Positions 1 through 64,000 of a stretch of 64,000 nt of DNA are shown here, piece by piece. The position numbers and the translations under genes were made by a program. The stretch is from positions 62,001-126,000 of the forward strand of contig NZ_PCOU01000003.1 of assembly GCF_002979455.1 (NCBI RefSeq), in the 5' to 3' direction. Position 1 is the first letter of the stretch, and the number at the start of each line of letters is the position of its first letter. The notes below the pieces were generated by a model, which was not told the DNA's origin, did no database searches, and saw only the letters and a program-made list of their open reading frames with translations. This DNA is from Chryseobacterium sp. MYb7. GTDB taxonomy: Bacteria; Bacteroidota; Bacteroidia; Flavobacteriales; Weeksellaceae.

Positions 1-32
1 TTCCTGCGAAAAAACCTTATTGATAACAGCAA

Positions 33-58
33 AGCCATATTCTTCAATATGGCTTTTA
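33..58. terminator. Bidirectional hairpin terminator
   Basis: An 8-bp perfect stem (AGCCATAT / ATATGGCT) with a 6-base loop is followed by a short T-rich stretch. It lies just past the stop codon of the minus-strand symporter and probably ends its transcript. A gene arriving from the left of the window could share it. Confidence 0.6.
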
Positions 59-90
59 TGATTTTCTAAGTTATGTAAACTCATTGATAT

Positions 91-1341
91 TTAAATTTTG
101 TCTATGGGTTCAGTCAGCTGCCCCTCCCATTTTGATACGGCTGTAGTTGCCAGTGTGTTTCCAAGTACGTTAGTCATACTTCTACCCATATCGCAGAAAT
201 GGTCAATTGGTAAAATTAAAGCAATTCCTTCCGGAGGAATACCGAACATTGAACACGTTGCTACGATAATTACAAGCGAAGCTCTCGGAACCCCTGCAAT
301 TCCTTTTGAAGTAAGCATTAATACCAAAAGCATGGTAATCTGCTGGCCGATAGTCATTTCAATACCGTAGATCTGTGCAATAAAGATTGAGGCAAATGTC
401 ATATACATCATACTTCCATCCAGGTTAAACGAGTATCCTAAAGGTAAAATAAAAGATACTACTCTGCTGTTACAACCGAATTTTTCAAGCTCTTCCACCA
501 GTTTCGGGAATACAGCTTCTGAACTCGTTGTAGAGAAAGCAATCAGTAAGGGCTCTTTAATTCTTTTTAATAAATCAAAAAGACGGTTTCCTAAAATGAA
601 ATACCCTACTAATAAAAGAACCAGCCAAAGAACACCTATGGCAAAGAAGAAGTCTCTTAAGTAAATAGCATATACTTTAAAGATTTCAAAACCATTGGTT
701 GCCACTACTGCTGCAATAGCACCCAGTACCCCAAGTGGTGCAAACCACATGATATACCCTACCATTTTAAGAATGGCATGAGCAATAATATCAAATAACT
801 TGACTACTGGTTTTGCATATTCCTCGCCCAAATTAGCAAGTGCAACTCCAAACATTACGGCAAATACAACAATCTGCAATACTTCATTCGTCGCAAAGGC
901 TTCAAATAAACTTTTAGGAATCATATGCTTTACGAAATCTTCCATAGAAAAGCTTTTACTGTTCTTAAGAAGCTCATCAGCAGAGGAAACATCCTGAATC
1001 GGTAATTTGGTAACATGTCCCGGCTCAAGCCAGTTCACAAGGATTAACCCGATAAAAAGAGAAACCAGAGAAGCAGAAATAAACCAAAGCATTGCTTTTG
1101 TTCCTACCCTTCCAATCATCTTAATATCACTCATTTTGGCAATCCCTACTACCAAAGTTGTAAAAACCAAAGGCGCAATAATCATCTGTACCAATCTGAT
1201 AAAGACTGTCCCTAACAGTTTTATGTTTTTGGAAAAAGGTTCTGCACTTTCCGGATAACTCACATGCACAACACCTCCAATCCCTACACCCACAACCAGG
1301 GCAATGATAATTGCTATAAAAAGTTTATTCTGTCCTTTCAT
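91..1341 (-). CDS. Dicarboxylate/amino acid:cation symporter (DAACS/GltP family)
   Basis: This 416-residue inner-membrane protein should import C4-dicarboxylates or acidic amino acids together with Na+ or H+. The first hydrophobic helix lies at residues 7-27 and further segments follow. The re-entrant serine-rich loop reads STTSSEAVFPK near residue 270, and the substrate/cation motif NLDGSMMYM follows near residue 307. Both are hallmarks of the family, and the length is typical. The C-terminal part contains the conserved proline- and glycine-rich region with PIDHFCDMGRS. The gene stands alone, with a terminator behind it and a TATATTTG promoter box in front. Family assignment is secure; the exact substrate (glutamate, aspartate or succinate) cannot be read from sequence. 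Confidence 0.93.
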   Translation of the reverse strand: MKGQNKLFIAIIIALVVGVGIGGVVHVSYPESAEPFSKNIKLLGTVFIRLVQMIIAPLVFTTLVVGIAKMSDIKMIGRVGTKAMLWFISASLVSLFIGLILVNWLEPGHVTKLPIQDVSSADELLKNSKSFSMEDFVKHMIPKSLFEAFATNEVLQIVVFAVMFGVALANLGEEYAKPVVKLFDIIAHAILKMVGYIMWFAPLGVLGAIAAVVATNGFEIFKVYAIYLRDFFFAIGVLWLVLLLVGYFILGNRLFDLLKRIKEPLLIAFSTTSSEAVFPKLVEELEKFGCNSRVVSFILPLGYSFNLDGSMMYMTFASIFIAQIYGIEMTIGQQITMLLVLMLTSKGIAGVPRASLVIIVATCSMFGIPPEGIALILPIDHFCDMGRSMTNVLGNTLATTAVSKWEGQLTEPIDKI

Positions 1342-1360
1342 ATATAAGTTTCAATTTGCG

Positions 1361-1368
1361 CAAATATA
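1361..1368 (-). promoter_or_regulatory. Bacteroidota -7 promoter box for the symporter
   Basis: TATATTTG on the minus strand exactly matches the TAnnTTTG consensus and lies about 20 bases before the ATG at 1341. I see no clear -33 TTTG at the usual spacing. Confidence 0.5.
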
Positions 1369-1511
1369 ATAGTTTTAGAATTGGTAGTATATTTTAAAAA
1401 TGTTGATAAATTTCACATTATGGGTATTAAGTTTTTAATATTTAAAAATTAAAACCTTGATTTAGAAAATCTTGTAAAAAAAAATAAAAACATTTATTGA
1501 ATTTTTATTCT

Positions 1512-1539
1512 TTTGGTACAAATTTTATTATTACATTTG
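1512..1539 (+). promoter_or_regulatory. Promoter of the BON lipoprotein operon
   Basis: A -7 box TACATTTG (1532-1539) exactly matches TAnnTTTG. A TTTG (1512-1515) lies 16 bases upstream, a little closer than the usual 19-20. The ATG follows 32 bases after the box. Confidence 0.55.
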
Positions 1540-1571
1540 AGTGTATAACAACATTAAAATAAATATACAAA

Positions 1572-2060
1572 ATGAAAAAAACTATTGCAATGGCTGCATT
1601 AGCTGTAGCTGTATCTTTCGGTGCTATTTCTTGTAAAAAGAAAGTTTCTGACGCCGATCTTCAGACTCAGGCTACAACCGTAGTAACCTCTAATCCCAAT
1701 GCTTCCGTAGAAGTAAAAGAAGGTGTAGCTCACTTAAGCGGAACTTTTGCAGATCAGCAGTCGAAAGATGCGATGATTGCAAAATTAAAAGCGATCAGCG
1801 GAGTAAAAGACGTAATGGATATGTCTACAATAGCGGCTGCTCCAACTGCAGCACCTGTTGAAACGGCTTCTGCTGTAGATCCTGCTGTTCAGAAAAAAGT
1901 TCAGGATGCGGTGAAGGATTTCCCTTCTGTAAAAGTAGAAGTTGTAAACGGACAGCTTACTCTTACAGGTAATGTTTCTGGTTTACAGGCTAGAAAAATC
2001 AAAGAATCTGTAGATGCTTTGAAAATCGGAAAGTATAACAACAACCTAATCGTAAAATAA
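1572..2060 (+). CDS. BON-domain lipoprotein
   Basis: The 162-residue product starts with a lipoprotein signal peptide whose lipobox ends AISC at residue 21, so it should be lipid-anchored in the periplasm or outer membrane. Two BON-type domains follow. The first (about residues 25-85) contains VEVKEGVAHLSGTF. The second (about 100-160) contains VEVVNGQLTLTGNVSG. They are separated by an Ala/Pro/Thr-rich linker. BON domains are thought to bind membranes or phospholipids, and OsmY-like proteins carry two of them. The next gene starts 6 bases downstream and carries a related domain, so the two probably work together at the envelope. The precise role is unknown. Confidence 0.85.
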   Translation: MKKTIAMAALAVAVSFGAISCKKKVSDADLQTQATTVVTSNPNASVEVKEGVAHLSGTFADQQSKDAMIAKLKAISGVKDVMDMSTIAAAPTAAPVETASAVDPAVQKKVQDAVKDFPSVKVEVVNGQLTLTGNVSGLQARKIKESVDALKIGKYNNNLIVK

Positions 2061-2066
2061 TTTAAG

Positions 2067-2486
2067 ATGAGCGAATTACAAGATAAATATTCAAGCGTAG
2101 TTTCAGCGGCTCAGTCTGCAGGAATCTCTAATCTTCAGGTTCAGGAGCAGGACGGTATTCTTTATGTTACCGGAAGTGCTTCCAATACTGCGGCTAAAGA
2201 TGCTGTATGGAATGCTTTAGGAGCTATTGATTCTACTTATTCTGCTTCAGATATCAATATCGATGTACAGGTTGCAGGTCTTACTTCAGGTGCTTCTTTA
2301 ACGGTTGCTACTGAAGATTCTAACCTGAATATCAGACAGGAGCCTTCTACTGAAGCTGCTGTTGTAGGTAAAGCTGCAAAAGGTTCTTCTGTAACTTTAA
2401 TTGAACAAACTTCTGATGACTGGTGGAAAGTGAAAACTGATGACGGTCAGGAAGGATATGCTTACTCAAGATATTTAAGAGCATAA
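2067..2486 (+). CDS. BON-like plus bacterial SH3 domain protein
   Basis: This 139-residue protein has no signal peptide or membrane segment. Residues 1-70 look like a BON domain (VQEQDGILYVTGSAS). Residues 77-139 form an SH3b/SH3_3 domain with the typical LNIRQEPSTEAAVVG start and a DDWWKVKTDDGQEGYAYS core. SH3b domains usually bind peptidoglycan or peptides. The lack of a signal is odd for such a domain, unless the protein stays inside the cell or leaves by another route. It follows the BON lipoprotein by 6 bases, within one operon that ends at a strong terminator. Confidence 0.8.
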   Translation: MSELQDKYSSVVSAAQSAGISNLQVQEQDGILYVTGSASNTAAKDAVWNALGAIDSTYSASDINIDVQVAGLTSGASLTVATEDSNLNIRQEPSTEAAVVGKAAKGSSVTLIEQTSDDWWKVKTDDGQEGYAYSRYLRA

Positions 2487-2528
2487 TTTTTATTAAATAA
2501 TAATAAATTTTCACAAAAAAAGCATAGA

Positions 2529-2556
2529 AACATCCCAACCTTGGGATGTTTTTATA
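2529..2556 (+). terminator. Rho-independent terminator
   Basis: A 10-bp perfect stem (AACATCCCAA / TTGGGATGTT) with a 2-base loop runs into TTTATATTTT. It ends the BON operon. An open frame of the next gene extends back into this hairpin, which argues that translation of that gene starts further downstream. Confidence 0.85.
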
Positions 2557-2582
2557 TTTTTACGGCTCTGAAAAAAAAACTA

Positions 2583-5351
2583 ATGAAGAAAACTATGTTG
2601 CTATTGGCTTTGATATTCTCTGCCATTATACTGCATGCACAAAAATTACACATCGACGGAAAAATATCGGGTCCTGAAAAGAAAGCAATAGAAAATGCTA
2701 CCGTTTATCTTTTGAAACAAAAAGATTCATCCATTATCAATTATACAGCAACCAATAAGGAAGGGAAATTCTCACTGAAGATTGATGATATGAAAGAACC
2801 TTCCATCCTGAAAATTGATGCTGATAAATTATCTTCCTATTCTAAAAAATTTGAGAAAATTGATCAATCTTTATCGTTAGGAGATATTCAGCTTGAGAAA
2901 CAGAATATCGTCAACAATATTGATGAGGTAAAAATCAAAGCATCTCCAGTAAAAATTAAAAAAGATACTATTGAATTCAACGCAGCTTCAATAAAAGTAC
3001 GTCCCGACAGTAAAATTGAGGAACTTCTGAAGCAGATCCCTGGGGTAGAGATCAATAATGATGGAAAAATTACGGTCAACGGAAAAGAAGTGGATCAGAT
3101 TATGATCAACGGAAAACCTTTCTTTGACAAAGACGGAAAAATAGCCCTTCAGAATTTACCAGCGGATATCATCAAGAATATTCAGTTCACCACCACCAAA
3201 ACAAAGGAGGAAGAGCTCAGTGGAAAAGCAGCGAAATCCCAAAATACGACCATCAACTTTAATATTGATGAAAAGAAAAATAAAGGATTACTGACAAGGC
3301 TTACGGTAGGCTACGGTTCAGACAAACGATATGAAACAAGCGGATTAGCCAGTTATTTTAAAAGGGATACAAAAATTAGTCTTTTGGCTTCTTCCAATAA
3401 TATCAATTCACAGGGGTTCTCACGGGATGAGGTTTTTGACAGCATGGGGAACGGCCGAAATGCCTGGATGATGCAGGGAGGATCTGTCTCAACGGTTGGG
3501 AATGTGACGTACTACAGCCAGGGAGGCGGAACAAAGGGAATCCAAAGGTCTACAACAATTGGTTTAAACTATAGTGATAAGCTGGGAAAAGATGCTGACC
3601 TGGACTCTTTCAGTCTGATGCATACCGATTCTAATACAGAATCCAGATCCAAAGTTTCAAGATCTACCCTTCTACCGGATTATACGCTTCAGACCAATTC
3701 TGAAAGCAATGGAGAAAATGAATCCAAACAATACAATGTTGATACTTCGGTCAAAATAAAGCTGGATTCTATGACAAGCATTTATCTTTCTCCAAGATTC
3801 TCTAAAAGCAGCAGCTTTAGCTTTAATAACTCTAAATCTTCTTCTTTAAGAAATGGCAGCCTTCTGAATGAAAGTAATTCTTACTCAAGCAATGATTCGG
3901 AAAGCAATTCATTTAATCCCTACCTATATTTTTCAAGAAAATTTAAGAAAAAAGGACGTTCAGTTTCAGCTAATATAACAAGCTCAATTTCAGAATCTAA
4001 AAGAGATAATCTGAACCAGTCCCAGAACACCTTCTATCAGGAAAGCGGTACTACTTTTGACAACAGGGATCAGCTAGCTAAAAATAAAAATCAAAATAAT
4101 ACGTTTAATTTCAATGCCGGATATACGGAACCTATTTCCGATTCATCCAGCGTCAGTTTTGAAGTAAAATATGAAACAAGATCTGCCAGAGATCTAAGGA
4201 ATGTAAATGATTTTGATAATACGACAGGTGATTATACCAAATACAACCAGCTTTTATCCAACAATATGAGGCAGAGAATCAATCAGATTTCGCCTGAACT
4301 TACCTATCAGATCAACAAAAATAAGTTGAATTTCTGGGCTTCTGTAAAGCTTGATATTTCGGATATGAAAGTAAATTCTATCTTTAATGGGCAGCAGTAT
4401 GATCTGCAGAAAAACTTTGCCCTGCCAGAATATAATGTAAATCTTTACTATCAGCTTAGTGAAGGAAAAAACCTGAGTATTTACAACTACGCCAACTTCA
4501 CTATCCCTACTGCTGAACAACTTACACCGTATAAGGATGAATCTAATCCTTTGGCCACGTATCAGGGAAATCCTGATTTGAAAAATACATGGTCAAACAA
4601 CCTTTCTGTGTATTTCAGCAATTATAATAAAGTAAAAGATCTCAGCTATTACATCAATGTTGGCTTTACTTACAGAAACAATGATATCATCAATTTTACA
4701 AAATATGATAATGCAGGAAAGCAAATCGTCACTTACGATAACGTAAGTGGAAATAAAAGCATCAACACCGGAGCAGGATTAAGCAAAGTTCTGAAATGGA
4801 AAAACAATAAACTGACCATCAGCCCGAGATTCAACATGAATTATGCTTACAACAATGGTTTTATTGATGGGCAGGCATTTACCAGCAATTCATATACTCT
4901 TAATCCGGGTATTAACCTGACGTATGAAATCAAGGATAAAATGACTATCAGGCCTTCTTACAGACTTGGATACAGCTTCTCCAATTACACCAATTATAGT
5001 GTAACCAATGTTAATACAGCCAATCAGTCATTAAAACTTGAACTCACCAATTATCTGTTTAAAGGCAGGTTTGTATTTGGAAATGATTTTGAGTATAATA
5101 CCAACTCCAATATTGCTCCGGGCTTTAAAAAGGATTTTTATTTCTGGAATACCAGCCTTGGATATTCATTCTATAAAAAACAGTTTACGGCAAAAGTGAA
5201 AATCTATGATGTATTAAACCAAAATCAAAGCGTAAGAAGAACCATCACAGATTCTTATTTTGAAGACCGTGAAGATCTGATCCTGAAAAGATACATCATG
5301 TTTTCCATCAGCATGAAACTGAATAAATTTGCAGGCAAAAAAGCGCAATAA
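2583..5351 (+). CDS. Outer-membrane beta-barrel protein with N-terminal carboxypeptidase-regulatory-like domain
   Basis: I place the start at ATG 2583, giving 922 residues. The frame is open back to a TTG at 2541, but that lies in the upstream terminator, and a clean signal peptide (MKKTMLLLALIFSAIILHAQ) begins at 2583. Residues 20-110 form a regulatory-like beta-sandwich (ENATVYLLKQKDSSI). A plug-like section follows (KQIPGVEINNDGKITVNG). The rest is a long Ser/Asn-rich barrel of the OMP_b-brl_3 type. This architecture resembles TonB-dependent receptors without SusC features. No SusD-like partner is adjacent. Substrate unknown. Confidence 0.85.
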   Translation: MKKTMLLLALIFSAIILHAQKLHIDGKISGPEKKAIENATVYLLKQKDSSIINYTATNKEGKFSLKIDDMKEPSILKIDADKLSSYSKKFEKIDQSLSLGDIQLEKQNIVNNIDEVKIKASPVKIKKDTIEFNAASIKVRPDSKIEELLKQIPGVEINNDGKITVNGKEVDQIMINGKPFFDKDGKIALQNLPADIIKNIQFTTTKTKEEELSGKAAKSQNTTINFNIDEKKNKGLLTRLTVGYGSDKRYETSGLASYFKRDTKISLLASSNNINSQGFSRDEVFDSMGNGRNAWMMQGGSVSTVGNVTYYSQGGGTKGIQRSTTIGLNYSDKLGKDADLDSFSLMHTDSNTESRSKVSRSTLLPDYTLQTNSESNGENESKQYNVDTSVKIKLDSMTSIYLSPRFSKSSSFSFNNSKSSSLRNGSLLNESNSYSSNDSESNSFNPYLYFSRKFKKKGRSVSANITSSISESKRDNLNQSQNTFYQESGTTFDNRDQLAKNKNQNNTFNFNAGYTEPISDSSSVSFEVKYETRSARDLRNVNDFDNTTGDYTKYNQLLSNNMRQRINQISPELTYQINKNKLNFWASVKLDISDMKVNSIFNGQQYDLQKNFALPEYNVNLYYQLSEGKNLSIYNYANFTIPTAEQLTPYKDESNPLATYQGNPDLKNTWSNNLSVYFSNYNKVKDLSYYINVGFTYRNNDIINFTKYDNAGKQIVTYDNVSGNKSINTGAGLSKVLKWKNNKLTISPRFNMNYAYNNGFIDGQAFTSNSYTLNPGINLTYEIKDKMTIRPSYRLGYSFSNYTNYSVTNVNTANQSLKLELTNYLFKGRFVFGNDFEYNTNSNIAPGFKKDFYFWNTSLGYSFYKKQFTAKVKIYDVLNQNQSVRRTITDSYFEDREDLILKRYIMFSISMKLNKFAGKKAQ

Positions 5352-5387
5352 AGCAACACCACACTTTTATATATATATTTTTGATAA

Positions 5388-5412
5388 TGGCCGGATCTTT
5401 CCGGCTATTTTT
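5388..5412 (+). terminator. Rho-independent terminator
   Basis: The stem GCCGGA / TCCGGC (5390-5405) with loop TCTT is followed by TATTTTTATG. It ends the beta-barrel gene. Confidence 0.75.
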
Positions 5413-5463
5413 ATGAATAAACTGTGTTTCAATCCTGAACGCCATTACAACTGAAGACGAAAA

Positions 5464-5516
5464 ATTCCCCTCCTTCGGAGGGGTGGCGAAAATTCGAAGA
5501 ATTTTTGACGGGTTGG
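5464..5516 (+). repeat. C-rich double-hairpin intergenic repeat
   Basis: Two hairpins stand back to back: CCCCTCC TTC GGAGGGG (5467-5483) and AAAATTC GAA GAATTTT (5489-5505). GACGGGTTGGTTCC follows. From memory, near-identical 'CCCCTCC-GGAGGGGTGGC...GACGGGGTGG' elements are scattered in many Flavobacteriia genomes. Only one copy lies in this window. No gene is visible between 5412 and 5630. Confidence 0.6.
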
Positions 5517-5630
5517 TTCCCCATAAAATATTATCATGCTCATCCAATAAATACTAATAACACTAACCTTTTAAACAAGATTTATCCATAAACCTGTTTT
5601 TATTTTTAAATTAGCGGTAAATTTTTTTTT

Positions 5631-7490
5631 ATGAAAATCCATATTTCAATATTATGTGTCCTTTTTTTCATTCTTGGAAAGGCTCAGAAGACGGAACAGA
5701 AAGATACTTTCGTTAAAGACAATTTCACCAAGAAAGAATTTTATATTCCCATGCGTGATGGAGTGAAGCTTTTTACAGCAGTGTATATCCCGAAAGATAT
5801 ATCCAACAAAAACAAATATCCGTTCCTGATGCAGAGAACCTGTTACAGCATCGCCCCTTACGGAGAGAATGAATATAAAACAAAGGTAGGTCCCAACATC
5901 TATCTTATGAAAGACAAGTATATTTTCGTGTATCAGGATGTGCGCGGAAGATATATGAGTGAAGGTACATTTACCAATATGACTCCGCAGGTAGAGCGTA
6001 AAACCAAAAAAGATGTTGATGAAAGTACAGATACCTATGATACCATCGAATGGCTTTTGAAAAATATCAAGGACAATAATGGTAAAGCAGGTCAGTTCGG
6101 TACATCTTACCCTGGATTCTATACTGCAGTAGGAACGTTGTCACAGCACCCTGCTTTGGTAGCATCTTCACCTCAGGCACCGATTTCTGATTTCTGGAAT
6201 GATGATTTCCTTCACAACGGAAGATTCATGCTGGGTTATTTCAGAACATTTCCTGTTTTCGGGGTTCAGAAAACACAGCCTGAAAAACAGGCGTGGTATA
6301 TGGATTCTTTCATTAAGCAGACTTCTGAAGACGGTTTGAAATTCTACAGAGATATGGGCACTCTGAAAGATGGATATGAAAAATATTACAAGAATAATTT
6401 CTTCATGACGGAAATTATGAATCATCCAAACTATGATGAATTCTGGCATAAAAGAGGTCTTCTTCCATATTTGAAGAATATCAATCATGCAGTAATGACT
6501 GTTGGCGGATGGTTTGATGCAGAAGATCTTTCAGGACCTTTAAATATTTATAAAACCATTGAAAAAACAAGTCCTAAGGCTAAAAACACCATTGTAATGG
6601 GACCATTCTCTCATGGCGGCTGGTCTCAGGAACAAGGAAAGCATTTCCACAGTGAAACCTATTTTGGTGACAGCATTGCAACGTATTATCAGAAAAATAT
6701 TGAAACAAGATTCTTCAACCATTATCTGAAAGGCAACACGAAAGAAGATGCAGGGCTTCCTGAAGCTTTGATGTATGACACCGGGGCTAAAGAGTGGAAA
6801 GAATTTGCATCTTATCCGCCTAAAAATGCTCAGAAAGTGAATTTCTATCTGGCTGATAAAACCTTAAAAAAATCATCAGGACAAGGCTATTCTGAATATT
6901 ACAGTGATCCTAACAATCCTGTTTTAAGCTCAGATCATTTAAAAGATTTCAACGGTTTTACTCCCAAAAACTATATGTCGGAAGACCAGAGATTTGCAGT
7001 AGGAAGACCTGATGTGTTAACCTTCACTACAGATGTACTGACTGATGACATCACGTTTGCCGGAGAGATCATGGCCAAACTGAATATTGCTTCCACTTCT
7101 ACAGATGCCGATTTTGCCGTAAAATTAATTGACGTTTACCCTGAAGATTTCAAACCTGCAGAAAAGAAAGATGGTGTTATCTATGGAAATTACCACCAGA
7201 TGGTAAGAAGTGAGATCATGCCTGCAAGATTCAGAAATACGAGAGAAAAAGGAGAAGCTTTGATTCCTAACCAGAAAACAGCTGTTAATTTCAGACTTCA
7301 GGATGTGGTTCATACTTTCAAAAAAGGACATAAAATCCAGATTCAGATCAGCAGTACGTGGTTCCCGCTTTTCGCGATCAACCCACAGAAGTTTATGGAT
7401 AATCCGAATTTTGCCAACAAAGAGGATTACACCAAAGCATTTATTAAAGTATATGATGACAGCTCAATCGAAGCTGAAGTTTTAAAATAA
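5631..7490 (+). CDS. Secreted CocE/NonD-type alpha/beta hydrolase (X-Pro dipeptidyl-peptidase S15 family)
   Basis: The 619-residue enzyme carries an N-terminal signal peptide ending near KAQ (residue 19), so it acts in the periplasm or outside the cell. The alpha/beta-hydrolase domain has a nucleophile elbow FGTSYPG with Ser159. Asp296 (GGWFDAED) and His328 (GPFSHGGW) are the likely rest of the triad. The last 220 residues form the jelly-roll domain of X-Pro dipeptidyl peptidases (FVHTFKKGH-like end region, IQIQISSTWFPLFAINP). Relatives include alpha-amino acid ester hydrolases, glutaryl-7-ACA acylases and cocaine esterase. The true substrate is unknown. The gene stands alone and has its own terminator. 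Confidence 0.88.
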   Translation: MKIHISILCVLFFILGKAQKTEQKDTFVKDNFTKKEFYIPMRDGVKLFTAVYIPKDISNKNKYPFLMQRTCYSIAPYGENEYKTKVGPNIYLMKDKYIFVYQDVRGRYMSEGTFTNMTPQVERKTKKDVDESTDTYDTIEWLLKNIKDNNGKAGQFGTSYPGFYTAVGTLSQHPALVASSPQAPISDFWNDDFLHNGRFMLGYFRTFPVFGVQKTQPEKQAWYMDSFIKQTSEDGLKFYRDMGTLKDGYEKYYKNNFFMTEIMNHPNYDEFWHKRGLLPYLKNINHAVMTVGGWFDAEDLSGPLNIYKTIEKTSPKAKNTIVMGPFSHGGWSQEQGKHFHSETYFGDSIATYYQKNIETRFFNHYLKGNTKEDAGLPEALMYDTGAKEWKEFASYPPKNAQKVNFYLADKTLKKSSGQGYSEYYSDPNNPVLSSDHLKDFNGFTPKNYMSEDQRFAVGRPDVLTFTTDVLTDDITFAGEIMAKLNIASTSTDADFAVKLIDVYPEDFKPAEKKDGVIYGNYHQMVRSEIMPARFRNTREKGEALIPNQKTAVNFRLQDVVHTFKKGHKIQIQISSTWFPLFAINPQKFMDNPNFANKEDYTKAFIKVYDDSSIEAEVLK

Positions 7491-7495
7491 ATTGA

Positions 7496-7529
7496 AAAAG
7501 CTGTTCGTTTGAACAGCTTTTTGTTTTTG
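7496..7529 (+). terminator. Rho-independent terminator
   Basis: An 11-bp perfect stem (AAAAGCTGTTC / GAACAGCTTTT) with loop GTTT is followed by TTGTTTTT. It lies 6 bases after the CocE-type hydrolase stop. Confidence 0.88.
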
Positions 7530-7550
7530 AGAGCTTGAAGTTTATTTTAT

Positions 7551-7620
7551 TTAAGTTTTGGCTAAAGCCAGATGATTTTGTTCTTTTGTTCAAGTGGGCT
7601 AAAGCCCACTTCTATTGATG
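7551..7620 (+). repeat. GGCTAAAGCC double-hairpin repeat, copy A
   Basis: The element begins TTAAGTTTTGGCTAAAGCCA. A 25-base AT-rich spacer follows, then a second hairpin GTGGGCTAAAGCCCAC and the tail TTCTATTGATG. Related copies lie at 8411-8502 (minus) and 13806-13876 (plus). The second hairpin differs from the 13.8-kb copy by changes on both arms that keep the pairing. Confidence 0.8.
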
Positions 7621-7643
7621 GAGATGATTAGGTTAAAGAAAAT

Positions 7644-7682
7644 TCATCTCACACTGATCCCACAGATTTTCACAGATGATTG
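7644..7682 (+). repeat. CACAGAT-type intergenic repeat
   Basis: The sequence from TCATCTCACACTGATCC to CAGATTTTCACAGATGA begins and ends with an inverted TCATCT / AGATGA and repeats CACWGAT internally. From memory, similar 'CACAGATTTTCACAGATG' runs recur between genes in Chryseobacterium-like genomes. Only this copy is seen here. Confidence 0.4.
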
Positions 7683-7722
7683 GAATAAAGACTATATAAA
7701 TGGCCTAATATTCTAGATTTCT

Positions 7723-8334
7723 TTATTCCTCAATGGTTCTGAAGGTAAGGTTTACTCTGGGAGTTTTCACTTTTGTAGTGGGAGGAAGTCTATGGAGCCA
7801 GTTGTCCTGGGTGGTTCCTTTCATAATCAATAAGCTCCCGTTTTCCAGGAATACTTCTGCCTTTTCTTTGGTTGTTTTATGTTTGAATAAAAACTTTCTT
7901 TCCGCTCCAAAGGTTAGAGAAGCAATAGCTCCGTGTTTCTTCAGATCTGTTTCACCATCACTGTGGTAAGCCATTCCTTCGCTTCCATCGTGATATAGAT
8001 TCAATAGACAAGAATTATAGGTTTCCCCTGAGACTTCTTCACATTTCTTCTTCAGTTCCAATAATTCAGGCGTCCAGAATTTGGCATACTTTGTTCTTTT
8101 CGAATAGGTATATTCAAAAGCTTTTTCTCCAAACCAGGCTACTTTTCTTTTGGTTAAAATCAGTTTCCCAAAGATTATTGCTTCATCATTCTCCCAAGGA
8201 ATCTGGTTGAGCAGATAATCATAATAAAAATCAGATTTTTCTTTGGAGAAAACTTTTCCGTAGTAATGAACGGTTCCGTCATGTGGAAGGATATTGAGAG
8301 GATAATCGGATATTTCTTCGAAGAGACTCATCAT
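7723..8334 (-). CDS. AlkB-like 2-oxoglutarate/Fe(II)-dependent DNA repair dioxygenase
   Basis: The 203-residue protein should remove alkyl groups from DNA bases by oxidative demethylation. The double-stranded beta-helix carries the iron ligands His124 and Asp126 in AYHSDGETD and His181 in WLHRLPP. The 2-oxoglutarate-binding arginines are in the C-terminal PRVNLTFR (Arg193, Arg199). NLYHDGSEGMAYHSD matches the AlkB-like family well, closest to the ALKBH2/3 type. The next gene upstream on the same strand (8569-9411) encodes a methyl-acceptor DNA repair protein, so this is an alkylation-damage neighbourhood. The 230-base gap between them is filled with repeats, so the two are probably transcribed separately. 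Confidence 0.9.
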   Translation of the reverse strand: MMSLFEEISDYPLNILPHDGTVHYYGKVFSKEKSDFYYDYLLNQIPWENDEAIIFGKLILTKRKVAWFGEKAFEYTYSKRTKYAKFWTPELLELKKKCEEVSGETYNSCLLNLYHDGSEGMAYHSDGETDLKKHGAIASLTFGAERKFLFKHKTTKEKAEVFLENGSLLIMKGTTQDNWLHRLPPTTKVKTPRVNLTFRTIEE

Positions 8335-8365
8335 AGTTTTTTAATTAAATGCTTTTATATTTAAA

Positions 8366-8407
8366 CACAAATTACACCAATATTTTTCACAAATAACACG
8401 AATTTTT
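8366..8407. repeat. Two tandem ~21-bp units (CACAAATWACACSAAT...)
   Basis: CACAAATTACACCAAT plus ATTTTT (8366-8387) is followed directly by CACAAATAACACGAAT plus TTTT (8388-8407). The units differ at a few positions and by length 22 versus 20. They lie between the two alkylation-repair genes. The origin is unclear; they may be the remnant of a larger dispersed element. Confidence 0.55.
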
Positions 8408-8410
8408 ACA

Positions 8411-8502
8411 TCAATAGAAACGGATAATTATCCTGAGCTTAGACGAAGGAAGCCTGTTTAATAAAGTGCTTCAATAATCCATTGGCTTAAGCCAAAACTT
8501 AA
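8411..8502 (-). repeat. GGCTAAAGCC double-hairpin repeat, copy B, interrupted
   Basis: Read on the minus strand, this copy begins TTAAGTTTTGGCTTAAGCCAA, continues through TTTATTAAACAGGCT, and ends CCGTTTCTATTGATG, matching both ends of copies A and C. About 25 bases containing CCTTCGTCTAAGCTCAGG separate the two arms of the second hairpin. They look like a second repeat inserted in the loop. Confidence 0.65.
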
Positions 8503-8568
8503 TTTTAGCAGATAATTTTTAAAATCATCTGTTATAAAATCTTTTGTGCCTTTTGCGGTAAAAATAGA

Positions 8569-9411
8569 TTACGAGTAAATATGTGACCCTTCCCAGCCCA
8601 CAATGAGCTGTTTTCTTTCACTTCCCCATCTGTAGCCACCCAAATGTCCGGTAGACTGAATCACACGGTGACATGGAATAAGAAATGCCACAGGATTACT
8701 TCCAATAGCTGTTCCGACTGCTCTGGATGCTTTAGGATTTCCAATTTTTTCGGCCAGGCTGCCATAGGTAGACAGTTTTCCCATCGGAATAGTCAATAGG
8801 CTTTCCCATACTTTCAATTGAAAATCGGTTCCTTTTAAATGTAATTTTATGGTATTGAGTTTTGTCCAGTCTTTATCGAATATGGACAAGGCGTTCTTTT
8901 GCAGCGTGTCTTGCTGCTCAATAAAAGAAGCATTAGGGAACTTTTGTTTCAGTTCCCCGAATGCTTTTTCTTTATCGTCTTCAAAAGCCATATAGCAGAT
9001 TCCTTTTTCTGTAGAAGCTACTAACAGATTCCCGAAAGGACTTTCGGAAAAACTGTAATGAATATTGAGGCTTTTTCCGCCGTTTTTATATTCTGCCGGA
9101 GACATTCCTTCAATCTTTACAAAAAGGTCATGAAGCCTGCTAGTGCTTGAAAATCCTGTCTCGTATGCAGTATCAAACAAACTTGCTTTTTCTTCCTTTA
9201 ATAAATTTTTAGCATGTTCAAGGCTGATGAACTGTAAAAACTTTTTCGGACTTGTTCCTGCCCAATCTGTAAAGATTTTCTGAAAATGGGCTGGACTCAA
9301 GTGAATATTCTCTGCCACTTCCTCCAAACTTGGCTGAAGCCTGAAATTGCTCTGGATATACTCTATCGCCTTAGCAATTCTGTTATAATCTATCTGACTT
9401 TGTGTGGACAT
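8569..9411 (-). CDS. Ada-like bifunctional AraC regulator / methylated-DNA-protein cysteine methyltransferase
   Basis: The 280-residue protein combines two modules. Residues 1-110 form an AraC-type DNA-binding domain with two helix-turn-helices (LEEVAENIHLSPAHFQKIF, then AYETGFSSTSRLHDLF). Residues 115-280 form an O6-alkylguanine-DNA alkyltransferase with the active-site motif PCHRV (Cys247) and GGYRWGSERKQ. The N-terminal zinc/Cys38 phosphotriester-acceptor domain of E. coli Ada is absent, so its way of sensing damage is not clear. A role in repairing O6-methylguanine and in activating alkylation-response genes, possibly the alkB-like gene downstream, is inferred from family and context. Confidence 0.9.
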   Translation of the reverse strand: MSTQSQIDYNRIAKAIEYIQSNFRLQPSLEEVAENIHLSPAHFQKIFTDWAGTSPKKFLQFISLEHAKNLLKEEKASLFDTAYETGFSSTSRLHDLFVKIEGMSPAEYKNGGKSLNIHYSFSESPFGNLLVASTEKGICYMAFEDDKEKAFGELKQKFPNASFIEQQDTLQKNALSIFDKDWTKLNTIKLHLKGTDFQLKVWESLLTIPMGKLSTYGSLAEKIGNPKASRAVGTAIGSNPVAFLIPCHRVIQSTGHLGGYRWGSERKQLIVGWEGSHIYS

Positions 9412-9480
9412 TGTACTATTATTTTACCTCACAAATTTCCAAAGAATATACGGCAGAAAAAATCCGATTCTTGCGGAATA

Positions 9481-10338
9481 TTAGTTGTTGTTATAAATAT
9501 CGTAATAAGCTAGCATTTTGTAATATAGCTTAGCAGATAAGAAAGCTGTTGGCTTCGCCATTGGAGAATCCATTAATTCTACAATATCAAATGCTACTAC
9601 GTTACATTTTTCAAATACTTTTCTTAATAATTCCAACGTTGGATACCATTGTAATCCACCTGGCTCAGGCGTTCCTGTAGAAGGAGCAATAGAAGGATCA
9701 AAAGCATCTAAATCAATCGTGATATACACATTTCCTGATACTTTCTCCAATACATCATTGATCCAGTTTTCATTGTTTGCGATTTCATGAGCAAAGAATA
9801 CTCTTCCTTCAGGTAAGTATTCAACTTCTTCAACATCCATAGAACGGATTCCCACCTGTACTAAGTTATGCTTCTGATTAGCTTCAAAAACTGCACACGC
9901 ATGGTTGGAAGTAGAACCGTGGAAATCAGGACGTAAATCTGTGTGAGCATCAAACTGAAGAACGGTAAGGTTTTCAAATTTCTCTCCTACTGCACGGATA
10001 GAACCGATAGAAACAGAATGTTCTCCACCAAAAAGAGTGAATAATTTACCATCATTGTTCAAAAGTTCTTTTGTTTTCTGATAAACGGCTTCTGTCATTG
10101 CTTCAGGAGTAGAATTTTCAGAAACTTCGCCAGCTAAGTAAACTCCCTGTAGATAAGGTTCTGTTTGAGTTTCAATATCATAAAGCTCCATGTTTTCAGA
10201 AGCGTTTAAGAATAATTCCGGGCCTTTATCAGCTCCTTTACCCCATGTTGAAGTTCCATCGTAAGGAACGGTTACCAACATTACTTTCGAATTCTCTAAC
10301 GTTGCGTTTTCCTCGGGAATTCCTGCGTATGTTCTCAT
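9481..10338 (-). CDS. speB: Agmatinase (arginase/agmatinase family)
   Basis: This 285-residue enzyme should hydrolyse agmatine to putrescine and urea. The binuclear manganese site is complete: GGEHS (104-108), DAHTD (130-134) and DLDAFDP (Asp209, Asp211 and Asp214). The length fits the family. The arginine decarboxylase gene lies about 1 kb upstream on the same strand, separated by an opposed HAD gene. The pair therefore gives the arginine-agmatine-putrescine route. Arginase or formiminoglutamase activity cannot be excluded by motif alone, but the neighbour favours agmatinase. Confidence 0.88.
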   Translation of the reverse strand: MRTYAGIPEENATLENSKVMLVTVPYDGTSTWGKGADKGPELFLNASENMELYDIETQTEPYLQGVYLAGEVSENSTPEAMTEAVYQKTKELLNNDGKLFTLFGGEHSVSIGSIRAVGEKFENLTVLQFDAHTDLRPDFHGSTSNHACAVFEANQKHNLVQVGIRSMDVEEVEYLPEGRVFFAHEIANNENWINDVLEKVSGNVYITIDLDAFDPSIAPSTGTPEPGGLQWYPTLELLRKVFEKCNVVAFDIVELMDSPMAKPTAFLSAKLYYKMLAYYDIYNNN

Positions 10339-10383
10339 GCTTTATTTAAAAATTTTAATGTTTTAAAATTGAAATATTGACCA

Positions 10384-10391
10384 CAAAGATA
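10384..10391 (-). promoter_or_regulatory. -7 promoter box for speB
   Basis: TATCTTTG on the minus strand matches TAnnTTTG exactly and lies 46 bases before the speB ATG. A clear -33 element is not seen. Confidence 0.5.
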
Positions 10392-10396
10392 CGAAG

Positions 10397-10521
10397 AGTT
10401 TACGAGTTGGAGCGTAAGAGTGTTGGAGAGTTTATGAGTACTAAGCTTTACCACTTGTCGTGTATTATCTGCTACCTAAAACCTATCATCTGTTACCTCT
10501 TCTCTTTCCACTCTCAACTCA
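10397..10521. repeat. Degenerate purine/pyrimidine inverted repeat
   Basis: A G/A/T arm made of GAGTTTACGAGTTGGAG-like units (about 10397-10440) is mirrored by a C/T-rich arm ending CTTTCCACTCTCAACTC (about 10503-10521). ACCTAAAACC and TTACC runs lie between them. Similar layouts occur at 19302-19445, 21138-21228 and 25078-25190. Confidence 0.45.
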
Positions 10522-10527
10522 AATAGC

Positions 10528-10535
10528 TATTTTTG
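10528..10535 (+). promoter_or_regulatory. -7 promoter box for the HAD gene
   Basis: TATTTTTG exactly matches TAnnTTTG and lies 15 bases before ATG 10551. A TTG codon in the same frame at 10533 falls inside this box, so it is not the start codon. Confidence 0.5.
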
Positions 10536-10550
10536 TACAAAACTCATTAT

Positions 10551-11210
10551 ATGCCTTTAAAAGCTGTTCTTTTCGATATGGATGGTGTGATTGTAGATAC
10601 AGAGCCACTGCATAGAAAAGCTTATTTCAAAACGTTTGATGAACTGGAAATTGCTGTTTCCGAAGACCTGTACACCTCATTTACCGGAGCTTCCACCAAA
10701 AGAGTTTCTGAGACGTTAATTAAAGAATTTAATTTGAATCAGACTTATGAAGCCATCGCAGGAATCAAAAGGTCTCATTTCAAAGACTATTTTTATAATG
10801 ATGCTGAATTTGATTTGATTCCGGGAGTAAGACAACTGATTGAGCATTATCACGAAAACGGAATAAAGCTTATCCTCGCTTCTTCTGCTACGATGGTAAC
10901 GATTAATATGGTTTTTGAAAAGTTTGGACTGGATAAATATTTCAGTGGAAAGATCAGCGGTGCAGATTTAAAAGAATCAAAACCTCATCCTGAAGTTTTT
11001 TTACTGGCTGCAGAGATGGCAGGAGAACCTGTTGAAAATTGCATGGTTATTGAAGATTCTACCAACGGAATTCTGGCAGCCCACAGAGCAAAAATCTTTT
11101 GTGCAGCGTACAGAAGCCCACATTCCAAGAATCAGGATTATACATTGGCAGATACAGTAGTTTCTGATTATGAGGAATTGGAACTGGATAAAATTTCAAC
11201 ATATTTTTAA
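10551..11210 (+). CDS. HAD-family phosphatase, beta-phosphoglucomutase-like
   Basis: I start this at ATG 10551 (219 residues) because the TTG 18 bases earlier sits in the promoter. The four HAD motifs are present: DMDGVIVDTEP with nucleophile Asp9 and Asp11, a motif-II Ser (LASSA), Lys in KESKPHPEVF, and the acidic motif IEDSTNG. The helical cap between motifs I and II fits subclass IA, the beta-phosphoglucomutase / sugar-phosphate phosphatase group. The substrate is probably a small phosphorylated sugar, but this is not resolvable. The gene lies between speB and speA on the opposite strand and ends in its own terminator. Confidence 0.85.
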   Translation: MPLKAVLFDMDGVIVDTEPLHRKAYFKTFDELEIAVSEDLYTSFTGASTKRVSETLIKEFNLNQTYEAIAGIKRSHFKDYFYNDAEFDLIPGVRQLIEHYHENGIKLILASSATMVTINMVFEKFGLDKYFSGKISGADLKESKPHPEVFLLAAEMAGEPVENCMVIEDSTNGILAAHRAKIFCAAYRSPHSKNQDYTLADTVVSDYEELELDKISTYF

Positions 11211-11216
11211 ATAAAA

Positions 11217-11246
11217 AAGCTCTCAGAAATCTGAGAGCTTTTGTTT
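11217..11246 (+). terminator. Rho-independent terminator
   Basis: The stem AAGCTCTCAGA / TCTGAGAGCTT with a 2-base loop is followed by TTGTTTTG. It lies just after the HAD gene. Confidence 0.88.
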
Positions 11247-11370
11247 TGTATTTGTTTTTATCATCTGAATGAAGTGAAGATTCTTAACTTGACTTAACTC
11301 TTAATCAAAAACTTAATGGTTAAATTTTAAAACATTAAGATTCATTGAGTGATTAAGATTATTAAGGTTA

Positions 11371-11403
11371 GATTGCTTCGTCACATTCGTTCCTCGCAAT
11401 GAC
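11371..11403 (+). repeat. ATTGCTTCG...GCAATGAC repeat, copy 1
   Basis: GATTGCTTCGTC and CCTCGCAATGAC flank a short middle and can pair through ATTGC / GCAAT. A shorter relative lies at 17975-18002. The same wording recurs widely in Bacteroidota genomes, from memory. Imperfect CTTAA/TTAAG runs fill the rest of the gap before speA. Confidence 0.6.
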
Positions 11404-11405
11404 TT

Positions 11406-12800
11406 TTATTTATAACCAAGAATTTTAAGGATATCTTCTGGTTCCTGTTTTTCACGGAAGATTTCATATTGCAATTCACCGTTTTCATCTTTCTGGATCA
11501 GGACGTGTCTTGGTTGAGGCATCAGGCAGTGGTGTACTCCACCGTAACCTCCGATTGTTTCCTGATACGCTCCAGTGTGGAAAAACCCGATATACAAAGG
11601 TTTGGTATCACTGAAAACAGGCAAATAAATTGCGTTGGTATGTTGTTCCGAGTTATAATAATCATCTGAATCGCAAGTTAATCCTCCAAGGAAAACTCTT
11701 TCATAAGTATCTTCCCAACGGTTAAGCGGAAGCATGATAAAGTGTCTTGAAATAGCCCACGTATCAGGAAGAGTGGTCATGAAAGAAGAATCAATCATAT
11801 TCCATTTTTCTCTGTCGTTCTGACGTTTCTGAGAAATGATTTTGTAAAGATTCGCTCCACTTTCTCCTACGGTAAAGCTTCCGAACTCAGTGTAAATATT
11901 AGGTTCTTCCACTCCTTCTTCTTCACAGAATTTTTTGATCTGAGAAACAATCTCTTCCACCATATACTGATAGTCATAATCAAAGTTCAAAGAAGTTTTG
12001 ATTGGGAAACCACCTCCGATGTTCAGTGAATCTACTTCAGGAGCAATTTTCTTCAAACGTGCATATACACGAAGACATTTGTACAATTCATTCCAGTAGT
12101 AAGAAGTATCTTTAATCCCGGTATTAATGAAGAAGTGAAGCATTTTCAATCTTGCATTCGGGTGTTCAGCGATCTTCTGGCTGTAGTAAGGAATAATATC
12201 TTTATATCCGATTCCTAATCTTGAGGTATAGAATTCGAACTTCGGTTCTTCCTCTGATGCAATTCTGATTCCGATATTAAATGTAGAATCTATGCTTTCT
12301 GTAAGTTTATCCAATTCTCTGTAGTTATCCAGAATCGGAGTAATATTTTCAAAACCACTGTTGATCATATCTGAAATCTTTGTCAGATAATCATCAGTTT
12401 TGAATCCATTACAGATTACCTCAATGCTTTTATCTACCTTCTCTTTTTCATAAAGAGATTTTACGATATCCATATCATAAGCTGACGATGTCTCTATCGA
12501 AATATCATTCTTCAAAGCTTCTTCCAATACGAAATTGAAATGACTGGATTTTGTACAGTAGCAGTAGGTATAATTCTTTTTATATTCAATTTTTTCAAAA
12601 GCTTCTTTAAACCAGCTTTTGGCTTTCTGAATATTTTGAGAAATTCTCGGCAGATAGCTAATCTTTAGCGGAGTGCCAAATTGCTCTACAACGTCCATCA
12701 ATGGAACATCGTGAAACAACAAATTGTTCTCAGAAACATTAAATTCCTCTGTAGGGAAATACAATGTCTGATCAATAAGTTCCGAGTACTTTATTTTCAT
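11406..12800 (-). CDS. speA: Arginine decarboxylase, PLP-dependent (biosynthetic type)
   Basis: The 464-residue enzyme should decarboxylate arginine to agmatine. The N-terminal half is an alanine-racemase-like TIM barrel with the probable PLP lysine in YCYCTKSSH (residue about 83). The glycine-rich phosphate loop reads LNIGGGFPI. The C-terminal beta domain contains GGLTCDSDDYY, the catalytic Cys/Asp region of fold-III decarboxylases, and HTGAYQETIGG. It is shorter than E. coli SpeA (about 658 residues) and lacks its inserted helical region, which I believe is normal for Bacteroidota. The nearby agmatinase supports the arginine rather than the diaminopimelate assignment. Confidence 0.85.
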   Translation of the reverse strand: MKIKYSELIDQTLYFPTEEFNVSENNLLFHDVPLMDVVEQFGTPLKISYLPRISQNIQKAKSWFKEAFEKIEYKKNYTYCYCTKSSHFNFVLEEALKNDISIETSSAYDMDIVKSLYEKEKVDKSIEVICNGFKTDDYLTKISDMINSGFENITPILDNYRELDKLTESIDSTFNIGIRIASEEEPKFEFYTSRLGIGYKDIIPYYSQKIAEHPNARLKMLHFFINTGIKDTSYYWNELYKCLRVYARLKKIAPEVDSLNIGGGFPIKTSLNFDYDYQYMVEEIVSQIKKFCEEEGVEEPNIYTEFGSFTVGESGANLYKIISQKRQNDREKWNMIDSSFMTTLPDTWAISRHFIMLPLNRWEDTYERVFLGGLTCDSDDYYNSEQHTNAIYLPVFSDTKPLYIGFFHTGAYQETIGGYGGVHHCLMPQPRHVLIQKDENGELQYEIFREKQEPEDILKILGYK

Positions 12801-12922
12801 TTCTAAACAAGTGAATTAAGAAATGCAAAATTGCTAAAAAAGTTTGATTTTTAGGTGTTAAAATTATTATAATTTTAATTTAAAACTCAATATTAAATCT
12901 CACAAAAATTTACCTCTGATAA

Positions 12923-13798
12923 TCAATAGGTAAACTTTTGAATATACTCGCTTCTTTTGGTGTCTGAAATCCCTAATACCTGCTGAATGTAAGCATCTGC
13001 AGACCCATACTTTTTGTTGATCTCCTCAAAAGCAGCATCCAGGTATCTTTTTTCTACCCAGCTCAGCTTTTCCAGCACCTTCAAATCCATCTTTGGATAA
13101 AGGAAATGCAGGTTATTGGCCAAACGGAGTCTCTTCTGAACAAGGTCTTTTCTGTAGTTATTGGATAGAAGATATTCGTTGTAAATAGTTTCTTTATCAA
13201 ATTTAAGAATTGTAAGAATTAATGCTGTTGTAATTCCTGTTCTGTCTTTTCCGGCTGTACAGTGATAGAGAATCGGATCTTTGGATTCCAGAATTTCTGT
13301 AACAATCCTTTTTATCATTTCCGGATTTTCTGTAACATATTCACGGTAGAAATCGATCATTCTTTTATCGGCATCGGAAGCATTTACTTTGCCTTTAAGA
13401 ACCAGTTTTCTGGCTTGAGCCAACTGATCACCTTCATCTTCAAACGCTGAATATTTTTTATAAACCATTTCTGAAGGCAGCTGATCAGGTTTCTCAGCAA
13501 TTTCTTTTGAATTTCTAAGATCAATAATTTCTTTGATCCCCTGTTTTTCAAATTCGTCAAAAGATTTCTTTTTAAACTTATGAAGATGAGCACTTCGGTA
13601 CAACTTCCCTTCTTTTAAGGTTCTCCCATCTACATTTTTGATATTTCCGACAGTGCGGAAATTCGTTACTTTCTTTATTTGAATCACTTTTTCAGTTTCA
13701 TTTTTTCCATATTCGGGTATTTCAAAATACTGTGTTTTGCATGAGAAAAAACAGCATAATGAAATAGTGAAAACTGATATTTTGATTAGTTTATTCAA
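12923..13798 (-). CDS. Lipoprotein tyrosine-protein phosphatase (IphP-like)
   Basis: The 291-residue product begins with a lipoprotein signal peptide (lipobox FFSC, Cys20), so it is an envelope protein facing the periplasm. The catalytic P-loop is HCTAGKDRTG, with Cys180 and Arg186, matching the CX5R signature of the Y_phosphatase3 group. The upstream FRTVGNIKNVDGR and YRSAHLHK stretches are typical of this family. Members remove phosphate from phosphotyrosine and sometimes from phosphoinositides or Ser/Thr. A double-hairpin repeat follows the ATG upstream. No partner gene suggests a specific substrate. Confidence 0.88.
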   Translation of the reverse strand: MNKLIKISVFTISLCCFFSCKTQYFEIPEYGKNETEKVIQIKKVTNFRTVGNIKNVDGRTLKEGKLYRSAHLHKFKKKSFDEFEKQGIKEIIDLRNSKEIAEKPDQLPSEMVYKKYSAFEDEGDQLAQARKLVLKGKVNASDADKRMIDFYREYVTENPEMIKRIVTEILESKDPILYHCTAGKDRTGITTALILTILKFDKETIYNEYLLSNNYRKDLVQKRLRLANNLHFLYPKMDLKVLEKLSWVEKRYLDAAFEEINKKYGSADAYIQQVLGISDTKRSEYIQKFTY

Positions 13799-13805
13799 TT
13801 GTTTT

Positions 13806-13876
13806 TAATAAGTTTTGGCTAAAGCCAATGGATTCGTGTATTTTTATTAAACGGGCTGAAGCCCGTTTCTATTGAT
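13806..13876 (+). repeat. GGCTAAAGCC double-hairpin repeat, copy C
   Basis: TAATAAGTTTTGGCTAAAGCC, a spacer ATGGATTCGTGTATTTTTATT, then the hairpin AACGGGCTGAAGCCCGTT and the tail TCTATTGAT. It fills the gap between the phosphatase start and the end of the thiamine pyrophosphokinase gene. Compared with copy A, both arms of the second stem have changed together. Confidence 0.8.
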
Positions 13877-13886
13877 AATAATCATT

Positions 13887-14534
13887 CTAATAAATTGCAG
13901 GGTACTCTATTGCTCTGATGCCTACAAATAATAAAAGATCTCCTGATTCGTATTCTATGGAAATTTCATCTTTAACAGCAAAATTCCGGGTTCCAATTCT
14001 GGAGGTAATGCTTAGAATTTCGTTAGTCAAAGGCCAGTTGAGTCCTTTGGTTGTAATATTATTCACTGATGGAAACGGATACAGAGAAATCATTTTATTT
14101 TTCATTCCTTTCAAGGTAAAATGATTGGGAATAAAATAATATTCTGAAAACTCATCATAAAATTTTATTTTCATCTGATCTTTGAATGCATACGCAACGG
14201 TAAGATTTCCAAGAAAATGATCCTGTTCACCTCCGCTTCCTCCGAAAACATCAATGTCTGAAAAACCTCTTTCCTGAATAATTTCCAACGCTTTATGAAA
14301 ATCTGTTTTTTCCTGATCTAACGTAAGGATAAATTTTCCCTCATACATATTTTCATCTGATCCGGAGTGTGAATCAAAATCACCAGAAATAAAATCCAGC
14401 TTATCCAGTGGAAAACCCATTCTTTTTAAATAATGGAAAGCACCGTCTGTACAGGCAATTAAACCATAATTTTTCGGATTAGGTAATGATTTTGGAGCAT
14501 CTCCGTTGATGAAAAGTAATGCTTTATCTCTCAT
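13887..14534 (-). CDS. Thiamine diphosphokinase
   Basis: The 215-residue enzyme should transfer pyrophosphate from ATP to thiamine to make thiamine diphosphate in the cytosol. The N-terminal catalytic half contains the family motifs CTDGAFHYL, ISGDFDSHSG and DQEKTDFHKAL, which bind metal and ATP. GGSGGEQDHFLGNL follows. The C-terminal half is the beta-rich thiamine-binding domain (KGLNWPLTNE). It begins 11 bases inside the end of the cobalamin adenosyltransferase gene, so the two are translationally coupled cofactor genes. No TPP riboswitch is visible upstream. Confidence 0.87.
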   Translation of the reverse strand: MRDKALLFINGDAPKSLPNPKNYGLIACTDGAFHYLKRMGFPLDKLDFISGDFDSHSGSDENMYEGKFILTLDQEKTDFHKALEIIQERGFSDIDVFGGSGGEQDHFLGNLTVAYAFKDQMKIKFYDEFSEYYFIPNHFTLKGMKNKMISLYPFPSVNNITTKGLNWPLTNEILSITSRIGTRNFAVKDEISIEYESGDLLLFVGIRAIEYPAIY

Positions 14535-15093
14535 TAGGGTTCCAGTATTCTTCCGGTTCGTTGTTCAGTTTTGAAATATATCTGGCCAATACAAAAAGAT
14601 AATCTGAAAGCCTGTTTAAATATTTAATCAATTCAGGACGTACTTCCTCTGATTCATTCAAAAACACCAATGAACGTTCTGCTCTTCTACAGATGGTTCT
14701 TGCCGCGTGTAAAAAAGTCGCAGATTTTCCACCACCAGGCAGAATAAAATACTGAAGCGGTTCCAGTTTCTCCTCAAAAGCATCCATCCATTGTTCCAGC
14801 TCTTCAATTTCTGTTTCTGAAATAATGATCGGAAGACGTGATTTTCCGTTAGCCAGCATCAGCTTATCCACAGGTGTAGCCGCTTCTGAACCTACCGTAA
14901 ATAAATCAAACTGTATTTTTTTCAGCTGTCTCAATACTTCTTCATCTTCGATATGACTTTTTGCAATCCCGATGAATGAATTCAGCTCGTCTATATTTCC
15001 ATAACTGTCTACTCTTGCACTGGCTTTGGAAACTCTTGTTCCCCCATATAATGCAGTCTGACCTTTATCTCCTGTTTTCGTATAAATTTTCAT
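14524..15093 (-). CDS. PduO-type cob(I)alamin adenosyltransferase
   Basis: I use ATG 15093 (189 residues, MKIYTKTGDKGQT). A longer open frame reaches back to 15180, but its extra codons run into the terminator of the neighbouring receptor. The enzyme adenosylates cob(I)alamin using ATP. Visible motifs are TKTGDKGQTALYGG (ATP-binding N-terminus), NIDELNSFIG, RTICRRAERSLV and LNRLSDYLFVLAR. These cover the whole PduO/CobA-type fold, at normal length. It overlaps the thiamine pyrophosphokinase start by 11 bases. Confidence 0.9.
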   Translation of the reverse strand: MKIYTKTGDKGQTALYGGTRVSKASARVDSYGNIDELNSFIGIAKSHIEDEEVLRQLKKIQFDLFTVGSEAATPVDKLMLANGKSRLPIIISETEIEELEQWMDAFEEKLEPLQYFILPGGGKSATFLHAARTICRRAERSLVFLNESEEVRPELIKYLNRLSDYLFVLARYISKLNNEPEEYWNPNER

Positions 15094-15161
15094 ACTACTA
15101 AAATACCTTTTTTTGTACAATGTAAAAAGTAAAATGCAGTAATAGCTTATTATTCTATTTG

Positions 15162-15204
15162 AAAAAACATTCCCTGACATTAAGAATAATGTCAGGGAAT
15201 GTTT
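15162..15204 (-). terminator. Strong Rho-independent terminator
   Basis: A perfect 17-bp stem (left arm AAACATTCCCTGACATT) with a 6-base loop is followed on the minus strand by TTTTTTC. It ends the TonB-dependent receptor transcript about 85 bases after the stop codon. Confidence 0.92.
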
Positions 15205-15287
15205 GCATAAGTTGGTTTTATATCTTTTGAAATTGCTTTCACTTTGTTAAGCATGACAAAGCAAATTCCAAATCCTTTATTTATAGA

Positions 15288-17708
15288 TTAAAAAGTATAA
15301 TTAACATTCAGCTGAAAAGTTGTTCCGTTAAATCCAAACTGATTGACTTCCCAAGGATATTTGAACCTTCCTCCAAGATCTGTTACAACATCTCCTTTGC
15401 TGTCTATTACATCCGGATAAATATTAAATAAATTATTTACAACTCCGGAAACTTTAAGGTCTTTTGTGATTTTATAGGTTAAAACTAAATCTGTAATTAC
15501 CTTACCAGAGAATGTCTGATCTTTGGCAGGATCAGTGGCGTGCTGCCATGTAACAGAACCAAAATAAGTATTATTAAAGTTAAAATTAAACTTTGAAATA
15601 TCATACGAAAGGCTAAGAATAGTTTTTGTTTTTGGTCTTGCAGTCATAATTCTGGACTGTTCTTTTCTGTCAAAAAAGTTTTCTGAGTAACCATTTTGAG
15701 CCAAAATAGGAGGAACCGCAATATTATCTACTATTTTTGTTTCGTTATAATTGAAAGCAGCAATAATTCCCAATCTTCCTTTGCCAATAGCAGAAGTATT
15801 ATAATTAGCTACAAAATCTACCCCTTGAGTAACTGTATTTACAGCATTGGTGAAAAACTTCAAGGAGGTTATTTTGTTATTGTCTAATATTACTTCCACA
15901 GGGTTTGTTAGATCCGGACTCCCCGGAGCTCCGGTTTTGTACCCAATATCTCCTGAGAAAAGTACTCTGTCTTTAATTTTTATTCTATAATAATCTGCTG
16001 TGATCGTCAGGTTTTTAAAAGGTTTTATCGCAAATCCTCCGGTAATATTAAAAGCTTTCTCAGCATTTAATTTTGGTACGCCCAGATCTGATCTTACAAT
16101 TTGAGAGTCATTATTAAAAGTACCCTGATTAGCTACCGTATTCCCTGTAATTTTGGTTTGAACATTGGAATAATAAATCTGGTGTAATGAAGGTGCACGG
16201 AATCCTGTAGAAACAGATCCACGGAAAACCAATTTATCATCTAACAATTTATATCTTGCATTTCCTTTCCATGAAACATTATTTCCAAAATCACTGAAGT
16301 TTTCATATCTCACCGTTCCTCCAATTAGCAGGTTTTTCGTAACATCCCATTCAGCATTCAAATAAGCTCCGATATTCTGACGGTTTTTATTGACTTCATT
16401 TTGAGGCTGCAGCCCTGGAAATGATTCTGCACCAGTTCCTATATAAGAGGCTTCCTCTCCTGCTCTTGCTTTATAGTTTTCATTACGAACTTCAACACCA
16501 GCTCCTAACACAAACGTACCAAAACTTCGGTTGATGTCTATGTTTCCTATAATATTACTAAACTGATGACCTCCTGCTCTAAAACGGGTTGGTGAATTGA
16601 CTCCCAAAGATGTATTAATGGTATTTGCTACAGCATAATCTACGGCATTAGAGCCAAAGGTTGCACTCCCATCAAAATTCCATTTTCCAAACATACCTTT
16701 CCACCCGGAGGTTAAATTATAATCGTAAACATCTGTTTTAAATTGCGGTTGAAATCCATTGTAAGGTTGGCCTTGTGGAGTTAATAAACCAAAATCTGAA
16801 GTTACCCAATAGGGAGTTCTATACAAAGCAAAACTGGTCCCACTTCTGTAAGTTGTACCCCCAAAAGCATAAAATTTGCCTGTTTCACTTGTTGGCAACT
16901 CAAAATTGACAAACATATTGCCCACTTTAGTCTCCGGCTGTCCTATGATCATCCCTAGACCAGGGTTAGCCTGCGTCCAGGCATTATCTACACCAAAAAG
17001 TTCATCTTTTGTAACTGTACCCGCGCGGTTTGTTTTATTTTGGGAAGAATATCCCAATGTAAGATTCAGACTTCCGTTTTTAGCAACCCGGATTCCTGTA
17101 TTAAAATCTGCTCCGATATTAAAGCCGTCTCCTTTCGAAGTAATTCCTGAAAAAAGATTGACTGTACTTTTTCCAACGCTGTTTTTAAGAATAATATTGA
17201 TCACTCCTGCAATAGCATCAGAACCGTATTGTGCAGATGCACCATCTCTCAACACCTCTACATTCTGTAAGGCAGCAGATGGAATACTTTTCAGATCCGT
17301 ACCTACCTCACCTTTTCCCGGTGTATCATTTACATAAATTAAAGCACTTTGATTTTTTCTTTTACCATTAACCAAAACTAATGTTCTGGATGGCCCTAAT
17401 CCTCTTAAATCTGCAGGATCAAAATGAGCCGTTGCATCAGAAACAGTTTGCTGTGATGAATTAAAAGAGGGAACGGCATAGGTTAGAGCTTTATCAAAAG
17501 TTACCTGGCCTGTGGATTTTAATTGTACTGCCGAAATATTATCAATAGGAATTGCTGAGGTAATGATGGTTCTGGGCTTCGTTCTACCCGTGGTAACCAC
17601 CACTTCATCTATTTTATTTTGTTTTATGCTGTCCTGAGCATATCCCATTGCACCAGCTCCGCTTAATACTAATGCATAGATTTTTCCATTAAATAAATTA
17701 TTCTTCAT
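15288..17708 (-). CDS. TonB-dependent outer-membrane receptor
   Basis: The 806-residue protein has a signal peptide ending near GYAQ (residue 25). A TonB-box-like IDEVVVTTG follows. The plug domain (about 45-175) contains PADLRGLGPSRTLVLVNGKR and LRDGASAQYGSDAIAGVINI. A 22-strand type barrel follows and ends in the aromatic C-terminus NVNYTF. It lacks the carboxypeptidase-regulatory-like N-domain of SusC proteins, so it looks like a classic siderophore- or cofactor-type receptor. The substrate is unknown. The sequence is close to the 'iron complex outermembrane receptor' group often seen in Proteobacteria. Confidence 0.92.
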   Translation of the reverse strand: MKNNLFNGKIYALVLSGAGAMGYAQDSIKQNKIDEVVVTTGRTKPRTIITSAIPIDNISAVQLKSTGQVTFDKALTYAVPSFNSSQQTVSDATAHFDPADLRGLGPSRTLVLVNGKRKNQSALIYVNDTPGKGEVGTDLKSIPSAALQNVEVLRDGASAQYGSDAIAGVINIILKNSVGKSTVNLFSGITSKGDGFNIGADFNTGIRVAKNGSLNLTLGYSSQNKTNRAGTVTKDELFGVDNAWTQANPGLGMIIGQPETKVGNMFVNFELPTSETGKFYAFGGTTYRSGTSFALYRTPYWVTSDFGLLTPQGQPYNGFQPQFKTDVYDYNLTSGWKGMFGKWNFDGSATFGSNAVDYAVANTINTSLGVNSPTRFRAGGHQFSNIIGNIDINRSFGTFVLGAGVEVRNENYKARAGEEASYIGTGAESFPGLQPQNEVNKNRQNIGAYLNAEWDVTKNLLIGGTVRYENFSDFGNNVSWKGNARYKLLDDKLVFRGSVSTGFRAPSLHQIYYSNVQTKITGNTVANQGTFNNDSQIVRSDLGVPKLNAEKAFNITGGFAIKPFKNLTITADYYRIKIKDRVLFSGDIGYKTGAPGSPDLTNPVEVILDNNKITSLKFFTNAVNTVTQGVDFVANYNTSAIGKGRLGIIAAFNYNETKIVDNIAVPPILAQNGYSENFFDRKEQSRIMTARPKTKTILSLSYDISKFNFNFNNTYFGSVTWQHATDPAKDQTFSGKVITDLVLTYKITKDLKVSGVVNNLFNIYPDVIDSKGDVVTDLGGRFKYPWEVNQFGFNGTTFQLNVNYTF

Positions 17709-18013
17709 TTCAATTGTTAATTATTCAATAAATCTAGTGAAAAAATTAATATTAAATACAAAAACAAAATATACAATAATAATTCAATTTCATATTTGCC
17801 AAAATTGTACCATTTCGTAAAAACAAAAATTAATCCACAAAACATAAGGTAATTTATTAATAACATGAAAAAAAATAAATCAACAACATCACATTTGTGT
17901 AAAAAAATCAATTAGCTAACATCAGAAATAAACATGACTTTATTCGTTTTGATAAGTAGTTTTCAATGGGTTGAGATTGCTTCGCTTATAACTTGCAATG
18001 AATAGGAATAAAA
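17709..18013. other. AT-rich leader of the receptor gene; no gene seen
   Basis: About 300 bases of very AT-rich sequence lie between the receptor start and the terminator of the lipoprotein gene. Near-matches to the -7 box occur, such as TGTATATTTTG about 60 bases before the ATG, but none is exact. A repeat copy sits at 17975-18002. A 64-codon open frame here has no recognisable features. Confidence 0.5.
17975..18002 (+). repeat. ATTGCTTCG...GCAATGA repeat, copy 2
   Basis: GATTGCTTCGCTTATAACTTG ends in CAATGAA. The outer ATTGC / GCAAT arms match the 11.4-kb copy, while the middle is shorter. Confidence 0.5.
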
Positions 18014-18036
18014 AATGGCCGGGAGAAACCGGCCAT
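18008..18036 (-). terminator. Rho-independent terminator
   Basis: The stem ATGGCCGG / CCGGCCAT with a 6-base loop is followed on the minus strand by TTTTTATTCC. It lies 8 bases after the lipoprotein stop. Confidence 0.88.
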
Positions 18037-18043
18037 ATCCAAA

Positions 18044-18628
18044 TTATTTATTTACCTCTACGTATTGTATGATGGTCTGATTTTTTGGGTTGTAGATAAT
18101 TGTACTACTGTTGGGAAATCTTTTCAGTTTATAATACTGAATGTTTTTATCGGATTTAATATCTTCCAGAATACTGGCATCAAAGGTATTATCAGGAAGG
18201 AATTTTGATAGAAAACTTATTTTATCTATGATATTCTGCCCATCAATCTTACGGGCAGTTTTATCAGATTTATTTTCATCGGAAGTTGGCTGGCCTTCCA
18301 GAAACGGGAGTAATACCGCAATATCTGCTTTGTATTTAAAAATATACCCTTCAGATCTTCCGGGAATTTTAATTTTCTTCCCTTTTTCTTCAGAAACAAT
18401 AGAAGCTCCTGCACCAGGGAAAACGGTATTCAATTTAACATCCTCAGAATTGGTTAGAGAATTTATAGATTCATTGACTGTTTTCTTTACCGTTTCTTCT
18501 ACAGCCTGCTGTGCTTTCTGCTGCACAGTTTCTGTTGTTTTCTGAACAGTCTGGTCAATTTTTTCCTCTATCTTATTGCATGATACTACTAAAAAAGCAG
18601 TGACAACAGGCAAGATATACTTCTTCAT
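18044..18628 (-). CDS. Lipoprotein of unknown function with amphipathic helix
   Basis: The 194-residue product has a lipoprotein signal peptide (lipobox VVSC, Cys17). Residues 20-60 are a highly charged, Gln/Thr/Val-rich helix with repeating TVQQKA / TVKKTV phrases, probably an amphipathic or coiled-coil stalk. The C-terminal domain (about 75-194) contains KIPGRSEGYIFKYKADIAVLL and ends with IQYVEVNK. I do not recognise the family. It is a single gene with its own terminator, between a TonB-dependent receptor and the DinB gene. Confidence 0.75.
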   Translation of the reverse strand: MKKYILPVVTAFLVVSCNKIEEKIDQTVQKTTETVQQKAQQAVEETVKKTVNESINSLTNSEDVKLNTVFPGAGASIVSEEKGKKIKIPGRSEGYIFKYKADIAVLLPFLEGQPTSDENKSDKTARKIDGQNIIDKISFLSKFLPDNTFDASILEDIKSDKNIQYYKLKRFPNSSTIIYNPKNQTIIQYVEVNK

Positions 18629-18736
18629 AATTCTATTAATTGCGATTTTTTTTAGTAATACACTACTCTTCTAACGCAAAAGTGGAGCCAATATTTGAAG
18701 ATAAAAAAAATATTTTTTCAAAATCAAAAATCCTAC

Positions 18737-18752
18737 TGACAAACTGTTGTCA
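18737..18752. promoter_or_regulatory. Palindromic operator candidate TGACAAACTGTTGTCA
   Basis: Perfect 6-bp half-sites TGACAA and TTGTCA flank 4 bases. The dyad lies 11 bases before the -7 box of the DinB gene and covers the expected -33 position. The likely binder is the WYL-type regulator encoded convergently at 19518-20471. Confidence 0.55.
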
Positions 18753-18763
18753 TAATCCTCTCT

Positions 18764-18771
18764 TACCTTTG
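18764..18771 (+). promoter_or_regulatory. -7 promoter box for the DinB gene
   Basis: TACCTTTG exactly matches TAnnTTTG and lies 29 bases before ATG 18801. The -33 region is occupied by the palindrome. Confidence 0.55.
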
Positions 18772-18800
18772 TATCAACAACAAACAAAATAAATAACATT

Positions 18801-19292
18801 ATGACAACTACAGCAACAGCCACTAAACAATTCATGACTTCTGAACAGCTATTAAATGACTGGCAGGGACACAGAAATCTTACAAGAAGAGTGATTGAAT
18901 CTTTTCCTGAAAAAGAATTATTCGAATTTTCAGTAGGCGGAATGAGACCGTTTGCTAAACTTGCAGTAGAACTGATCGGTATTGGTGGACCCGCTTTAAA
19001 GGGAATTGTGGAAGGAACTATGGAAGCTTATAACGAAGAAGCATTCAATCCAAAAACAAAAGAAGAACTTTTAAAAAAGTGGGATGAAGAAACAAGTGTG
19101 ATTAACCATTATTTTAACCTGATTTCTGAGGAGCGTTTCCAGGAAACTTTCAATCTGTTTGGAGAGTATGAATTCCCGGTATATCAGAACATTCTTTATT
19201 TTGTAGACAACGAAGTTCACCACCGTGGACAAGGATATGTTTATCTGAGAGCTTTAGGAATTGAACCTCCTTTCTTCTGGGAAAGATTTTAA
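18801..19292 (+). CDS. DinB-family (YfiT-like) putative metal-dependent hydrolase/transferase
   Basis: The 163-residue protein fits the four-helix DinB/YfiT fold. Its best motif is the C-terminal EVHHRGQGYVYLRALGIEPP, which supplies the paired histidines of the metal site. The first histidine, usually in helix 2, is not obvious here (KLAVELIGIGG), so the metal triad may be incomplete. Known relatives include thiol-dependent transferases (bacillithiol or mycothiol S-transferases) and proteins of unknown role. The gene has its own promoter with a palindromic operator and faces a WYL regulator gene end to end. Confidence 0.8.
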   Translation: MTTTATATKQFMTSEQLLNDWQGHRNLTRRVIESFPEKELFEFSVGGMRPFAKLAVELIGIGGPALKGIVEGTMEAYNEEAFNPKTKEELLKKWDEETSVINHYFNLISEERFQETFNLFGEYEFPVYQNILYFVDNEVHHRGQGYVYLRALGIEPPFFWERF

Positions 19293-19301
19293 TAAAAAAC
19301 G

Positions 19302-19445
19302 AAAAGGTAAAATTGCAAAAAGACGGAAACTATAAGAAGAATTATAATTACGATGTCATTTATAAATAATAACTTTTCTTTAAACTCAACAACTCATATC
19401 ATTTTTGCGACAAAACAAATTTAGCTTTTTTGCAATTTTGCCCTT
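19302..19445. repeat. Purine/pyrimidine inverted repeat between DinB and WYL genes
   Basis: GAAAAGGTAAAATTGCAAAAAG (19301-19322 in part) and CTTTTTTGCAATTTTGCCCTT (19425-19445) are near-complementary arms of about 20 bp around a 100-base AT-rich middle. The left arm shares GAAAAGGTAAAAT with the element at 25 kb. Confidence 0.55.
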
Positions 19446-19487
19446 AGCTTATTAACCATTTCATTTATTTGCCTCAATGAAGTCTTT

Positions 19488-19516
19488 AAACCTCAACAGC
19501 TGTCTTGTTGGGGTTT
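19488..19516. terminator. Hairpin between convergent genes
   Basis: AAACCTCAACA pairs with TGTTGGGGTTT (one G-U pair) around a 7-base loop, 2 bases after the WYL regulator stop. The T-tracts are short on both sides. Confidence 0.55.
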
Positions 19517-19517
19517 A

Positions 19518-20471
19518 TTATTGATGTCTTCCAATCATTTTCGCCAGCAGTTCATTCAATCGTGTACGAAGACTTTCCGGTTCCAGAACAGTGGCATAGT
19601 CTGCAAAAGTGATAAGCCAGCGGGGAAATCCGTCATTGATCCATTCTGTTTCGAAAGTAAGCTCTACTCCATTTTCGGTTTCCACTTCTTCTGTCAGTCC
19701 ATAGTATTTTTTAGAATTTACCAGGTGATTCATTATCTTTTTGTCAACCAGAAGTTTGGCTTTAACTTTATTTCCGTTTGATTTTTTACGGTAATCATTT
19801 ACCTGTCCGTATTCCTGTAAGAAAGGATTCTGTGTTTTTGAAATTTCTAAAATCCTATCGATTCGAAACTGTCTGAAATCTTTTCTCAATGTACAGTATG
19901 CCATGATGTACCAAATATTAAATTCAAAAAACATCCCAACCGTTTCGATAGTTCTGTTATCTACCCTTCCGTCTACGGTTTTATATCTTATATTGAGCTG
20001 GGTTTTCTCTGCGATACTTTCAAGAATAATAGGAATTACATTTTTAAGGGAGTCTCCGGAATCTGTATGAAAACTGAAAACATCAATCTGCTTTTCAATA
20101 TTCTGAATCAGATTTTTATCAGAATTCCGCAATACCGAGCGTACCTTTTCCATGGCCTCCTGATAATGACTACCCAAACTTTGGTGAGAAAATTTTTGCA
20201 TCAGTTTTTCAGCAGTAATAAAACTTAAAACCTCTTCTTTCGTAAACATAATGGGAGGAAGTTTGTAACCGTCCATTAAAGAATAGCCGTTACCTGCTTC
20301 CCCTACAATAGGAATTCCCGCATTTTCCAGGGTTTTCACATCACGATAAATGGTTCTGATACTTACATCGAACTTTTCAGCCAGATCCTGTGCCCGCACA
20401 ATAGGCTTAGACTGTAACTGGGTAAGAATGGCAGTTACCCGATCGAGTTTTTTTAGATAGTGATCGTTCAT
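19518..20471 (-). CDS. YafY-type transcriptional regulator (HTH_11 plus WYL domain)
   Basis: This 317-residue DNA-binding protein has an N-terminal HTH_11 domain (residues 8-60, AQDLAEKFDVSIRTIYRDVKTLENAGIPI) and a central to C-terminal WYL domain (about 145-310). The usual Trp-Tyr-Leu core appears as NIWYIMAYCTLRKDFRQFRIDRI. WYL domains bind ligands such as nucleotides or ssDNA and control activity. The gene is convergent with the DinB gene, whose promoter carries a clear palindrome. That pairing suggests it controls the DinB gene, though this is inference. Confidence 0.85.
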   Translation of the reverse strand: MNDHYLKKLDRVTAILTQLQSKPIVRAQDLAEKFDVSIRTIYRDVKTLENAGIPIVGEAGNGYSLMDGYKLPPIMFTKEEVLSFITAEKLMQKFSHQSLGSHYQEAMEKVRSVLRNSDKNLIQNIEKQIDVFSFHTDSGDSLKNVIPIILESIAEKTQLNIRYKTVDGRVDNRTIETVGMFFEFNIWYIMAYCTLRKDFRQFRIDRILEISKTQNPFLQEYGQVNDYRKKSNGNKVKAKLLVDKKIMNHLVNSKKYYGLTEEVETENGVELTFETEWINDGFPRWLITFADYATVLEPESLRTRLNELLAKMIGRHQ

Positions 20472-20554
20472 TATGTAACAAAGCTAAAACTCTTTTTTGA
20501 GAAATGGAACGGCTTTTTTATTAATTTTATTTTTCATCAAACAGTCTCTTCTTT

Positions 20555-21127
20555 ATGCTTCATACTCATTTTGTTCAGTTTATTGAAAAAATTTTAAAAC
20601 CAGAACAGGCAGTGATAGACGGGCTTGTTTCCAGCCTGGAATCCAAAACTTACAGAAAGGGAGATTTTCTGTTAAAAGCTGATGAAACCTGCAAATATTT
20701 TTATTTTATAGAAAAAGGATTGGTAAAACTATTCTTTGATAATGGCGATAAAGATTTTATCATGACCTTTTTTGCTGAAAATGCTTTTTTTGCAGAACTA
20801 AGTGGTTTTCTTACCGGACAACCTTCAAAATATATGATCGTTGCTCTGGAACCTACCGAAGTTCTCCGTATAAACAGGGACGTCATTGAAAGATTATGCA
20901 AAAAATACCATACTGCAGAAACACTTTTCAGTAAGCTTTATTCCAAAGCTCCGGTGAATATGATGGGGAGAATCAGTGAGATGCTGGAAGACGATGGAAA
21001 AAAACGCTATCATAATTTCCTGAAACAGAGACCAGATCTTATTCAGCGTATCAGCCTTGGAGATATGGCAGATTATATTGGTATTACTCAGGTTTCGTTA
21101 AGCAGAATCAGAGCACAGAAGCTTTAG
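20555..21127 (+). CDS. Crp/Fnr-family transcriptional regulator
   Basis: The 190-residue protein has a cyclic-nucleotide-binding-like beta-roll (residues 15-120; YRKGDFLLKADETCKYFYFI) and a C-terminal winged helix (LGDMADYIGITQVSLSRIRAQ). It lacks the four cysteines of Fnr, so iron-sulfur oxygen sensing is unlikely. The usual cAMP-contact Arg-Ser pair is not obvious either, as in most Bacteroidota members, so the ligand is unknown. An AhpD-like gene starts 200 bases downstream on the same strand and is a plausible target. Confidence 0.85.
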   Translation: MLHTHFVQFIEKILKPEQAVIDGLVSSLESKTYRKGDFLLKADETCKYFYFIEKGLVKLFFDNGDKDFIMTFFAENAFFAELSGFLTGQPSKYMIVALEPTEVLRINRDVIERLCKKYHTAETLFSKLYSKAPVNMMGRISEMLEDDGKKRYHNFLKQRPDLIQRISLGDMADYIGITQVSLSRIRAQKL

Positions 21128-21137
21128 GGGAATGTTT

Positions 21138-21228
21138 GCTGGAGGCTGAAAGAGGGAAGTTATTGAAGGTTGAATATATATCATTTACCTAATAGTAACT
21201 TCCATCATCCAGCTCCCATCATCCAGCA
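21138..21228. repeat. Purine/pyrimidine inverted repeat (GCTGGA-type)
   Basis: The left arm GCTGGAGGCTGAAAGAGGG (from 21138) is followed by an AT-rich centre. The right arm ACTTCCATCATCCAGC, then TCCCATCATCCAGC, is its rough reverse complement and carries CATCATCCAGC twice. From memory, GCTGGAxG runs of this kind are common between Chryseobacterium genes. Confidence 0.5.
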
Positions 21229-21287
21229 TTTAAAATCTTTCCTTATAAAATTTATCATTTGTAAAAAAAATCAGGGAAATTACCTTC

Positions 21288-21295
21288 TACATTTG
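21288..21295 (+). promoter_or_regulatory. -7 promoter box for the AhpD-like gene
   Basis: TACATTTG exactly matches TAnnTTTG and lies 29 bases before ATG 21325. It indicates separate transcription from the Crp-type gene. Confidence 0.5.
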
Positions 21296-21324
21296 TCACA
21301 TAATTAATCACAAAAACAAATATT

Positions 21325-21789
21325 ATGTCACAAAGAATCAACGCATTTGCAATCGGGAACAAGGCTGTAAATGCACTTCATACTATGGGATTTCAGGTAC
21401 AAAATTCCTCACTGGACAATTCATTTCTGGAACTGATGTACTTCCGGGTTTCACAGATGAACGGATGTGCTTTCTGCCTCGATATGCATTCTAAAGAATT
21501 AATGGCAAAAGGAGAAACAGAACAGAGAATTTTTCTGGTAAGCGCCTGGCGAGAATGCTCATTTTATACGGATAAGGAAAAAGCTGGATTGCTTTGGGCT
21601 GAAACTTTAACGACTCTGAATGGTAAAGAAGTGAGTAATGAAATCTATACGAAAGTAAGTCATTACTTCTCTGAAACTGAAATGGTAGATTTAACAATGG
21701 CTGTAATTGCCATCAACAGTTACAACAGAATTAATATCGCTTTCGGAGCAGATGTAGGAACTTATCAGGTTCCGGAAAAAGTACATTAA
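21325..21789 (+). CDS. Carboxymuconolactone decarboxylase / AhpD-like protein
   Basis: The 154-residue protein contains the AhpD signature NGCAFCLDMHSKE with the CxxC redox pair and the following histidine that serves as proton relay. The next helices (LLWAETLTTLNG and ITINSYNRI-like AVIAINSYNRINIAF) complete the all-alpha fold. Members act as alkylhydroperoxidases or peroxide-linked disulfide reductases, and the length fits the single-domain kind. It lies downstream of a Crp-type regulator but has its own promoter box. True lactone decarboxylase activity is unlikely given the CxxC. Confidence 0.87.
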   Translation: MSQRINAFAIGNKAVNALHTMGFQVQNSSLDNSFLELMYFRVSQMNGCAFCLDMHSKELMAKGETEQRIFLVSAWRECSFYTDKEKAGLLWAETLTTLNGKEVSNEIYTKVSHYFSETEMVDLTMAVIAINSYNRINIAFGADVGTYQVPEKVH

Positions 21790-21810
21790 ATTTTATCACA
21801 ACAATGTAAA

Positions 21811-21839
21811 AACTCAGCATGGTTGCTGAGTTTTTTATT
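21811..21839. terminator. Bidirectional terminator between convergent genes
   Basis: The stem AACTCAGCA / TGCTGAGTT with loop TGGT is followed by TTTTATTT on the plus strand. On the minus strand it is shared by the ABC exporter gene that ends at 21839. Confidence 0.85.
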
Positions 21840-23647
21840 TAGTTTTCTTTATATGTATTCACCAGTTTATCGAGGTTTAAACTTCGGGCTGAAGCATCAA
21901 AAATCTCACGATAGGTTCCTTCTTTATTGTACAATTCATCATGGGTTCCATTTTCAACTACTCTTCCTTTTTTCATGACATAAATGATATCAGAATCAAG
22001 AATCTGTGACAGCGAGTGAGAAATGATGATCACTGTTCTTCCTTCTTTTATAGCATCCAGAGAGTTTTTAATCTGTTCGGTAGCAATAGCATCTAAGCTG
22101 GCTGTTGGTTCATCCAAAAAGATGATTGGAGGGTTTTTAAGAAACAATCTTGCAATCGCAATTCTCTGCTGCTGTCCCCCGGAAAGCTGGGTTGCATCAT
22201 GCTGGTATTTGTCAGGGAGATCCATAATCTGTTCATGCAGATACGCTTTTTTTGCAGCTTCTTCAATTTCTTCAAAACTGGCATTCATATCTCCGTATCG
22301 GATATTATCTTCTATACTTCCCTGAAAGATATGATTTCTCTGAAGTACCAGCCCCAGATCACTTCTCAGAAAAGTATTGTCAAATTCATTAAGATTGACT
22401 CCATCCAAAAGAATTTCCCCGGAATCCGGAAGATAGAATTTACATAAAAGATTAATGACCGTTGACTTTCCTGCTCCGCTTAATCCTACCAAAGCGGTCG
22501 TTTTTCCGTTTTCAATTTTCATGGAAACATCATGCAATGCTTTTGTACCATTGGGATAGGTAAAATCAACATTTTTGAGTTCAAAAGTTCCTTTGATTTC
22601 TTTTTCTACAAAATTACCGTTGGATTCTGTTTCATTATCTGCATTCAGAATATCAAAATAACCTTCAGCATAGATCATGGCATCGTTCATGTCATCATAA
22701 ATCCTGTGAAGCTGGCGAATGGGAGCAGAAACGTTGTTAAAAAGCATAATATGAAGCATGATTGCCCCGATAGTCATCTGCTGATCCAACACCAAATAAA
22801 CGGTTAAAAGGATAATCAGAACTACTCCGAACTGCTCTATAAAAGTTTTTAATCCATCATAAATAAAGTTGGTTTTCCTTGTGATCATCTGACTTTCCAT
22901 TAACTCCATCTGAAGATCGTATTGTTTTTTTCCTTCAAATTTTTCCCGGACAAAACTTTTAATCACCATAATGGAATTGATCAGGTTCAACAATCCGGAT
23001 GTCTTTTTTTCTCTTTGATTTCTAAGCTGGCGGCGAACTCCGTTCAGTTTCTTTGCCTGTAGCGAACTGATATAAAAATAAATCGGAACAATAATCGTAG
23101 AAACAAGTCCTACATACACATTCTGCATATACATAATGATCAGCGCAATGATGGCATTGGAAAAAAGAGGCAGAATATCAATAAAGAAATTCTGAACCAG
23201 CTTTGTCAAACTTTCTATTCCGCGGTCTATCCTGATCTGTAATTTCCCGGACTCATGGTTTTCATCGTTGAAATAAGCAACTCTATAGGTCAGAATTTTA
23301 TCAATCGCCGATTGTGCCAATACGGAACTTACATTAATCCTGATTTTTTCTCCATAAAATTTCTGCCCGAAGTTGATAAAAATATTTAGAAGTTCTTTTC
23401 CCAATAAAATAATAGAAATAATGATGAGAATATGAATTCCTTCTGACATCGGATGCGGAAGATGAGTAAGCTTGGTCACCTCATCCACCGTATATTTCAA
23501 AACAATCGGGTTGACCTGTGCTGCCAGAGCTCCCAGAAAAGTAAGAAATAAGGTACCATAAATCATGGGACGATAGGGTCTGATAAAAGGAACAAGCTGC
23601 TTATAGATGCCGAATAGGGTAACAGTTCTGTTAAAGGGTTTTGCCAT
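21839..23647 (-). CDS. ABC exporter, fused permease-ATPase
   Basis: The 602-residue half-transporter has about six membrane helices in residues 20-320 (type-1 exporter fold) and a C-terminal ATPase. The ATPase shows Walker A GLSGAGKST, Q-loop LVLQRNH, signature LSGGQQQR, Walker B IIFLDEPTASLD and switch HSLS. It should work as a homodimer. Lipids, peptides or drugs are possible cargoes, as in the MsbA/MDR group. It sits alone, but the next genes upstream on the strand belong to LPS export, which is weak support for a lipid-related role. Confidence 0.88.
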   Translation of the reverse strand: MAKPFNRTVTLFGIYKQLVPFIRPYRPMIYGTLFLTFLGALAAQVNPIVLKYTVDEVTKLTHLPHPMSEGIHILIIISIILLGKELLNIFINFGQKFYGEKIRINVSSVLAQSAIDKILTYRVAYFNDENHESGKLQIRIDRGIESLTKLVQNFFIDILPLFSNAIIALIIMYMQNVYVGLVSTIIVPIYFYISSLQAKKLNGVRRQLRNQREKKTSGLLNLINSIMVIKSFVREKFEGKKQYDLQMELMESQMITRKTNFIYDGLKTFIEQFGVVLIILLTVYLVLDQQMTIGAIMLHIMLFNNVSAPIRQLHRIYDDMNDAMIYAEGYFDILNADNETESNGNFVEKEIKGTFELKNVDFTYPNGTKALHDVSMKIENGKTTALVGLSGAGKSTVINLLCKFYLPDSGEILLDGVNLNEFDNTFLRSDLGLVLQRNHIFQGSIEDNIRYGDMNASFEEIEEAAKKAYLHEQIMDLPDKYQHDATQLSGGQQQRIAIARLFLKNPPIIFLDEPTASLDAIATEQIKNSLDAIKEGRTVIIISHSLSQILDSDIIYVMKKGRVVENGTHDELYNKEGTYREIFDASARSLNLDKLVNTYKEN

Positions 23648-23734
23648 AGATAGAAATCATTTTAAAATGAAAAACGTACCGCTTTCAAAAGAAAAAGGTA
23701 CGAATTATTATTAAACTGTTCATGTAGGATTTAT

Positions 23735-23986
23735 TTAAAAGTCTTTCAATGTACCATCGTCATTGATGTATTTGAATCGATAGTTTGGATCAATTATATG
23801 TCCTCCTATTTGTACAAAAGACCCCCACATTCCTGACCAATCTTCAAAATCATTTTCAAGAGATGTATCCCAACGGACTACAGTTGAATTTTCATGAAAC
23901 TTTACATTCACTATAATACCGTATTCATGATCCAAAAAAACTTTGGTTCCTACTTGAAAATCTTCATATCTATAAAGATCATCCAT
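23735..23986 (-). CDS. Small acidic protein of unknown function directly after lptB
   Basis: This 83-residue, Asp- and aromatic-rich protein has no signal or membrane segment and is probably cytosolic. Phrases such as FQVGTKVFLDHEYGIIVNV and WSGMWGSFVQIGGHI suggest a small beta barrel. I do not recognise the family. Its ATG abuts the stop codon of the extended lptB gene with no gap, so the two are co-translated. Since the tail of that LptB resembles an immunity protein, this could be a second immunity-like or partner gene; that is speculation. Confidence 0.65.
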   Translation of the reverse strand: MDDLYRYEDFQVGTKVFLDHEYGIIVNVKFHENSTVVRWDTSLENDFEDWSGMWGSFVQIGGHIIDPNYRFKYINDDGTLKDF

Positions 23987-25048
23987 CTATCCTTCAAATA
24001 GATAAGTTGTAAGGTAGTGCAGCTCTTTTCTGCTAGCTTCTTTAGACTCAGCTTCTGCCTGTTCCAGAGAGTATTGAGAATTAATTTCCTTTTTCTGGAA
24101 AACAAATGAGTTGTTGGCATTCTTATCTACGACATCATTAAAGATATGTTCAATTTCAGAATTAGCTAATGTGGCAAAGCCAATATCCTCAAAACCGTAC
24201 ATCAGTCTCAGATCATCAAACTGTTTGAAATTTTCATCCACAAATCCCTGCAATTGTACTTTTGAATCAAAATTACCTGCCCAGATGTTATAAGCGTATT
24301 TCTTCTTTTTAGGTTTATCCAAAATACTCTGATAAACGAAGTTTTCACCCAGATAGGCTTCTCTTACCTGCGGATCATTTGCTAAATCTTCGGGAAGTCC
24401 TTCTTTCAGGATCTTTCCTTCGAACATGATATAGGTTTTATTGGTAATGGCAAGAGTTTGCTGTACGTTGTGGTCGGTAATCAGAATTCCAATGTTCTTA
24501 TCAACAAGACTTCTTACAATTTTCTGGATATCTTCTACTGCAATCGGGTCTACCCCGGCAAAAGGCTCATCCAGAAGGATAAAGTTTGGGCTTGTAGCAA
24601 GACAACGGGCAATTTCGGTTCTACGTCTTTCTCCTCCGGAAAGAAGATCTCCTCTGTTTTTACGGACATGCTGTAAAGAAAACTCTTCAATCAGTTCATC
24701 ACATTTGATCTGCTGTTCACGCTTTGAAAGTTTCGTCAACTGTAATACTCCCATGATGTTTTCCTCCACAGACAGCTTTCTGAAAACCGAAGCTTCCTGC
24801 GCAAGATACCCGATTCCCTTTTGGGCTCTGCGGTACATAGCATCTGTAGTAATCTCCTGTTTGTCCAGAAAAATTTTTCCTGAAGTAGGCTTAACCAACC
24901 CTACAATCATATAAAACGATGTAGTTTTTCCTGCTCCGTTTGGACCCAGCAAACCAACAATTTCTCCCTGTTGAACTTGTACAGAAACGCCTTTTACAAC
25001 TTTTTTAGGACCGTATTCCTTGATTAAGTTTTCTCCTCGTAAAATCAT
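23987..25048 (-). CDS. lptB: LPS export ATPase LptB with an extra C-terminal domain
   Basis: Residues 1-238 form a normal LptB: Walker A GPNGAGKTT (35-43), signature LSGGE (136-140), Walker B FILLDEP (156-162), H-loop His193, ending YLGENF. This ATPase powers LPS extraction by LptFG. The family normally stops near residue 240, but here 113 residues follow a Lys-rich hinge (KPKKKK, 245-250). The tail begins YAYNIWAGNFDSKVQLQGF, then has MYGFEDIGF and an Ala/Glu-rich helix. It reminds me of immunity protein 22 (DUF4284), recalled from memory only. The fused tail and the abutting small gene downstream are unusual. Confidence 0.85.
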   Translation of the reverse strand: MILRGENLIKEYGPKKVVKGVSVQVQQGEIVGLLGPNGAGKTTSFYMIVGLVKPTSGKIFLDKQEITTDAMYRRAQKGIGYLAQEASVFRKLSVEENIMGVLQLTKLSKREQQIKCDELIEEFSLQHVRKNRGDLLSGGERRRTEIARCLATSPNFILLDEPFAGVDPIAVEDIQKIVRSLVDKNIGILITDHNVQQTLAITNKTYIMFEGKILKEGLPEDLANDPQVREAYLGENFVYQSILDKPKKKKYAYNIWAGNFDSKVQLQGFVDENFKQFDDLRLMYGFEDIGFATLANSEIEHIFNDVVDKNANNSFVFQKKEINSQYSLEQAEAESKEASRKELHYLTTYLFEG

Positions 25049-25052
25049 AGGG

Positions 25053-25069
25053 CAAATATATCAAAAATA
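25053..25069 (-). promoter_or_regulatory. Two overlapping -7 boxes for lptB
   Basis: On the minus strand, TATTTTTG (25069-25062) and TATATTTG (25060-25053) both match TAnnTTTG. The second lies only 4 bases before the ATG and would give an almost leaderless transcript, so the first is the likelier one. Confidence 0.45.
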
Positions 25070-25077
25070 TAAACTCG

Positions 25078-25190
25078 CAGAGAGCCGAAAAAGTAAAAAA
25101 GAGAAAAGGTAAAATCATAAAATTGTCATAAAAAAATTAATCTTTTCCTCTTTTCATCATTTGCTTCTTGTAACTTTTCATCATTTTAAG
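25078..25190. repeat. Purine/pyrimidine inverted repeat
   Basis: The A/G arm AGAGCCGAAAAAGTAAAAAAG, then AGAAAAGGTAAAATC (about 25078-25114), faces the C/T arm ATCTTTTCCTCTTTTCATC, then CTTCTTGTAACTTTTCATC (about 25140-25186). CTTTTCATCATTT occurs twice in the right arm. The layout is as at 10.4, 19.3 and 21.1 kb. Confidence 0.45.
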
Positions 25191-25229
25191 CTACTTATCA
25201 TAAAACATATCAATCACAAATACTAAGAA

Positions 25230-25523
25230 ATGGAAAATTACGGTTATACAAAAACAGAAAATGCGCAAAACCAGCAAAGCAATATACCTTACCGTTCGGA
25301 GAAGAAAATCCCTGCTGCTATATTGGGAATTCTTGTAGGATGGCTGGCTTTAAATAAATTTTATCTTGGCTATACGAAAGAAGGAATCATTCAGTTGGTT
25401 CTGAATGTTGTTACCTTAGGAGCGGCTTCTATTATTCCTTTTATTGAAGGTATTTTATATCTCTTTATGAGTGACAAGCAATTTGATGACACTTATGTAT
25501 ACGGGAAAAAAGGGTGGCTATAA
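25230..25523 (+). CDS. TM2-domain membrane protein
   Basis: The 97-residue protein has a short, polar Asn/Gln-rich N-terminus (1-28), a basic stretch (RSEKK) and two membrane helices: PAAILGILVGWLALNKFYLG (about 30-50) and the region around VLNVVTLGAASIIPFIEGI. The KFYLGYTKEGIIQLV sequence between them is the TM2-domain signature. The role of TM2 proteins in bacteria is poorly known. It forms a single transcript unit ended by a strong hairpin shared with the small gene beyond it. Confidence 0.85.
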   Translation: MENYGYTKTENAQNQQSNIPYRSEKKIPAAILGILVGWLALNKFYLGYTKEGIIQLVLNVVTLGAASIIPFIEGILYLFMSDKQFDDTYVYGKKGWL

Positions 25524-25556
25524 AATCATCAGCTATCAATCCGTTTAAAATAAAAA

Positions 25557-25594
25557 ATAGGCTGTTCTTATCGGAACAGCCTATCTATTTTTCT
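25557..25594. terminator. Bidirectional terminator
   Basis: The perfect 11-bp stem ATAGGCTGTTC / GAACAGCCTAT with loop TTATCG has T-rich tails on both sides. It serves the TM2 gene on the plus strand and the double-glycine peptide gene on the minus strand. Confidence 0.85.
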
Positions 25595-25607
25595 TTATTG
25601 AATGCGT

Positions 25608-25751
25608 TTAATCCGGACAAGCTAAATGCTCCATAACACATGGATACCAGATATCTTTGCACCATGTTCCACAATTTGGATTATCAATAATCACTTCTCC
25701 TCCTTTGATTTCTTTCAATTGATTTCTCTCAATTTTTTTAAGATTTCTCAT
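25608..25751 (-). CDS. Double-glycine leader peptide, bacteriocin-like
   Basis: I find a 47-codon gene by translating the minus strand from ATG 25751 to TAA 25608. The leader MRNLKKIERNQLKEIKGG is a textbook double-glycine leader, with LxxI before GG at residues 17-18. Cleavage would release a 29-residue peptide with four cysteines (CGTWC, PC, AC) and several Trp/Tyr. From memory, Chryseobacterium genomes carry many 'bacteriocin-like' peptides with nearly this leader. Such leaders are cut and exported by peptidase-containing ABC transporters. None is adjacent; the exporter at 21.8 kb lacks the C39 peptidase domain. Whether the product is toxic or a signal is unknown. Confidence 0.8.
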   Translation of the reverse strand: MRNLKKIERNQLKEIKGGEVIIDNPNCGTWCKDIWYPCVMEHLACPD

Positions 25752-25803
25752 AAATAATTTTTTTGATGTTTTAATTATTTCGTTTCTCGAAATTAGTTTA
25801 ACT

Positions 25804-25811
25804 CAAAAATA
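25804..25811 (-). promoter_or_regulatory. -7 promoter box for the double-glycine peptide
   Basis: TATTTTTG on the minus strand matches TAnnTTTG and lies 52 bases before ATG 25751. Between the two, a small inverted repeat ATTTCG / CGAAAT sits in the presumed leader RNA. Confidence 0.45.
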
Positions 25812-25895
25812 GCAGTTTTATCTACGTGAAAGTTCCTGATGGAGACTATTAACTTAACATTAACGTTTATATCCTGTTCAACGATTCTATAAGTC

Positions 25896-26885
25896 TTATT
25901 TATTCAACAAGATAGCCGCTTCCTTTGCAAAATAAGTAAAGATCATATCTGCTCCTGCTCTTTTGAAACATGTTAAGCTCTCGATGATCGTTTTGTCATT
26001 ATCAAGCCATCCGTTTTGGGCAGCCGCTTTTACCATGGCATATTCTCCACTTACGTTATAAACTGCAATCGGAAGATCAATAGCTTCACGTACTTTGGAA
26101 ACGATATCCAGGTAAGGAAGACCTGGTTTGATCATGATCACATCTGCTCCTTCATGAATATCTTTGAAAACTTCATTTAATGCTTCACGGGTATTATGGA
26201 AGTCCATCTGATAAGTCTTTTTATCTTTTGGAATTTCCATATCATCTTTCGGAGCACTGTCTAGAGCGCTTCTGAAAGGTCCATAGAAAGAACTTGCATA
26301 TTTGGCAGCATAGCTTACAATTCCTACATCTGTAAAACCGCTTTCTTCCAATGCTTCACGAATGATCTGCACTCTTCCGTCCATCATATCACTTGGAGCT
26401 ACAAGATCTGCTCCTGCTTCTGCATGAGATACTGACATTCTTGCCAGTGCGTCATTGGTAGCATCATTTAAAACTTTTCCGTTTTCAATGATTCCATCGT
26501 GCCCGTAAATTGAATAAGGATCCAACGCTACATCCGGCATTACGATCATGCCCGGAACGGCATCTTTGATGGCTTTGATGGTGTTCTGCATTAATCCGTC
26601 TTTGTTCCATGCTTCTTTTCCTGTATTGTCTTTCAGATGTTCTGACACCTTCATGTACAAATTGACAGCTTTTACACCCAAAGAAAATAATTCCTTACAT
26701 TCCTTCACTGTTAAATCTATACTCCGCCTAAAAATTCCCGGCATAGACGGGATTGCCTCCTGCTTGTTTTCGCCCTCCATTACGAAGATCGGCATTACAA
26801 AATCATCAGTTGTAAGCACATTTTCTCTTACCAAACTTCTGATAGATTCATTAACTCTAAGTCTTCTATTTCTTGAATGTATCAT
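25896..26885 (-). CDS. hemB: Porphobilinogen synthase (delta-aminolevulinic acid dehydratase)
   Basis: The 329-residue enzyme joins two 5-aminolevulinate molecules to porphobilinogen in haem synthesis. The two active-site lysines are visible: Lys195 in SYAAKYASSFYGPF and Lys253 in the Schiff-base motif MIKPGLPYLD. SPSDMMDGRV-like APSDMMDGRV precedes them. The metal-site segment reads DVALDPYSIYGHDG, where zinc enzymes have three cysteines. This is therefore the cysteine-free, magnesium/potassium type. The gene stands alone, with no other haem genes nearby. Confidence 0.95.
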   Translation of the reverse strand: MIHSRNRRLRVNESIRSLVRENVLTTDDFVMPIFVMEGENKQEAIPSMPGIFRRSIDLTVKECKELFSLGVKAVNLYMKVSEHLKDNTGKEAWNKDGLMQNTIKAIKDAVPGMIVMPDVALDPYSIYGHDGIIENGKVLNDATNDALARMSVSHAEAGADLVAPSDMMDGRVQIIREALEESGFTDVGIVSYAAKYASSFYGPFRSALDSAPKDDMEIPKDKKTYQMDFHNTREALNEVFKDIHEGADVIMIKPGLPYLDIVSKVREAIDLPIAVYNVSGEYAMVKAAAQNGWLDNDKTIIESLTCFKRAGADMIFTYFAKEAAILLNK

Positions 26886-26943
26886 TTTGGAATACTTTTT
26901 GAATAAGTTTCTACAAATTTAATATAAGTTCTACAAAAAACTA

Positions 26944-26974
26944 TTGTATGAAATTGTAGAATTTATTATATTTG
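26944..26974 (+). promoter_or_regulatory. Promoter of the small sorting-domain gene
   Basis: TTG (26944-26946) and TATATTTG (26967-26974) are separated by 20 bases, matching the Bacteroidota -33/-7 layout well. An in-frame TTG codon at 26944 is this -33 element, so translation starts at ATG 27004. Confidence 0.65.
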
Positions 26975-27003
26975 TTATATATATTCGAGAAATTATAAAT
27001 TTG

Positions 27004-27354
27004 ATGAAAAAACTTTTACTTTTATTTCTATTTGTAGGCACTTTTGTTGGATTTTCCAACAATTTAAAAGCTCAGCTTAGAGAGCCGGGTTCCATCACTC
27101 AAAAGGCAGATGATGGGGTGTTGCTTGCCTATCCAAATCCTGCAAAGGATTTCCTTATCGTTAAGGCAAAAGATCCTTCTTTAAAGATCAAGAGTGTAAC
27201 TTTTTATTCAATTTTGGGTATGCAGGTTGCCAGTTATACAGTAAACATGAATTCCGGTGAGATTAATATTGAAAAATTAAAGCCCGGAAAATATATGATA
27301 CGCTATATTTTAAGTGACAACACGCAGAAAGTTACTCAAATCGTAAAACAATAA
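27004..27354 (+). CDS. Minimal T9SS type-A sorting-domain protein
   Basis: I start at ATG 27004 (116 residues) because the upstream frame runs through the promoter. A signal peptide ends at KAQ (residue 24). After a 15-residue linker the rest is a Por-secretion-tail domain: LLAYPNPAKDFLIVKA (41-56), FYSILGMQV (68-75), LKPGKYMIRY (92-101) and the basic end VKQ. Such domains normally sit at the C-terminus of a large cargo and direct type IX secretion. Here there is no cargo at all. The function is unknown: it could be a truncated cargo, a competitor for the machinery, or a small surface protein. Confidence 0.82.
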   Translation: MKKLLLLFLFVGTFVGFSNNLKAQLREPGSITQKADDGVLLAYPNPAKDFLIVKAKDPSLKIKSVTFYSILGMQVASYTVNMNSGEINIEKLKPGKYMIRYILSDNTQKVTQIVKQ

Positions 27355-27357
27355 ATT

Positions 27358-27390
27358 AAAATCCTGATAATCATCAGGATTTTTTCTTTT
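27358..27390 (+). terminator. Rho-independent terminator
   Basis: The stem AAAATCCTGAT / ATCAGGATTTT with loop AATC is followed by TTCTTTTT. It lies right after the small sorting-domain gene. Confidence 0.85.
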
Positions 27391-27463
27391 TACATTAATT
27401 CTGTTTTAATATTTCCGTAACTTTCGGGACTTTTTAATACTAATAGTAAAAAGAACAATTTTA

Positions 27464-28375
27464 ATGTTAAAAGCTGAACATATTAAAAAGACCTATAATG
27501 CCGGTAAAAAGGTCGCACTGGATGATTTCAGCATCCATGTCCCGAAAGGCAGTATTTATGGTCTTTTAGGTCCCAACGGAGCCGGAAAAACTTCTTTTAT
27601 CCGTATCATCAACCAAATTACTCAGGCCGACTCAGGAGATATCTTCATCAATGGAGAAAAACTGAATCCCACTCACATCAAAGACATTGGTTATATGCCC
27701 GAAGAAAGAGGATTGTACAAAAACATGAGTGTTGGTGACCAGATTCTATATTTTGGAGAACTGAAAGGGATGAGTAAAAGTGATGCTCAGAATGAAGCTA
27801 AAAAATGGTTTGAAAAGCTGCACATTGATCAATGGTGGAAGAAAAAGCTTTCCGAACTGTCTAAAGGAATGGCACAGAAGATTCAGTTTGTAGTTACCGT
27901 TCTTCACAGACCTCATCTTTTAATTCTTGATGAACCTTTTTCAGGTTTTGACCCTGTAAATGCTAATTTAATCAAAGATCAGATCATTGATCTTAAAAAT
28001 AACGGAACAACTATTATTCTTTCTACCCATAGAATGGAAAGTGTGGAAGAAATGTGTGATTATGTTGCTTTGATCAACAATTCTAAAAAGATTATTGACG
28101 GAAGGGTTTTTGACGTAAGAGAAAAATTCAAAAAAAATATTTTTGGAGTTACCCTTTCTGAAGTAAGCAACGATCAGTTTGACAGTTTCAAAAGCAAGTA
28201 TGATATTTTTAATTTATCCAATGAAAATAACCTTGTTTCTTTTGACCTGAAAAATGAAGAAAGCCAGAATAATGTTCTTCTTGATCTTGTGCAGGTAGGT
28301 AAAGTGAGGTCATTCGACGAAAGAATTCCTAGTATGAATGAGGTGTTTATTAACGCTGTAAGTAACCATTCTTAA
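27464..28375 (+). CDS. ABC transporter ATPase, NatA-like
   Basis: The 303-residue ATPase has Walker A GPNGAGKTS (about 38-46), signature LSKGMAQK, Walker B LLILDEPFSGFDP and H-loop STHRM. The C-terminal extension of about 80 residues resembles NatA-type exporters (DUF4162-like). The permease gene begins 4 bases downstream, so the two form one transporter, probably a Na+ or drug extrusion system. The LSKGM version of the signature is typical for this subgroup. The cargo is unproven. Confidence 0.88.
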   Translation: MLKAEHIKKTYNAGKKVALDDFSIHVPKGSIYGLLGPNGAGKTSFIRIINQITQADSGDIFINGEKLNPTHIKDIGYMPEERGLYKNMSVGDQILYFGELKGMSKSDAQNEAKKWFEKLHIDQWWKKKLSELSKGMAQKIQFVVTVLHRPHLLILDEPFSGFDPVNANLIKDQIIDLKNNGTTIILSTHRMESVEEMCDYVALINNSKKIIDGRVFDVREKFKKNIFGVTLSEVSNDQFDSFKSKYDIFNLSNENNLVSFDLKNEESQNNVLLDLVQVGKVRSFDERIPSMNEVFINAVSNHS

Positions 28376-28379
28376 TTTT

Positions 28380-29690
28380 ATGAATAATATTTTTTTAATT
28401 ACCAAAAGAGAGTTTCTTACACAGGTTAAGAAAAAATCTTTCATTATATTGACGCTGCTTGCACCAGTAATGATTATTGCTTTTGGAGCGGTGATCGGAT
28501 TGATGTTTAAAGCGAATGAGTCTCATAGCATCATAGAAGTAGTTGATAAAAGCGGATTGTTTACCAATCAGCTGAAGTCTAATGATAAATTAAATTACGT
28601 TTTTGTTTCTGCTGCAGATGAAAAATCTAAGATCAACAACTTAAAAGGAAATGAATCTCTGGATGGTATTTTGATTCTTCCTGAGCTTAAAAATCAAAAT
28701 TTTGATGCCCTTGAAAAGGACACAAGATTAGTGATCAACAGTAAAATAGGATTTGATACAAAGCAGAAAATCGTTTCTGACATCAGCGATATTCTTAAAA
28801 AAGAAAAAATCAAGCAACTGGGTATCCAGGAGACCCAGCTGAATGATCTTGACAAAGGCTTCACATTAAAAACCATCAATGTTACCGATAATAATAAAGA
28901 AGATTCTGATCTTGCTTTTGGTGTGAAATCCGGGCTGAGCATGGTATTGATGTATGTTACTTTTATGTTTATCATTATTTATGGGGTAAGGGTAATGCGA
29001 AGTGTGCTTGAAGAAAAAAACAACCGTGTTGTAGAGATCATCATTTCTTCTGTAAAGCCTTTTGAACTGATGATGGGTAAGATTCTGGGAGTAACAATGG
29101 TTGCCCTGACACAGTTTCTGATCTGGATCACGATGTCTGTAATAGGAGCATTGGTTTTAAATACAGGCTTCTCTCCTCTTCAGAAGAATATTCCGGGAGG
29201 AAGCGAGGAACTTGCGGGTAAACTGGATATGGGACAGCTTGCTACCCAGATTTCTCATAGTTTACTGGAACTGAATTTCCCACTGATTATCTTTGTATTC
29301 ATCGTTTACTTCCTTTTAGGATATATTTTTTACAGTTCTATTTATGCCGCAATTGGTTCTGCTGTGGATAATGAAACAGAAACACAGCAATTCACTTTAT
29401 TTGCAATTTTACCATTAACATTAGGGATGTATGGAAGTTTCACATTAATGAACAATCCGGACGGACCATTAGGTTTCTGGCTGTCGATCATTCCGTTTAC
29501 ATCACCCGTTGCAATGATTGCCAGAATTCCGTTTGGAGTTCCTATATGGCAGATTGTATTATCTATTGTATTGTTACTGGCAACTACTATTTTTATGATC
29601 TTCCTGGCGGGAAAGATCTATCGTGTAGGTATTCTGATGTATGGAAATAAAGCTACCATGAAAGAGCTTTGGAAGTGGATAAAAGGATAA
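28380..29690 (+). CDS. ABC transporter permease, NatB-like (ABC-2 type)
   Basis: The 436-residue membrane protein has one N-terminal helix (residues 20-42) and a large extracytoplasmic domain (about 45-175). Five or six helices follow in the C-terminal half. The conserved phrase RSVLEEKNNRVVEIIISSVKPFELMMGKILG is split across residues 210-240 and defines the ABC2_membrane_3/NatB type. YIFYSSIYAAIGSAVDNETE is another family hallmark. It is coupled to the ATPase gene just upstream and followed by a terminator. Confidence 0.88.
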   Translation: MNNIFLITKREFLTQVKKKSFIILTLLAPVMIIAFGAVIGLMFKANESHSIIEVVDKSGLFTNQLKSNDKLNYVFVSAADEKSKINNLKGNESLDGILILPELKNQNFDALEKDTRLVINSKIGFDTKQKIVSDISDILKKEKIKQLGIQETQLNDLDKGFTLKTINVTDNNKEDSDLAFGVKSGLSMVLMYVTFMFIIIYGVRVMRSVLEEKNNRVVEIIISSVKPFELMMGKILGVTMVALTQFLIWITMSVIGALVLNTGFSPLQKNIPGGSEELAGKLDMGQLATQISHSLLELNFPLIIFVFIVYFLLGYIFYSSIYAAIGSAVDNETETQQFTLFAILPLTLGMYGSFTLMNNPDGPLGFWLSIIPFTSPVAMIARIPFGVPIWQIVLSIVLLLATTIFMIFLAGKIYRVGILMYGNKATMKELWKWIKG

Positions 29691-29712
29691 TTTAATATAA
29701 AAACATATAAAC

Positions 29713-29756
29713 AAAAAAATCCCGGAAACTAACGTTTCCGGGATTTTTTATTTTGA
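29713..29756. terminator. Bidirectional terminator between convergent genes
   Basis: The 15-bp perfect stem AAAAATCCCGGAAAC / GTTTCCGGGATTTTT with loop TAAC has T-tracts on both strands. It serves the NatB-like gene and the barrel gene at 29766. Confidence 0.9.
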
Positions 29757-29765
29757 AATAATATT

Positions 29766-30437
29766 CTATTGGAATATGTAGCTTAAGGTAAGAGCCAATA
29801 CCTGTTCTGATTTTTTCTTATCAGTACCTTTTGTTTCTTTCTTAAGACCTGGGTAAGTATCACCAAGACCTAAGTCATATTTTATAGCAACTTCAAGTTG
29901 TCTTTTGTAGCTATATCCTATTCCTAAACCTAATCCCCAGTTAAAGCTTTTTGCTTTTCCGTTTACACCTGCCGGCTGGTTAGGATCAGTAACGTTCGGA
30001 TCATAGTAAGGTCTGCTTACAGGAACATCTTTAACATTTTGGTTTAGTAAAAAGTTAAATCTAGGTCCTAATAATCCAAAGAATTCTGATTCAGCTTCTG
30101 AAAAATATCCTTTGAAATACAGAGGTACACTTAGGTAGTTATTTGCATATACAGCATCGTAACCGCTTACCCCTTTAGCATCTTTATCTTTCCCTGTTTC
30201 TCCTGCACCATAATACAGAACTTCCGGTTGAATAAAGAATTGGTTTGTCTTCCCTACGGGGATCAATGCCAAAGCTCCAGCTTGAAAAGTATATCTTGGG
30301 CCCGAAGGGTTATGGGCATTTGATACTCTGGAGTAGTTTAGGCCGCCTGTAACACCAAATCTTGTACTTCCCCATTGCACTTGTGCAAAAGATAAAGCAG
30401 AAAGAGTAAGTGCTGAGGCTAATAAAAGTTTTTTCAT
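29766..30437 (-). CDS. Small outer-membrane beta-barrel (porin-family, OMP_b-brl_2)
   Basis: The 223-residue protein has a signal peptide ending at SFAQ (residue 18), then alternating beta strands rich in Gly/Tyr (TRFGVTGGLNYSRV, YLSVPLYFKGYF, FNWGLGLGIGYSYK). It ends in an aromatic residue region TLSYIFQ. This is the PorT/OMP_b-brl_2 type of eight-stranded barrel common in Bacteroidota. No partner suggests a role. Its start lies 18 bases after the sucD stop, so it may be co-transcribed with sucD. Confidence 0.85.
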   Translation of the reverse strand: MKKLLLASALTLSALSFAQVQWGSTRFGVTGGLNYSRVSNAHNPSGPRYTFQAGALALIPVGKTNQFFIQPEVLYYGAGETGKDKDAKGVSGYDAVYANNYLSVPLYFKGYFSEAESEFFGLLGPRFNFLLNQNVKDVPVSRPYYDPNVTDPNQPAGVNGKAKSFNWGLGLGIGYSYKRQLEVAIKYDLGLGDTYPGLKKETKGTDKKKSEQVLALTLSYIFQ

Positions 30438-30455
30438 ATGTTTTGGTTTTATATT

Positions 30456-31328
30456 TTATCCTAGGATTTTTGCTACAGTAGCACCGATATCAGCAGGAGA
30501 GTCAACAACGTTGATACCGTTTTCTCTCATGATTTCCATTTTTGCCTGAGCTGTATCTTCAGCACCACCTACGATAGCACCTGCGTGCCCCATAGTTCTT
30601 CCTTTTGGAGCAGTTTGTCCAGCGATGAATCCTACAACCGGCTTATTAGATCCGCTTGCTTTATACCATCTTGCAGCTTCAGCTTCAAGACCTCCACCAA
30701 TTTCACCGATCATTACAACCGCTTCAGTTTCAGGATCGTTGATAAATAGCTCTAATGCTTCTCTTGTAGTAGTTCCGATAATTGGGTCACCACCAATACC
30801 AATAGCAGTAGAGATACCGTAACCTGCTCTTACTACCTGATCAGCAGCTTCGTAAGTAAGAGTACCTGATTTTGAAACGATACCTACTTTACCTTTTTTG
30901 AAAACGAAACCTGGCATAATACCAATTTTAGCTTCTTCAGAAGTAATAATTCCAGGGCAGTTTGGTCCGATTAATCTGCAGTCTCTGTCTGCGATGTAAG
31001 ATTTTACTTTTACCATATCAGCTACAGGAATACCTTCAGTAATACATACAATCACTTTGATTCCTGCTTCAGCAGCTTCCATGATAGCGTCTGCTGCGAA
31101 TGCCGGTGGTACGAAAATGATACTTACATTTGCTCCTGCTTTTTCAACAGCGTCAGCAACTGTATTAAATACCGGTTTTCCTAAGTGCTCGCTGCCTCCT
31201 TTTCCTGGAGTAACACCACCTACTACGTTTGTTCCGTATTCAATCATCTGACCAGCGTGGAAAGTTCCTTCGTTCCCTGTAAATCCTTGTACAATTACTT
31301 TAGAATCTTTGTTTACTAAAATTGACAT
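30456..31328 (-). CDS. sucD: Succinate-CoA ligase, alpha subunit
   Basis: The 290-residue subunit works with the beta subunit SucC (not in this window) in the TCA cycle, converting succinyl-CoA to succinate with ATP or GTP formation. The N-terminal CoA-binding Rossmann domain has [36 protein letters not shown] follows. The active-site histidine that becomes phosphorylated is in [10 protein letters not shown] (about residue 248). Length and motifs are complete. The beta-barrel gene follows closely. Confidence 0.95.
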
Positions 31329-31418
31329 TTTATTGTTGTTTTAATTTATTTATTATTTTATTAATGCTCACAAATTTACTTAAATTTCTTTGATTTTGGA
31401 TAAAACCTTTGGAATTGT

Positions 31419-32321
31419 TTATTTGAGATTTCTCAGCTTTACTTCTTTTTTAAGATAAGTTTTAAAATCTTCTGCAAACATTCCGATATAGGTTCCTTTT
31501 TCAAGGTCTCTGTTCACTCCGGTTTTCCCTAAAAGCACAGATCCTGACTCAATTTTGTTCCCGGAAGCAATTCCTACCTGCCCCCATAATGTCACCTCAT
31601 CTCCTATGATACAACATCCTGCAATTCCTACCTGAGAGGCAATCAGACACTTTTTTCCGATAACGGTATCGTGTCCGATTTGAATCTGGTTATCCAAAAC
31701 AGAGCCCTCTCCAATAATGGTAGAGTCTGTAACACCTCTGTCAATGGTACAGCCATTTCCTATCTCTACATTGTTTTCGATGATCACATTTCCTACCGAA
31801 ATCAGACGGTCAAAATTTCCGTTTAATTTTCTGTAATAAAACGCATCACCTCCTAAAACTGTATTGGACTGGATAATGACATTATCTCCGATTTCTGTAC
31901 GGTCACCAATGACAACATTAGGGAAGATAAGGGTATTTTTTCCGATTTTCACATTGTTTCCAATCACTGCTGAAGAGTGAATCTTTGTACCTTCTCCTAT
32001 TTCAACATCGTGAAGTTCTTCTGTGAAATTATATATTCTGGTAAAATGAGTATTGATTTTATTAAAGTCTCTGAAAGGGTCATCGGAAACTAAAAGTGCC
32101 TTGCCTTCCGGGCAATCAACTTCTTTATCAATCAAAATAATAGTCGCTGCAGAGTTTAAGGCTTTGTCATAATATTTAGGATGGTTCACAAAAACGATAT
32201 CCCCAGGTTTTACCATGTGAATTTCATTAGTTCCCAATACTTCAAAGTCTTCAGGCCCAACAAATGCTGAACCTATTAAATCTGCAATCGTTTTAAGCTT
32301 TTGCGGAGAATGGAATCTCAT
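31419..32321 (-). CDS. LpxD-like N-acyltransferase paralogue
   Basis: I use ATG 32321 (300 residues, [17 protein letters not shown]), not the longer frame to 32366. The N-terminal uridine-binding-like domain (1-100) and left-handed beta-helix of hexapeptide repeats (about 105-255) match LpxD. The catalytic-type histidine stands in [19 protein letters not shown]. It would transfer a 3-hydroxyacyl chain to a UDP-glucosamine-like acceptor. A full LpxD is encoded at 35517-36548, so this is a second, shorter and divergent copy. It is separated from the other lpx genes by efp and a small gene, and it could act on a different acceptor. Confidence 0.82.
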
Positions 32322-32388
32322 AACAATAGATTTTCTTATAAAACAAAATTCGGACTGCTGATGCAAACCGAATTTATGTAAATTTTAT

Positions 32389-32955
32389 TTATTCTTTTAC
32401 TCTTTCTAAGTAGCTACCGTCTTCAGTGCTTACTTTAATTCTGTCTCCCGGTTCGATGAACAAAGGAACCATAACTCTTGCTCCTGTTTCAACGATTGCG
32501 TTTTTAAGAGCGTTTGTTGCAGTGTTTCCTTTTACACCCGGATCAGCTTCGATCACATCCAGATATACTGACTGTGGAAGTTCAGCAGAAAGTGGAGTTT
32601 CATCAGCTTCTTTCAAAATGATTGTTACTTCTTCACCAGCTTTCATAAACTGAGCGTTTTCGATCATTTCTTTGTTGATGTATAATTGAGAGAAGTCATC
32701 ATTGTTCATGAAGTGGAATCCGTTCTCATCATCATAAAGATACTGGAACTTTCTTGTGATTACTTTTACTTCATCAATTTTGTGTCCTGCAGAGAAAGTG
32801 TTATCAATTACTTTTCCGTTGGTCACTGATTTTAATTTTGTTCTTACGAAAGCAGGTCCTTTTCCTGGTTTTACGTGAAGAAATTCGATTACTTTAAAAA
32901 TATCATTGCTATATTCGATGCAAAGACCTTTTCTGATATCGTTACTTGTTGCCAT
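32389..32955 (-). CDS. efp: Translation elongation factor P
   Basis: The 188-residue protein relieves ribosome stalling at consecutive prolines. The three-domain layout is complete: the KOW-like N-domain with the loop VKPGKGPAFVRTK, where the lysine at the tip (about 31) is the modification site, and two OB domains, the second with GDRIKVSTEDGSYLERVKE at the end. The neighbouring lpx genes are a conserved order in Flavobacteriia, as far as I recall. Confidence 0.95.
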   Translation of the reverse strand: MATSNDIRKGLCIEYSNDIFKVIEFLHVKPGKGPAFVRTKLKSVTNGKVIDNTFSAGHKIDEVKVITRKFQYLYDDENGFHFMNNDDFSQLYINKEMIENAQFMKAGEEVTIILKEADETPLSAELPQSVYLDVIEADPGVKGNTATNALKNAIVETGARVMVPLFIEPGDRIKVSTEDGSYLERVKE

Positions 32956-32970
32956 TAATTTTGTAGATAT

Positions 32971-33306
32971 TTATTTTCTTTTATTAAACTGTATTCCCTG
33001 CCCTTGCGGCATCATTCTGTTAAATGTATTATTATTGAACGTATTCACATTATTATTCAATCTGTTTACATTCATCTGAAGATCAGATTTATACTGATCG
33101 GTTGTTCCTAAAATTGAACTTCCGGTATTTTTCTGTTTCAGAATACTATTTAAGTTATTCTTTGCAATACTATCATTAGGTACTTCAGAAATTTTTCTTT
33201 CTATGGTAAAAGGTTTTTCCTTTTTCCCGGTTTCAGACTTTTCTGTTTGCTGTCCAAACAAAAAAGATGTTGCAGAAAGTGCCGTAAGTACAATTAAACT
33301 TTTCAT
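32971..33306 (-). CDS. Small secreted Asn-rich protein of unknown function
   Basis: The 111-residue product has a signal peptide ending near FGQQ (residue 19) and a Lys/Glu-rich middle. The C-terminal third is strikingly Asn-rich (NVNRLNNNVNTFNNNTFNRM), with a Gln/Gly end. No domain is recognised. It sits between lpxA and efp in the same direction (25 and 15 bases away), so it is probably expressed with them. A low-complexity, disordered periplasmic protein is the most that can be said. Confidence 0.7.
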   Translation of the reverse strand: MKSLIVLTALSATSFLFGQQTEKSETGKKEKPFTIERKISEVPNDSIAKNNLNSILKQKNTGSSILGTTDQYKSDLQMNVNRLNNNVNTFNNNTFNRMMPQGQGIQFNKRK

Positions 33307-33331
33307 AGTCTGATAGTATTTGTTATTAAAA

Positions 33332-34126
33332 TTATTCCCTATCCTTTCCGGTTCCGTATCCTTTTACAATACCTCTTGGTGAGTTTTGAATAAACTGTAA
33401 GATTTCATCTCTTTCAGCCGTTGGAAGCATTTCTTTTTCAATATGAGAAATAGCCTGAGAAACGTTCATCTTCATTTGAAAGATCGCTCTGTAGATTTTC
33501 TGAATTTCAAAGATTTTCTCATTGGTAAATCCTCTTCTTCTTAAACCAACAGAATTGATCCCTGCATAAGACATGGGCTCTCTCGCTACTTTTACGTAAG
33601 GCGGAATATCTTTTCTTACCAAGGTTCCTCCTGAAATCATCACATGTTTCCCGATTTTACCAAATTGATGTACAGCTGATAAACCTCCCATTACGGTATA
33701 ATCTCCAATTTCCACGTGTCCTGCAATACCACAACCGTTTACAATGATAACGTGATCTCCGATAACGCAGTCATGGGCAATGTGCGAAGTGGCCATAATA
33801 AGGCAGTGAGCACCTATTTTAGTAAATCCCAGGGCTTTTGTCCCTCTGTTTACCGTAACACACTCTCTGATTGTGGTTTCGTCACCTATAATTACCTGAG
33901 TATCTTCACCATCAAACTTCAGATCCTGGGGAATTGCAGAGATTACAGTCCCGGGAAATATCCTGCAGTTCTTCCCTATTCTTGCACCATCCATGATGGT
34001 TACATTAGGACCAATCCAGGTTCCTTCTCCAATTTCTACATCCCCTGCAATTGTAGTAAAAGGTTCTACGATTACATTTTTGCTGATTTTCGCACGTTTA
34101 TCTACGGCTGCTAATTGATGAATCAT
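33332..34126 (-). CDS. lpxA: UDP-N-acetylglucosamine O-acyltransferase
   Basis: The 264-residue enzyme adds a 3-hydroxyacyl chain to the 3-OH of UDP-GlcNAc, the first step of lipid A. Hexapeptide repeats form a beta-helix over residues 1-190, with the catalytic histidine in MATSHIAHDCVIGDH (near residue 122). The C-terminal helical domain has GLRRRGFTNEKIFEIQKIYR, typical of LpxA. It abuts the lpxC/fabZ gene upstream with no gap, forming the lipid A operon. Confidence 0.95.
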   Translation of the reverse strand: MIHQLAAVDKRAKISKNVIVEPFTTIAGDVEIGEGTWIGPNVTIMDGARIGKNCRIFPGTVISAIPQDLKFDGEDTQVIIGDETTIRECVTVNRGTKALGFTKIGAHCLIMATSHIAHDCVIGDHVIIVNGCGIAGHVEIGDYTVMGGLSAVHQFGKIGKHVMISGGTLVRKDIPPYVKVAREPMSYAGINSVGLRRRGFTNEKIFEIQKIYRAIFQMKMNVSQAISHIEKEMLPTAERDEILQFIQNSPRGIVKGYGTGKDRE

Positions 34127-35524
34127 TTAATCAACTTTATTTTTTGCAACTTGAGCCATAAGCTCTGCTTCTACTGCTACTGCATCTCCTACATATCCAT
34201 ACCCCTGCATATGAACAATTCCTCTTCTGATAGGCTCTATCAATTCAATTTTGAATATTAGTGTGTCTCCCGGAATTACTTTTCTCTTGAATTTCACTTT
34301 ATCAATTTTGATGAAATAAGTAGAGTAGTTTTCAGGATCCGGAACGCTTGCCAGTACAAGAATACCTCCTGTCTGAGCCAATGCTTCTACCTGAAGTACT
34401 CCAGGCATTACAGGTTCTTTCGGGAAGTGTCCCACAAAGAATGGTTCGTTCATGGTAACATTTTTCAAACCTACTACGTGAGAGTCTGAAAGTTCAAGAA
34501 CTTTATCAATCAATAAGAACGGAGGTCTGTGAGGCATAAGCTTCATAATTCCGTTGATATCGAATACTGGTTCTTTTGTCAGGTCAAAATCCGGAACGTT
34601 TTTCTTTTTTTGCAATTTCCACTGGCGGTTAAGTTTTTTCGCAAACTGAGTATTCACATAGTGTCCCGGTTTGTTGGCTATAACTTTACCTTTTATTTTT
34701 ACTCCTGCCAAAGCAAGGTCACCGATTACATCCAGTAATTTGTGTCTTGCTGCTTCGTTAGGATAATTTAAATTAAGATTATCTAGAATACCGTTTGGTC
34801 TGATGGATACATTATCTTTTCCAAAGGCTTTCTTTAATTTTTCTGTAGTTTCAGGAGTAAGATCTTTATCTACATATACAATAGCATTGGAAATATCTCC
34901 ACCTTTGATCAAACCATGATCTAAAAGCATTTCCAATTCATGCAGGAAGCTAAATGTTCTAGCTGATGAGATTTCGTCTTTAAATTCTGAAATATTTTTA
35001 AGAGTAGCATTCTGAGTTCCTAAAACTTTAGTCCCAAAATCTACCATTGTTGTTACTTCGTAAGTATCTGAAGGAATGATTGTGATTTCTGAACCAGTAG
35101 CCGGATCACTGTAAGTAAGAACTTCTTTTACGACAAGATATTCTCTTGCTACGCTCTGTTCTGCTACTCCAACACTTTCGATAGCTTCCACAAAGTACTT
35201 TGAAGATCCGTCCAGAATAGGAGGTTCTGAGGCGTCCATTTCTAAAACTGCGTTATCAATATCACAACCAACAAGAGCTGCTAAAAGGTGTTCGCAAGTA
35301 GTAATTTTTACCCCTAATTTTTCTAATGTAGTTCCTCTTTCTGTTGCTACAACATAATTTACATCTGCTTCTACCTGAGGATGTCCCTCCAAGTCTGTTC
35401 TTACAAATACAAAACCTGTATTTTCTTTAGCAGGTTTAATGGTAAGTTTTACTTCTTTACCAGTGTGAAGACCAATTCCAGAAAGAGTAACCTCTTGCTG
35501 AAGTGTTTTTTGCATATCACTCAT
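34127..35524 (-). CDS. lpxC: Bifunctional UDP-3-O-acyl-GlcNAc deacetylase / 3-hydroxyacyl-ACP dehydratase (LpxC-FabZ)
   Basis: I start at ATG 35524 (465 residues), which overlaps the lpxD stop by 8 bases in the usual coupled fashion. Residues 1-300 form LpxC, with zinc ligands in TCEHLLAAL (His), [12 protein letters not shown] (His, Asp) and the catalytic His in KPGHYVNT. Residues 310-465 form FabZ, with [13 protein letters not shown] and the catalytic [20 protein letters not shown]. LpxC commits the pathway to lipid A, while FabZ dehydrates 3-hydroxyacyl-ACP for phospholipid synthesis. The fusion is characteristic of Bacteroidota and balances the two uses of 3-hydroxyacyl-ACP. Confidence 0.95.
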
Positions 35525-36548
35525 TAGTATTATCTTTTGAGTTATTCTCAAGATTATTTATTCTGTTTACGATTCCAGGCAAGTTCCTGAAATGAACATA
35601 GCTTCTCAAATAGTCATTGTAGCTGATTGCTGGTGAACCATACAATGTTTCTCTATCATTAACGCTGGAATTCACGCCACTCTGGGCCTGAATTTTCACC
35701 TGATTTCCTATTTTGATATGTCCTACAACTCCTACCTGACCACCAATCTGGTTCCAGTCACCAATAGTGGTAGAACCAGCAATCCCCGCTTGTGCAGCAA
35801 TTACATTATTCTGACCAATTTTCACATTGTGGGCAATCTGAATCAGGTTATCAATTTTAGTACCTTTTCCTATAATGGTAGAACCAATTGTAGCTCTGTC
35901 GATACTACAGTTTGAACCAATTTCTACATCGTCTTCAATGATTACATTTCCAAGCTGTGGTATTTTTTTGAAGCCTTCGGCTGTTGGCTGGAAACCAAAA
36001 CCGTCACCTCCAATTACCGTATTGGAATGAATCACACAATTATCCCCAATAATACAGTAGTCATAAATTCTGGCACCACTGTCTATTTTACAGTTTTTAC
36101 CAATTTTTACTCCTTTGCCTATATATACATGTGGATAGATCTGTGACCCTTCCCCGATTTTGGCTTTCTCAGAAACATACGTAAATGCTCCGATATAGGC
36201 TTTATCTCCTATGACAGCTGTATCGTGGATGGATGAACCATCCTCAACACCTTCTTTTCTTCCCTGCATTTCCTGATATAAATTCATCAGAATCTGAAAA
36301 GAAAGATAGGCATCTTTTACAACGATTAAGGTAGGGTTATAACTATTTTTATCCAGAAGTTGTTCCGAAACTATAATAACAGAGCAGTTTGAGGTATCCA
36401 AAAAATGAGAAAATCTATCTTGTGCTATAAAAGAAAGATGTCCTGATTCACCATTTTCAATTGGTGAAACCCCTGTAATAAGTGCATTCTCGTCACCTAT
36501 TATTTTTCCGTCAATAAAACTTGCAATTTGCGAAGCTGTAAATTCCAT
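35517..36548 (-). CDS. lpxD: UDP-3-O-(3-hydroxyacyl)glucosamine N-acyltransferase
   Basis: I use ATG 36548 (343 residues). An in-frame TTG at 36557 lies inside the promoter box. The N-terminal uridine-binding domain ([19 protein letters not shown], then [12 protein letters not shown]) is followed by a long hexapeptide beta-helix. The catalytic histidine is in [17 protein letters not shown]. The enzyme adds the N-linked 3-hydroxyacyl chain in lipid A synthesis. It heads the lpxD-lpxC/fabZ-lpxA operon and overlaps lpxC/fabZ by 8 bases. Confidence 0.94.
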
Positions 36549-36554
36549 ATTCTG

Positions 36555-36583
36555 CAAAGATAAGAAATTCTAGAATTTGCAAA
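36555..36583 (-). promoter_or_regulatory. Promoter of the lipid A operon
   Basis: On the minus strand TTTG (36583-36580) is followed after 17 bases by TATCTTTG (36562-36555), matching the Bacteroidota pattern. It lies 6 bases before the lpxD ATG. Confidence 0.6.
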
Positions 36584-36619
36584 CATTTTTTGGTTTCAGA
36601 TCGTAAATTTTAATATTAT

Positions 36620-37879
36620 TTAAGAGTCTAGTCCGGAGATATCTCTTGGAAACATAAGGATATAGCGGGTTGTTTTATTTACAATTAACCCTGATAAAAG
36701 CTGATCTTCTGACTCATGAAGCCTTGTTCTCTTACCATTTTTATGCAATAAATAAATTGGTTGTTTCTCCGCATGATACGGCAAAAGTTTTCGCTTTATT
36801 TCGTGAACCAGTTCTTTTCCATTATTGATTCCGAAAAATTCATTACTAATTTTTACTTTTTCATCAATTATTTCCTTTCCAAAAGGATGTGATGAAATAA
36901 TTGTTTTAGGTAAATTTCTCTGAATTACGCATTTACACCAATATGAAAGAACAAAGTCATCCGAATTCTGCCATTCTTTCATCGCCTGGATCACATCATT
37001 ATCATCAAGCTTGGTGAATCTTTCTACATCTTCGTCTGTAGCACCGCTCTTTTCACGGTATAAAAAATATTTCAGATTATCGGTTGCAGGAAGCGCTGTG
37101 CCTTGGGAAATCAGATATTTTGCTCTTTCAAGGATTTTGACTAAAAGAAATTCTGCCAAAGCTGAAGTTTTATGATAATACACCTGCCAGTACATAAACA
37201 TCCTGGCGGTCAGAAAATTTTCAATAGAATAAATTCCTTTTGCATCAATCACCAGCTCCCCTTCTTCACATACATTCATCATGGAAATAATTCTCTGTGT
37301 ATTAATATTTCCTTCAGATACTCCTGTAAAAAAGCTGTCTCTTTTCAAATAATCCAGACGATCAACATCCAACTGTGAAGAGATCAGCTGATTGAAAAAT
37401 TTTCTATGATATTTTCCCTGAAACATTTCAATAGCCATTGAAAGCTGGCCTTCAAATTCTTCATTCAGTTTATTCATCAATAATAAAGAAAGATTTTCAT
37501 GGTGCCAGTCATCCATCAGCATACTTTCCAATGCATGAGAAAACGGACCATGACCAATATCATGCATCAGAATAGCCAGCATCGCTCCTTTTTCTTCTTC
37601 CTCAGAAATTTTCACTCCTTTCTGCTTCAATGTTTCCAACGCAGTAAACATCAGGTGCATAGCCCCCAATGCATGATGAAATCTTGTATGAGTAGCTCCC
37701 GGAAAGATCAGGTTCAAAAGTCCTGTCTGCCCTATTCTCCTCAATCTCTGAAAGTAAGGGTGCTCAATGATATCAAATAAAATTTCGTGTGGAATTTTGA
37801 TAAATCCGTGAACAGGATCGTTGATAATTTTTAGCTTATTCTGCATTGAAACGTCAATATTAGGAACAAAGTTAGGCAT
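36620..37879 (-). CDS. HD-domain phosphohydrolase (dNTPase/YdhJ-like)
   Basis: The 419-residue protein has an N-terminal HD domain: RFHHALGAMH (His68/69), LMHDIGHGPFSHALE (His106, Asp107) and the later Asp in LDVDRLDYLKRD. These metal ligands and DPVHGFIKIP at the start fit the large HD group related to dGTPases. Bacterial members hydrolyse dNTPs or nucleotide messengers. The C-terminal 180 residues have no clear domain. It is divergently placed from the S41 peptidase and upstream of the lipid A operon, but no functional link is visible. The actual substrate is unknown. Confidence 0.82.
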   Translation of the reverse strand: MPNFVPNIDVSMQNKLKIINDPVHGFIKIPHEILFDIIEHPYFQRLRRIGQTGLLNLIFPGATHTRFHHALGAMHLMFTALETLKQKGVKISEEEEKGAMLAILMHDIGHGPFSHALESMLMDDWHHENLSLLLMNKLNEEFEGQLSMAIEMFQGKYHRKFFNQLISSQLDVDRLDYLKRDSFFTGVSEGNINTQRIISMMNVCEEGELVIDAKGIYSIENFLTARMFMYWQVYYHKTSALAEFLLVKILERAKYLISQGTALPATDNLKYFLYREKSGATDEDVERFTKLDDNDVIQAMKEWQNSDDFVLSYWCKCVIQRNLPKTIISSHPFGKEIIDEKVKISNEFFGINNGKELVHEIKRKLLPYHAEKQPIYLLHKNGKRTRLHESEDQLLSGLIVNKTTRYILMFPRDISGLDS

Positions 37880-37954
37880 TTTAAAATTGAGAACTGGTTA
37901 ATTTCATGTTAAAAGAAAACCTGTCTCTGTTCTTGGTTTATTCCTTAAAAAGCG

Positions 37955-37986
37955 TTTGCCACTATTGTATTTTAAGACTATCTTTG
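37955..37986 (+). promoter_or_regulatory. Promoter of the S41 peptidase gene
   Basis: TTTG (37955-37958), a 20-base spacer and TATCTTTG (37979-37986) form a near-ideal Bacteroidota promoter, 24 bases before ATG 38011. Confidence 0.7.
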
Positions 37987-38010
37987 AGAGAGAAAACACA
38001 GTAATTTTTA

Positions 38011-39651
38011 ATGAGAAAGTACTCTCTTTTCCTTTTATTATTTTTAAGTTTACATTTTTCTGCACAAATTATAACCGAGACCCAGAAACTGGAATCTCTC
38101 TGCAGAGTATGGGGATTTTTAAAATATTATCATCCTCATGTAGCCAAAGGAAATCTGAACTGGGACAAGCAGCTTTTTCACAAAATAGATGAACTTGAAA
38201 ATATTAATGATAAACAATCACTGAATAATTTCTATTCTGAATGGATTGGCAGCCTTGGTGAAGTTCCACCCTGCAAAGAATGTTCAGTAAAGGATAATAA
38301 AATGTATTTTCTTAAAAATTTTGATTTGAGCTGGATTGACAATGCTCAAATTTTCTCTAATGAAGTATCTCAGAAACTCCATTACATTGAAAATAACCGA
38401 AATCTTGAGGATAATCATTATTTGGGAAAAGGCGGAAGAAAAATATATTTCAGAAATGAAAAATCATACGGTTCAAAATTCACATCCAAAACAATCAGCT
38501 TACTGGAGTTATTCAGATATTGGAATTATGTAGAGTATTTTTTTCCTTATAAATATGAAACTGATCAAAACTGGAATTACGTTCTTACCGAAATGATCTC
38601 CAAGTTTCTTTTGATTGATAATGATGAAAATTATCACTTGGCACTGGCTGAGCTGGTCACCAAAACAGATGACTCACATGCATATCTTTCGTCAAAAGAA
38701 ATTCAGCTTAGCCAATATGGCAAACGTAAAGTCCCTGTAGAATATTCCTACACTGAAGGAAAATTAGTGATTACAAAAATAAAAGACACCCGCCCCAAAA
38801 ACAACAGTCCTTTACATACAGGAGATGTCATTTATGATATTGAAGGAAAAACGATTCCTCAAATGATTAATATCTTAGGAAAATATGTACCTGCATCCAA
38901 CTCATGGGGTAAAGTCAGCAAAATAAAGGATAAGCTTCTCTTTAGCAACAATGATTCTATTTCTTTAAAGGTTGAAAGAGATGGACAAAATCTGGAAATA
39001 AAAACCAGAACTTATCTTATCAGAGATATTATTCATGAAAAAATTCAGGCTCCCCGAAAGTGGAAATTTATAGATGAGGAAAAGAAAATCGGTTATGTCA
39101 ATATGGGAATCATAGAAAAGGAAGATTTGGACGAAATGTATGGAGATTTGAATTCTGCAAAATCTATTATTTTCGATCTTAGGAATTATCCGAAACAAAC
39201 CATTATTCCTTTAAGCTATCTCCTGCTTCCTGAGCCTTCGATCTATTATCTGTTTACTTTTCCTGACACCAGCTACCCGGGCAAATTTTACAGCAGAAAA
39301 AATGTTACCGGCAGAAAGAATCCCGAATACTATAAAGGAAATGTAATCGTTCTAGTAGATGAGAATACCCAAAGCCAGGCAGAAACAACAACAATGATGT
39401 TCAAGCAGCATCCGAAAGCAAAAATTATCGGAAGCAATACTTCAGGAGCCAACGGAGATGTTATTATGTTTAAAATTGCTGATCTTGATACGCGGTTCAC
39501 AGGTCTTGGAGCTTATTACCCGGACGGAAGAGAAACGCAGAGAATAGGCATCATTCCGGATATCCTTGTAAAACCCAGCATAGAAGGGTTTAAAAACGGA
39601 AAAGATGAAGTCCTGGAAAAAGCTTTGGAATATATAAAAACCACTGATTAA
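38011..39651 (+). CDS. Secreted S41-family (tail-specific) peptidase
   Basis: The 546-residue protein has a signal peptide ending at FSAQ (residue 19). Residues 20-90 and 140-220 are helical regions found in the Bacteroidota S41 group (LCRVWGFLKYYHP, and again LELFRYWNYVEYFFPYKY, an apparent internal duplication). A PDZ-like domain follows (YTEGKLVITKIKDTRP...LHTGDVIYDIEGK, about 248-290). The peptidase core has the catalytic serine in VDENTQSQAETTTMM and the lysine-bearing GSNTSGANGD region. It probably degrades periplasmic or surface proteins. It is monocistronic; porX lies just downstream with its own spacing. Confidence 0.85.
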   Translation: MRKYSLFLLLFLSLHFSAQIITETQKLESLCRVWGFLKYYHPHVAKGNLNWDKQLFHKIDELENINDKQSLNNFYSEWIGSLGEVPPCKECSVKDNKMYFLKNFDLSWIDNAQIFSNEVSQKLHYIENNRNLEDNHYLGKGGRKIYFRNEKSYGSKFTSKTISLLELFRYWNYVEYFFPYKYETDQNWNYVLTEMISKFLLIDNDENYHLALAELVTKTDDSHAYLSSKEIQLSQYGKRKVPVEYSYTEGKLVITKIKDTRPKNNSPLHTGDVIYDIEGKTIPQMINILGKYVPASNSWGKVSKIKDKLLFSNNDSISLKVERDGQNLEIKTRTYLIRDIIHEKIQAPRKWKFIDEEKKIGYVNMGIIEKEDLDEMYGDLNSAKSIIFDLRNYPKQTIIPLSYLLLPEPSIYYLFTFPDTSYPGKFYSRKNVTGRKNPEYYKGNVIVLVDENTQSQAETTTMMFKQHPKAKIIGSNTSGANGDVIMFKIADLDTRFTGLGAYYPDGRETQRIGIIPDILVKPSIEGFKNGKDEVLEKALEYIKTTD

Positions 39652-39782
39652 GGAAATAAAAATGCGAAATATCAAACGGTATTTTCATTTAACTAATATT
39701 TAACTTTTAATTTCTCTAATTTGTGAGATTTTAAAAAGAATTGGTCAACATTTTGATACAATAACCATGTAAAAAATAAATT

Positions 39783-41327
39783 ATGTCAGAAAAGATATTA
39801 TGGATAGATGATGAAATAGATTTACTTAAACCTCATATCGTATTCTTAGAAAAGAAGGGTTACCAGGTAACTCCTGTTAACAATGTGAATGAGGCTTTGG
39901 AACTTATGGATTCAGAGAAATTTGCTTTAACGTTAATTGACGAAAATATGCCCGGTATTTCCGGTTTGGAAGCCATTCCCATGATTAAGGAAAAAGATAA
40001 CTCCTTAAAAATTGTAATGGTAACTAAAAGTGAAGAGGAGCATATTATGGAAGAGGCCATCGGGTCTCAAATTGCCGATTATATCTTAAAGCCTGTAAAT
40101 CCTAATCAGATATTACTTTCCCTCAAAAAAAATCTTCAGGAAGATAACTTGGTAGAACAAAAAACAATTTTACAATACCAACAGGAGTTCAGAAACCTTT
40201 CTATGGAACTTTCCTACCTGAGAACGTATCAGGAATGGGCAGAATATTATAAAAAAATCCTTAGCTGGGAAATCAAATTTGATAAAGTGGCAGATAATGA
40301 ATTTGCTGATCTTTTGCAATCTCAGAAAGAAGAAGCCAATATTCAGTTTGCTAAGTTCATTGAGAAAAATTATGCAGACTGGCTTATTGACTCAGACAAA
40401 CCTTTAATGAGCCACACGCTTTTCAAAGAAAAAGTAAAGCCTGAAGTGGAAAAAGAGAAAGTTCTTTTATTAATGGTAGACAATCTTCGTTACGACCAGT
40501 GGAAAGTGATTGAACCTTTGTTTACAAAATATTATAATAAAGTCTCGGAAGATTACTACTACAGTATCCTTCCTACTGCTACACAATATGCAAGAAACTC
40601 TTTCTTTGCAGGATTAATGCCGTCTGAGATTGAGAAACGTTTCCCGGATAAATGGTTTAATGATAATGAAGAAGGAAACAAAAATGAATTTGAGCGTGAT
40701 TTCCTGGAAGATCAGATGAAAAGGATTGGTCTCGGATCAAAGTCTATGAAATACCTTAAAGTATTGAACGCAGATTTTGAAAGAAAGATCTACGATGATT
40801 TTAACCAGCATAAAAACAATGATCTACTGGTAATCGTATACAACTTTATTGATATCCTTTCCCATGCGAAGACAGATAACCATATCGTAGATCAGTTGAT
40901 CCGTGATGATAAAACTTTCCGTTCTCTTACCTACAACTGGTTTGAAAACTCTTCTTTACTGAAGATCATCAAAACAGCTGCAGAAAACGGTTATAAATTG
41001 GTTATTACTACAGACCACGGAACGGTGTATGTTAAAAAGCCGAGTAAAGTGGTTGGAGATAGAGAAACATCCACCAATATCAGATACAAAACAGGTAAAA
41101 GTTTAACGTATGATGACAGTGATGTATGGGCGATTACGAATCCGGAGAAACTTTTCCTTCCCAAAGGAAACTTAAGTTCGAAATATATTTTTGCTAAAAA
41201 TAATATATTCCTGGCTTATCCTAAGAATTACAATCATTTTGTTAATTACTATAAAGAAACATACCAGCATGGAGGAATTTCACTTGAAGAGTGTATTATT
41301 CCTATCAGCGTTCTAGAACCCAAGTAG
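39783..41327 (+). CDS. porX: T9SS response regulator PorX (receiver plus PglZ alkaline-phosphatase-like domain)
   Basis: The 514-residue protein has an N-terminal receiver domain with acidic DDE (9-11), phospho-acceptor Asp53 (LIDENMPGISG), Thr81 and Lys103 (ILKPVNP). A helical linker (about 125-215) precedes a PglZ domain with the nucleophile region MVDNLRYDQW, the metal ligands TTDHGT and a Thr/Arg stretch. This is the architecture of PorX, which with the sensor PorY controls type IX secretion genes in Porphyromonas and relatives; its PglZ domain is a zinc phosphodiesterase. No porY is adjacent. A sorting-domain protein at 27 kb confirms that the cell uses T9SS. Confidence 0.92.
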   Translation: MSEKILWIDDEIDLLKPHIVFLEKKGYQVTPVNNVNEALELMDSEKFALTLIDENMPGISGLEAIPMIKEKDNSLKIVMVTKSEEEHIMEEAIGSQIADYILKPVNPNQILLSLKKNLQEDNLVEQKTILQYQQEFRNLSMELSYLRTYQEWAEYYKKILSWEIKFDKVADNEFADLLQSQKEEANIQFAKFIEKNYADWLIDSDKPLMSHTLFKEKVKPEVEKEKVLLLMVDNLRYDQWKVIEPLFTKYYNKVSEDYYYSILPTATQYARNSFFAGLMPSEIEKRFPDKWFNDNEEGNKNEFERDFLEDQMKRIGLGSKSMKYLKVLNADFERKIYDDFNQHKNNDLLVIVYNFIDILSHAKTDNHIVDQLIRDDKTFRSLTYNWFENSSLLKIIKTAAENGYKLVITTDHGTVYVKKPSKVVGDRETSTNIRYKTGKSLTYDDSDVWAITNPEKLFLPKGNLSSKYIFAKNNIFLAYPKNYNHFVNYYKETYQHGGISLEECIIPISVLEPK

Positions 41328-41357
41328 TTTTTTTCATAGTTTATTTAATTTTGGGTT

Positions 41358-41399
41358 AAAAGCGGAAAAAATCGAATGATTTTTTCCGCTTTTTTCTTT
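41358..41399 (+). terminator. Rho-independent terminator
   Basis: A 16-bp stem AAAAGCGGAAAAAATC / GATTTTTTCCGCTTTT with loop GAAT is followed by TTCTTTA. It ends porX. Confidence 0.9.
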
Positions 41400-41450
41400 A
41401 AGGCATTCATTTTGCATACAAAAAGACACACACATTAATAATATACATTT

Positions 41451-41828
41451 ATGAAAAAACACATTTTTATTGCAGCAGCATCTGCCGCATTATTTTTAAC
41501 TTCATGTAATAAAGAAAAGAAAACAACAGATTCAACTTCTGCTACTGCAGATAGTATTGCATCAAAACCATCTGATTCAGCAGCCGTTGCTGGAACTCAG
41601 GATGAAATTGTAAAAAGTACTTCGAAAGACAAAAGCGGAAAAACTTTAGACATGACTTTCAACAATACTAAAAATACAGCTACAGTAGTATTCAACAAAG
41701 AAACCATTGAATTACAGGGACAAAAACCTGCATCAGGGATCTGGTATAAGAATGATCATTATGAATTGAGAGGAAAAGGTGAGGAAATAGAACTAACAAA
41801 AGACGGTAAAACGGTTTTTAAAAAATAA
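41451..41828 (+). CDS. MliC-like lipoprotein
   Basis: The 125-residue product has a lipoprotein signal (lipobox LTSC, Cys19) and a Ser/Thr/Ala/Asp-rich spacer (25-50). A compact beta domain (60-125) follows, with ATVVFNKETIELQGQKPASGIWYKNDHYELRGKGEEIEL. In order, the strand, the SGxxY turn and the GKGxE strand match MliC/PliC, membrane-bound inhibitors of C-type lysozyme. The cysteine pair seen in many MliC proteins is absent. If correct, it protects the wall against host lysozyme. It lies alone between two terminators. Confidence 0.65.
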   Translation: MKKHIFIAAASAALFLTSCNKEKKTTDSTSATADSIASKPSDSAAVAGTQDEIVKSTSKDKSGKTLDMTFNNTKNTATVVFNKETIELQGQKPASGIWYKNDHYELRGKGEEIELTKDGKTVFKK

Positions 41829-41848
41829 AATCTCTTTCTAAAAATATA

Positions 41849-41886
41849 AAAAGTCGGCTTTGAAATTCAAAACCGGCTTTTTTATT
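41849..41886 (+). terminator. Rho-independent terminator
   Basis: AAAAGTCGGCTTTGAA pairs with TTCAAAACCGGCTTTT (with G-U pairs), followed by TTTATTT. It lies 20 bases after the lipoprotein stop. Confidence 0.8.
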
Positions 41887-41890
41887 TCCC

Positions 41891-41898
41891 TACATTTG
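41891..41898 (+). promoter_or_regulatory. -7 promoter box for exonuclease III
   Basis: TACATTTG exactly matches TAnnTTTG and lies 19 bases before ATG 41918. It directly follows the terminator of the preceding gene. Confidence 0.5.
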
Positions 41899-41917
41899 AA
41901 AAAAATTATTCTTGTTT

Positions 41918-42682
41918 ATGAAATTAATCACTTATAATGTCAACGGAATCAGAGCTGCTTTCACAAAAGATTTCCTCGGCTGGCTGAAGGCTGCTGACCC
42001 GGATATCATCTGTATTCAGGAGAGTAAAGCCGGAAACGATCAGATAGACATCGAAAGTCTTGAAAAATTAGGTTATCACAGTTATTGGCACTCAGCCGTT
42101 AAAAAAGGCTATAGCGGAGTCGGAATTGCCTCCAAAATCAAACCTAATCATGTAGAGTATGGCTGTGGTATCGAAAGCTATGATAATGAAGGAAGAATCA
42201 TTCGTGCGGATTTTGACGGATTTTCAGCTATTTCTGTATATGTTCCTTCCGCTTCCAATATTGAAAGACTGGATTTCAAAATGCAGTTCTGTCATGACTT
42301 TCTGGAGTATATCAAAAATTTAAAGAAAGAAATTCCCAATCTTATTATATCCGGCGACTTTAATATTTGCCATGAAGCAATCGATATCCACAATCCGGAG
42401 GGCTTAAAGAATGTTTCAGGATTTCTTCCTATGGAAAGAGAATGGATGACCAATTTTATGAATGAATGTGAACTGATAGACAGCTTCAGGTTTTTCAATG
42501 GTGATCCTGATAATTATACCTGGTGGAGCTACAGACAAAATTCCAGAGCGAGAAACAAGGGATGGAGGCTGGATTATAACTTCACTTCTTACAGCTTAAA
42601 GGATAAGCTCTCAAGGGCTGCTATTTTAAAGGAAGCTGTGCATTCTGACCATTGCCCTGCTTTATTGGAATTGAATGTATAA
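41918..42682 (+). CDS. xth: Exodeoxyribonuclease III / AP endonuclease
   Basis: I start at ATG 41918 (254 residues, MKLITYNVNGIRAA), 6 bases after an in-frame TTG. The enzyme cuts DNA at abasic sites and trims 3' ends in base-excision repair. The conserved motifs are all present: NVNGIRAA, IICIQESKA (metal Glu), GYSGVGIASK, ISGDFNICHEAID (Asp, Asn), WWSYR, and the final RLDYNF and HSDHCPALLEL with the catalytic His. Length is standard. It has its own promoter and terminator. Confidence 0.94.
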   Translation: MKLITYNVNGIRAAFTKDFLGWLKAADPDIICIQESKAGNDQIDIESLEKLGYHSYWHSAVKKGYSGVGIASKIKPNHVEYGCGIESYDNEGRIIRADFDGFSAISVYVPSASNIERLDFKMQFCHDFLEYIKNLKKEIPNLIISGDFNICHEAIDIHNPEGLKNVSGFLPMEREWMTNFMNECELIDSFRFFNGDPDNYTWWSYRQNSRARNKGWRLDYNFTSYSLKDKLSRAAILKEAVHSDHCPALLELNV

Positions 42683-42705
42683 TCACCAAGATATTGATGC
42701 ATACA

Positions 42706-42740
42706 AAAAGCCAGCTGAATCAGCTGGCTTTTTTTAATTT
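42706..42740. terminator. Terminator between convergent genes
   Basis: The stem AAGCCAGCTG / CAGCTGGCTT with loop AAT is followed by TTTTTAATTT. It serves exonuclease III and probably also the opposed RlpA-type gene. Confidence 0.85.
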
Positions 42741-42751
42741 AAATCATAAAA

Positions 42752-43123
42752 TTAATCGACAATTTCATATTCGACCGGAATTGTACCATGATTGATATCT
42801 CCGATCTCATCGAACGCAGCTTTAGACATGTCTAAAGATCTTGATGAATGGAAAGGCCCTCTATCATTAATCCTCACTATTACCTCTTTACCATTCTTAA
42901 GGTTCGTAACCTTAACGTTTGTTCCAAATGGAAGCGTTCTGTTTGCTGCTGTAAACTTTGAGTTATCAAAGATTTCTCCGCTAGCAGTTTTTCTACCGTT
43001 AAATTTATCGTGGTAGTACGATGCATAACTTGTTTTTTTCGCATCTAAGGCATTACTCGTAAAAGAATAAATACCCAGGGTTGAAATCATCATTATGATT
43101 ACGAGAATGAATCTTTTCATCAT
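42752..43123 (-). CDS. RlpA-type septal-ring lytic transglycosylase-like protein
   Basis: The 123-residue protein (start at 43123 or the next ATG, 43120) has a signal peptide of about 25 residues and one double-psi beta-barrel domain. The RlpA family phrases SYYHDKFNGRKTASGEIFD, LPFGTNVKVTNL and VRINDRGPFHSSRSLDMSKAAF are complete. The last contains the catalytic-type Asp. RlpA cleaves naked glycan at the septum. This version lacks the SPOR domain that targets RlpA in Proteobacteria. It is a single gene with an unusual 560-base upstream region. Confidence 0.88.
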   Translation of the reverse strand: MMKRFILVIIMMISTLGIYSFTSNALDAKKTSYASYYHDKFNGRKTASGEIFDNSKFTAANRTLPFGTNVKVTNLKNGKEVIVRINDRGPFHSSRSLDMSKAAFDEIGDINHGTIPVEYEIVD

Positions 43124-43641
43124 GTTGAACTTTTATTGGTTTTGACGGAGCAAATGTATCAGGAATCTTTATAAAACCCTATTCAATATGTTAAAAACAG
43201 TTAATAAAACATTAATAAAATGTTAACTAAGTCTGCAACCCCCTATGAATAGGGCTTTTAAATAACACTGTTAAAAAGCGTTAAAAAAACCATCAAAAAG
43301 TTAATATAATTAACTAACCCGTGCATAATTTAAATTTACAAAATATAAAAACAATTGAAAATCAACAATTTACAAAATTCATAAAGTTAAAATAAAAACC
43401 ACAAAATTTATTTTCAATATTTAAAGTCTTAAAAACCGGATACTGGATAAACTTTCTTACAGAAGAAGTTTCACCACATAAAATAAGATTTACAGACTGA
43501 TTTTTAACACCTTTTATTTTGTTAAAATTTAAATGCTGATTTATCTATTGACCTAATATTAGATTTTAATAGCTCAAAAAATAAATTTATGATGATGTAC
43601 TACCCAAAAAATTAAATGAACACAAGTCTTTTTAAAAAGTA
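43124..43641. other. Long AT-rich region upstream of the RlpA gene; no gene seen
   Basis: No start codon here opens more than about 25 codons. The part nearest RlpA carries the -7 box TACATTTG (43158-43151, minus), repeated GTTAA/TTAAC runs (43189-43320), and an imperfect 13-bp inverted repeat AAAACCCTATTCA (43173-43185) / TGAATAGGGCTTT (43246-43258). The right arm can also fold on itself (CCCTATGAATAGGG). The rest, about 43320-43640, is AT-rich with nothing recognised. Confidence 0.5.
43151..43158 (-). promoter_or_regulatory. -7 promoter box for the RlpA gene
   Basis: TACATTTG on the minus strand matches TAnnTTTG and lies 28 bases before the ATG at 43123. No clear -33 at 19-20 bases is visible. 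Confidence 0.5.
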
Positions 43642-43671
43642 AAAACCAATGATTTCTCATTGGTTTTATTA
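43642..43671 (-). terminator. Hairpin terminator
   Basis: The 11-bp stem AAAACCAATGA / TCATTGGTTTT with loop TTTC lies 20 bases after the secreted-protein gene and has a T-rich tail on the minus strand (TTTTTACTTTTT). Confidence 0.8.
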
Positions 43672-43690
43672 TCTGTACTTAAATAGAGTA

Positions 43691-44413
43691 TTATTTAGTA
43701 TATTCTACAACATAGTCATAGTTACCATTCGGATATACTACAGACATACTTGGAGAACCTGTAATGAAGTTTCCATTAGTTTTATCATAAGAATAAACAC
43801 TGTTTGCATAAACATTATTTGTTCCTGCCTGATAAATAGTAATTCTATATAAGCTTCCAGTAGAAGGAATAATTACTGGATTAGTATAAGTATTAGGAGC
43901 TGTTGATCCATTTACTGTAAAAGATGATTTAATAGCATAGATCTGAGCGTTATTTATTAATCTGTTCGTTACAGTTTCTGTAGTAAGAATGTTTTCTTTT
44001 ACACCAGCATTAGCACCTGCTATTGGAACCCATTTTCCATTAGTAATATTACCTGGATTACCCGGATTTGAGAAGTAATAAAAACCTGGAGTAACTGCAG
44101 TTATAACTCCCTGACCAGTAAGAGTATTACCTGCTGTAGTATTATATACAACCATTCCATCAAAATTAGATAAAGTTACATCATTATCCATAGGTGCTGT
44201 ATCAAATTGGAATGTTGTCAGGTTTGTTCTAGGAAACCCAAGTCCTCGTCCGTAATTCTGATTAGCCAAACCTTCAAAGTTACTTGCATCTAAAAAATAG
44301 TTTGAACCGGTCAAGGCTGTAACAACATTTGAATTTGTCAAAATCTGTGCATTGGTAGAAATTCCAGCAAATAGTAAAATCCCTCCAAAAATATTTAAAA
44401 ATTTATTTTTCAT
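43691..44413 (-). CDS. Secreted repeat-free surface-type protein, partner of the next gene
   Basis: I use ATG 44413 (240 residues), because a signal peptide MKNKFLNIFGGILLFAGIST ending near NAQ begins there. The mature part is Asn/Thr/Gly-rich and beta-prone: GLGFPRTNLTTFQFDT, NFDGMVVYNTTAGNTL, GFYYFSNPGNPGN and KWVPIAGANAG. These phrases resemble the 'phage tail-fibre-like' head of many flavobacterial secreted proteins, including the upstream neighbour, which starts 16 bases away. No sorting domain is found. Function unknown; probably a surface or matrix protein. Confidence 0.72.
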   Translation of the reverse strand: MKNKFLNIFGGILLFAGISTNAQILTNSNVVTALTGSNYFLDASNFEGLANQNYGRGLGFPRTNLTTFQFDTAPMDNDVTLSNFDGMVVYNTTAGNTLTGQGVITAVTPGFYYFSNPGNPGNITNGKWVPIAGANAGVKENILTTETVTNRLINNAQIYAIKSSFTVNGSTAPNTYTNPVIIPSTGSLYRITIYQAGTNNVYANSVYSYDKTNGNFITGSPSMSVVYPNGNYDYVVEYTK

Positions 44414-44429
44414 TGTATTTATGTTTTTA

Positions 44430-45071
44430 TTAGTTTCTACCTGCAATTATATACCATGTAGTTCCATTACTGTAAATTTCAACTGCAGAAATAGGTGTAA
44501 GAGTTGACATACCTTTAGGAGTAGCTATACCATCAGTTCCACTAAAAGTAAGGTTACCCCCAGTTTGGTTTCTGATACGAATTGTTCTTCCATTATAAGC
44601 TGCAGGTGTTGGTAAAGTTAAGAGGGTTCCTGTAGTAAATTCCCAATAATCAAAATTAGAATTAGACCAGTCATAAGCTGTAGAGGCTGCCTGAGCCAAG
44701 TTTAATCTGAATGGAGTTGCAACAGCACCTCCGCCTAAAGTTTTCCAAGTAGAAGATGCTGAATCATAATAGTAAAATCCTACAGCTGTTACATTAGTAG
44801 TTTTAGCTGTAGCAGTACCATCAATAGCGGTAACAAAAGCTAAAGCACCATTTTGAGCAGCAACATAAGCCGCATCTTTTGCATACAACTGAGATCTTGT
44901 CATACGAGGGACTAACAAGGCATCAGGCTTAGTGTTGTCAGTAGTATTTGCTACTACATCTAGAGTTGCTGCAGGTGTGGTTGTGTTTATCCCAACTCCC
45001 GCATTAGTCTGAGCCTTAGAAAAAGCCGAAAGGCCAACAAGCATAATTGCTGTTAATAAAATTTTTTTCAT
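44430..45071 (-). CDS. Secreted protein with tail-fibre-like head domain
   Basis: The 213-residue product has a signal peptide ending near SKAQ (residue 21). It begins with GVGINTTTPAATLDVVANT, the motif found at the head of trimeric tail-fibre-like surface proteins of Bacteroidota. ALLVPRMTRSQLYA and GFYYYDSASSTWKTLGGG follow. The C-terminal half (YDWSNSNFDYWEF, RIRNQTGGNLTFSG) looks like a small beta-sandwich. It lies 16 bases ahead of a related gene, so the two form a pair. I see no T9SS tail. Role unknown. Confidence 0.75.
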   Translation of the reverse strand: MKKILLTAIMLVGLSAFSKAQTNAGVGINTTTPAATLDVVANTTDNTKPDALLVPRMTRSQLYAKDAAYVAAQNGALAFVTAIDGTATAKTTNVTAVGFYYYDSASSTWKTLGGGAVATPFRLNLAQAASTAYDWSNSNFDYWEFTTGTLLTLPTPAAYNGRTIRIRNQTGGNLTFSGTDGIATPKGMSTLTPISAVEIYSNGTTWYIIAGRN

Positions 45072-45443
45072 AAGTTTTTAAAGATTTTTAATTACATTTT
45101 TTTTCATCAATATTTCCAAAAAAGGAAAATGCATCCCAACTTGTGAATATTATATTGAAACTAAAACTATAAAATAACTATTTCAATTAAGTTTTAGTTT
45201 CATTTTAATGATTAACTCATTGAAAGCATATTATTTAAAAATATTGCTTATTGCGCAAATTTAAGACATAATTTTTGAATTTATATAAATAAAAAAAGAA
45301 AATTAAAAAATCTTAATTTTACAAAACACTAACAATTTGATTATCAAATAAATAAGAATAAGAAGCAGAGAAAATTCTATGTTAAAATTTATCAATACAT
45401 TAATTTTATAAACCTTATTTTTAACTGATTAATAAGGGATTAG
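45072..45443. other. Leader region of the secreted pair; contains a long inverted repeat
   Basis: No gene is visible. On the minus strand, from rimO: a weak hairpin CCTTATT / AATAAGG (45414-45438) may end rimO. TAAATTTG (45263-45256) matches the -7 consensus. A perfect 13-bp inverted repeat TGAAACTAAAACT (45156-45168) / AGTTTTAGTTTCA (45190-45202) with a 21-base loop would lie in the 185-base leader RNA of the secreted pair. Confidence 0.5.
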
Positions 45444-46742
45444 CTATACCAATTCTCCATATAAGTCAAATTCTTCTGCTGAAGTAATTTTAACCTCTGC
45501 AAATTCACCTATAGAAATATAAGTATCTTCAGAAACCAACACGGTATTGTCTACATCAGGTGAGTCATATTCTGTCCTTCCGATAAAATAATTCCCTTCT
45601 TTACGATCAAAAACACATTTGAATATTTTCCCTACTTTTTCCTGGTTCTTTTCCCATGAAATTTGAGACTGCAGTTCCATAATTTCTTCTACTCTAGCCT
45701 CTTTTACTTCCTGTGGAATATCATCTTCCAATACATATGCTGTAGTATTCTCTTCGTGAGAATAGGTAAAGCAGCCTAGTCTGTCAAATTTCTGTTCTCT
45801 TACCCAGTCTTTAAGCTCCTGGAATCTTTCTTCTGTTTCACCAGGATATCCAACAATAAGTGTTGTTCTGATTGCCATATCAGGAACTTTTTCTCTGAAT
45901 TTTCCTAAAAGAGCATCTGTTTTTTCGTGGGTAGTACCTCTCTTCATTGATTTCAACAAATCGGAATTGATATGCTGAAGCGGGATATCTATATAATTAC
46001 AAACTTTAGGTTCTTCACGGATAATATCAAGAACATCTTCCGGGAAACCACTTGGAAAAGCATAATGAAGACGGATCCATTCTACACCTTCTACTTTCAC
46101 CAACTCTTTTAAGAGGTCACCTAATGCTCTTTTTTTATAAAGATCAAGACCATAATAAGTAAGATCCTGTGCAATAAGAATTAATTCTTTTGTTCCTTTT
46201 TTCGCCAGTTTCTGAGCTTCAGAAACTAATTTTTCGATAGGGGTTGAAATGTGCCCTCCTCTCATCAATGGGATCGCACAGAAAGAACACGGTCTGTCAC
46301 AGCCTTCTGAAATTTTAAGGTATGCATAATGCTTTGGAGTAGTTGTCAGTCTTTCACCTACCAATTCATGTTTATAATCTGCTCCAAGATGTTTTAGCAG
46401 CATCGGAAGATCTCTTGTTCCGAAATACTGGTCAACATCCGGAATTTCTTTTATCAAATCCGGCTTGTATCTTTCTGATAAACATCCTGTAACGAATACT
46501 TTTTCAACCTCACCTCTATTTTTCGCCTCTACATAATCCAGAATAGTGTTGATGGATTCTTCTTTAGCATTATCAATAAATCCGCAGGTATTGATTACTA
46601 CAATGTCACCACGGTCTTCGTGAACCACTTCTTTGCCATTGGCTTTCAGCTGGCTCATTAATACTTCAGAATCGTATACATTCTTGGAACATCCAAGAGT
46701 GACTACATTGATTTTCTTCTTCCCTACAGATTTTGTACGCAT
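45444..46742 (-). CDS. rimO: Ribosomal protein S12 methylthiotransferase
   Basis: The 432-residue radical-SAM enzyme adds a methylthio group to Asp88 of ribosomal protein S12. The N-terminal UPF0004 domain holds three cluster cysteines (TLGCSKN, NTCGFID, VTGCLSERY). The radical-SAM core has the CDRPCSFCAIP triad. The C-terminal TRAM domain follows (about 365-432). MRGGHISTP and GYPGETEERF are RimO hallmarks. MiaB is excluded by the lack of its typical motif order. It has its own promoter box. Confidence 0.93.
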   Translation of the reverse strand: MRTKSVGKKKINVVTLGCSKNVYDSEVLMSQLKANGKEVVHEDRGDIVVINTCGFIDNAKEESINTILDYVEAKNRGEVEKVFVTGCLSERYKPDLIKEIPDVDQYFGTRDLPMLLKHLGADYKHELVGERLTTTPKHYAYLKISEGCDRPCSFCAIPLMRGGHISTPIEKLVSEAQKLAKKGTKELILIAQDLTYYGLDLYKKRALGDLLKELVKVEGVEWIRLHYAFPSGFPEDVLDIIREEPKVCNYIDIPLQHINSDLLKSMKRGTTHEKTDALLGKFREKVPDMAIRTTLIVGYPGETEERFQELKDWVREQKFDRLGCFTYSHEENTTAYVLEDDIPQEVKEARVEEIMELQSQISWEKNQEKVGKIFKCVFDRKEGNYFIGRTEYDSPDVDNTVLVSEDTYISIGEFAEVKITSAEEFDLYGELV

Positions 46743-46761
46743 CTTTTTGATTTTGAGTCTG

Positions 46762-46769
46762 CAAAGATA
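46762..46769 (-). promoter_or_regulatory. -7 promoter box for rimO
   Basis: TATCTTTG on the minus strand matches TAnnTTTG and lies 19 bases before the rimO ATG. It separates rimO from the polysaccharide locus, whose terminator lies just beyond. Confidence 0.5.
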
Positions 46770-46789
46770 CGAAATATTGAAGAGTTAGG

Positions 46790-46826
46790 AATTAAAAAAT
46801 AAAAACCACTTTAGAAAAGTGGTTTT
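46790..46826 (-). terminator. Terminator of the polysaccharide operon
   Basis: The 10-bp stem AAAACCACTT / AAGTGGTTTT with a 5-base loop is followed on the minus strand by TATTTTTTAATT. It lies 13 bases after the rfbC stop. Confidence 0.85.
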
Positions 46827-46838
46827 CAGGGATATACT

Positions 46839-47384
46839 TTAAAAGTTTTTTTCTTTAAACAAAGGTGCATTCTCGTCTTTTTCAGAAAGAATGGCATCTT
46901 TCTCATCAACTTTCCAGTCTATACCAAGATCCGGATCATTGAATTTTACACTGCCTTCTGATTCTTTATTATAAAAGTTGTCACATTTATAGGAAAACAC
47001 AGCGTTAGTACTCAGTACAGAAAATCCATGTCCAAAACCTCTTGGTACATATAGCTGAAGTTTATTTTCTGCAGTAAGCTCAATTCCGAACCACTTTCCG
47101 AATGTAGGAGAATCTTCTCTAAGATCTACCGCTACATCCCATACGCTGCCTTCAAGACAAGATACCAGTTTTGCCTGTGCATGTTCGCCTTTCTGAAGGT
47201 GCAGCCCTCTAAGTACTCCATAAGAAGATTTGGAAATATTATCCTGTACAAAGTGCCCGTTCATTCCTGTAAGTTCTTCGAATCTTTTTTCGTTGTATTT
47301 TTCAAAGAAGTAGCCTCTGTCATCTTCAAATACGGTAGGCTCTATGATATAACAATCTTTAAGCGGGGTTTCTTTAATTTTCAT
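46839..47384 (-). CDS. rfbC: dTDP-4-dehydrorhamnose 3,5-epimerase
   Basis: The 181-residue cupin enzyme epimerises dTDP-4-keto-6-deoxyglucose on the way to dTDP-L-rhamnose. Visible motifs are DDRGYFFEKYNEKRF, VLRGLHLQ with the catalytic His, SVWDVAVDLREDSPTFGKW and PRGFGHGFSVLS. The length is standard. It is the last gene of the polysaccharide locus. The other rhamnose genes (rfbA, rfbB, rfbD) are not in the window, so they must lie elsewhere. Confidence 0.93.
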   Translation of the reverse strand: MKIKETPLKDCYIIEPTVFEDDRGYFFEKYNEKRFEELTGMNGHFVQDNISKSSYGVLRGLHLQKGEHAQAKLVSCLEGSVWDVAVDLREDSPTFGKWFGIELTAENKLQLYVPRGFGHGFSVLSTNAVFSYKCDNFYNKESEGSVKFNDPDLGIDWKVDEKDAILSEKDENAPLFKEKNF

Positions 47385-47398
47385 AATAGTAATAAATT

Positions 47399-47968
47399 CT
47401 ATTTCAATATGGTTTTCACTGTTTTAAACAGAATCATGATATCATTTTTGAAAGACATTGTTTCAAAATAATCAAGATTCATTTTTACTTTATTTGGGAA
47501 AAGTATTTCATCATTATATGCTAAGGGATCCTTCTGGTTTTTCAGAAGTTCTTCTTCATTTCTGTATTTTATGCTTGCTTCACAAGTTAATCCTGGTTTC
47601 AACTCCAGTACTTTTCTATCTTCTCCTGTAAGTTTATCATAATATCCTTCAATATCAGGCCTGGGACCCACAAAACTCATTTCTCCTTTCAAGACATTAA
47701 ACAATTGTGGAAGTTCATCAAATTTAAGCTTCCTAAGAGTCTGCCCTGTTCTGGAGCATGTTCTCTTTCTTTCATGAATTGTTTTAAACTTAAAAATGGT
47801 AAAAGGTTTTCCGTACTGCCCAATCCGTGTTTGGAGAAAAATACCATTAGAAGATGTATCCAGGCTTGCAATTATAAACAAAATGATCAGTATTGGCAAA
47901 AGCAGCAATATAACTATTACTGCTAAAATAAAATCAAAAATTATTTTCCAATTTTTATACTGATTCAT
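47399..47968 (-). CDS. Second initiating-type sugar transferase
   Basis: The 189-residue membrane enzyme belongs to the bacterial sugar-transferase family (WbaP/PglC type). It has a single N-terminal hydrophobic segment (about 10-32) and then FKFKTI, KFDELPQLFNVLKGEMSFVGPRP and LKPGLTCEASIKYRNEEE. Such enzymes transfer a sugar phosphate to undecaprenyl phosphate. Another member is encoded at 55784-56389, and one glycan should need only one initiator. This copy departs from the PglC C-terminus (no GWAQ), so it may act on another sugar or pathway. Confidence 0.83.
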   Translation of the reverse strand: MNQYKNWKIIFDFILAVIVILLLLPILIILFIIASLDTSSNGIFLQTRIGQYGKPFTIFKFKTIHERKRTCSRTGQTLRKLKFDELPQLFNVLKGEMSFVGPRPDIEGYYDKLTGEDRKVLELKPGLTCEASIKYRNEEELLKNQKDPLAYNDEILFPNKVKMNLDYFETMSFKNDIMILFKTVKTILK

Positions 47969-47982
47969 TCAATGTAATGCTA

Positions 47983-49119
47983 TTAAACTTTAAAGTAAGT
48001 ATGAATTACTTTTGTTATTCTTTCTCTGTCATCATCGGACAAATTAGAGCCTGATGGAAGACATAATCCGTTATCAAAAAGTTTTTCTGAGATATTTCCT
48101 CCATAGTAAGGAGCAGACTCAAAAACTGGCTGCAGATGCATTGGCTTCCATAGTGGTCTTGATTCGATATTATCTTCTAAAAATGCATGTCTTAAATCTT
48201 CCCTGTTCTTTCCTGTAGTTTCAGGATCAATAATTATTGCAGACAGCCAATGATTTGAATAAAAATCACTATTTGGTTCTGTAAATACTGTTACACCTTC
48301 AATATTTTTGAAAAGATCAACATAAAAATCGTGCATTGCTCTGCGGGCAGCAACTCTGTCTTTAAGTACTTCCATTTGTCCTCTTCCTATTCCCGCCACA
48401 ATATTACTCATTCTGTAGTTGAATCCAATATGTGAATGCTGATAATGAGGAGCATTGTCCCTTGCTTGAGTGGATAAGAAAACGATTTTATCTTTATCTT
48501 CTTTGGTATGGCATACTAATGCACCACCACCTGAAGTCGTGATAATTTTATTTCCATTAAAGCTTAGCACTCCGAAACGTCCGAATGTTCCACATGCCTG
48601 TCCTTTATAAGTGGATCCCAAAGCTTCTGCAGCATCTTCAATTAAATCTATTTCAAATTCTTTTGCAACAGCCATAATTTCGTCCATTTTTGCCGGCATT
48701 CCGTATAAATGAACAACAATGATAGCTTTTGGCTTTTTCCCTTTTTGAATTCTGTCTTCAACAGCTTCTCTTAAGGCTTTAGGACACATGTTCCATGTAT
48801 CATTTTCGCTGTCTACAAAAACAGGATCGGCACCGCAATACGCTATTGGGTTGGCAGAGGCTGAAAATGTCATAGACTGACAAATTACTTCATCTCCGTG
48901 CTGAACACCAGCTTCAATTAAAGCAAGATGAAGAGCTGCTGTTCCTGCTGATAAAGCAGCAACCTTTACGTCTTTATTTAAGAATTTTTCTAAGTCTTCT
49001 TCAAAACCGTTAACGTTCGGGCCTAATGGAGCGATCCAATTTTCATCAAAAGCTTCATTGATATATTTTTGTTCGTTACCTCCCATATGCGGTGAGGATA
49101 ACCAGATTTTATTTGACAT
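47983..49119 (-). CDS. DegT/DnrJ/EryC1/StrS-type sugar aminotransferase
   Basis: The 378-residue PLP enzyme puts an amino group on a nucleotide-linked keto-sugar. The PLP lysine is Lys191 in LSFNGNKIITTSGGGAL. The SAGTAALHLAL region binds phosphate, and EDAAEALGSTYKG carries the family Asp. SFNGNKI and HAGMNYR-like GFNYRMSN point to the PglE/LegC group that makes 4-amino sugars such as UDP-4-amino-FucNAc/QuiNAc. It sits 4 bases after the PglD-type acetyltransferase gene, the usual bacillosamine pair. Confidence 0.88.
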   Translation of the reverse strand: MSNKIWLSSPHMGGNEQKYINEAFDENWIAPLGPNVNGFEEDLEKFLNKDVKVAALSAGTAALHLALIEAGVQHGDEVICQSMTFSASANPIAYCGADPVFVDSENDTWNMCPKALREAVEDRIQKGKKPKAIIVVHLYGMPAKMDEIMAVAKEFEIDLIEDAAEALGSTYKGQACGTFGRFGVLSFNGNKIITTSGGGALVCHTKEDKDKIVFLSTQARDNAPHYQHSHIGFNYRMSNIVAGIGRGQMEVLKDRVAARRAMHDFYVDLFKNIEGVTVFTEPNSDFYSNHWLSAIIIDPETTGKNREDLRHAFLEDNIESRPLWKPMHLQPVFESAPYYGGNISEKLFDNGLCLPSGSNLSDDDRERITKVIHTYFKV

Positions 49120-49123
49120 ATTA

Positions 49124-49783
49124 TTATGATCTTATGATAGTTACTTTTTCTTTAAACCGGTAAAAAACAGTTTCATTATCAGAAACATTTTTATCAATAA
49201 CCATTCCTGCCTGAATGGTATTCTCAGAACCAATTGTTATTGAAGGAATAACTGTACTTCTAATTCCAAAAAAATTTTTGTTCCCTATTTTTACATTGCC
49301 TGCTAAGCCTGCAGTAGATAAAAAATTATAGTCACCTATTTCGCAATCATGACTAATAAAGCTATATGAAGTAACTAAATTAAAATCACCTATTTTACAA
49401 TTGGGACCAATAACCGAATTTGGATATATTATATTTCCTTTTCCAAGTTTAGCCGATTTTGAAATAACAACTGACGGGTGGATAATTGTTGGGAAATCTA
49501 ATTTTCCCAAATCTAATTTTTCTACAATACTTTCTTTACCTGAAGGATTCGCAAATCCAAAAATATAAGAATATTGCTCTGAAAATTCATGCTTCGCAAT
49601 TGGACCTAAAAAGCGGCCTTCAAAACCATACTTTTCAGATTTTATCTTAAAATCATCTTCATTATCATTTAGAAAACCATAGATTTCAAATGCATTAGAA
49701 GGATTTTGATTTTGGATATCTTCCAAATAAGAAATTACTTCTGAAGCTACAGCTCCACTTCCTATAAAAATTATTGGTTTCAT
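49124..49783 (-). CDS. PglD/NeuD-type sugar N/O-acyltransferase
   Basis: The 219-residue protein has an N-terminal Rossmann-like domain (PIIFIGSGAVASEVISYLED, 1-80) and a C-terminal left-handed beta-helix of hexapeptide repeats (about 95-215). The likely catalytic histidine is in FISHDCEIGDYNF. Family members acetylate the 4-amino group of UDP-sugars (PglD) or sialic acid (NeuD). It lies between an MBL hydrolase (4-base overlap) and the aminotransferase. The unusual acyl-building genes next to it raise the possibility that it uses an acyl-carrier donor instead of acetyl-CoA; that is inference. Confidence 0.83.
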   Translation of the reverse strand: MKPIIFIGSGAVASEVISYLEDIQNQNPSNAFEIYGFLNDNEDDFKIKSEKYGFEGRFLGPIAKHEFSEQYSYIFGFANPSGKESIVEKLDLGKLDFPTIIHPSVVISKSAKLGKGNIIYPNSVIGPNCKIGDFNLVTSYSFISHDCEIGDYNFLSTAGLAGNVKIGNKNFFGIRSTVIPSITIGSENTIQAGMVIDKNVSDNETVFYRFKEKVTIIRS

Positions 49784-50391
49784 ATTGTCTTATTATCTTC
49801 AAAAATATACTTTTCACCATGTCCTGGAAAAATAGTAACCCCTTGAAGCATGTTTTTATGTTTTTCTATACTTTGCTGATATGTCTTTTTGGAACCTGTA
49901 GGTAAATTGGTAACAATTCTTGTCCCTTGTAAAAGAAAATCTCCAGAAAAAAAGAAATCTCCAATTTTCAGACTTATTGAGGAGTCTGTATGCCCAGGTG
50001 TATTATATATTTCAAACTCATAATCAATCATTTTAAAGTAACCTTCCTCAACAATAATCTCAGATTTATCTACTACTAACTTGTTTTGATTATGAAATAT
50101 CGCCAGATTTTTTTTAGGATTTGGCAATCTTTCTGATGTTTTATGAGATGAAATTACCTTAACATTTGGAAAATTTTCTCTTAAAAAGTTCACTCCTAAA
50201 ATATGGTCAAAATGTTCATGAGTGAGGAAAATAAACTTTAAATCCAAATTATTATCATATAAATAATCTGTAATTCTCTTGTCATTTTCAGTACCAGGAT
50301 CAATAATTAAAGCCTCTTGATTTTGAGGATTAGCTAAAATATAGGATATTGAATCAATAGGTGAATTTTCAAATAATTGAATAGTCAGCAT
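49780..50391 (-). CDS. Metallo-beta-lactamase-fold hydrolase (glyoxalase II-like), possible thioesterase
   Basis: The 203-residue protein carries the complete metal site: THEHFDH, TPGHT, SGDFL (Asp) and PGHGE, in glyoxalase-II order. No C-terminal substrate-binding helices of true GloB are present, so it is a short single-domain type. Such enzymes often hydrolyse thioesters. It overlaps the SDR gene by 1 base and the acetyltransferase gene by 4. Within an acyl-carrier cluster the most sensible guess is a thioesterase that releases or proofreads acyl chains. Confidence 0.85.
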   Translation of the reverse strand: MLTIQLFENSPIDSISYILANPQNQEALIIDPGTENDKRITDYLYDNNLDLKFIFLTHEHFDHILGVNFLRENFPNVKVISSHKTSERLPNPKKNLAIFHNQNKLVVDKSEIIVEEGYFKMIDYEFEIYNTPGHTDSSISLKIGDFFFSGDFLLQGTRIVTNLPTGSKKTYQQSIEKHKNMLQGVTIFPGHGEKYIFEDNKTI

Positions 50392-51134
50392 TATCCTGTA
50401 ATATTAATACTTCTTCCTCCATCAACAGTTAATTGCTGCCCCGTAATCCATCTTGATTGTTCTGAAAGTAAAAAGCTAACAGCTTCTGCAATATCATTTG
50501 GTAAGCCAATCCCTAAAGGGTATTGTGCAGACATACGCTGACTTACTTCTTCATTTTCAAAAATTGACTTTGTCATTTCTGTAATTACAGCACCTGGTAA
50601 AACAGAATTTATTCTAACTTTAGGAGCTAACTCAACAGCTAAGCTTCTCATTAATCCATCCAACGCTGCTTTAGAAGAGCCGTAAGTACTCATTGCTTTT
50701 GCACCACGATTACTAATATTGCTAGAAATTAAAACTACATTATTCAATGCTGAATTATTTGCTTTCTTATTTGTCAGCAGCTTTATAATGATATTGGCTG
50801 AAAATACATTGGTTTTGAAAGTTTCCAACATCAAATCCTGACTAACCAACTTTAGTGGAACCATTTTCATAAAACCTGCACAATGTACAAATTTCTGAAC
50901 TGCCAATTGATTCTCAGAAAGGAAATGCAAAATATTTTTCTCTAAATTATCAATATCAGAAAGATCCAAAGGCAAAATATATACTGAATTTTCCGTTGAA
51001 CATTTTGATTTTAAAGCTTCTAATTTCTCTGTATTTCTTCCGCTGAGAATAATGTCATATTGCTGGGACAATGTTATTGCTAACGCCTCCCCAATTCCTG
51101 CTGTAGCTCCTGTTAAAAAAAGTGTTTCTTTCAT
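50391..51134 (-). CDS. Short-chain dehydrogenase/reductase, FabG-like (second)
   Basis: The 247-residue reductase has the cofactor motif TGATAGIGEA (8-17), a SSNISNRG serine region and the catalytic YGSSK (about 156-160). SVLPGAV and LSEQSRWITGQQLTVDGG close the fold as in FabG proteins. It lies 6 bases after another SDR gene, and together they sit behind a ketoacyl synthase and two carrier proteins. The likely task is reducing a beta-keto thioester to the 3-hydroxy form, or interconverting hydroxyl stereochemistry. Confidence 0.87.
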   Translation of the reverse strand: MKETLFLTGATAGIGEALAITLSQQYDIILSGRNTEKLEALKSKCSTENSVYILPLDLSDIDNLEKNILHFLSENQLAVQKFVHCAGFMKMVPLKLVSQDLMLETFKTNVFSANIIIKLLTNKKANNSALNNVVLISSNISNRGAKAMSTYGSSKAALDGLMRSLAVELAPKVRINSVLPGAVITEMTKSIFENEEVSQRMSAQYPLGIGLPNDIAEAVSFLLSEQSRWITGQQLTVDGGRSINITG

Positions 51135-51140
51135 ATAAAA

Positions 51141-51902
51141 TTATTGTGCTGTAAAACCACCATCTACCGATAAAATACTTCCGGTTACCCATTTGCTCAT
51201 ATCTGATAATAAATAGGTAATTCCATAAGCAATATCTTCTGCCTCGCCCAATCCCAAAGGATGAAGTTGGTTTAATCTATCATTATACTCATTATCAAAA
51301 GACCCGGAAACATTATCTAACATCTCGGTTTTGATAAACCCGGGAGCTACACAATTCACACGAATATGTTTTGGTGCCAGTTCTATTGCCAATGACTTGG
51401 TAATACCGTGCAAAGCTGATTTGGACATTGCATAGGCTACATTTGCAGCAGAGCCTACTAATCCATAAACTGATGAAATAAAGACTACAGATGGATTTTC
51501 CAATTTATAGTTTTTATGCTTTGTAAATACTTTCGATAATTCTAGAGCAGCAACTGTATTTATTTTCAACACTTTCTCAACAGTATCTGTATTTAAAGTC
51601 TTTAATGGTGAAACATAAGGAATTCCGGCAATGTGTACCATCCCGTCCAAAGCACCAAAAGATTTTATCTTATCACCTACAGTATTTTTAATTCCATGAA
51701 TGTCTGATAAATCTATAGCAAGATAATCACATTTCTCATTACAGTCTTTCAAAGTTTCTTTCAACGAAGCTTCATTGATATCCAATAAAAGAAGCTTTGC
51801 ATTTAATGAAGATAAATACAAAGCTGTTGCTTTTCCAATTCCGGAACCTGCTCCTGTGATAAGGATTGATTTTTCAGAAAAGTCTAAAAAATTTTTATGC
51901 AT
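51141..51902 (-). CDS. Short-chain dehydrogenase/reductase, FabG-like (first)
   Basis: The 253-residue protein shows TGAGSGIGKA (16-25), an NTVAALELSK region, FISSVYGLVG with the catalytic Ser and the catalytic YAMSK. VNCVAPGFIKTEML and GSILSVDGGFTAQ complete the FabG-like pattern. It begins 8 bases inside the end of the second carrier-protein gene, a tight coupling. Sequence alone does not show whether it reduces a ketoacyl-ACP or a sugar. The carrier and KASIII neighbours favour the former. Confidence 0.87.
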   Translation of the reverse strand: MHKNFLDFSEKSILITGAGSGIGKATALYLSSLNAKLLLLDINEASLKETLKDCNEKCDYLAIDLSDIHGIKNTVGDKIKSFGALDGMVHIAGIPYVSPLKTLNTDTVEKVLKINTVAALELSKVFTKHKNYKLENPSVVFISSVYGLVGSAANVAYAMSKSALHGITKSLAIELAPKHIRVNCVAPGFIKTEMLDNVSGSFDNEYNDRLNQLHPLGLGEAEDIAYGITYLLSDMSKWVTGSILSVDGGFTAQ

Positions 51903-52116
51903 TTTGTCTGCTTAGAATTAATTGATGTAAGCCTTCAATTGTTTTAGCATCTGCAATCTCTGCATTGGTTAATGAAACTTGATACTCATCATCTGCCAAA
52001 GCAATAATTGATAGTGTAGTTAAAGAATCCCAAGCTTCAAAAGAAGTAAGTTCATCAGAAGGATTTACACTATCCACCTCCATTATTTCTGTCATTTGTT
52101 CTAAGAAATCTTCCAT
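51895..52116 (-). CDS. Acyl carrier protein 2
   Basis: The 73-residue acidic protein has the phosphopantetheine site in AWDSLTTLSII (Ser31) and the four-helix acidic profile of carrier proteins. Its WDSL motif resembles carriers used by dedicated polyketide/NRPS-like systems more than the housekeeping AcpP (DSLDTVEL). It lies between the KASIII and SDR genes, overlapping the SDR gene by 8 bases. A different carrier is encoded just upstream of KASIII, so the block has two. Confidence 0.85.
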   Translation of the reverse strand: MEDFLEQMTEIMEVDSVNPSDELTSFEAWDSLTTLSIIALADDEYQVSLTNAEIADAKTIEGLHQLILSRQNA

Positions 52117-52134
52117 AATTATATATTTTATTTT

Positions 52135-53202
52135 TTATTTATAAATAAGTTTGCAAAAGTCTAAATTTCCCAATTTCATAATAATAGTTCCCCATGTAAG
52201 TCCTACTCCGAAACCAGAAAAACATACTTTTAATTCTGAGTTTTCTAATTGTTCTCCTAAATTATAAGTAGTAACCACCGGAATAGTTACACCACTGGAG
52301 TTTCCAAAATTTTCTACTACATTGGATGGTAACTTTTCTCTGCTTACTCCAATTTTATCGGCTAATTTTTGTAGCATAAACCTGTTAGGCTGATGAAATA
52401 AGAAATAATCAATAGCTTCTACACTATCATTAGAGTTTTCCACAATATTTTTTATTTGTTCCGGAACCCTTGTCTGAACAAAATTAAATACATTATCTCC
52501 CTGCATTACCAAATGATTCTTACTTCTTTTATTCCCAAAAGTATCTTCATAAAGTTCGGCAGTTTCTTCAGTAATTGGCATTCTTGCACCGCCAGCAGGA
52601 ATATTAAGTGCCATTGCCCCACTTCCATCCATTCTTATTTCGCCAACTATAGACGTATTTTCATCCGTATTTTCAATAATTGTGATTGCTGCAGCATCTC
52701 CAATTAATGGATTGCTATTCCTGTCGAATTTTGAAACTTTCGGACTTAAAACATCTGCATTACACAAAACAACTTTGTTAACGCCTTCATTATTAAGCAA
52801 CATAAAAGCTTGCTGTAATCCTACAACAAAACCAGCACACCCCTGATTGATATCCAGACAGAATACACGTTCATCCAGCTCATATTTACCATGCAGTAAA
52901 TTACTTGTTGGCGGCATAATAAATTCTGGACTTTGGCTTACAAAAAGTAAAGCATCAATAGAATTTTTATCTAATAAATGATTATCGAATAAATAATCTA
53001 AGCCTGCCGCTACCAAATCAAAACTTGTAGTAGATTCTTCAGCTACAACTCTTTTGGATTTAAAGCCCATTGCAGCTTTTAGTTTTAAAGATTTGGCTTC
53101 AGAAAAGCTATAATTCTGCATCTCATCTTCAAACATAACTTCGTTTGAAGGCAAGATACTCAGTATACCTGTAATTTTTTTATTTGAAAAATTAATTTTC
53201 AT
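52135..53202 (-). CDS. 3-oxoacyl-ACP synthase III (FabH-like)
   Basis: The 355-residue enzyme has the full KASIII triad: Cys122 (DINQGCAGFV), His270 (FLFHQPNRF) and Asn301 (NFGNSSGVTIPV). It should condense a starter acyl thioester with malonyl-ACP to give a beta-ketoacyl-ACP. Compared with housekeeping FabH (about 320-330 residues) it is longer, and the motif is HQPN rather than HQAN. Both features are shared by KASIII-like enzymes of glycan-modification clusters. It overlaps the first carrier gene by a single base (TAATG), and the second carrier follows. It is very unlikely to be the cell's main FabH. Confidence 0.88.
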   Translation of the reverse strand: MKINFSNKKITGILSILPSNEVMFEDEMQNYSFSEAKSLKLKAAMGFKSKRVVAEESTTSFDLVAAGLDYLFDNHLLDKNSIDALLFVSQSPEFIMPPTSNLLHGKYELDERVFCLDINQGCAGFVVGLQQAFMLLNNEGVNKVVLCNADVLSPKVSKFDRNSNPLIGDAAAITIIENTDENTSIVGEIRMDGSGAMALNIPAGGARMPITEETAELYEDTFGNKRSKNHLVMQGDNVFNFVQTRVPEQIKNIVENSNDSVEAIDYFLFHQPNRFMLQKLADKIGVSREKLPSNVVENFGNSSGVTIPVVTTYNLGEQLENSELKVCFSGFGVGLTWGTIIMKLGNLDFCKLIYK

Positions 53203-53432
53203 TATTGTGCACCGTTCTTTTTAAGCAATGTCTCTATAGCATCTACAGACTCGAAATTCTCTGGTAAAATATCTGTACCATCTATTGAAATTGCAAAAGC
53301 CTCATCAAGTTCCGTTACCAATGTAATTAAATCAAAGGAGTCTAACATACCTTGAGAAATAAAGTTTGTTTCTGTTCCGAAATCGAACTCAGGACGAATT
53401 CCGTTTAATATTTCAATAATTTGGTTCTTCAT
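53202..53432 (-). CDS. Acyl carrier protein 1
   Basis: The 76-residue acidic protein carries MLDSFDLITLVTEL with Ser32 as the phosphopantetheine site. The DSFD version is common in D-alanyl or amino-acid carriers and in carriers paired with stand-alone ligases. It overlaps the end of the GNAT gene by 20 bases and the KASIII start by 1. The adenylation gene lies just upstream of the GNAT gene. A model in which the ligase loads this carrier fits, but is not proved. Confidence 0.85.
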   Translation of the reverse strand: MKNQIIEILNGIRPEFDFGTETNFISQGMLDSFDLITLVTELDEAFAISIDGTDILPENFESVDAIETLLKKNGAQ

Positions 53433-54243
53433 ATTTTTTATCTTTATTTATTAAAATCAAATTGTGCATGTCTTCTTCAACAAACCCAAAATGCTTATAT
53501 CTTTTTATAGCGTTTTCATTACTTTCAATTACCCAAAACAGCTCTCTCTTTACATTTTCACCGATATTGAAAAATAATTGAATAAGTTTTGATCCAATTT
53601 TTTTGTCGCGATAATTTGGATGTACAAACCAGTAGCGTAAGTGGCTGGTGATTCCGTGAGACTCAAAAACAATAAAACCCTGAATTTCATCATTATCCGA
53701 GAAATAATAGGTATTTTTATTATTAATAAACCCGTCTATCTCTTCCATTGTAGGAATTCGCTCAACAAATTTATCAAAATATTTTTTGTAAAGTTTCTGA
53801 AATTCCTTTTTCTTATCTACAGTGAGCAAATGAATATTCTCAAAATCTACTTCTTCTATCTCGTTTCTTATTTTACTCATTCTTACCATAGAAGAATATT
53901 TATAAAACCCATTTTGAAGGAAAGTTTCTTTAATATTTTGTAAATACTTAGAGCTTCCTGCGATTTCTACTGAAATATCTGCTGTCAGTTTTCGAATTTC
54001 GTTATTTAAAAAGAACTTTATTTCTGTAATGTCCGAAGCAATAAAATATAATCTCGTAAACCCATCATCACCTGTCAGCAAAAAACATGCTTTTTCTGTT
54101 TTAAATACCTGAATTTTATTTTCAGATAACAACTGATTAAATTGCAATTCAGTCATAAAGAAATTGGTTTTCATTTCTTTAGATTTTAACCTAAACAGTT
54201 CAGATTTTATATCGGAATAAGTAAAATGCTCAACGTGCTCCAT
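53413..54243 (-). CDS. GNAT-family acyltransferase with an extra N-terminal domain
   Basis: The 276-residue protein has a C-terminal GNAT fold (about 130-270) with the acyl-CoA/acyl-carrier pyrophosphate loop in WFVHPNYRDKKIGSKL (205-220) and a downstream WVIESNENAIKRYKHFGF. Residues 1-125 form an additional region of mixed alpha/beta character, possibly a second, degenerate GNAT fold. It lies 4 bases after the adenylation gene and overlaps the carrier gene by 20. A likely job is to transfer a group to or from an amino function, for instance a carrier-bound amino acid or the amino sugar. Confidence 0.8.
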   Translation of the reverse strand: MEHVEHFTYSDIKSELFRLKSKEMKTNFFMTELQFNQLLSENKIQVFKTEKACFLLTGDDGFTRLYFIASDITEIKFFLNNEIRKLTADISVEIAGSSKYLQNIKETFLQNGFYKYSSMVRMSKIRNEIEEVDFENIHLLTVDKKKEFQKLYKKYFDKFVERIPTMEEIDGFINNKNTYYFSDNDEIQGFIVFESHGITSHLRYWFVHPNYRDKKIGSKLIQLFFNIGENVKRELFWVIESNENAIKRYKHFGFVEEDMHNLILINKDKKYEEPNY

Positions 54244-54247
54244 TTTC

Positions 54248-55774
54248 TTATGCGTTAGCTTGTTGATTTAAAAATGCTCTGTCAATTTTACCATTGGGAT
54301 TTCTAGGCATTTCATCATAACGTATATAGACTGTTGGAATCATATATTTTGGCAGATTTGCTAACAATTCTTTTCTGAACACAGCAGGTTCTATATCTGT
54401 TGGGTTTTCGTAATATAAAACAATTTCCTTGTTGTCACGATTATAAACACAACATGCATTTTTAGCAATTTTCAGGGTATTTACAACAATATGCTCTATT
54501 TCACCCATCTCGATTCTATACCCTTGATGTTTGATTAATGTATCTTTTCGACCTTTGAAAATAATTTCGTTTCTTTCGTTAAGAGCAACTATATCTCCTG
54601 TTCTGTAAATAACTTCCGGATAATGTGTATTCAAAGGGTTTTGAACAAAAGCAGCGGCTGTTTTCTCAGGATTATTATAATAGCCTAAAGCTAATGAGCT
54701 TCCTCTTACACATAACTCGCCTTCTTCACCCTTTTCTGCCAATTTATCTTCATCAGTTATGATTAAGACATCCGTATTTCTATAAGGAATACCAATTGGA
54801 AGTGGCTCGTTATCTTCAAAATCTCTATCAACAATGAAGTATGTACAATCTAGAGTAATCTCAATAGGTCCGTAAAGATTTGCAAACTTTGTATGGGTAA
54901 GTGTTTTTTTCCAATAATTAAATTGTTTTGTAGGAAAAACCTCTCCTGCAAACCAAACCAACTTCAAGGTATCAAGATTTACTTTTGTAAGTAAATCCAT
55001 ATTGGCGATGTTTACCATTATAGTAGGAACCCAGAAGATAAAACTTACTTTGGTTCTTTGCATTTCCTCTAATATTTTTATAGGAAATGCTGCCATATTT
55101 TCTGGTAAAACCACAATACAGCTTCCTTTAGAAATCAACATGCAAAGTTCATAGCTAAAAATATCAAAAATTACAGGTGACAAAGACCCAATAACTTCGT
55201 TTTCTGAAAACTGAAAAATTTCATCAGAAACCTCAATAAAATCTACAAAACTTCTATGATTAAGTGCAACGGATTTTGGTGTTCCCGTAGAGCCTGAAGT
55301 ATTGATTACACAAGACATATCAGTATCAATACTTCTCAGTTGTAATCTTTCTAATAATTGCTTATCCTTTGATTGGTTATCAAAATCTAATTCGTCAATA
55401 AGAATGATTTTATCTGCAGCATAAATTCCCTCCAGTCCTTTTAGCAAATTTTTAGTTGTAATGATAAACTCCGGCTGAACCAAATCCAAAATATTCTCAA
55501 CACGCTGTGAAGGACTTTTTATATCTAAATTAAGATAAGCATTTCCTGTAATCATTACGCCTAAATCTACTATAACACAGTTAATAGATTTTGGAAGATA
55601 TACAGCAATAGGTTTATTAATTACATCAGATTTTTCAAGAATCAAATTCCCTAAAATACAAATGTTTTTATATAATTGATTAAATGTAATTTCTTTATCA
55701 TTTTCGATAACAGCAGTTATATTTCCTTTTTGTTTTACTGTTTCGATCAAGTATTCGATTAAGTTTCTTTTCAT
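54248..55774 (-). CDS. Stand-alone adenylation enzyme (amino-acid- or acyl-carrier ligase, DltA-like)
   Basis: The 508-residue protein has the full A-domain set: P-loop NTSGSTGTPKS (158-168), SYEL-type A4 region with Asp204 in VIFDIFSYEL, NLYGPIE (299-305), YRTGD (390-394), GRKDTLIKHQGYRIE (408-422) and the catalytic Lys496 in NPNGKID. Asp204 aligns with the residue that holds the alpha-amino group in NRPS and DltA A-domains, which points to an amino-acid substrate. No carrier domain is fused, so it must load a separate one, most likely the product of 53202-53432. It lies 9 bases after the PglC-type gene. Confidence 0.85.
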   Translation of the reverse strand: MKRNLIEYLIETVKQKGNITAVIENDKEITFNQLYKNICILGNLILEKSDVINKPIAVYLPKSINCVIVDLGVMITGNAYLNLDIKSPSQRVENILDLVQPEFIITTKNLLKGLEGIYAADKIILIDELDFDNQSKDKQLLERLQLRSIDTDMSCVINTSGSTGTPKSVALNHRSFVDFIEVSDEIFQFSENEVIGSLSPVIFDIFSYELCMLISKGSCIVVLPENMAAFPIKILEEMQRTKVSFIFWVPTIMVNIANMDLLTKVNLDTLKLVWFAGEVFPTKQFNYWKKTLTHTKFANLYGPIEITLDCTYFIVDRDFEDNEPLPIGIPYRNTDVLIITDEDKLAEKGEEGELCVRGSSLALGYYNNPEKTAAAFVQNPLNTHYPEVIYRTGDIVALNERNEIIFKGRKDTLIKHQGYRIEMGEIEHIVVNTLKIAKNACCVYNRDNKEIVLYYENPTDIEPAVFRKELLANLPKYMIPTVYIRYDEMPRNPNGKIDRAFLNQQANA

Positions 55775-55783
55775 ACTATTTTT

Positions 55784-56389
55784 TTAATTATTCCCATTAA
55801 ACCCTTCCATTGTAACCTGGCCTTCTTGAGAAATTCCTTCTCTGATAATTACTTTTTTAATGGTTAAGAAATATATTTTGATGTCCAAAATTAAGGATAT
55901 ATTATCCACATACCAAACATCTAATTCAAATTTGTGCATCCATGAAATAGCATTTCTACCATTAATTTGTGCCCAACCAGTAATTCCTGGACGAACTTCG
56001 TGACGACGCATTTGAACTTCATTATAAAGAGGCAAATATTGTGGTAATAAAGGCCTTGGTCCAATTAAAGCCATATCTCCTTTTAACACATTTATCAATT
56101 GTGGTATTTCATCCAAAGAAGTTTTTCTGACAAATGCTCCAATGGGTGTTAGGCGTTCTGCATCAGATAATAAATTGCCCTTCACATCTTTCTTATCATT
56201 CATTGTTTTGAACTTGATAATTTTAAAAATCTTTCCGTTCAAACCTGGTCTTGCCTGAAAAAAAAATGGTTTTCCTTCATTTACAAAATACAATCCTATA
56301 CTTACGAATATAAATACGGGTGAAAGTAGAACCAATCCAATGAGTGCTGCTAAGAAATCAAAGACGCGTTTGAAAAAATTTTTATACAT
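55784..56389 (-). CDS. PglC-type initiating sugar transferase
   Basis: The 201-residue monotopic membrane enzyme has an N-terminal re-entrant hydrophobic helix (10-32) and the family motifs [16 protein letters not shown]-like [36 protein letters not shown], and [19 protein letters not shown]. These match PglC, which moves diNAc-bacillosamine phosphate (or a related 4-amino sugar) to undecaprenyl phosphate. It is the best candidate for starting the repeat unit. The aminotransferase and PglD-type genes at 47983-49783 could supply its substrate; the 4,6-dehydratase is not in the window. Confidence 0.88.
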
Positions 56390-56401
56390 ACACGGAACAA
56401 A

Positions 56402-57301
56402 TTAAAATTTTAATAAATTCAATACTGCAAAAATGAGAAACTTTTTTTTATCCCTCATCAATTCTGTGTTATATTTTAAGATAACTTTATTTCTTGCAAT
56501 ATATCCTTTCAAAAATTGCTGATAGATTGAATAAGCCTCTGAGTTTTTATTTAAATATTTAATATAGTTTTTTGCATGATTCTGATAGTACCCATTAAAT
56601 ACTTCTGAAGATTTTTCTTTAATCGTATTCCATGATAATTTATTAAGATGCCCATGTACATTTTCCTGATGCAAACGATAATGGATATATGAATTCTTAT
56701 CTATAATTACTTTGTAATTTCTTGACCTGGCAAAAAAATAGACTAACCAATCATGCGAAAATCCTTTCCAATCTGAAGAATCAATAGTCTTTAAAAAGTC
56801 TTGCAAGTCTTTGGCAAACTTTTTTGTAAAAAGATAAGTACACCCTGCACTTCCCCCTTCAAATAAAAAATCAAATTCTTTTTGTGGAAAGTCTTTTTTA
56901 AGCTCACTAAAGATATCTGTTCCCATATCCCATTTTGTGAGGTTGGAACAATACAAATCTCTTTTTTCCTGTTGTAATAATTGAACTGCTTTATTCATCT
57001 TTTCGGGCAGCCATATATCATCCTGATCCGAAAATGCAACATATTCAAAATTTTCTTCAAAACGAAGATTAGCAACCATTTTCAAAAAATTCTTCGCCGC
57101 AGATCCCGTGCCTGGTGTATTTTTAGTGATAGATATCTCCGGATATTTGTTTTTAACAATATCTAGCGTACCATCTCTACTTCCATCATCTCCTACCACA
57201 ATGTCTACTATAACATTTGTTTGGTTAAGAATAGAGTCTACTTGCTCCTGAATATATTTTTCGCCATTATAAGTAGCCAATAAAATTTTTATTCTCTCCA
57301 T
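56402..57301 (-). CDS. Family-2 glycosyltransferase
   Basis: The 299-residue GT-A enzyme has the start MERIKILLATYNGEKYIQEQ, the DDGSRDGT nucleotide-sugar motif (about 38-45), SDQDDIWLP (metal and substrate binding, near 92) and HDWLVYFFA. This matches rhamnosyl- or related transferases acting on O-antigen. There is no membrane domain. It lies between the EpsG-type polymerase (18-base gap) and the PglC-type gene (12-base gap). Donor and linkage cannot be inferred. Confidence 0.88.
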   Translation of the reverse strand: MERIKILLATYNGEKYIQEQVDSILNQTNVIVDIVVGDDGSRDGTLDIVKNKYPEISITKNTPGTGSAAKNFLKMVANLRFEENFEYVAFSDQDDIWLPEKMNKAVQLLQQEKRDLYCSNLTKWDMGTDIFSELKKDFPQKEFDFLFEGGSAGCTYLFTKKFAKDLQDFLKTIDSSDWKGFSHDWLVYFFARSRNYKVIIDKNSYIHYRLHQENVHGHLNKLSWNTIKEKSSEVFNGYYQNHAKNYIKYLNKNSEAYSIYQQFLKGYIARNKVILKYNTELMRDKKKFLIFAVLNLLKF

Positions 57302-57319
57302 GAAATCTTTTTTTAAAAA

Positions 57320-58306
57320 CTATCGCAAATCCGGATGATTCCCTATAAAATTATAAACAAAATAAAGTACAGTCAAAATTACACACCTATTCAAAAAGCG
57401 ATCCAATTTTGTTATTGTATATGTGGGACTGATACTTAAAAAAGATATTGCGTAGATGGAAAATCGAAAAAACATCACTGGATTTATAATAAAAAAGGCC
57501 ACACATAGCAGATATAGAATAACAAATATTTTGGTGTATACAATTTTTTTATTAAAATAAAATATAAAAAATACTACCAAATTAAATATTGTAAAAAAAA
57601 TATAATGTGAAGCTGAAATTGCCCTATCCGATGTTGAATAGGAATCATATTTTAATAATAATGAAGAAAATATTGGAAGATTAGCAAACATGGCTATTAT
57701 CCCAACACCACCAAAGGCAAAAATGAAAAACCTTAAGTCTACTTTGTCATTTTTAAAAAAGGATGTAGCCAATGCCATTACACTACTTATGTGCATTAAA
57801 AGGGCTGCATATCCCCAATACCAGACTTTCCCTCTCTGAATATAATAGAAAAAAACAGTAACCAACATATATGCGGGACCATTTCTTATTAAGGTAAAAG
57901 CGATTAGAAAATAATACGTTGCATAAAAAAAAATTTTTTTCCATAGAGCAACATCTTTTAATGATGCCAACCATATAAAAAACAATGTACTAATAGCAAA
58001 ATTAAAATAATAAAGAATAGGAATTACCTCTTCCCAGCGAAAAAAGAACTCTAATAATCTTTTAATATAAAATAAATAAGGTTCTTTAAATATTTTGACA
58101 TAAAACGGTATATTATCTTCCATATAATTACCATAATTGTAATAATATGCACCGTAGTCTGCATTAGCCTCTAATGGAACCAAATATCTTGCAACAATTG
58201 CTGCAATACTATACAGAATAGCAAAAAATGCAAATGCAGGCTTAATCTTAAATTGATTTGCTAAAAGGATATATAACAATAATTGTAATACTATGAAAAA
58301 ATACAT
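57320..58306 (-). CDS. EpsG-family membrane protein, likely polysaccharide polymerase (Wzy)
   Basis: The 328-residue protein is almost entirely hydrophobic, with about ten membrane helices. EpsG features are visible: ADYGAYYYNYGNYMED (D-x-Y-x-Y motif near residue 50), LIRNGPAYMLV near residue 140 and a His-containing LLMHISSVMALA. EpsG proteins polymerise lipid-linked repeat units. With a flippase and two glycosyltransferases nearby, this completes a Wzx/Wzy-type pathway. The gene is strongly AT-rich compared with its flanks. Confidence 0.82.
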   Translation of the reverse strand: MYFFIVLQLLLYILLANQFKIKPAFAFFAILYSIAAIVARYLVPLEANADYGAYYYNYGNYMEDNIPFYVKIFKEPYLFYIKRLLEFFFRWEEVIPILYYFNFAISTLFFIWLASLKDVALWKKIFFYATYYFLIAFTLIRNGPAYMLVTVFFYYIQRGKVWYWGYAALLMHISSVMALATSFFKNDKVDLRFFIFAFGGVGIIAMFANLPIFSSLLLKYDSYSTSDRAISASHYIFFTIFNLVVFFIFYFNKKIVYTKIFVILYLLCVAFFIINPVMFFRFSIYAISFLSISPTYTITKLDRFLNRCVILTVLYFVYNFIGNHPDLR

Positions 58307-58466
58307 TTACTTTCTTTTAATAAAATTTGAAGTAAGTTACCAATTTTGTATGATCTAAATAATAGATTCTTTGATTCTATTTTAGTTACCAATTACTTAA
58401 GTACTTTATCTTCATTGTATGATTCAGGTTTAATCAATTATTTCTGATAAAGTTTTGTATTAACAA
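58307..58466. other. AT-rich gap within the polysaccharide locus
   Basis: This 160-base break interrupts an otherwise tightly packed gene series. TTAGTTACCAATT-like words occur twice (around 58335 and 58383). I see no coding sequence or exact promoter box. Confidence 0.4.
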
Positions 58467-59342
58467 TTACCTAAGTTTGTTTTGCAACATATTTATATTG
58501 CGTGGGAAATTTTTTATGTAATAATAAAAGAGTGCCATAATTACATTTGTACTCCAATATAATTTGGTAATAGGCTTAATTATTTTATAATAATAATAGT
58601 AATATTTTGGCATTCTTTCGAAGACAACGGGTTCGATAAAAGCAGCATAGTTTGCAAAACATATAATCTTACTTTTTAGCTGTTCTTCTGTGTTATTAGT
58701 AGTGCCTCTATTGTACCATCCTAAGTGTCTGGCTTCAATTTCAGATCTATCAGTGCGACAAACATAGTAATATGGCCTAACAAGAGAAGCATGTCCTATA
58801 GAAAACCTAAATTTATTGTATACAAAGAGATCCGTTCTATATATGGCTAATGTAGTATCTACCGGAGCTATCCTGTTTTTACTTCCAATTGTTGGCTGAG
58901 CATCATGAATAAGTTCTTGTTTTACAACTTTATCATATATTTCACCTTTATCAATATCAGAATATTTAAGAGATATTCCTAATTTTCCGATACATACATT
59001 ATTATCCATCTCATCCACCATTCTTTCAAGCCAACATTTTTCTTGTAGAGCAGGTACTTCTATATCGCAATCGGAGAATATATAATATTGATAATCTTTT
59101 TTCCAATTAGGGTGTTTGAAAACTGCATTAAATCCAAATAACCAGTTATTTTTTTTAGAAAAAATTAAATAAAAATTATATTTCTTCTGTAATTCTTCCA
59201 ATTTTGCTTTCAGATTAGGAGCTGAAGCATTATCTATTAAAAAAATTTCAAATGGATATCTGGTATTTTTATAGATAGAGTCCAACATTATTTCTAAATT
59301 AATAATGTCATCTTTATGTAATATAACAATAGGTATGGTCAT
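58467..59342 (-). CDS. Family-2-like glycosyltransferase
   Basis: The 291-residue protein begins TIPIVILHKDDIINLEIMLDSI, has the FLIDNASAPN nucleotide-binding loop and the acidic SDCDIEVP motif near residue 92, where Asp-x-Asp binds the metal. The GT-A fold is recognisable, but the second half (GHASLVRPYYYVCRTD) matches only a narrow subgroup. It lies 3 bases after the flippase gene. It probably adds one sugar of the repeat unit; donor and acceptor are unknown. Confidence 0.8.
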   Translation of the reverse strand: MTIPIVILHKDDIINLEIMLDSIYKNTRYPFEIFLIDNASAPNLKAKLEELQKKYNFYLIFSKKNNWLFGFNAVFKHPNWKKDYQYYIFSDCDIEVPALQEKCWLERMVDEMDNNVCIGKLGISLKYSDIDKGEIYDKVVKQELIHDAQPTIGSKNRIAPVDTTLAIYRTDLFVYNKFRFSIGHASLVRPYYYVCRTDRSEIEARHLGWYNRGTTNNTEEQLKSKIICFANYAAFIEPVVFERMPKYYYYYYKIIKPITKLYWSTNVIMALFYYYIKNFPRNINMLQNKLR

Positions 59343-59345
59343 AAA

Positions 59346-60620
59346 CTATAATTTAGATCTAATTGGTAATAAGTTAACTTTTTTACAATAAATGAAAAGT
59401 AATATAGCGACTAACGTTTCACTTAAAAGGGTAGATAAGGCAGCACCTATATCTTTTAAATAATATATCAATACTGTAGCAACACAAAGGTTCACTAAAC
59501 CTACGATCAATACGGCCTTAGTATAATATTTACTATAATTAAAGACCAGCAATGTAAAAGTTGCCAGCACCGTATCAATGATCAATAAAAATGGTATTGG
59601 CAGCATTATTCTTAATGAAACTAATGACATGGAACTATCTTTACCAAAGAAATACAGAAGAATATATGGGGATCCAATGAAAACTAAAAGACAAATCAGT
59701 AAAAATACCCCACCCATAACCACAAGGAATTTAAAATTAAATGCTAATAGTTTTTCTTTCGATTCCTTTGCTTTAATACTTAAGAAAGGATATAATGATT
59801 GTGATATAGGATTAATAACACTTTTCATGGCTGCAATAATTCTCTCTGCCAGCGTATAATATCCAACAATTGTATTATTGTAGAAAAAACCTAATAAAAT
59901 AACCGTTGAAAAAGTATAGAGGGTTACAGACAGATTTGAAACAAATAATGGCATAGCATCTTTAAGGTAATAAGTGATGGTTTCCTTTGTTACTCTTACC
60001 AGAACAACATTGTATTTTATTCTTATAATTAAAATGGATATAACCGCTGATACAAAATTCCCAATACAGTAGAAAATAGGAACCAATAAAAAATCATTAG
60101 TTTTCTTTACAAACAAAAAAATAAAAATTGTAGAAAGTACTTTTGTAACAATATTAATTATAGTTATATTTTTCATTTTTTCCACACCCTGAAAAAACCA
60201 GTTGGAAAAAAATGTTTGTCCAATTATTACTAAATATGAAATATAATACAAATTGGCATTATGGCTTAGTTTGGGTATACACACCACAGAAACAAACAAT
60301 ATAACAAAGCCTATAATTATCAATAAAATCTTACTATATGTTATAGCTGAATATATTGTATTTAATGATTCTTTATTATCTCTATTTAAGGCTACATGCC
60401 TGGCTCCTGATAAATTAAATCCAAAATCTATAAAGATCTGAAAATAAAATAAGAGGGCTGTAGAGAATGATATCAAACCAAAATTATCTACCCCCAGTGT
60501 TCTAAATAAATAGGGAAAAGTAATAAGGGGTAAAATAAAGTTTAGCCCTTGAAGTATAAATAGCGAAATAAAATTATTAATCTGAACTCTATATTCTAAT
60601 AATCTTTTATAGATTTTCAT
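59346..60620 (-). CDS. O-antigen/polysaccharide flippase (Wzx, MATE/MVF-type)
   Basis: The 424-residue protein has 12-14 predicted membrane helices and no ATPase. The N-terminal FISLFILQGLNFILPLITFPYLFRTLG and FGFNLSGARHVALNRDN are typical for RfbX/Wzx proteins of the polysaccharide-biosynthesis family. It should move the lipid-linked repeat unit to the periplasmic face, where the EpsG-type polymerase works. It is the first gene after a 313-base non-coding break, so it may have its own promoter. Confidence 0.9.
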   Translation of the reverse strand: MKIYKRLLEYRVQINNFISLFILQGLNFILPLITFPYLFRTLGVDNFGLISFSTALLFYFQIFIDFGFNLSGARHVALNRDNKESLNTIYSAITYSKILLIIIGFVILFVSVVCIPKLSHNANLYYISYLVIIGQTFFSNWFFQGVEKMKNITIINIVTKVLSTIFIFLFVKKTNDFLLVPIFYCIGNFVSAVISILIIRIKYNVVLVRVTKETITYYLKDAMPLFVSNLSVTLYTFSTVILLGFFYNNTIVGYYTLAERIIAAMKSVINPISQSLYPFLSIKAKESKEKLLAFNFKFLVVMGGVFLLICLLVFIGSPYILLYFFGKDSSMSLVSLRIMLPIPFLLIIDTVLATFTLLVFNYSKYYTKAVLIVGLVNLCVATVLIYYLKDIGAALSTLLSETLVAILLFIYCKKVNLLPIRSKL

Positions 60621-60933
60621 TGGATATGTATGGTTAACTGTGGCCGTTTTGGTTTAAAATATTTCAAAAAAACTCATTCTATTCCAAATAAAGAGAAAAG
60701 CATTTTCATTTATTTATTTTGCGTATGTTATTTTTGATTTGATAAGATACAAAGCTGTATCTTTTTTCGGAAAAATCCAATCAATAAATTATCTTCCTAT
60801 TTTAATTCATATTAATTACAACTTAAATCTAAATAACTTCGTTAGAAAAATTTAGGAAACCATGTCTAAAGCTTACTATTCTTAAGTCATCTTTGATTAA
60901 TTTTTATATATGAATCTGAACACAATAAAAATT
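60621..60933. other. Non-coding break in the polysaccharide locus
   Basis: No gene is visible. A perfect 8-bp hairpin AAGATACA / TGTATCTT (60744-60763, loop AAGC) has a good T-run only on the plus strand (CTTTTTT), so its use as a minus-strand terminator is doubtful. No exact TAnnTTTG box is found on the minus strand. The gap nevertheless separates the sugar-nucleotide genes (60934 onwards) from the flippase-led part. Confidence 0.45.
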
Positions 60934-61947
60934 TTATTTTCTTAATGCGTAAATTCTTTCAATAATGTCCACAACTTTTAGTCCTTCCAAAGCATTGGTA
61001 GTTATTGTATTTCTTTCTCTTAATACATCTACAACATTTTCAATAACATAGTCATGATTAGCTACCGACCCCTTATAGGCTCCGTAATCATTAACCAGAT
61101 TTATAGGCGATAATTCCGGCATTATATAGTTTTTTACATTACAGACTTCAACCTTATCCATATATTGTCCTCCAATCTTTACCGCTCCGTTTTCGGCAAT
61201 AATTGTCATTGAACTTTCCAGATTCTGATTCCAAACTGAAGTAGAATAGTTTAGGGCTCCCATTCCACCATTCACGAAATCAAAACTCACAAATCCCGAA
61301 TCTTCAAAATCAGTAAGATTTTTGTGATTAAAATCTGCAAATTTTCCATTAATATTGGTAATATCTCCAAATAACCAATACATGATATCTATAAAATGAG
61401 AAAACTGTGTAAATAGGGTACCTCCATCCAAATCCAGCTTACCGTGCCAAGATTCTGGTTTATAGTATCGGTTATCACGATTCCAATAGCAATTAAGCTG
61501 AACCATATATATTTCTCCCAGCATTTTGCTTTCAATCATTTCTTTGATCCAAACTGAAGGAGGAGAATAACGATTCTGCATAACAACAAAAATATATTTG
61601 TGTTTCTGCAATGCCTGATAAACAAGTTTTTCAGCATCTTGCTTATTAAGCGCAAGGGGTTTTTCAACCACAACATGTTTTCCTGCAGATAATGCCTTAT
61701 AGGCCTGTTCAAAGTGAAAACCGTTGGGTGAGGCAATATTAATTACATCTACATCAATTCCTGAACTAAGAAGTTCATCTAATGATGTAAAAAAAGGGAT
61801 ATTCAAGCTTTCCATTTCTAAAGCAGATTTATCTTTAACATCTACTAAAGCTACAAGCTCGCATTCAATATTCCTTGATATTATTTCAGCATGTCTTTTT
61901 CCGATATGTCCACAGCCTACTACTGCGAATTTTATTTTTTCAGACAT
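60934..61947 (-). CDS. Gfo/Idh/MocA-family oxidoreductase, WlbA/WbpB-like
   Basis: The 337-residue NAD-dependent enzyme has the Rossmann motif VVGCGHIGKRH, the central EKPLALN and the catalytic-type region DLDGGTLFTQFSHFIDIMYWLFGD. This combination matches WlbA/WbpB-like UDP-N-acetylglucosaminuronate 3-dehydrogenases, which open a route to 3-amino uronic acids such as UDP-GlcNAc3NAcA. The neighbouring UDP-sugar 6-dehydrogenase would supply the uronate. The aminotransferase and acetyltransferase needed could be those at 47983-49783 or genes beyond the window. The specific substrate is inferred. Confidence 0.83.
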   Translation of the reverse strand: MSEKIKFAVVGCGHIGKRHAEIISRNIECELVALVDVKDKSALEMESLNIPFFTSLDELLSSGIDVDVINIASPNGFHFEQAYKALSAGKHVVVEKPLALNKQDAEKLVYQALQKHKYIFVVMQNRYSPPSVWIKEMIESKMLGEIYMVQLNCYWNRDNRYYKPESWHGKLDLDGGTLFTQFSHFIDIMYWLFGDITNINGKFADFNHKNLTDFEDSGFVSFDFVNGGMGALNYSTSVWNQNLESSMTIIAENGAVKIGGQYMDKVEVCNVKNYIMPELSPINLVNDYGAYKGSVANHDYVIENVVDVLRERNTITTNALEGLKVVDIIERIYALRK

Positions 61948-61971
61948 TATTATACTTTAATTTTTTGAAAA

Positions 61972-63267
61972 TTATAATCTGGCATCTACCGAATTTCTGT
62001 CTAAACAGGCTTTGGTATCAAAAACAATTGAATTTTCTTTTTTCAATGCACTTAAATCCATTTGAAGAAATTCATTATGAGAAACAGCTAAAATCAGAGC
62101 GTCATATTTTTTTCCTTCAATAAGAACATCCAAAATATCAATCCCATATTCATGTTTTACTTCTTCTTTACTGGCCCAAGGATCATAAATATCTACATTA
62201 ACACCATAATCAGAAAGTTCGGTATAAATATCTAATACTTTTGTATTCCTTACATCCGGGCAGTTTTCTTTGAATGTAACACCTAGAATCAATGCTTGAG
62301 AATCTTTAATAACTTCACCTTTTGCAATCATCAATTTTACTACTTTAGAAGCAATAAATTTTGCAATTGAGTCATTTACACGACGTCCGGATAAAATCAC
62401 ATCAGGATGGTAGCCTAATTGTTCCGCTTTATGTGCAAGATAATAAGGATCAACAGAAATACAATGTCCTCCTACTAAACCAGGTTTATATTTTAAAAAA
62501 TTATATTTCGTTCCGGCAGCTTCCAAAACATCATTTGTATCAATTCCTATTCTGTCAAAAATTAGTGCCAGTTCATTTACAAAAGAAATATTTACATCAC
62601 GTTGTGCATTTTCAATAGCTTTTGATGCTTCAGCAACCTTCAGACTGGATGCTTTATGTGTTCCTGCTGTAATAATTTTTTTATAGAGTTGATCTACTTC
62701 TTCGGCAATTACCTCTGTAGAACCGGATGTTACTTTTTTTACACTGGTAAGTGTATTTATTTTATCTCCTGGATTAATTCTTTCCGGGGAATATCCTACA
62801 AAGAAATCTTCATTATATTTTAGTCCTGAATATTTTTCTAAAACAGGTACACATTCTTCTTCTGTACAACCAGGGAACACGGTTGATTCATAAATTACAA
62901 TGTCTCCATTTTTGATAATGCCTCCCAACATTTTTGAAGCAGAGATCAAGGGTTTAAGATCCGGAGCATTATATCTGTCAATAGGTGTAGGAACTGTTAC
63001 AATATAAATATTAGCATCTGCAATATCAGATAATTCACTTGTTGCCTGATAGCCTATTGTTGCATTAGATTCTGTATATTTTTTTAAAGCTGTAGTAAGT
63101 TTTTCAATATCAGCTTCAAGAGTAATATCCTCACCTTTATTAAGTTCACCAACACGTTGTGTATTGATATCAAATCCTAATACAGGATAATGAACTGCAA
63201 ATTCTAAAGACAATGGAAGTCCTACATACCCTTGCCCTATAACAGCTATCTTATAATTTATCATCAT
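61972..63267 (-). CDS. Nucleotide-sugar 6-dehydrogenase (UDP-HexNAc dehydrogenase, WbpO/TviB/WecC-like)
   Basis: The 431-residue enzyme oxidises C6 of a UDP-N-acetylhexosamine to the uronic acid. Features are the Rossmann start VIGQGYVGLPL, VTVPTPID, the central NAQRDVNISFVNELAL helix and the active-site cysteine in LVGGHCISVDPYYLAHKAE. The C-terminal cofactor domain has GVTFKENCPDVRNTK. GGHCISVDPYYL favours the GlcNAc/GalNAc dehydrogenase group over UDP-glucose dehydrogenase. Its start overlaps the kinase gene by 4 bases, and the WlbA-like gene follows 24 bases later. Confidence 0.9.
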   Translation of the reverse strand: MMINYKIAVIGQGYVGLPLSLEFAVHYPVLGFDINTQRVGELNKGEDITLEADIEKLTTALKKYTESNATIGYQATSELSDIADANIYIVTVPTPIDRYNAPDLKPLISASKMLGGIIKNGDIVIYESTVFPGCTEEECVPVLEKYSGLKYNEDFFVGYSPERINPGDKINTLTSVKKVTSGSTEVIAEEVDQLYKKIITAGTHKASSLKVAEASKAIENAQRDVNISFVNELALIFDRIGIDTNDVLEAAGTKYNFLKYKPGLVGGHCISVDPYYLAHKAEQLGYHPDVILSGRRVNDSIAKFIASKVVKLMIAKGEVIKDSQALILGVTFKENCPDVRNTKVLDIYTELSDYGVNVDIYDPWASKEEVKHEYGIDILDVLIEGKKYDALILAVSHNEFLQMDLSALKKENSIVFDTKACLDRNSVDARL

Positions 63268-64000
63268 TTGTTAAATTTGTTTCTAACTTTTTGAAACCAT
63301 GATTTTTCAACATGGTTATTATATCCATAGCCGTATTTGTTACTGTATCCTAAATTTTCTCTATTAACATCATTAAGAACAAAACCAACATTGCTTATTT
63401 TCTTCTGATCAATATTAATATTAGCAAATTCCATTAATGATTTTTCAGTATATCTGGATCTAGATACATAGATGGTAACATCGGCCAGATCAGAAATAAG
63501 GAATGTATCAGTAACAAGAAGCAATGGAGCTGTATCAAGAATGATATAATCATATTTTCCTCTCAATTCTTCAAGAAGTGATTCATAACGACCATTAGAT
63601 AATAATTCTGTTGGGTTAGGAGGAATCATTCCTGAATAAATAACATCCAAATGAGGGTTAAAGGATGAAATGTGAATAATATCTTCAAGTTTGGTATTAT
63701 CAGAATAAAGGAATTCAGTAAGCCCTGTAAGTCCTTTTCTGGCAGGATTATATCTTTGAAGTTGAGGGTTTCTGATATCTGAACCTATTATGATAGCTTT
63801 TTTCTTAGGGTTAGCAAGTGTAAGAGCTAGGTTAACAGAAGTAAAAGTTTTACCTTCTCCCTTAACTGTAGATGTAACAAATACAATTTTACCTTTTTTA
63901 TCCTTAGGGAGCATGAAGTTCATATTAGTAATAAGAATTCTGAACGCCTCTGCCATTGGTGTAATATCATTCACCTTAACGATTTCAGAATCTCCTTTTT
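63264..64000 (-). CDS. Tyrosine autokinase of polysaccharide export (Wzc-like BY-kinase), 5' end cut by the window
   Basis: Only the C-terminal kinase domain (about 245 residues) is in the window; the frame is open to base 64000 and continues beyond. It has Walker A TSTVKGEGKTFTSVNLA, Walker A' IIIGSDIRNPQLQ and Walker B YIILDTAPLLLVTD. The tail carries a tyrosine cluster (YSNKYGYGYN) for autophosphorylation. With its missing N-terminal Wzz/membrane part it would control chain length and export through Wza. It opens the locus and overlaps the dehydrogenase gene by 4 bases. Confidence 0.9.
   Translation of the reverse strand, partial: KGDSEIVKVNDITPMAEAFRILITNMNFMLPKDKKGKIVFVTSTVKGEGKTFTSVNLALTLANPKKKAIIIGSDIRNPQLQRYNPARKGLTGLTEFLYSDNTKLEDIIHISSFNPHLDVIYSGMIPPNPTELLSNGRYESLLEELRGKYDYIILDTAPLLLVTDTFLISDLADVTIYVSRSRYTEKSLMEFANINIDQKKISNVGFVLNDVNRENLGYSNKYGYGYNNHVEKSWFQKVRNKFNK

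Follow-up and report, generated by a model that had tools for sequence, protein, structure and literature searches.

A cassette for a putative amino-acid-containing acyl decoration within a Chryseobacterium surface-polysaccharide locus

The window analysed here (the whole stretch of 64,000 nucleotides from Chryseobacterium sp. MYb7) contains eight intact open reading frames (ORFs) on the minus strand at 49780-55774, as seen by an ORF check and Pfam searches. They lie between a gene for a PglC-like initiating sugar-phosphate transferase (Bac_transf family match; 55784..56389, minus strand) and PglD/PglE-like genes. From PglC to PglE, successive junctions measure 9, 4, -20, -1, 18, -8, 6, -1, -4 and 4 bases, confirming the tight packing at this position that had been described from the sequence, with junctions of -20 to +18 bases. 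All genes given with coordinates below are encoded on the minus strand.

The first gene encodes a stand-alone amino-acid adenylation enzyme (A-domain; 54248..55774, 508 aa; Pfam AMP-binding, 2.4e-55). It contains the motifs TSGSTGTPKS and YRTGD, the lysine of NGKIDR, and equivalents of Asp235 and Lys517, and is assigned to the NRPS/DltA class by sequence and fold comparison. Its top PDB sequence match is LgrA, and it does not reach the DltA equivalog TIGR01734 (235.5 bits, cut-off 559.85). The specificity code reads DIYFWALLDK; the mapping was calibrated on E. coli EntF, for which it returns DVWHFSLVDK, the serine code. Among the best 80 of 400 confirmed relatives, a sample with many MAG contigs and several incomplete loci, all 80 have Asp at the position aligned with the alpha-amino-binding Asp235, and three specificity-code types account for 56. 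The class and this residue support the proposal of an amino-acid-type ligase. In a plasmid search, a single A-domain match was found at E up to 1e-70, in an unannotated stretch from Paenibacillus cellulosilyticus.

Two carrier proteins are encoded, both containing the motif Ser. Carrier 1 (53202..53432; PP-binding, 1.9e-5), the putative aminoacyl carrier of the A-domain, matches the AmcB and DltC models weakly, far under their cut-offs. Carrier 2 (51895..52116; PP-binding, 9.7e-4, slightly below the cut-off at 19.8 vs 20.8 bits) is of the type found in R-group cassettes that lack an A-domain, and would carry malonyl and the finished chain. In 12 cassettes lacking an A-domain (L039-L050), each of the 16 carriers found fits the carrier-2 model better, at 25-69 bits against none to 20 for the carrier-1 model, which argues that carrier 1 belongs with the A-domain. 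These 12 loci gave no A-domain match by tblastn at E 1e-4 with a query coverage of 30% or more.

The ketoacyl-ACP synthase III (KASIII; 52135..53202; N and C domains, 1.1e-13 and 6.3e-18) may take over the chain from carrier 1 and lengthen it on carrier 2. Its top NCBIfam match is the PRK12880-type model NF009519, whose cut-off it does not reach (200.7 bits vs 436). Of 80 KASIIIs located no more than 7 kb from an A-domain, 40 have carrier 1 directly upstream, and the Cys-His-Asn triad is present in 42/42 carrier-1-linked KASIIIs, the window protein included. In a tree of 96 rows (2 identical rows dropped), 41/41 KASIIIs directly after carrier 1 fall into one 55-row clade (97/94), with FabH and 16/16 R-group KASIIIs outside it. 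A housekeeping role in fatty-acid synthesis was rejected, as the tree places E. coli FabH outside this clade, at the end of a long branch. By clade membership transcribed by hand from the tree, the clade KASIII is tied to an A-domain in 51 of 54 loci and has a PglD- or AAC(3)-like acyltransferase nearby in 32. Three loci (L069, L112 and L121) carry a clade KASIII together with an R-group-type KASIII, so the two types are not interchangeable. The FabH residues W32 and R36 are lost in 42/42 carrier-1-linked KASIIIs; since they are also lost in 17/17 R-group KASIIIs, their loss lends no support to priming with an amino acid, and these CoA-clamp residues were dropped as a discriminator between models.

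Between the A-domain and carrier 1 lies a gene for a tandem-GNAT-fold N-acyltransferase (53413..54243; Pfam GNAT, 3.8e-11), the putative capper of the amino group on the aminoacyl-carrier. Its loop reads YRDKKIG where the usual GNAT motif is R/Q-x-x-G-x-G/A, so that the first Gly is replaced by Lys. The claim in the original prediction that all inspected catalytic residues are intact thus stands for the A-domain, KASIII, carriers, SDRs, hydrolase and PglD-like protein, but not for this non-canonical cofactor loop. Before iteration, the window GNAT was matched by 37 of 1553 ORFs (phmmer E below 1e-8). As the next gene after the A-domain, 33 of 82 rows have a GNAT, 13 have carrier 1 and 5 (L088, L134, L135, L136 and L140) have a formyltransferase. 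Most module families were assigned with HMMs built up from the window proteins over these loci, so that the counts for GNATs and SDRs include looser matches; L036 and L064, apparently one stretch, are counted twice in these rows and in the 42 KASIII rows. L102 belongs to the 13, and its carrier 1 is joined to a formyltransferase in a fusion; the better matches of this formyltransferase are methionyl-tRNA and sugar formyltransferases, and the LgrA formyl domain is also matched. L088, L102 and, more loosely, L123 combine a formyltransferase and a clade KASIII with no GNAT match, so none is seen there that could join a separate hydroxyacyl group to an amino acid. Formyltransferase cases in the GNAT slot are few; both enzyme families commonly act as sugar N-acyl- or formyltransferases, so the exchange could concern a sugar amine instead.

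The cassette continues with two short-chain dehydrogenases/reductases, each assigned by Pfam, NCBIfam and motifs (Gly-rich, Ser and YxxxK): SDR 1, a FabG-like ketoreductase (51141..51902), and SDR 2, an accessory reductase or dehydrogenase (50391..51134). It ends with a glyoxalase-II-like metallo-beta-lactamase-fold (MBL) hydrolase (49780..50391; Lactamase_B, 2.8e-24) with the motif HxHxDH, putatively an accessory editing thioesterase. Next comes an acyltransferase of the PglD/VioB-type left-handed beta-helix fold (49124..49783), which may place the completed acyl group on the 4-amino sugar. It has hexapeptide repeats (1.4e-13) and the PglD His, and scores 144.6 bits against TIGR03570 (residues 4-207; cut-off 160.8 not reached); judged by its sequence, it is PglD-like and no clear member of PglD, NeuD or VioB. 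The putative maker of the 4-amino sugar nucleotide is a LegC/PglE-like DegT aminotransferase (47983..49119; TIGR04181, 394.7 bits, cut-off 420 not reached), and a PF02719 dehydratase is located about 2.5 kb beyond the window end. A second Bac_transf protein (47399..47968) and an RfbC-like epimerase (46839..47384), the latter conserved, flank the exchange site.

Within the family, the cassette occurs in 9 of 320 genomes (the window's own included), with KASIII identities of at least 74%, and gene order and strand are kept in 9/9, which makes the cassette more than a chance arrangement. A rearranged version is found in a distant genome of the same phylum (L060), where the KASIII lies upstream of the A-domain and outside the 55-row clade, and reshuffled relatives of the assembly line are present across many bacterial phyla. 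At the same site, sister strains carry other R-group cassettes whose layout resembles that of the Flavobacterium psychrophilum wfp genes, and the flanks RimO, RfbC and an aminotransferase are common to L040 and L042-L044, which hold such other cassettes. The window has the KASIII, R-group-type carrier, reductase and PglD-like acyltransferase of an R-group cassette at this exchange site, and additionally an A-domain, carrier 1 and GNAT. Around the best 80 of 400 A-domain relatives, a KASIII lies within 5 kb in 56 and is absent in 24 (14/58 among loci with 4 kb or more of sequence on each side), while a PglC-like initiator lies within 5 kb in 7. At five control loci with other adenylation enzymes, the KASIII, carrier-1, carrier-2, SDR1 and MBL models found no match (E 1e-4), and one GNAT and one PglD-model match were seen. 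Among 321 genomes sampled from the class of the Rhodanobacter genome G938 (L097), three, including G938, have the A-domain at E 1e-85 or better.

The predicted acyl-carrier module for a surface glycan is supported, and the module probably serves glycan acylation with an amino-acid-containing group. The evidence consists of gene content, folds and motifs, co-inheritance, exchange in the GNAT slot, the KASIII clade and the carrier types, and from it we infer the chemical steps, the amino acid, the cap and the product. The cassette would be a small assembly line, part NRPS and part type II ketide, whose product is attached as an N-acyl group to a 4-amino sugar of a surface polysaccharide. The A-domain would activate an L-alpha-amino acid of the small neutral kind (similar to Ala or Ser) and load it onto carrier 1, where the GNAT would cap the amino group, most simply with acetyl. 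The dedicated KASIII would then accept the N-capped aminoacyl unit of carrier 1 and condense it with the malonyl bound to carrier 2, one SDR would reduce the beta-keto group, the second SDR would make a further redox change, and the MBL enzyme would hydrolyse stalled thioesters. In the last step, PglD would transfer the completed acyl group off carrier 2 and onto the 4-amino position of a UDP-2-acetamido-4-amino sugar made by PglF/PglE-like enzymes. The predicted product is an N-acyl gamma-amino-beta-hydroxy ("statine-like") acyl group. For this exact order (loading, N-capping, extension onto carrier 2, reduction, transfer by PglD), we consider the chances evenly balanced. Points against it are the KASIII of L060, which groups outside the clade, the A-domain loci with no KASIII close by, the non-canonical GNAT loop and the chance that the slot enzymes act on a sugar amine. 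Simple sugar acetylation was rejected, as a KASIII, two carriers and an A-domain are not needed for acetyl.

Other routes use the same genes. Starting from acetyl-CoA and malonyl, the KASIII and an SDR could build a 3-hydroxyacyl group on carrier 2, a group that the GNAT would join to the aminoacyl group on carrier 1 before PglD transfers the N-(3-hydroxyacyl)aminoacyl product. This route employs all core genes and both carriers, and in L069, L112, L116 and L121 an R-group-type KASIII after the GNAT and an SDR could supply the cap. Its product class exists: the available parts of the literature describe E. coli O123, whose Qui4N carries N-[(S)-3-hydroxybutanoyl]-D-alanyl, and P. shigelloides O74 with 3-hydroxy-2,3-dimethyl-5-oxoprolyl, a group that in our view could derive from alanine and acetoacetyl. 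We nevertheless consider it rather unlikely, given that a formyltransferase replaces the GNAT in two or three clade-KASIII loci and that neither is present in 8 of 54, that the carrier-1-linked KASIII clade is separate from R-group KASIIIs, and that E. coli genomes gave no match to the 3,880 bases from carrier 2 to the A-domain (blastn, sensitivity E up to 1e-3), a DNA-level result that leaves room for a remote homologue in O123. The A-domain of L149, a relative from the class search, likewise found no DNA match in E. coli, and the cassette could thus be tied to no cluster of known O-antigen structure. The hydroxyacyl-aminoacyl group of the original prediction has known product chemistry, but an N-capped, chain-extended amino acid agrees better with three observations: a few relatives have a formyltransferase where the GNAT would be, the KASIIIs form a clade of their own, and the carriers are of two types.

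It is improbable that the cassette makes two separate decorations, one sugar amine each, with the A-domain, carrier 1 and GNAT yielding an N-acetylaminoacyl group and the KASIII, carrier 2 and SDRs a hydroxyacyl group. Each half can stand alone, as L134, L136 and L140 have an A-domain, a formyltransferase and a carrier with no KASIII match, L135 has an A-domain and formyltransferase only, and R-group cassettes pair KASIII with carrier 2 without an A-domain; L033 even has two PglD-like genes. Here, however, a single PglD-like transferase adjoins the cassette, and both the position of carrier 1 just upstream of half of the KASIIIs and the tie of the clade KASIII to the A-domain speak against two independent products. 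A diffusible or lipid product, with the polysaccharide locus as a chance location, is very improbable. Such gene sets do occur in secondary metabolism, for instance in the prodiginine pathway. Macrolactam starters are another case (PMC11284099, in the part available), and PglC-like initiators are scarce near the relatives. Against this stand the position of the window cassette between PglC and PglD/PglE, the acyltransferases near clade KASIIIs, and the other R-group cassettes at the same chromosomal site.

The reading of an N-capped, chain-extended amino acid can be set beside known systems. In the part of the source available, the F. psychrophilum O-polysaccharide has 3,5-dihydroxyhexanoyl on Qui2NAc4N, with R-group genes wfpC-wfpG for which type II FAS-like synthesis and PglD transfer from a carrier are already proposed (PMC6519341); this precedent, cited in the original prediction, holds. 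Judged by gene content, the window shares with wfpC-wfpG ketoacyl-ACP synthesis genes, a carrier, a reductase and a homologue of PglD, next to genes of PglE type, and differs in an A-domain, GNAT and second carrier, none of which that text mentions for wfp (PMC6519341). Structurally, E. coli O123 and Salmonella O58 offer N-(3-hydroxybutanoyl)-alanyl-Qui4N, likewise an amino-acid-containing N-acyl group on a 4-amino-4,6-dideoxy sugar (PMC10609480 and PMC3210612, each in part). Unlike in O123, the bond order predicted here is chain extension on the amino acid. In linear gramicidin synthesis, LgrA combines a formyltransferase, A-domain and carrier, and formylates the amino acid on the carrier, giving a peptide product; it is a single NRPS polypeptide with a formyltransferase, in contrast to the GNAT of the window cassette. 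A similar set (amino-acid-activating enzyme, FabH2 and ACPs) may be present in the flagellar locus of Campylobacter jejuni. In vicenistatin-type loading, as the available text describes it, stand-alone A-enzymes and an ACP likewise provide an aminoacyl thioester (a beta-aminoacyl starter) that is N-protected before ketide extension, but a modular PKS extends it into macrolactam antibiotics and protection is by a second A-enzyme, not a GNAT (PMC11284099). Group II Aeromonas polar-flagellin glycosylation islands also place an ACP, a 3-oxoacyl-ACP reductase and an AMP-dependent synthetase in a glycan locus, but have LuxC/LuxE, and the text available mentions no KASIII-linked amino-acid A-domain (PMC7874193).

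The suggestion that the combination may be undescribed may stand for the gene set, which none of the papers listed in open-access searches describes, as judged from titles and abstract starts, but not for a hydroxyacyl-aminoacyl group on a 4-amino sugar, known from E. coli O123 in the partly available sources. We know of no chain-extended aminoacyl group on any bacterial polysaccharide. Judged by its genes, the window cassette is a variant of known R-group cassettes with an added A-domain, its own carrier and a GNAT. More tentatively, and with somewhat more doubt than confidence, we propose a previously undescribed mini assembly line (A-domain, N-capper, carrier 1, dedicated KASIII, carrier 2 and SDR) that reshuffles across phyla and may make and export amino-acid-primed, N-capped gamma-amino-beta-hydroxy acyl decorations of surface sugars. 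Two of its parts would be exchangeable, namely the cap, which may be acyl or formyl, and the last transferase, which may resemble PglD or AAC(3).

Serotype and recognition by antibodies can depend on the small N-acyl groups of amino sugars. The R-group genes of F. psychrophilum were associated with LPS antigenicity, more or less strongly depending on the antiserum (PMC6519341, in the part available). If true, the assembly line would represent an overlooked class of surface decorations from hybrid amino-acid/ketide chemistry, with gene sets in many phyla, and this class would be predictable from genomes.

The cassette on the minus strand at 49780-55774 consists of eight genes, encoding an adenylation enzyme (A-domain), a GNAT, carrier 1, a KASIII, carrier 2, two SDRs (SDR1 and SDR2) and an MBL hydrolase. 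All eight genes claimed in the original prediction are present, complete and in one direction, and Pfam and NCBIfam matches of the proteins agree with their earlier labels. The catalytic residues, described earlier as intact, are so in the motifs checked, with one exception: the first Gly of the usual cofactor loop, as defined by the GNAT cofactor-loop consensus, is missing from the GNAT. From PglC to PglE, the gene junctions measure 9, 4, -20, -1, 18, -8, 6, -1, -4 and 4 bases. The surrounding surface polysaccharide locus encodes a Wzx-like flippase, glycosyltransferases, a UDP-sugar dehydrogenase, a Gfo/Idh oxidoreductase and an EpsG-like polymerase (scoring just below the Pfam cut-off). A Wzc-like gene spans the window end; genes for a Wza-like export protein and a PglF/CapD-type dehydratase (PF02719) come next. 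Judged by known Pgl chemistry, this dehydratase, the PglE-like aminotransferase and the PglD-like acyltransferase would fit a UDP-2-acetamido-4-amino-4,6-dideoxy sugar.

By sequence, the closest solved structures to the A-domain are the amino-acid A-domains LgrA, PheA and TycA, with DltA further down, and Foldseek places its AlphaFold model (mean pLDDT 77.7) in the same class. We scanned the A-domain alignment against named genome contigs and kept the best 80 of the 400 relatives obtained. All 80 have Asp at the position aligned to the alpha-amino-binding Asp. The window protein has the ten-residue code DIYFWALLDK; among the 80, the types DNLF(F/L)ALVDK (26), DI(Y/F)FWALLDK (20) and DILF(F/L)ALVDK (10) together account for 56, and the other 24 are more divergent. 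For E. coli EntF, which carries a serine-activating annotation, the same mapping gives DVWHFSLVDK, which has 4/10 positions in common with the window and 6/10 with DNLFFALVDK. Because of these shared positions, our weak guess is that the substrate is small and neutral, for example alanine or serine.

Within 5 kb of the A-domain in the best 80 of 400 relatives, we found a KASIII in 56, a carrier in 59, a GNAT in 48, an SDR in 51, an MBL in 14, a PglD-like gene in 25, a DegT aminotransferase in 21 and a PglC-like gene in 7. KASIII, carrier and GNAT occur jointly in 37/80, and with an SDR too in 35/80. Where both sides of the A-domain extend for at least 4 kb (58 loci), a KASIII is found in 44. 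Counted by distance, there are 0.160 KASIIIs per kb at 0-2 kb and 0.009 per kb at 8-10 kb. None of the KASIII, carrier, SDR1 and MBL models matched in the five neighbourhoods of other adenylation enzymes used as controls. Across 53 loci, A-domain distances correlate with KASIII distances (r 0.49), with none of 2000 permutations reaching as high. One KASIII clade covers 11 phyla by row labels, several rows being MAGs.

This clade bears on the order of steps. It has 55 rows (support 97/94) and holds all 41 KASIIIs directly following carrier 1 and none of the 16 R-group KASIIIs, the type of cassettes without an A-domain. In carrier-1-linked KASIIIs, FabH Ala246 is replaced by Pro in 40/42 and the pocket residue Phe157 by Ile or Val in 35/42. 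The 12 cassettes without an A-domain, L039-L050, contain 16 carriers, and every one of them fits the carrier-2 model (25-69 bits) better than the carrier-1 model (none to 20 bits); carrier 2 therefore looks like the finished-chain type, with carrier 1 as the putative partner of the A-domain. Across 82 rows, with one locus counted twice, the A-domain is followed by a GNAT in 33, directly by carrier 1 in 13, by a formyltransferase in 5 and by other genes in 17, with nothing found in 14. One of those 13, in Bacteroides luti (L102:11539-12639), encodes a formyltransferase-carrier 1 fusion between A-domain and KASIII. The GNAT model (mean pLDDT 73.7, pTM 0.56) has a tandem GNAT fold, best matching VipF and MAB_4324, then mycothiol synthase and others, at TM-scores of about 0.6.

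From the carriers, the KASIII clade and the slot after the A-domain, we favour an order in which an amino acid is N-capped and then chain-extended by KASIII. N-protection of aminoacyl starters ahead of ketide extension has precedent (PMC11284099). The alternative, a hydroxyacyl group joined to the aminoacyl group by the GNAT, would give a type of product that has already been described on 4-amino sugars (PMC10609480 and PMC3210612). L102 and a second locus, L088, keep the clade KASIII and have a formyltransferase, with no GNAT match, and L123 has a formyltransferase behind its clade KASIII, at a distance of 4 kb from the A-domain; loci of this type show no visible GNAT to link a KASIII product with the amino acid. 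Several observations nevertheless count against capping and extension. Sugar amines, too, are substrates of GNATs and formyltransferases, and the L102 formyltransferase is matched better by methionyl-tRNA and sugar formyltransferases than by LgrA. No cap enzyme was seen in 8/54 clade-KASIII loci, and no KASIII lies within 5 kb in 24/80 A-domain loci (best 80 of 400). In the distant locus L060 (genome G904), whose A-domain code is among the divergent ones (DAKLMSLSVK), the KASIII lies upstream and outside the clade.

Co-occurrence with PglC in other Bacteroidota, proposed as a check in the original prediction, was found in G904, from another family: every module member, PglC, PglD and the aminotransferase lie in a single rearranged block, the module proteins being 24-40% identical to the window's and both SDRs matching SDR1 best. 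The window GNAT was matched in 3/395 order genomes and 2/345 phylum genomes, its own counted in both, and the nearest named cassette carriers among the best 80 of 400 A-domain relatives are Chryseobacterium, with Chryseobacterium sp. SN22 and C. vrystaatense LMG 22846 among the strains that have it. In Neobacillus drentensis, a 4'-phosphopantetheinyl transferase (AcpS-like, 8.2e-17; L115:12960-13343) directly follows the module KASIII, which would suit a requirement for activation of the module's carriers. At L113:12199-13932, an FkbH-like protein (7.2e-82) and an AAC(3)-like acyltransferase adjoin GNAT and carrier in a module with no KASIII match; its product is perhaps a glyceryl-derived group.

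Within the family, a window-type KASIII (74-100% identity) occurs in 9/320 genomes, the remaining matches listed (E up to 1e-40) reaching at most 41%, and all nine carry the complete cassette in unchanged order. It lies between PglC and PglD/aminotransferase in five, counting the window and L032, whose contig stops after PglD. In one genome (L033:6215-6817, G073), PglD and the aminotransferase are separated by another PglD-like gene, which is more divergent. The other four (L035-L038) have the cassette in another polysaccharide locus, with no PglD/aminotransferase pair behind the MBL gene and a DegT aminotransferase and Gfo oxidoreductase on the other side, joined there in L036 by a hexapeptide transferase. 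L036 also has an AAC(3)-like acyltransferase (PF02522, 1.3e-30) directly ahead of the A-domain, as likewise in L063 and L085 (10-11 bases apart).

Different cassettes occupy the window's chromosomal site in L040 and L044, where RimO, RfbC and aminotransferase share 91-98% identity with the window's, and in the more distant L042, L043 and L046; none of these five showed an A-domain match. All twelve cassettes L039-L050 contain one or two KASIIIs, an SDR and a carrier, and nine a PglD-like gene, L040 being added by a separate check. In gene content, they resemble the layout proposed for F. psychrophilum wfpC-wfpG, where a PglD homologue is proposed to transfer carrier-bound 3,5-dihydroxyhexanoyl onto UDP-Qui2NAc4N (PMC6519341). 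The L040 cassette (L040:6309-9814, genome G023) also encodes a Rieske oxygenase (PF00848/PF00355) and a flavin/2Fe-2S reductase, adjoining two KASIIIs, an SDR and the PglD-like gene, which suggests an oxidised acyl group.

In the titles and abstract starts of the open-access papers listed by our searches, we found no description of this A-domain/KASIII module in glycan loci; carrier-built R-groups of surface sugars and acyl-aminoacyl sugars are already known. Three loci (L069, L112 and L121) have a clade KASIII plus one of the type found in cassettes without an A-domain, the latter after GNAT and SDR, and in L116 the latter type alone is seen before the contig end. At L069:10001-20353, the double KASIII set precedes MBL, PglD, aminotransferase and PglC genes, which hints that the product may be mixed. 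Such loci might combine a hydroxyacyl cap with chain extension.
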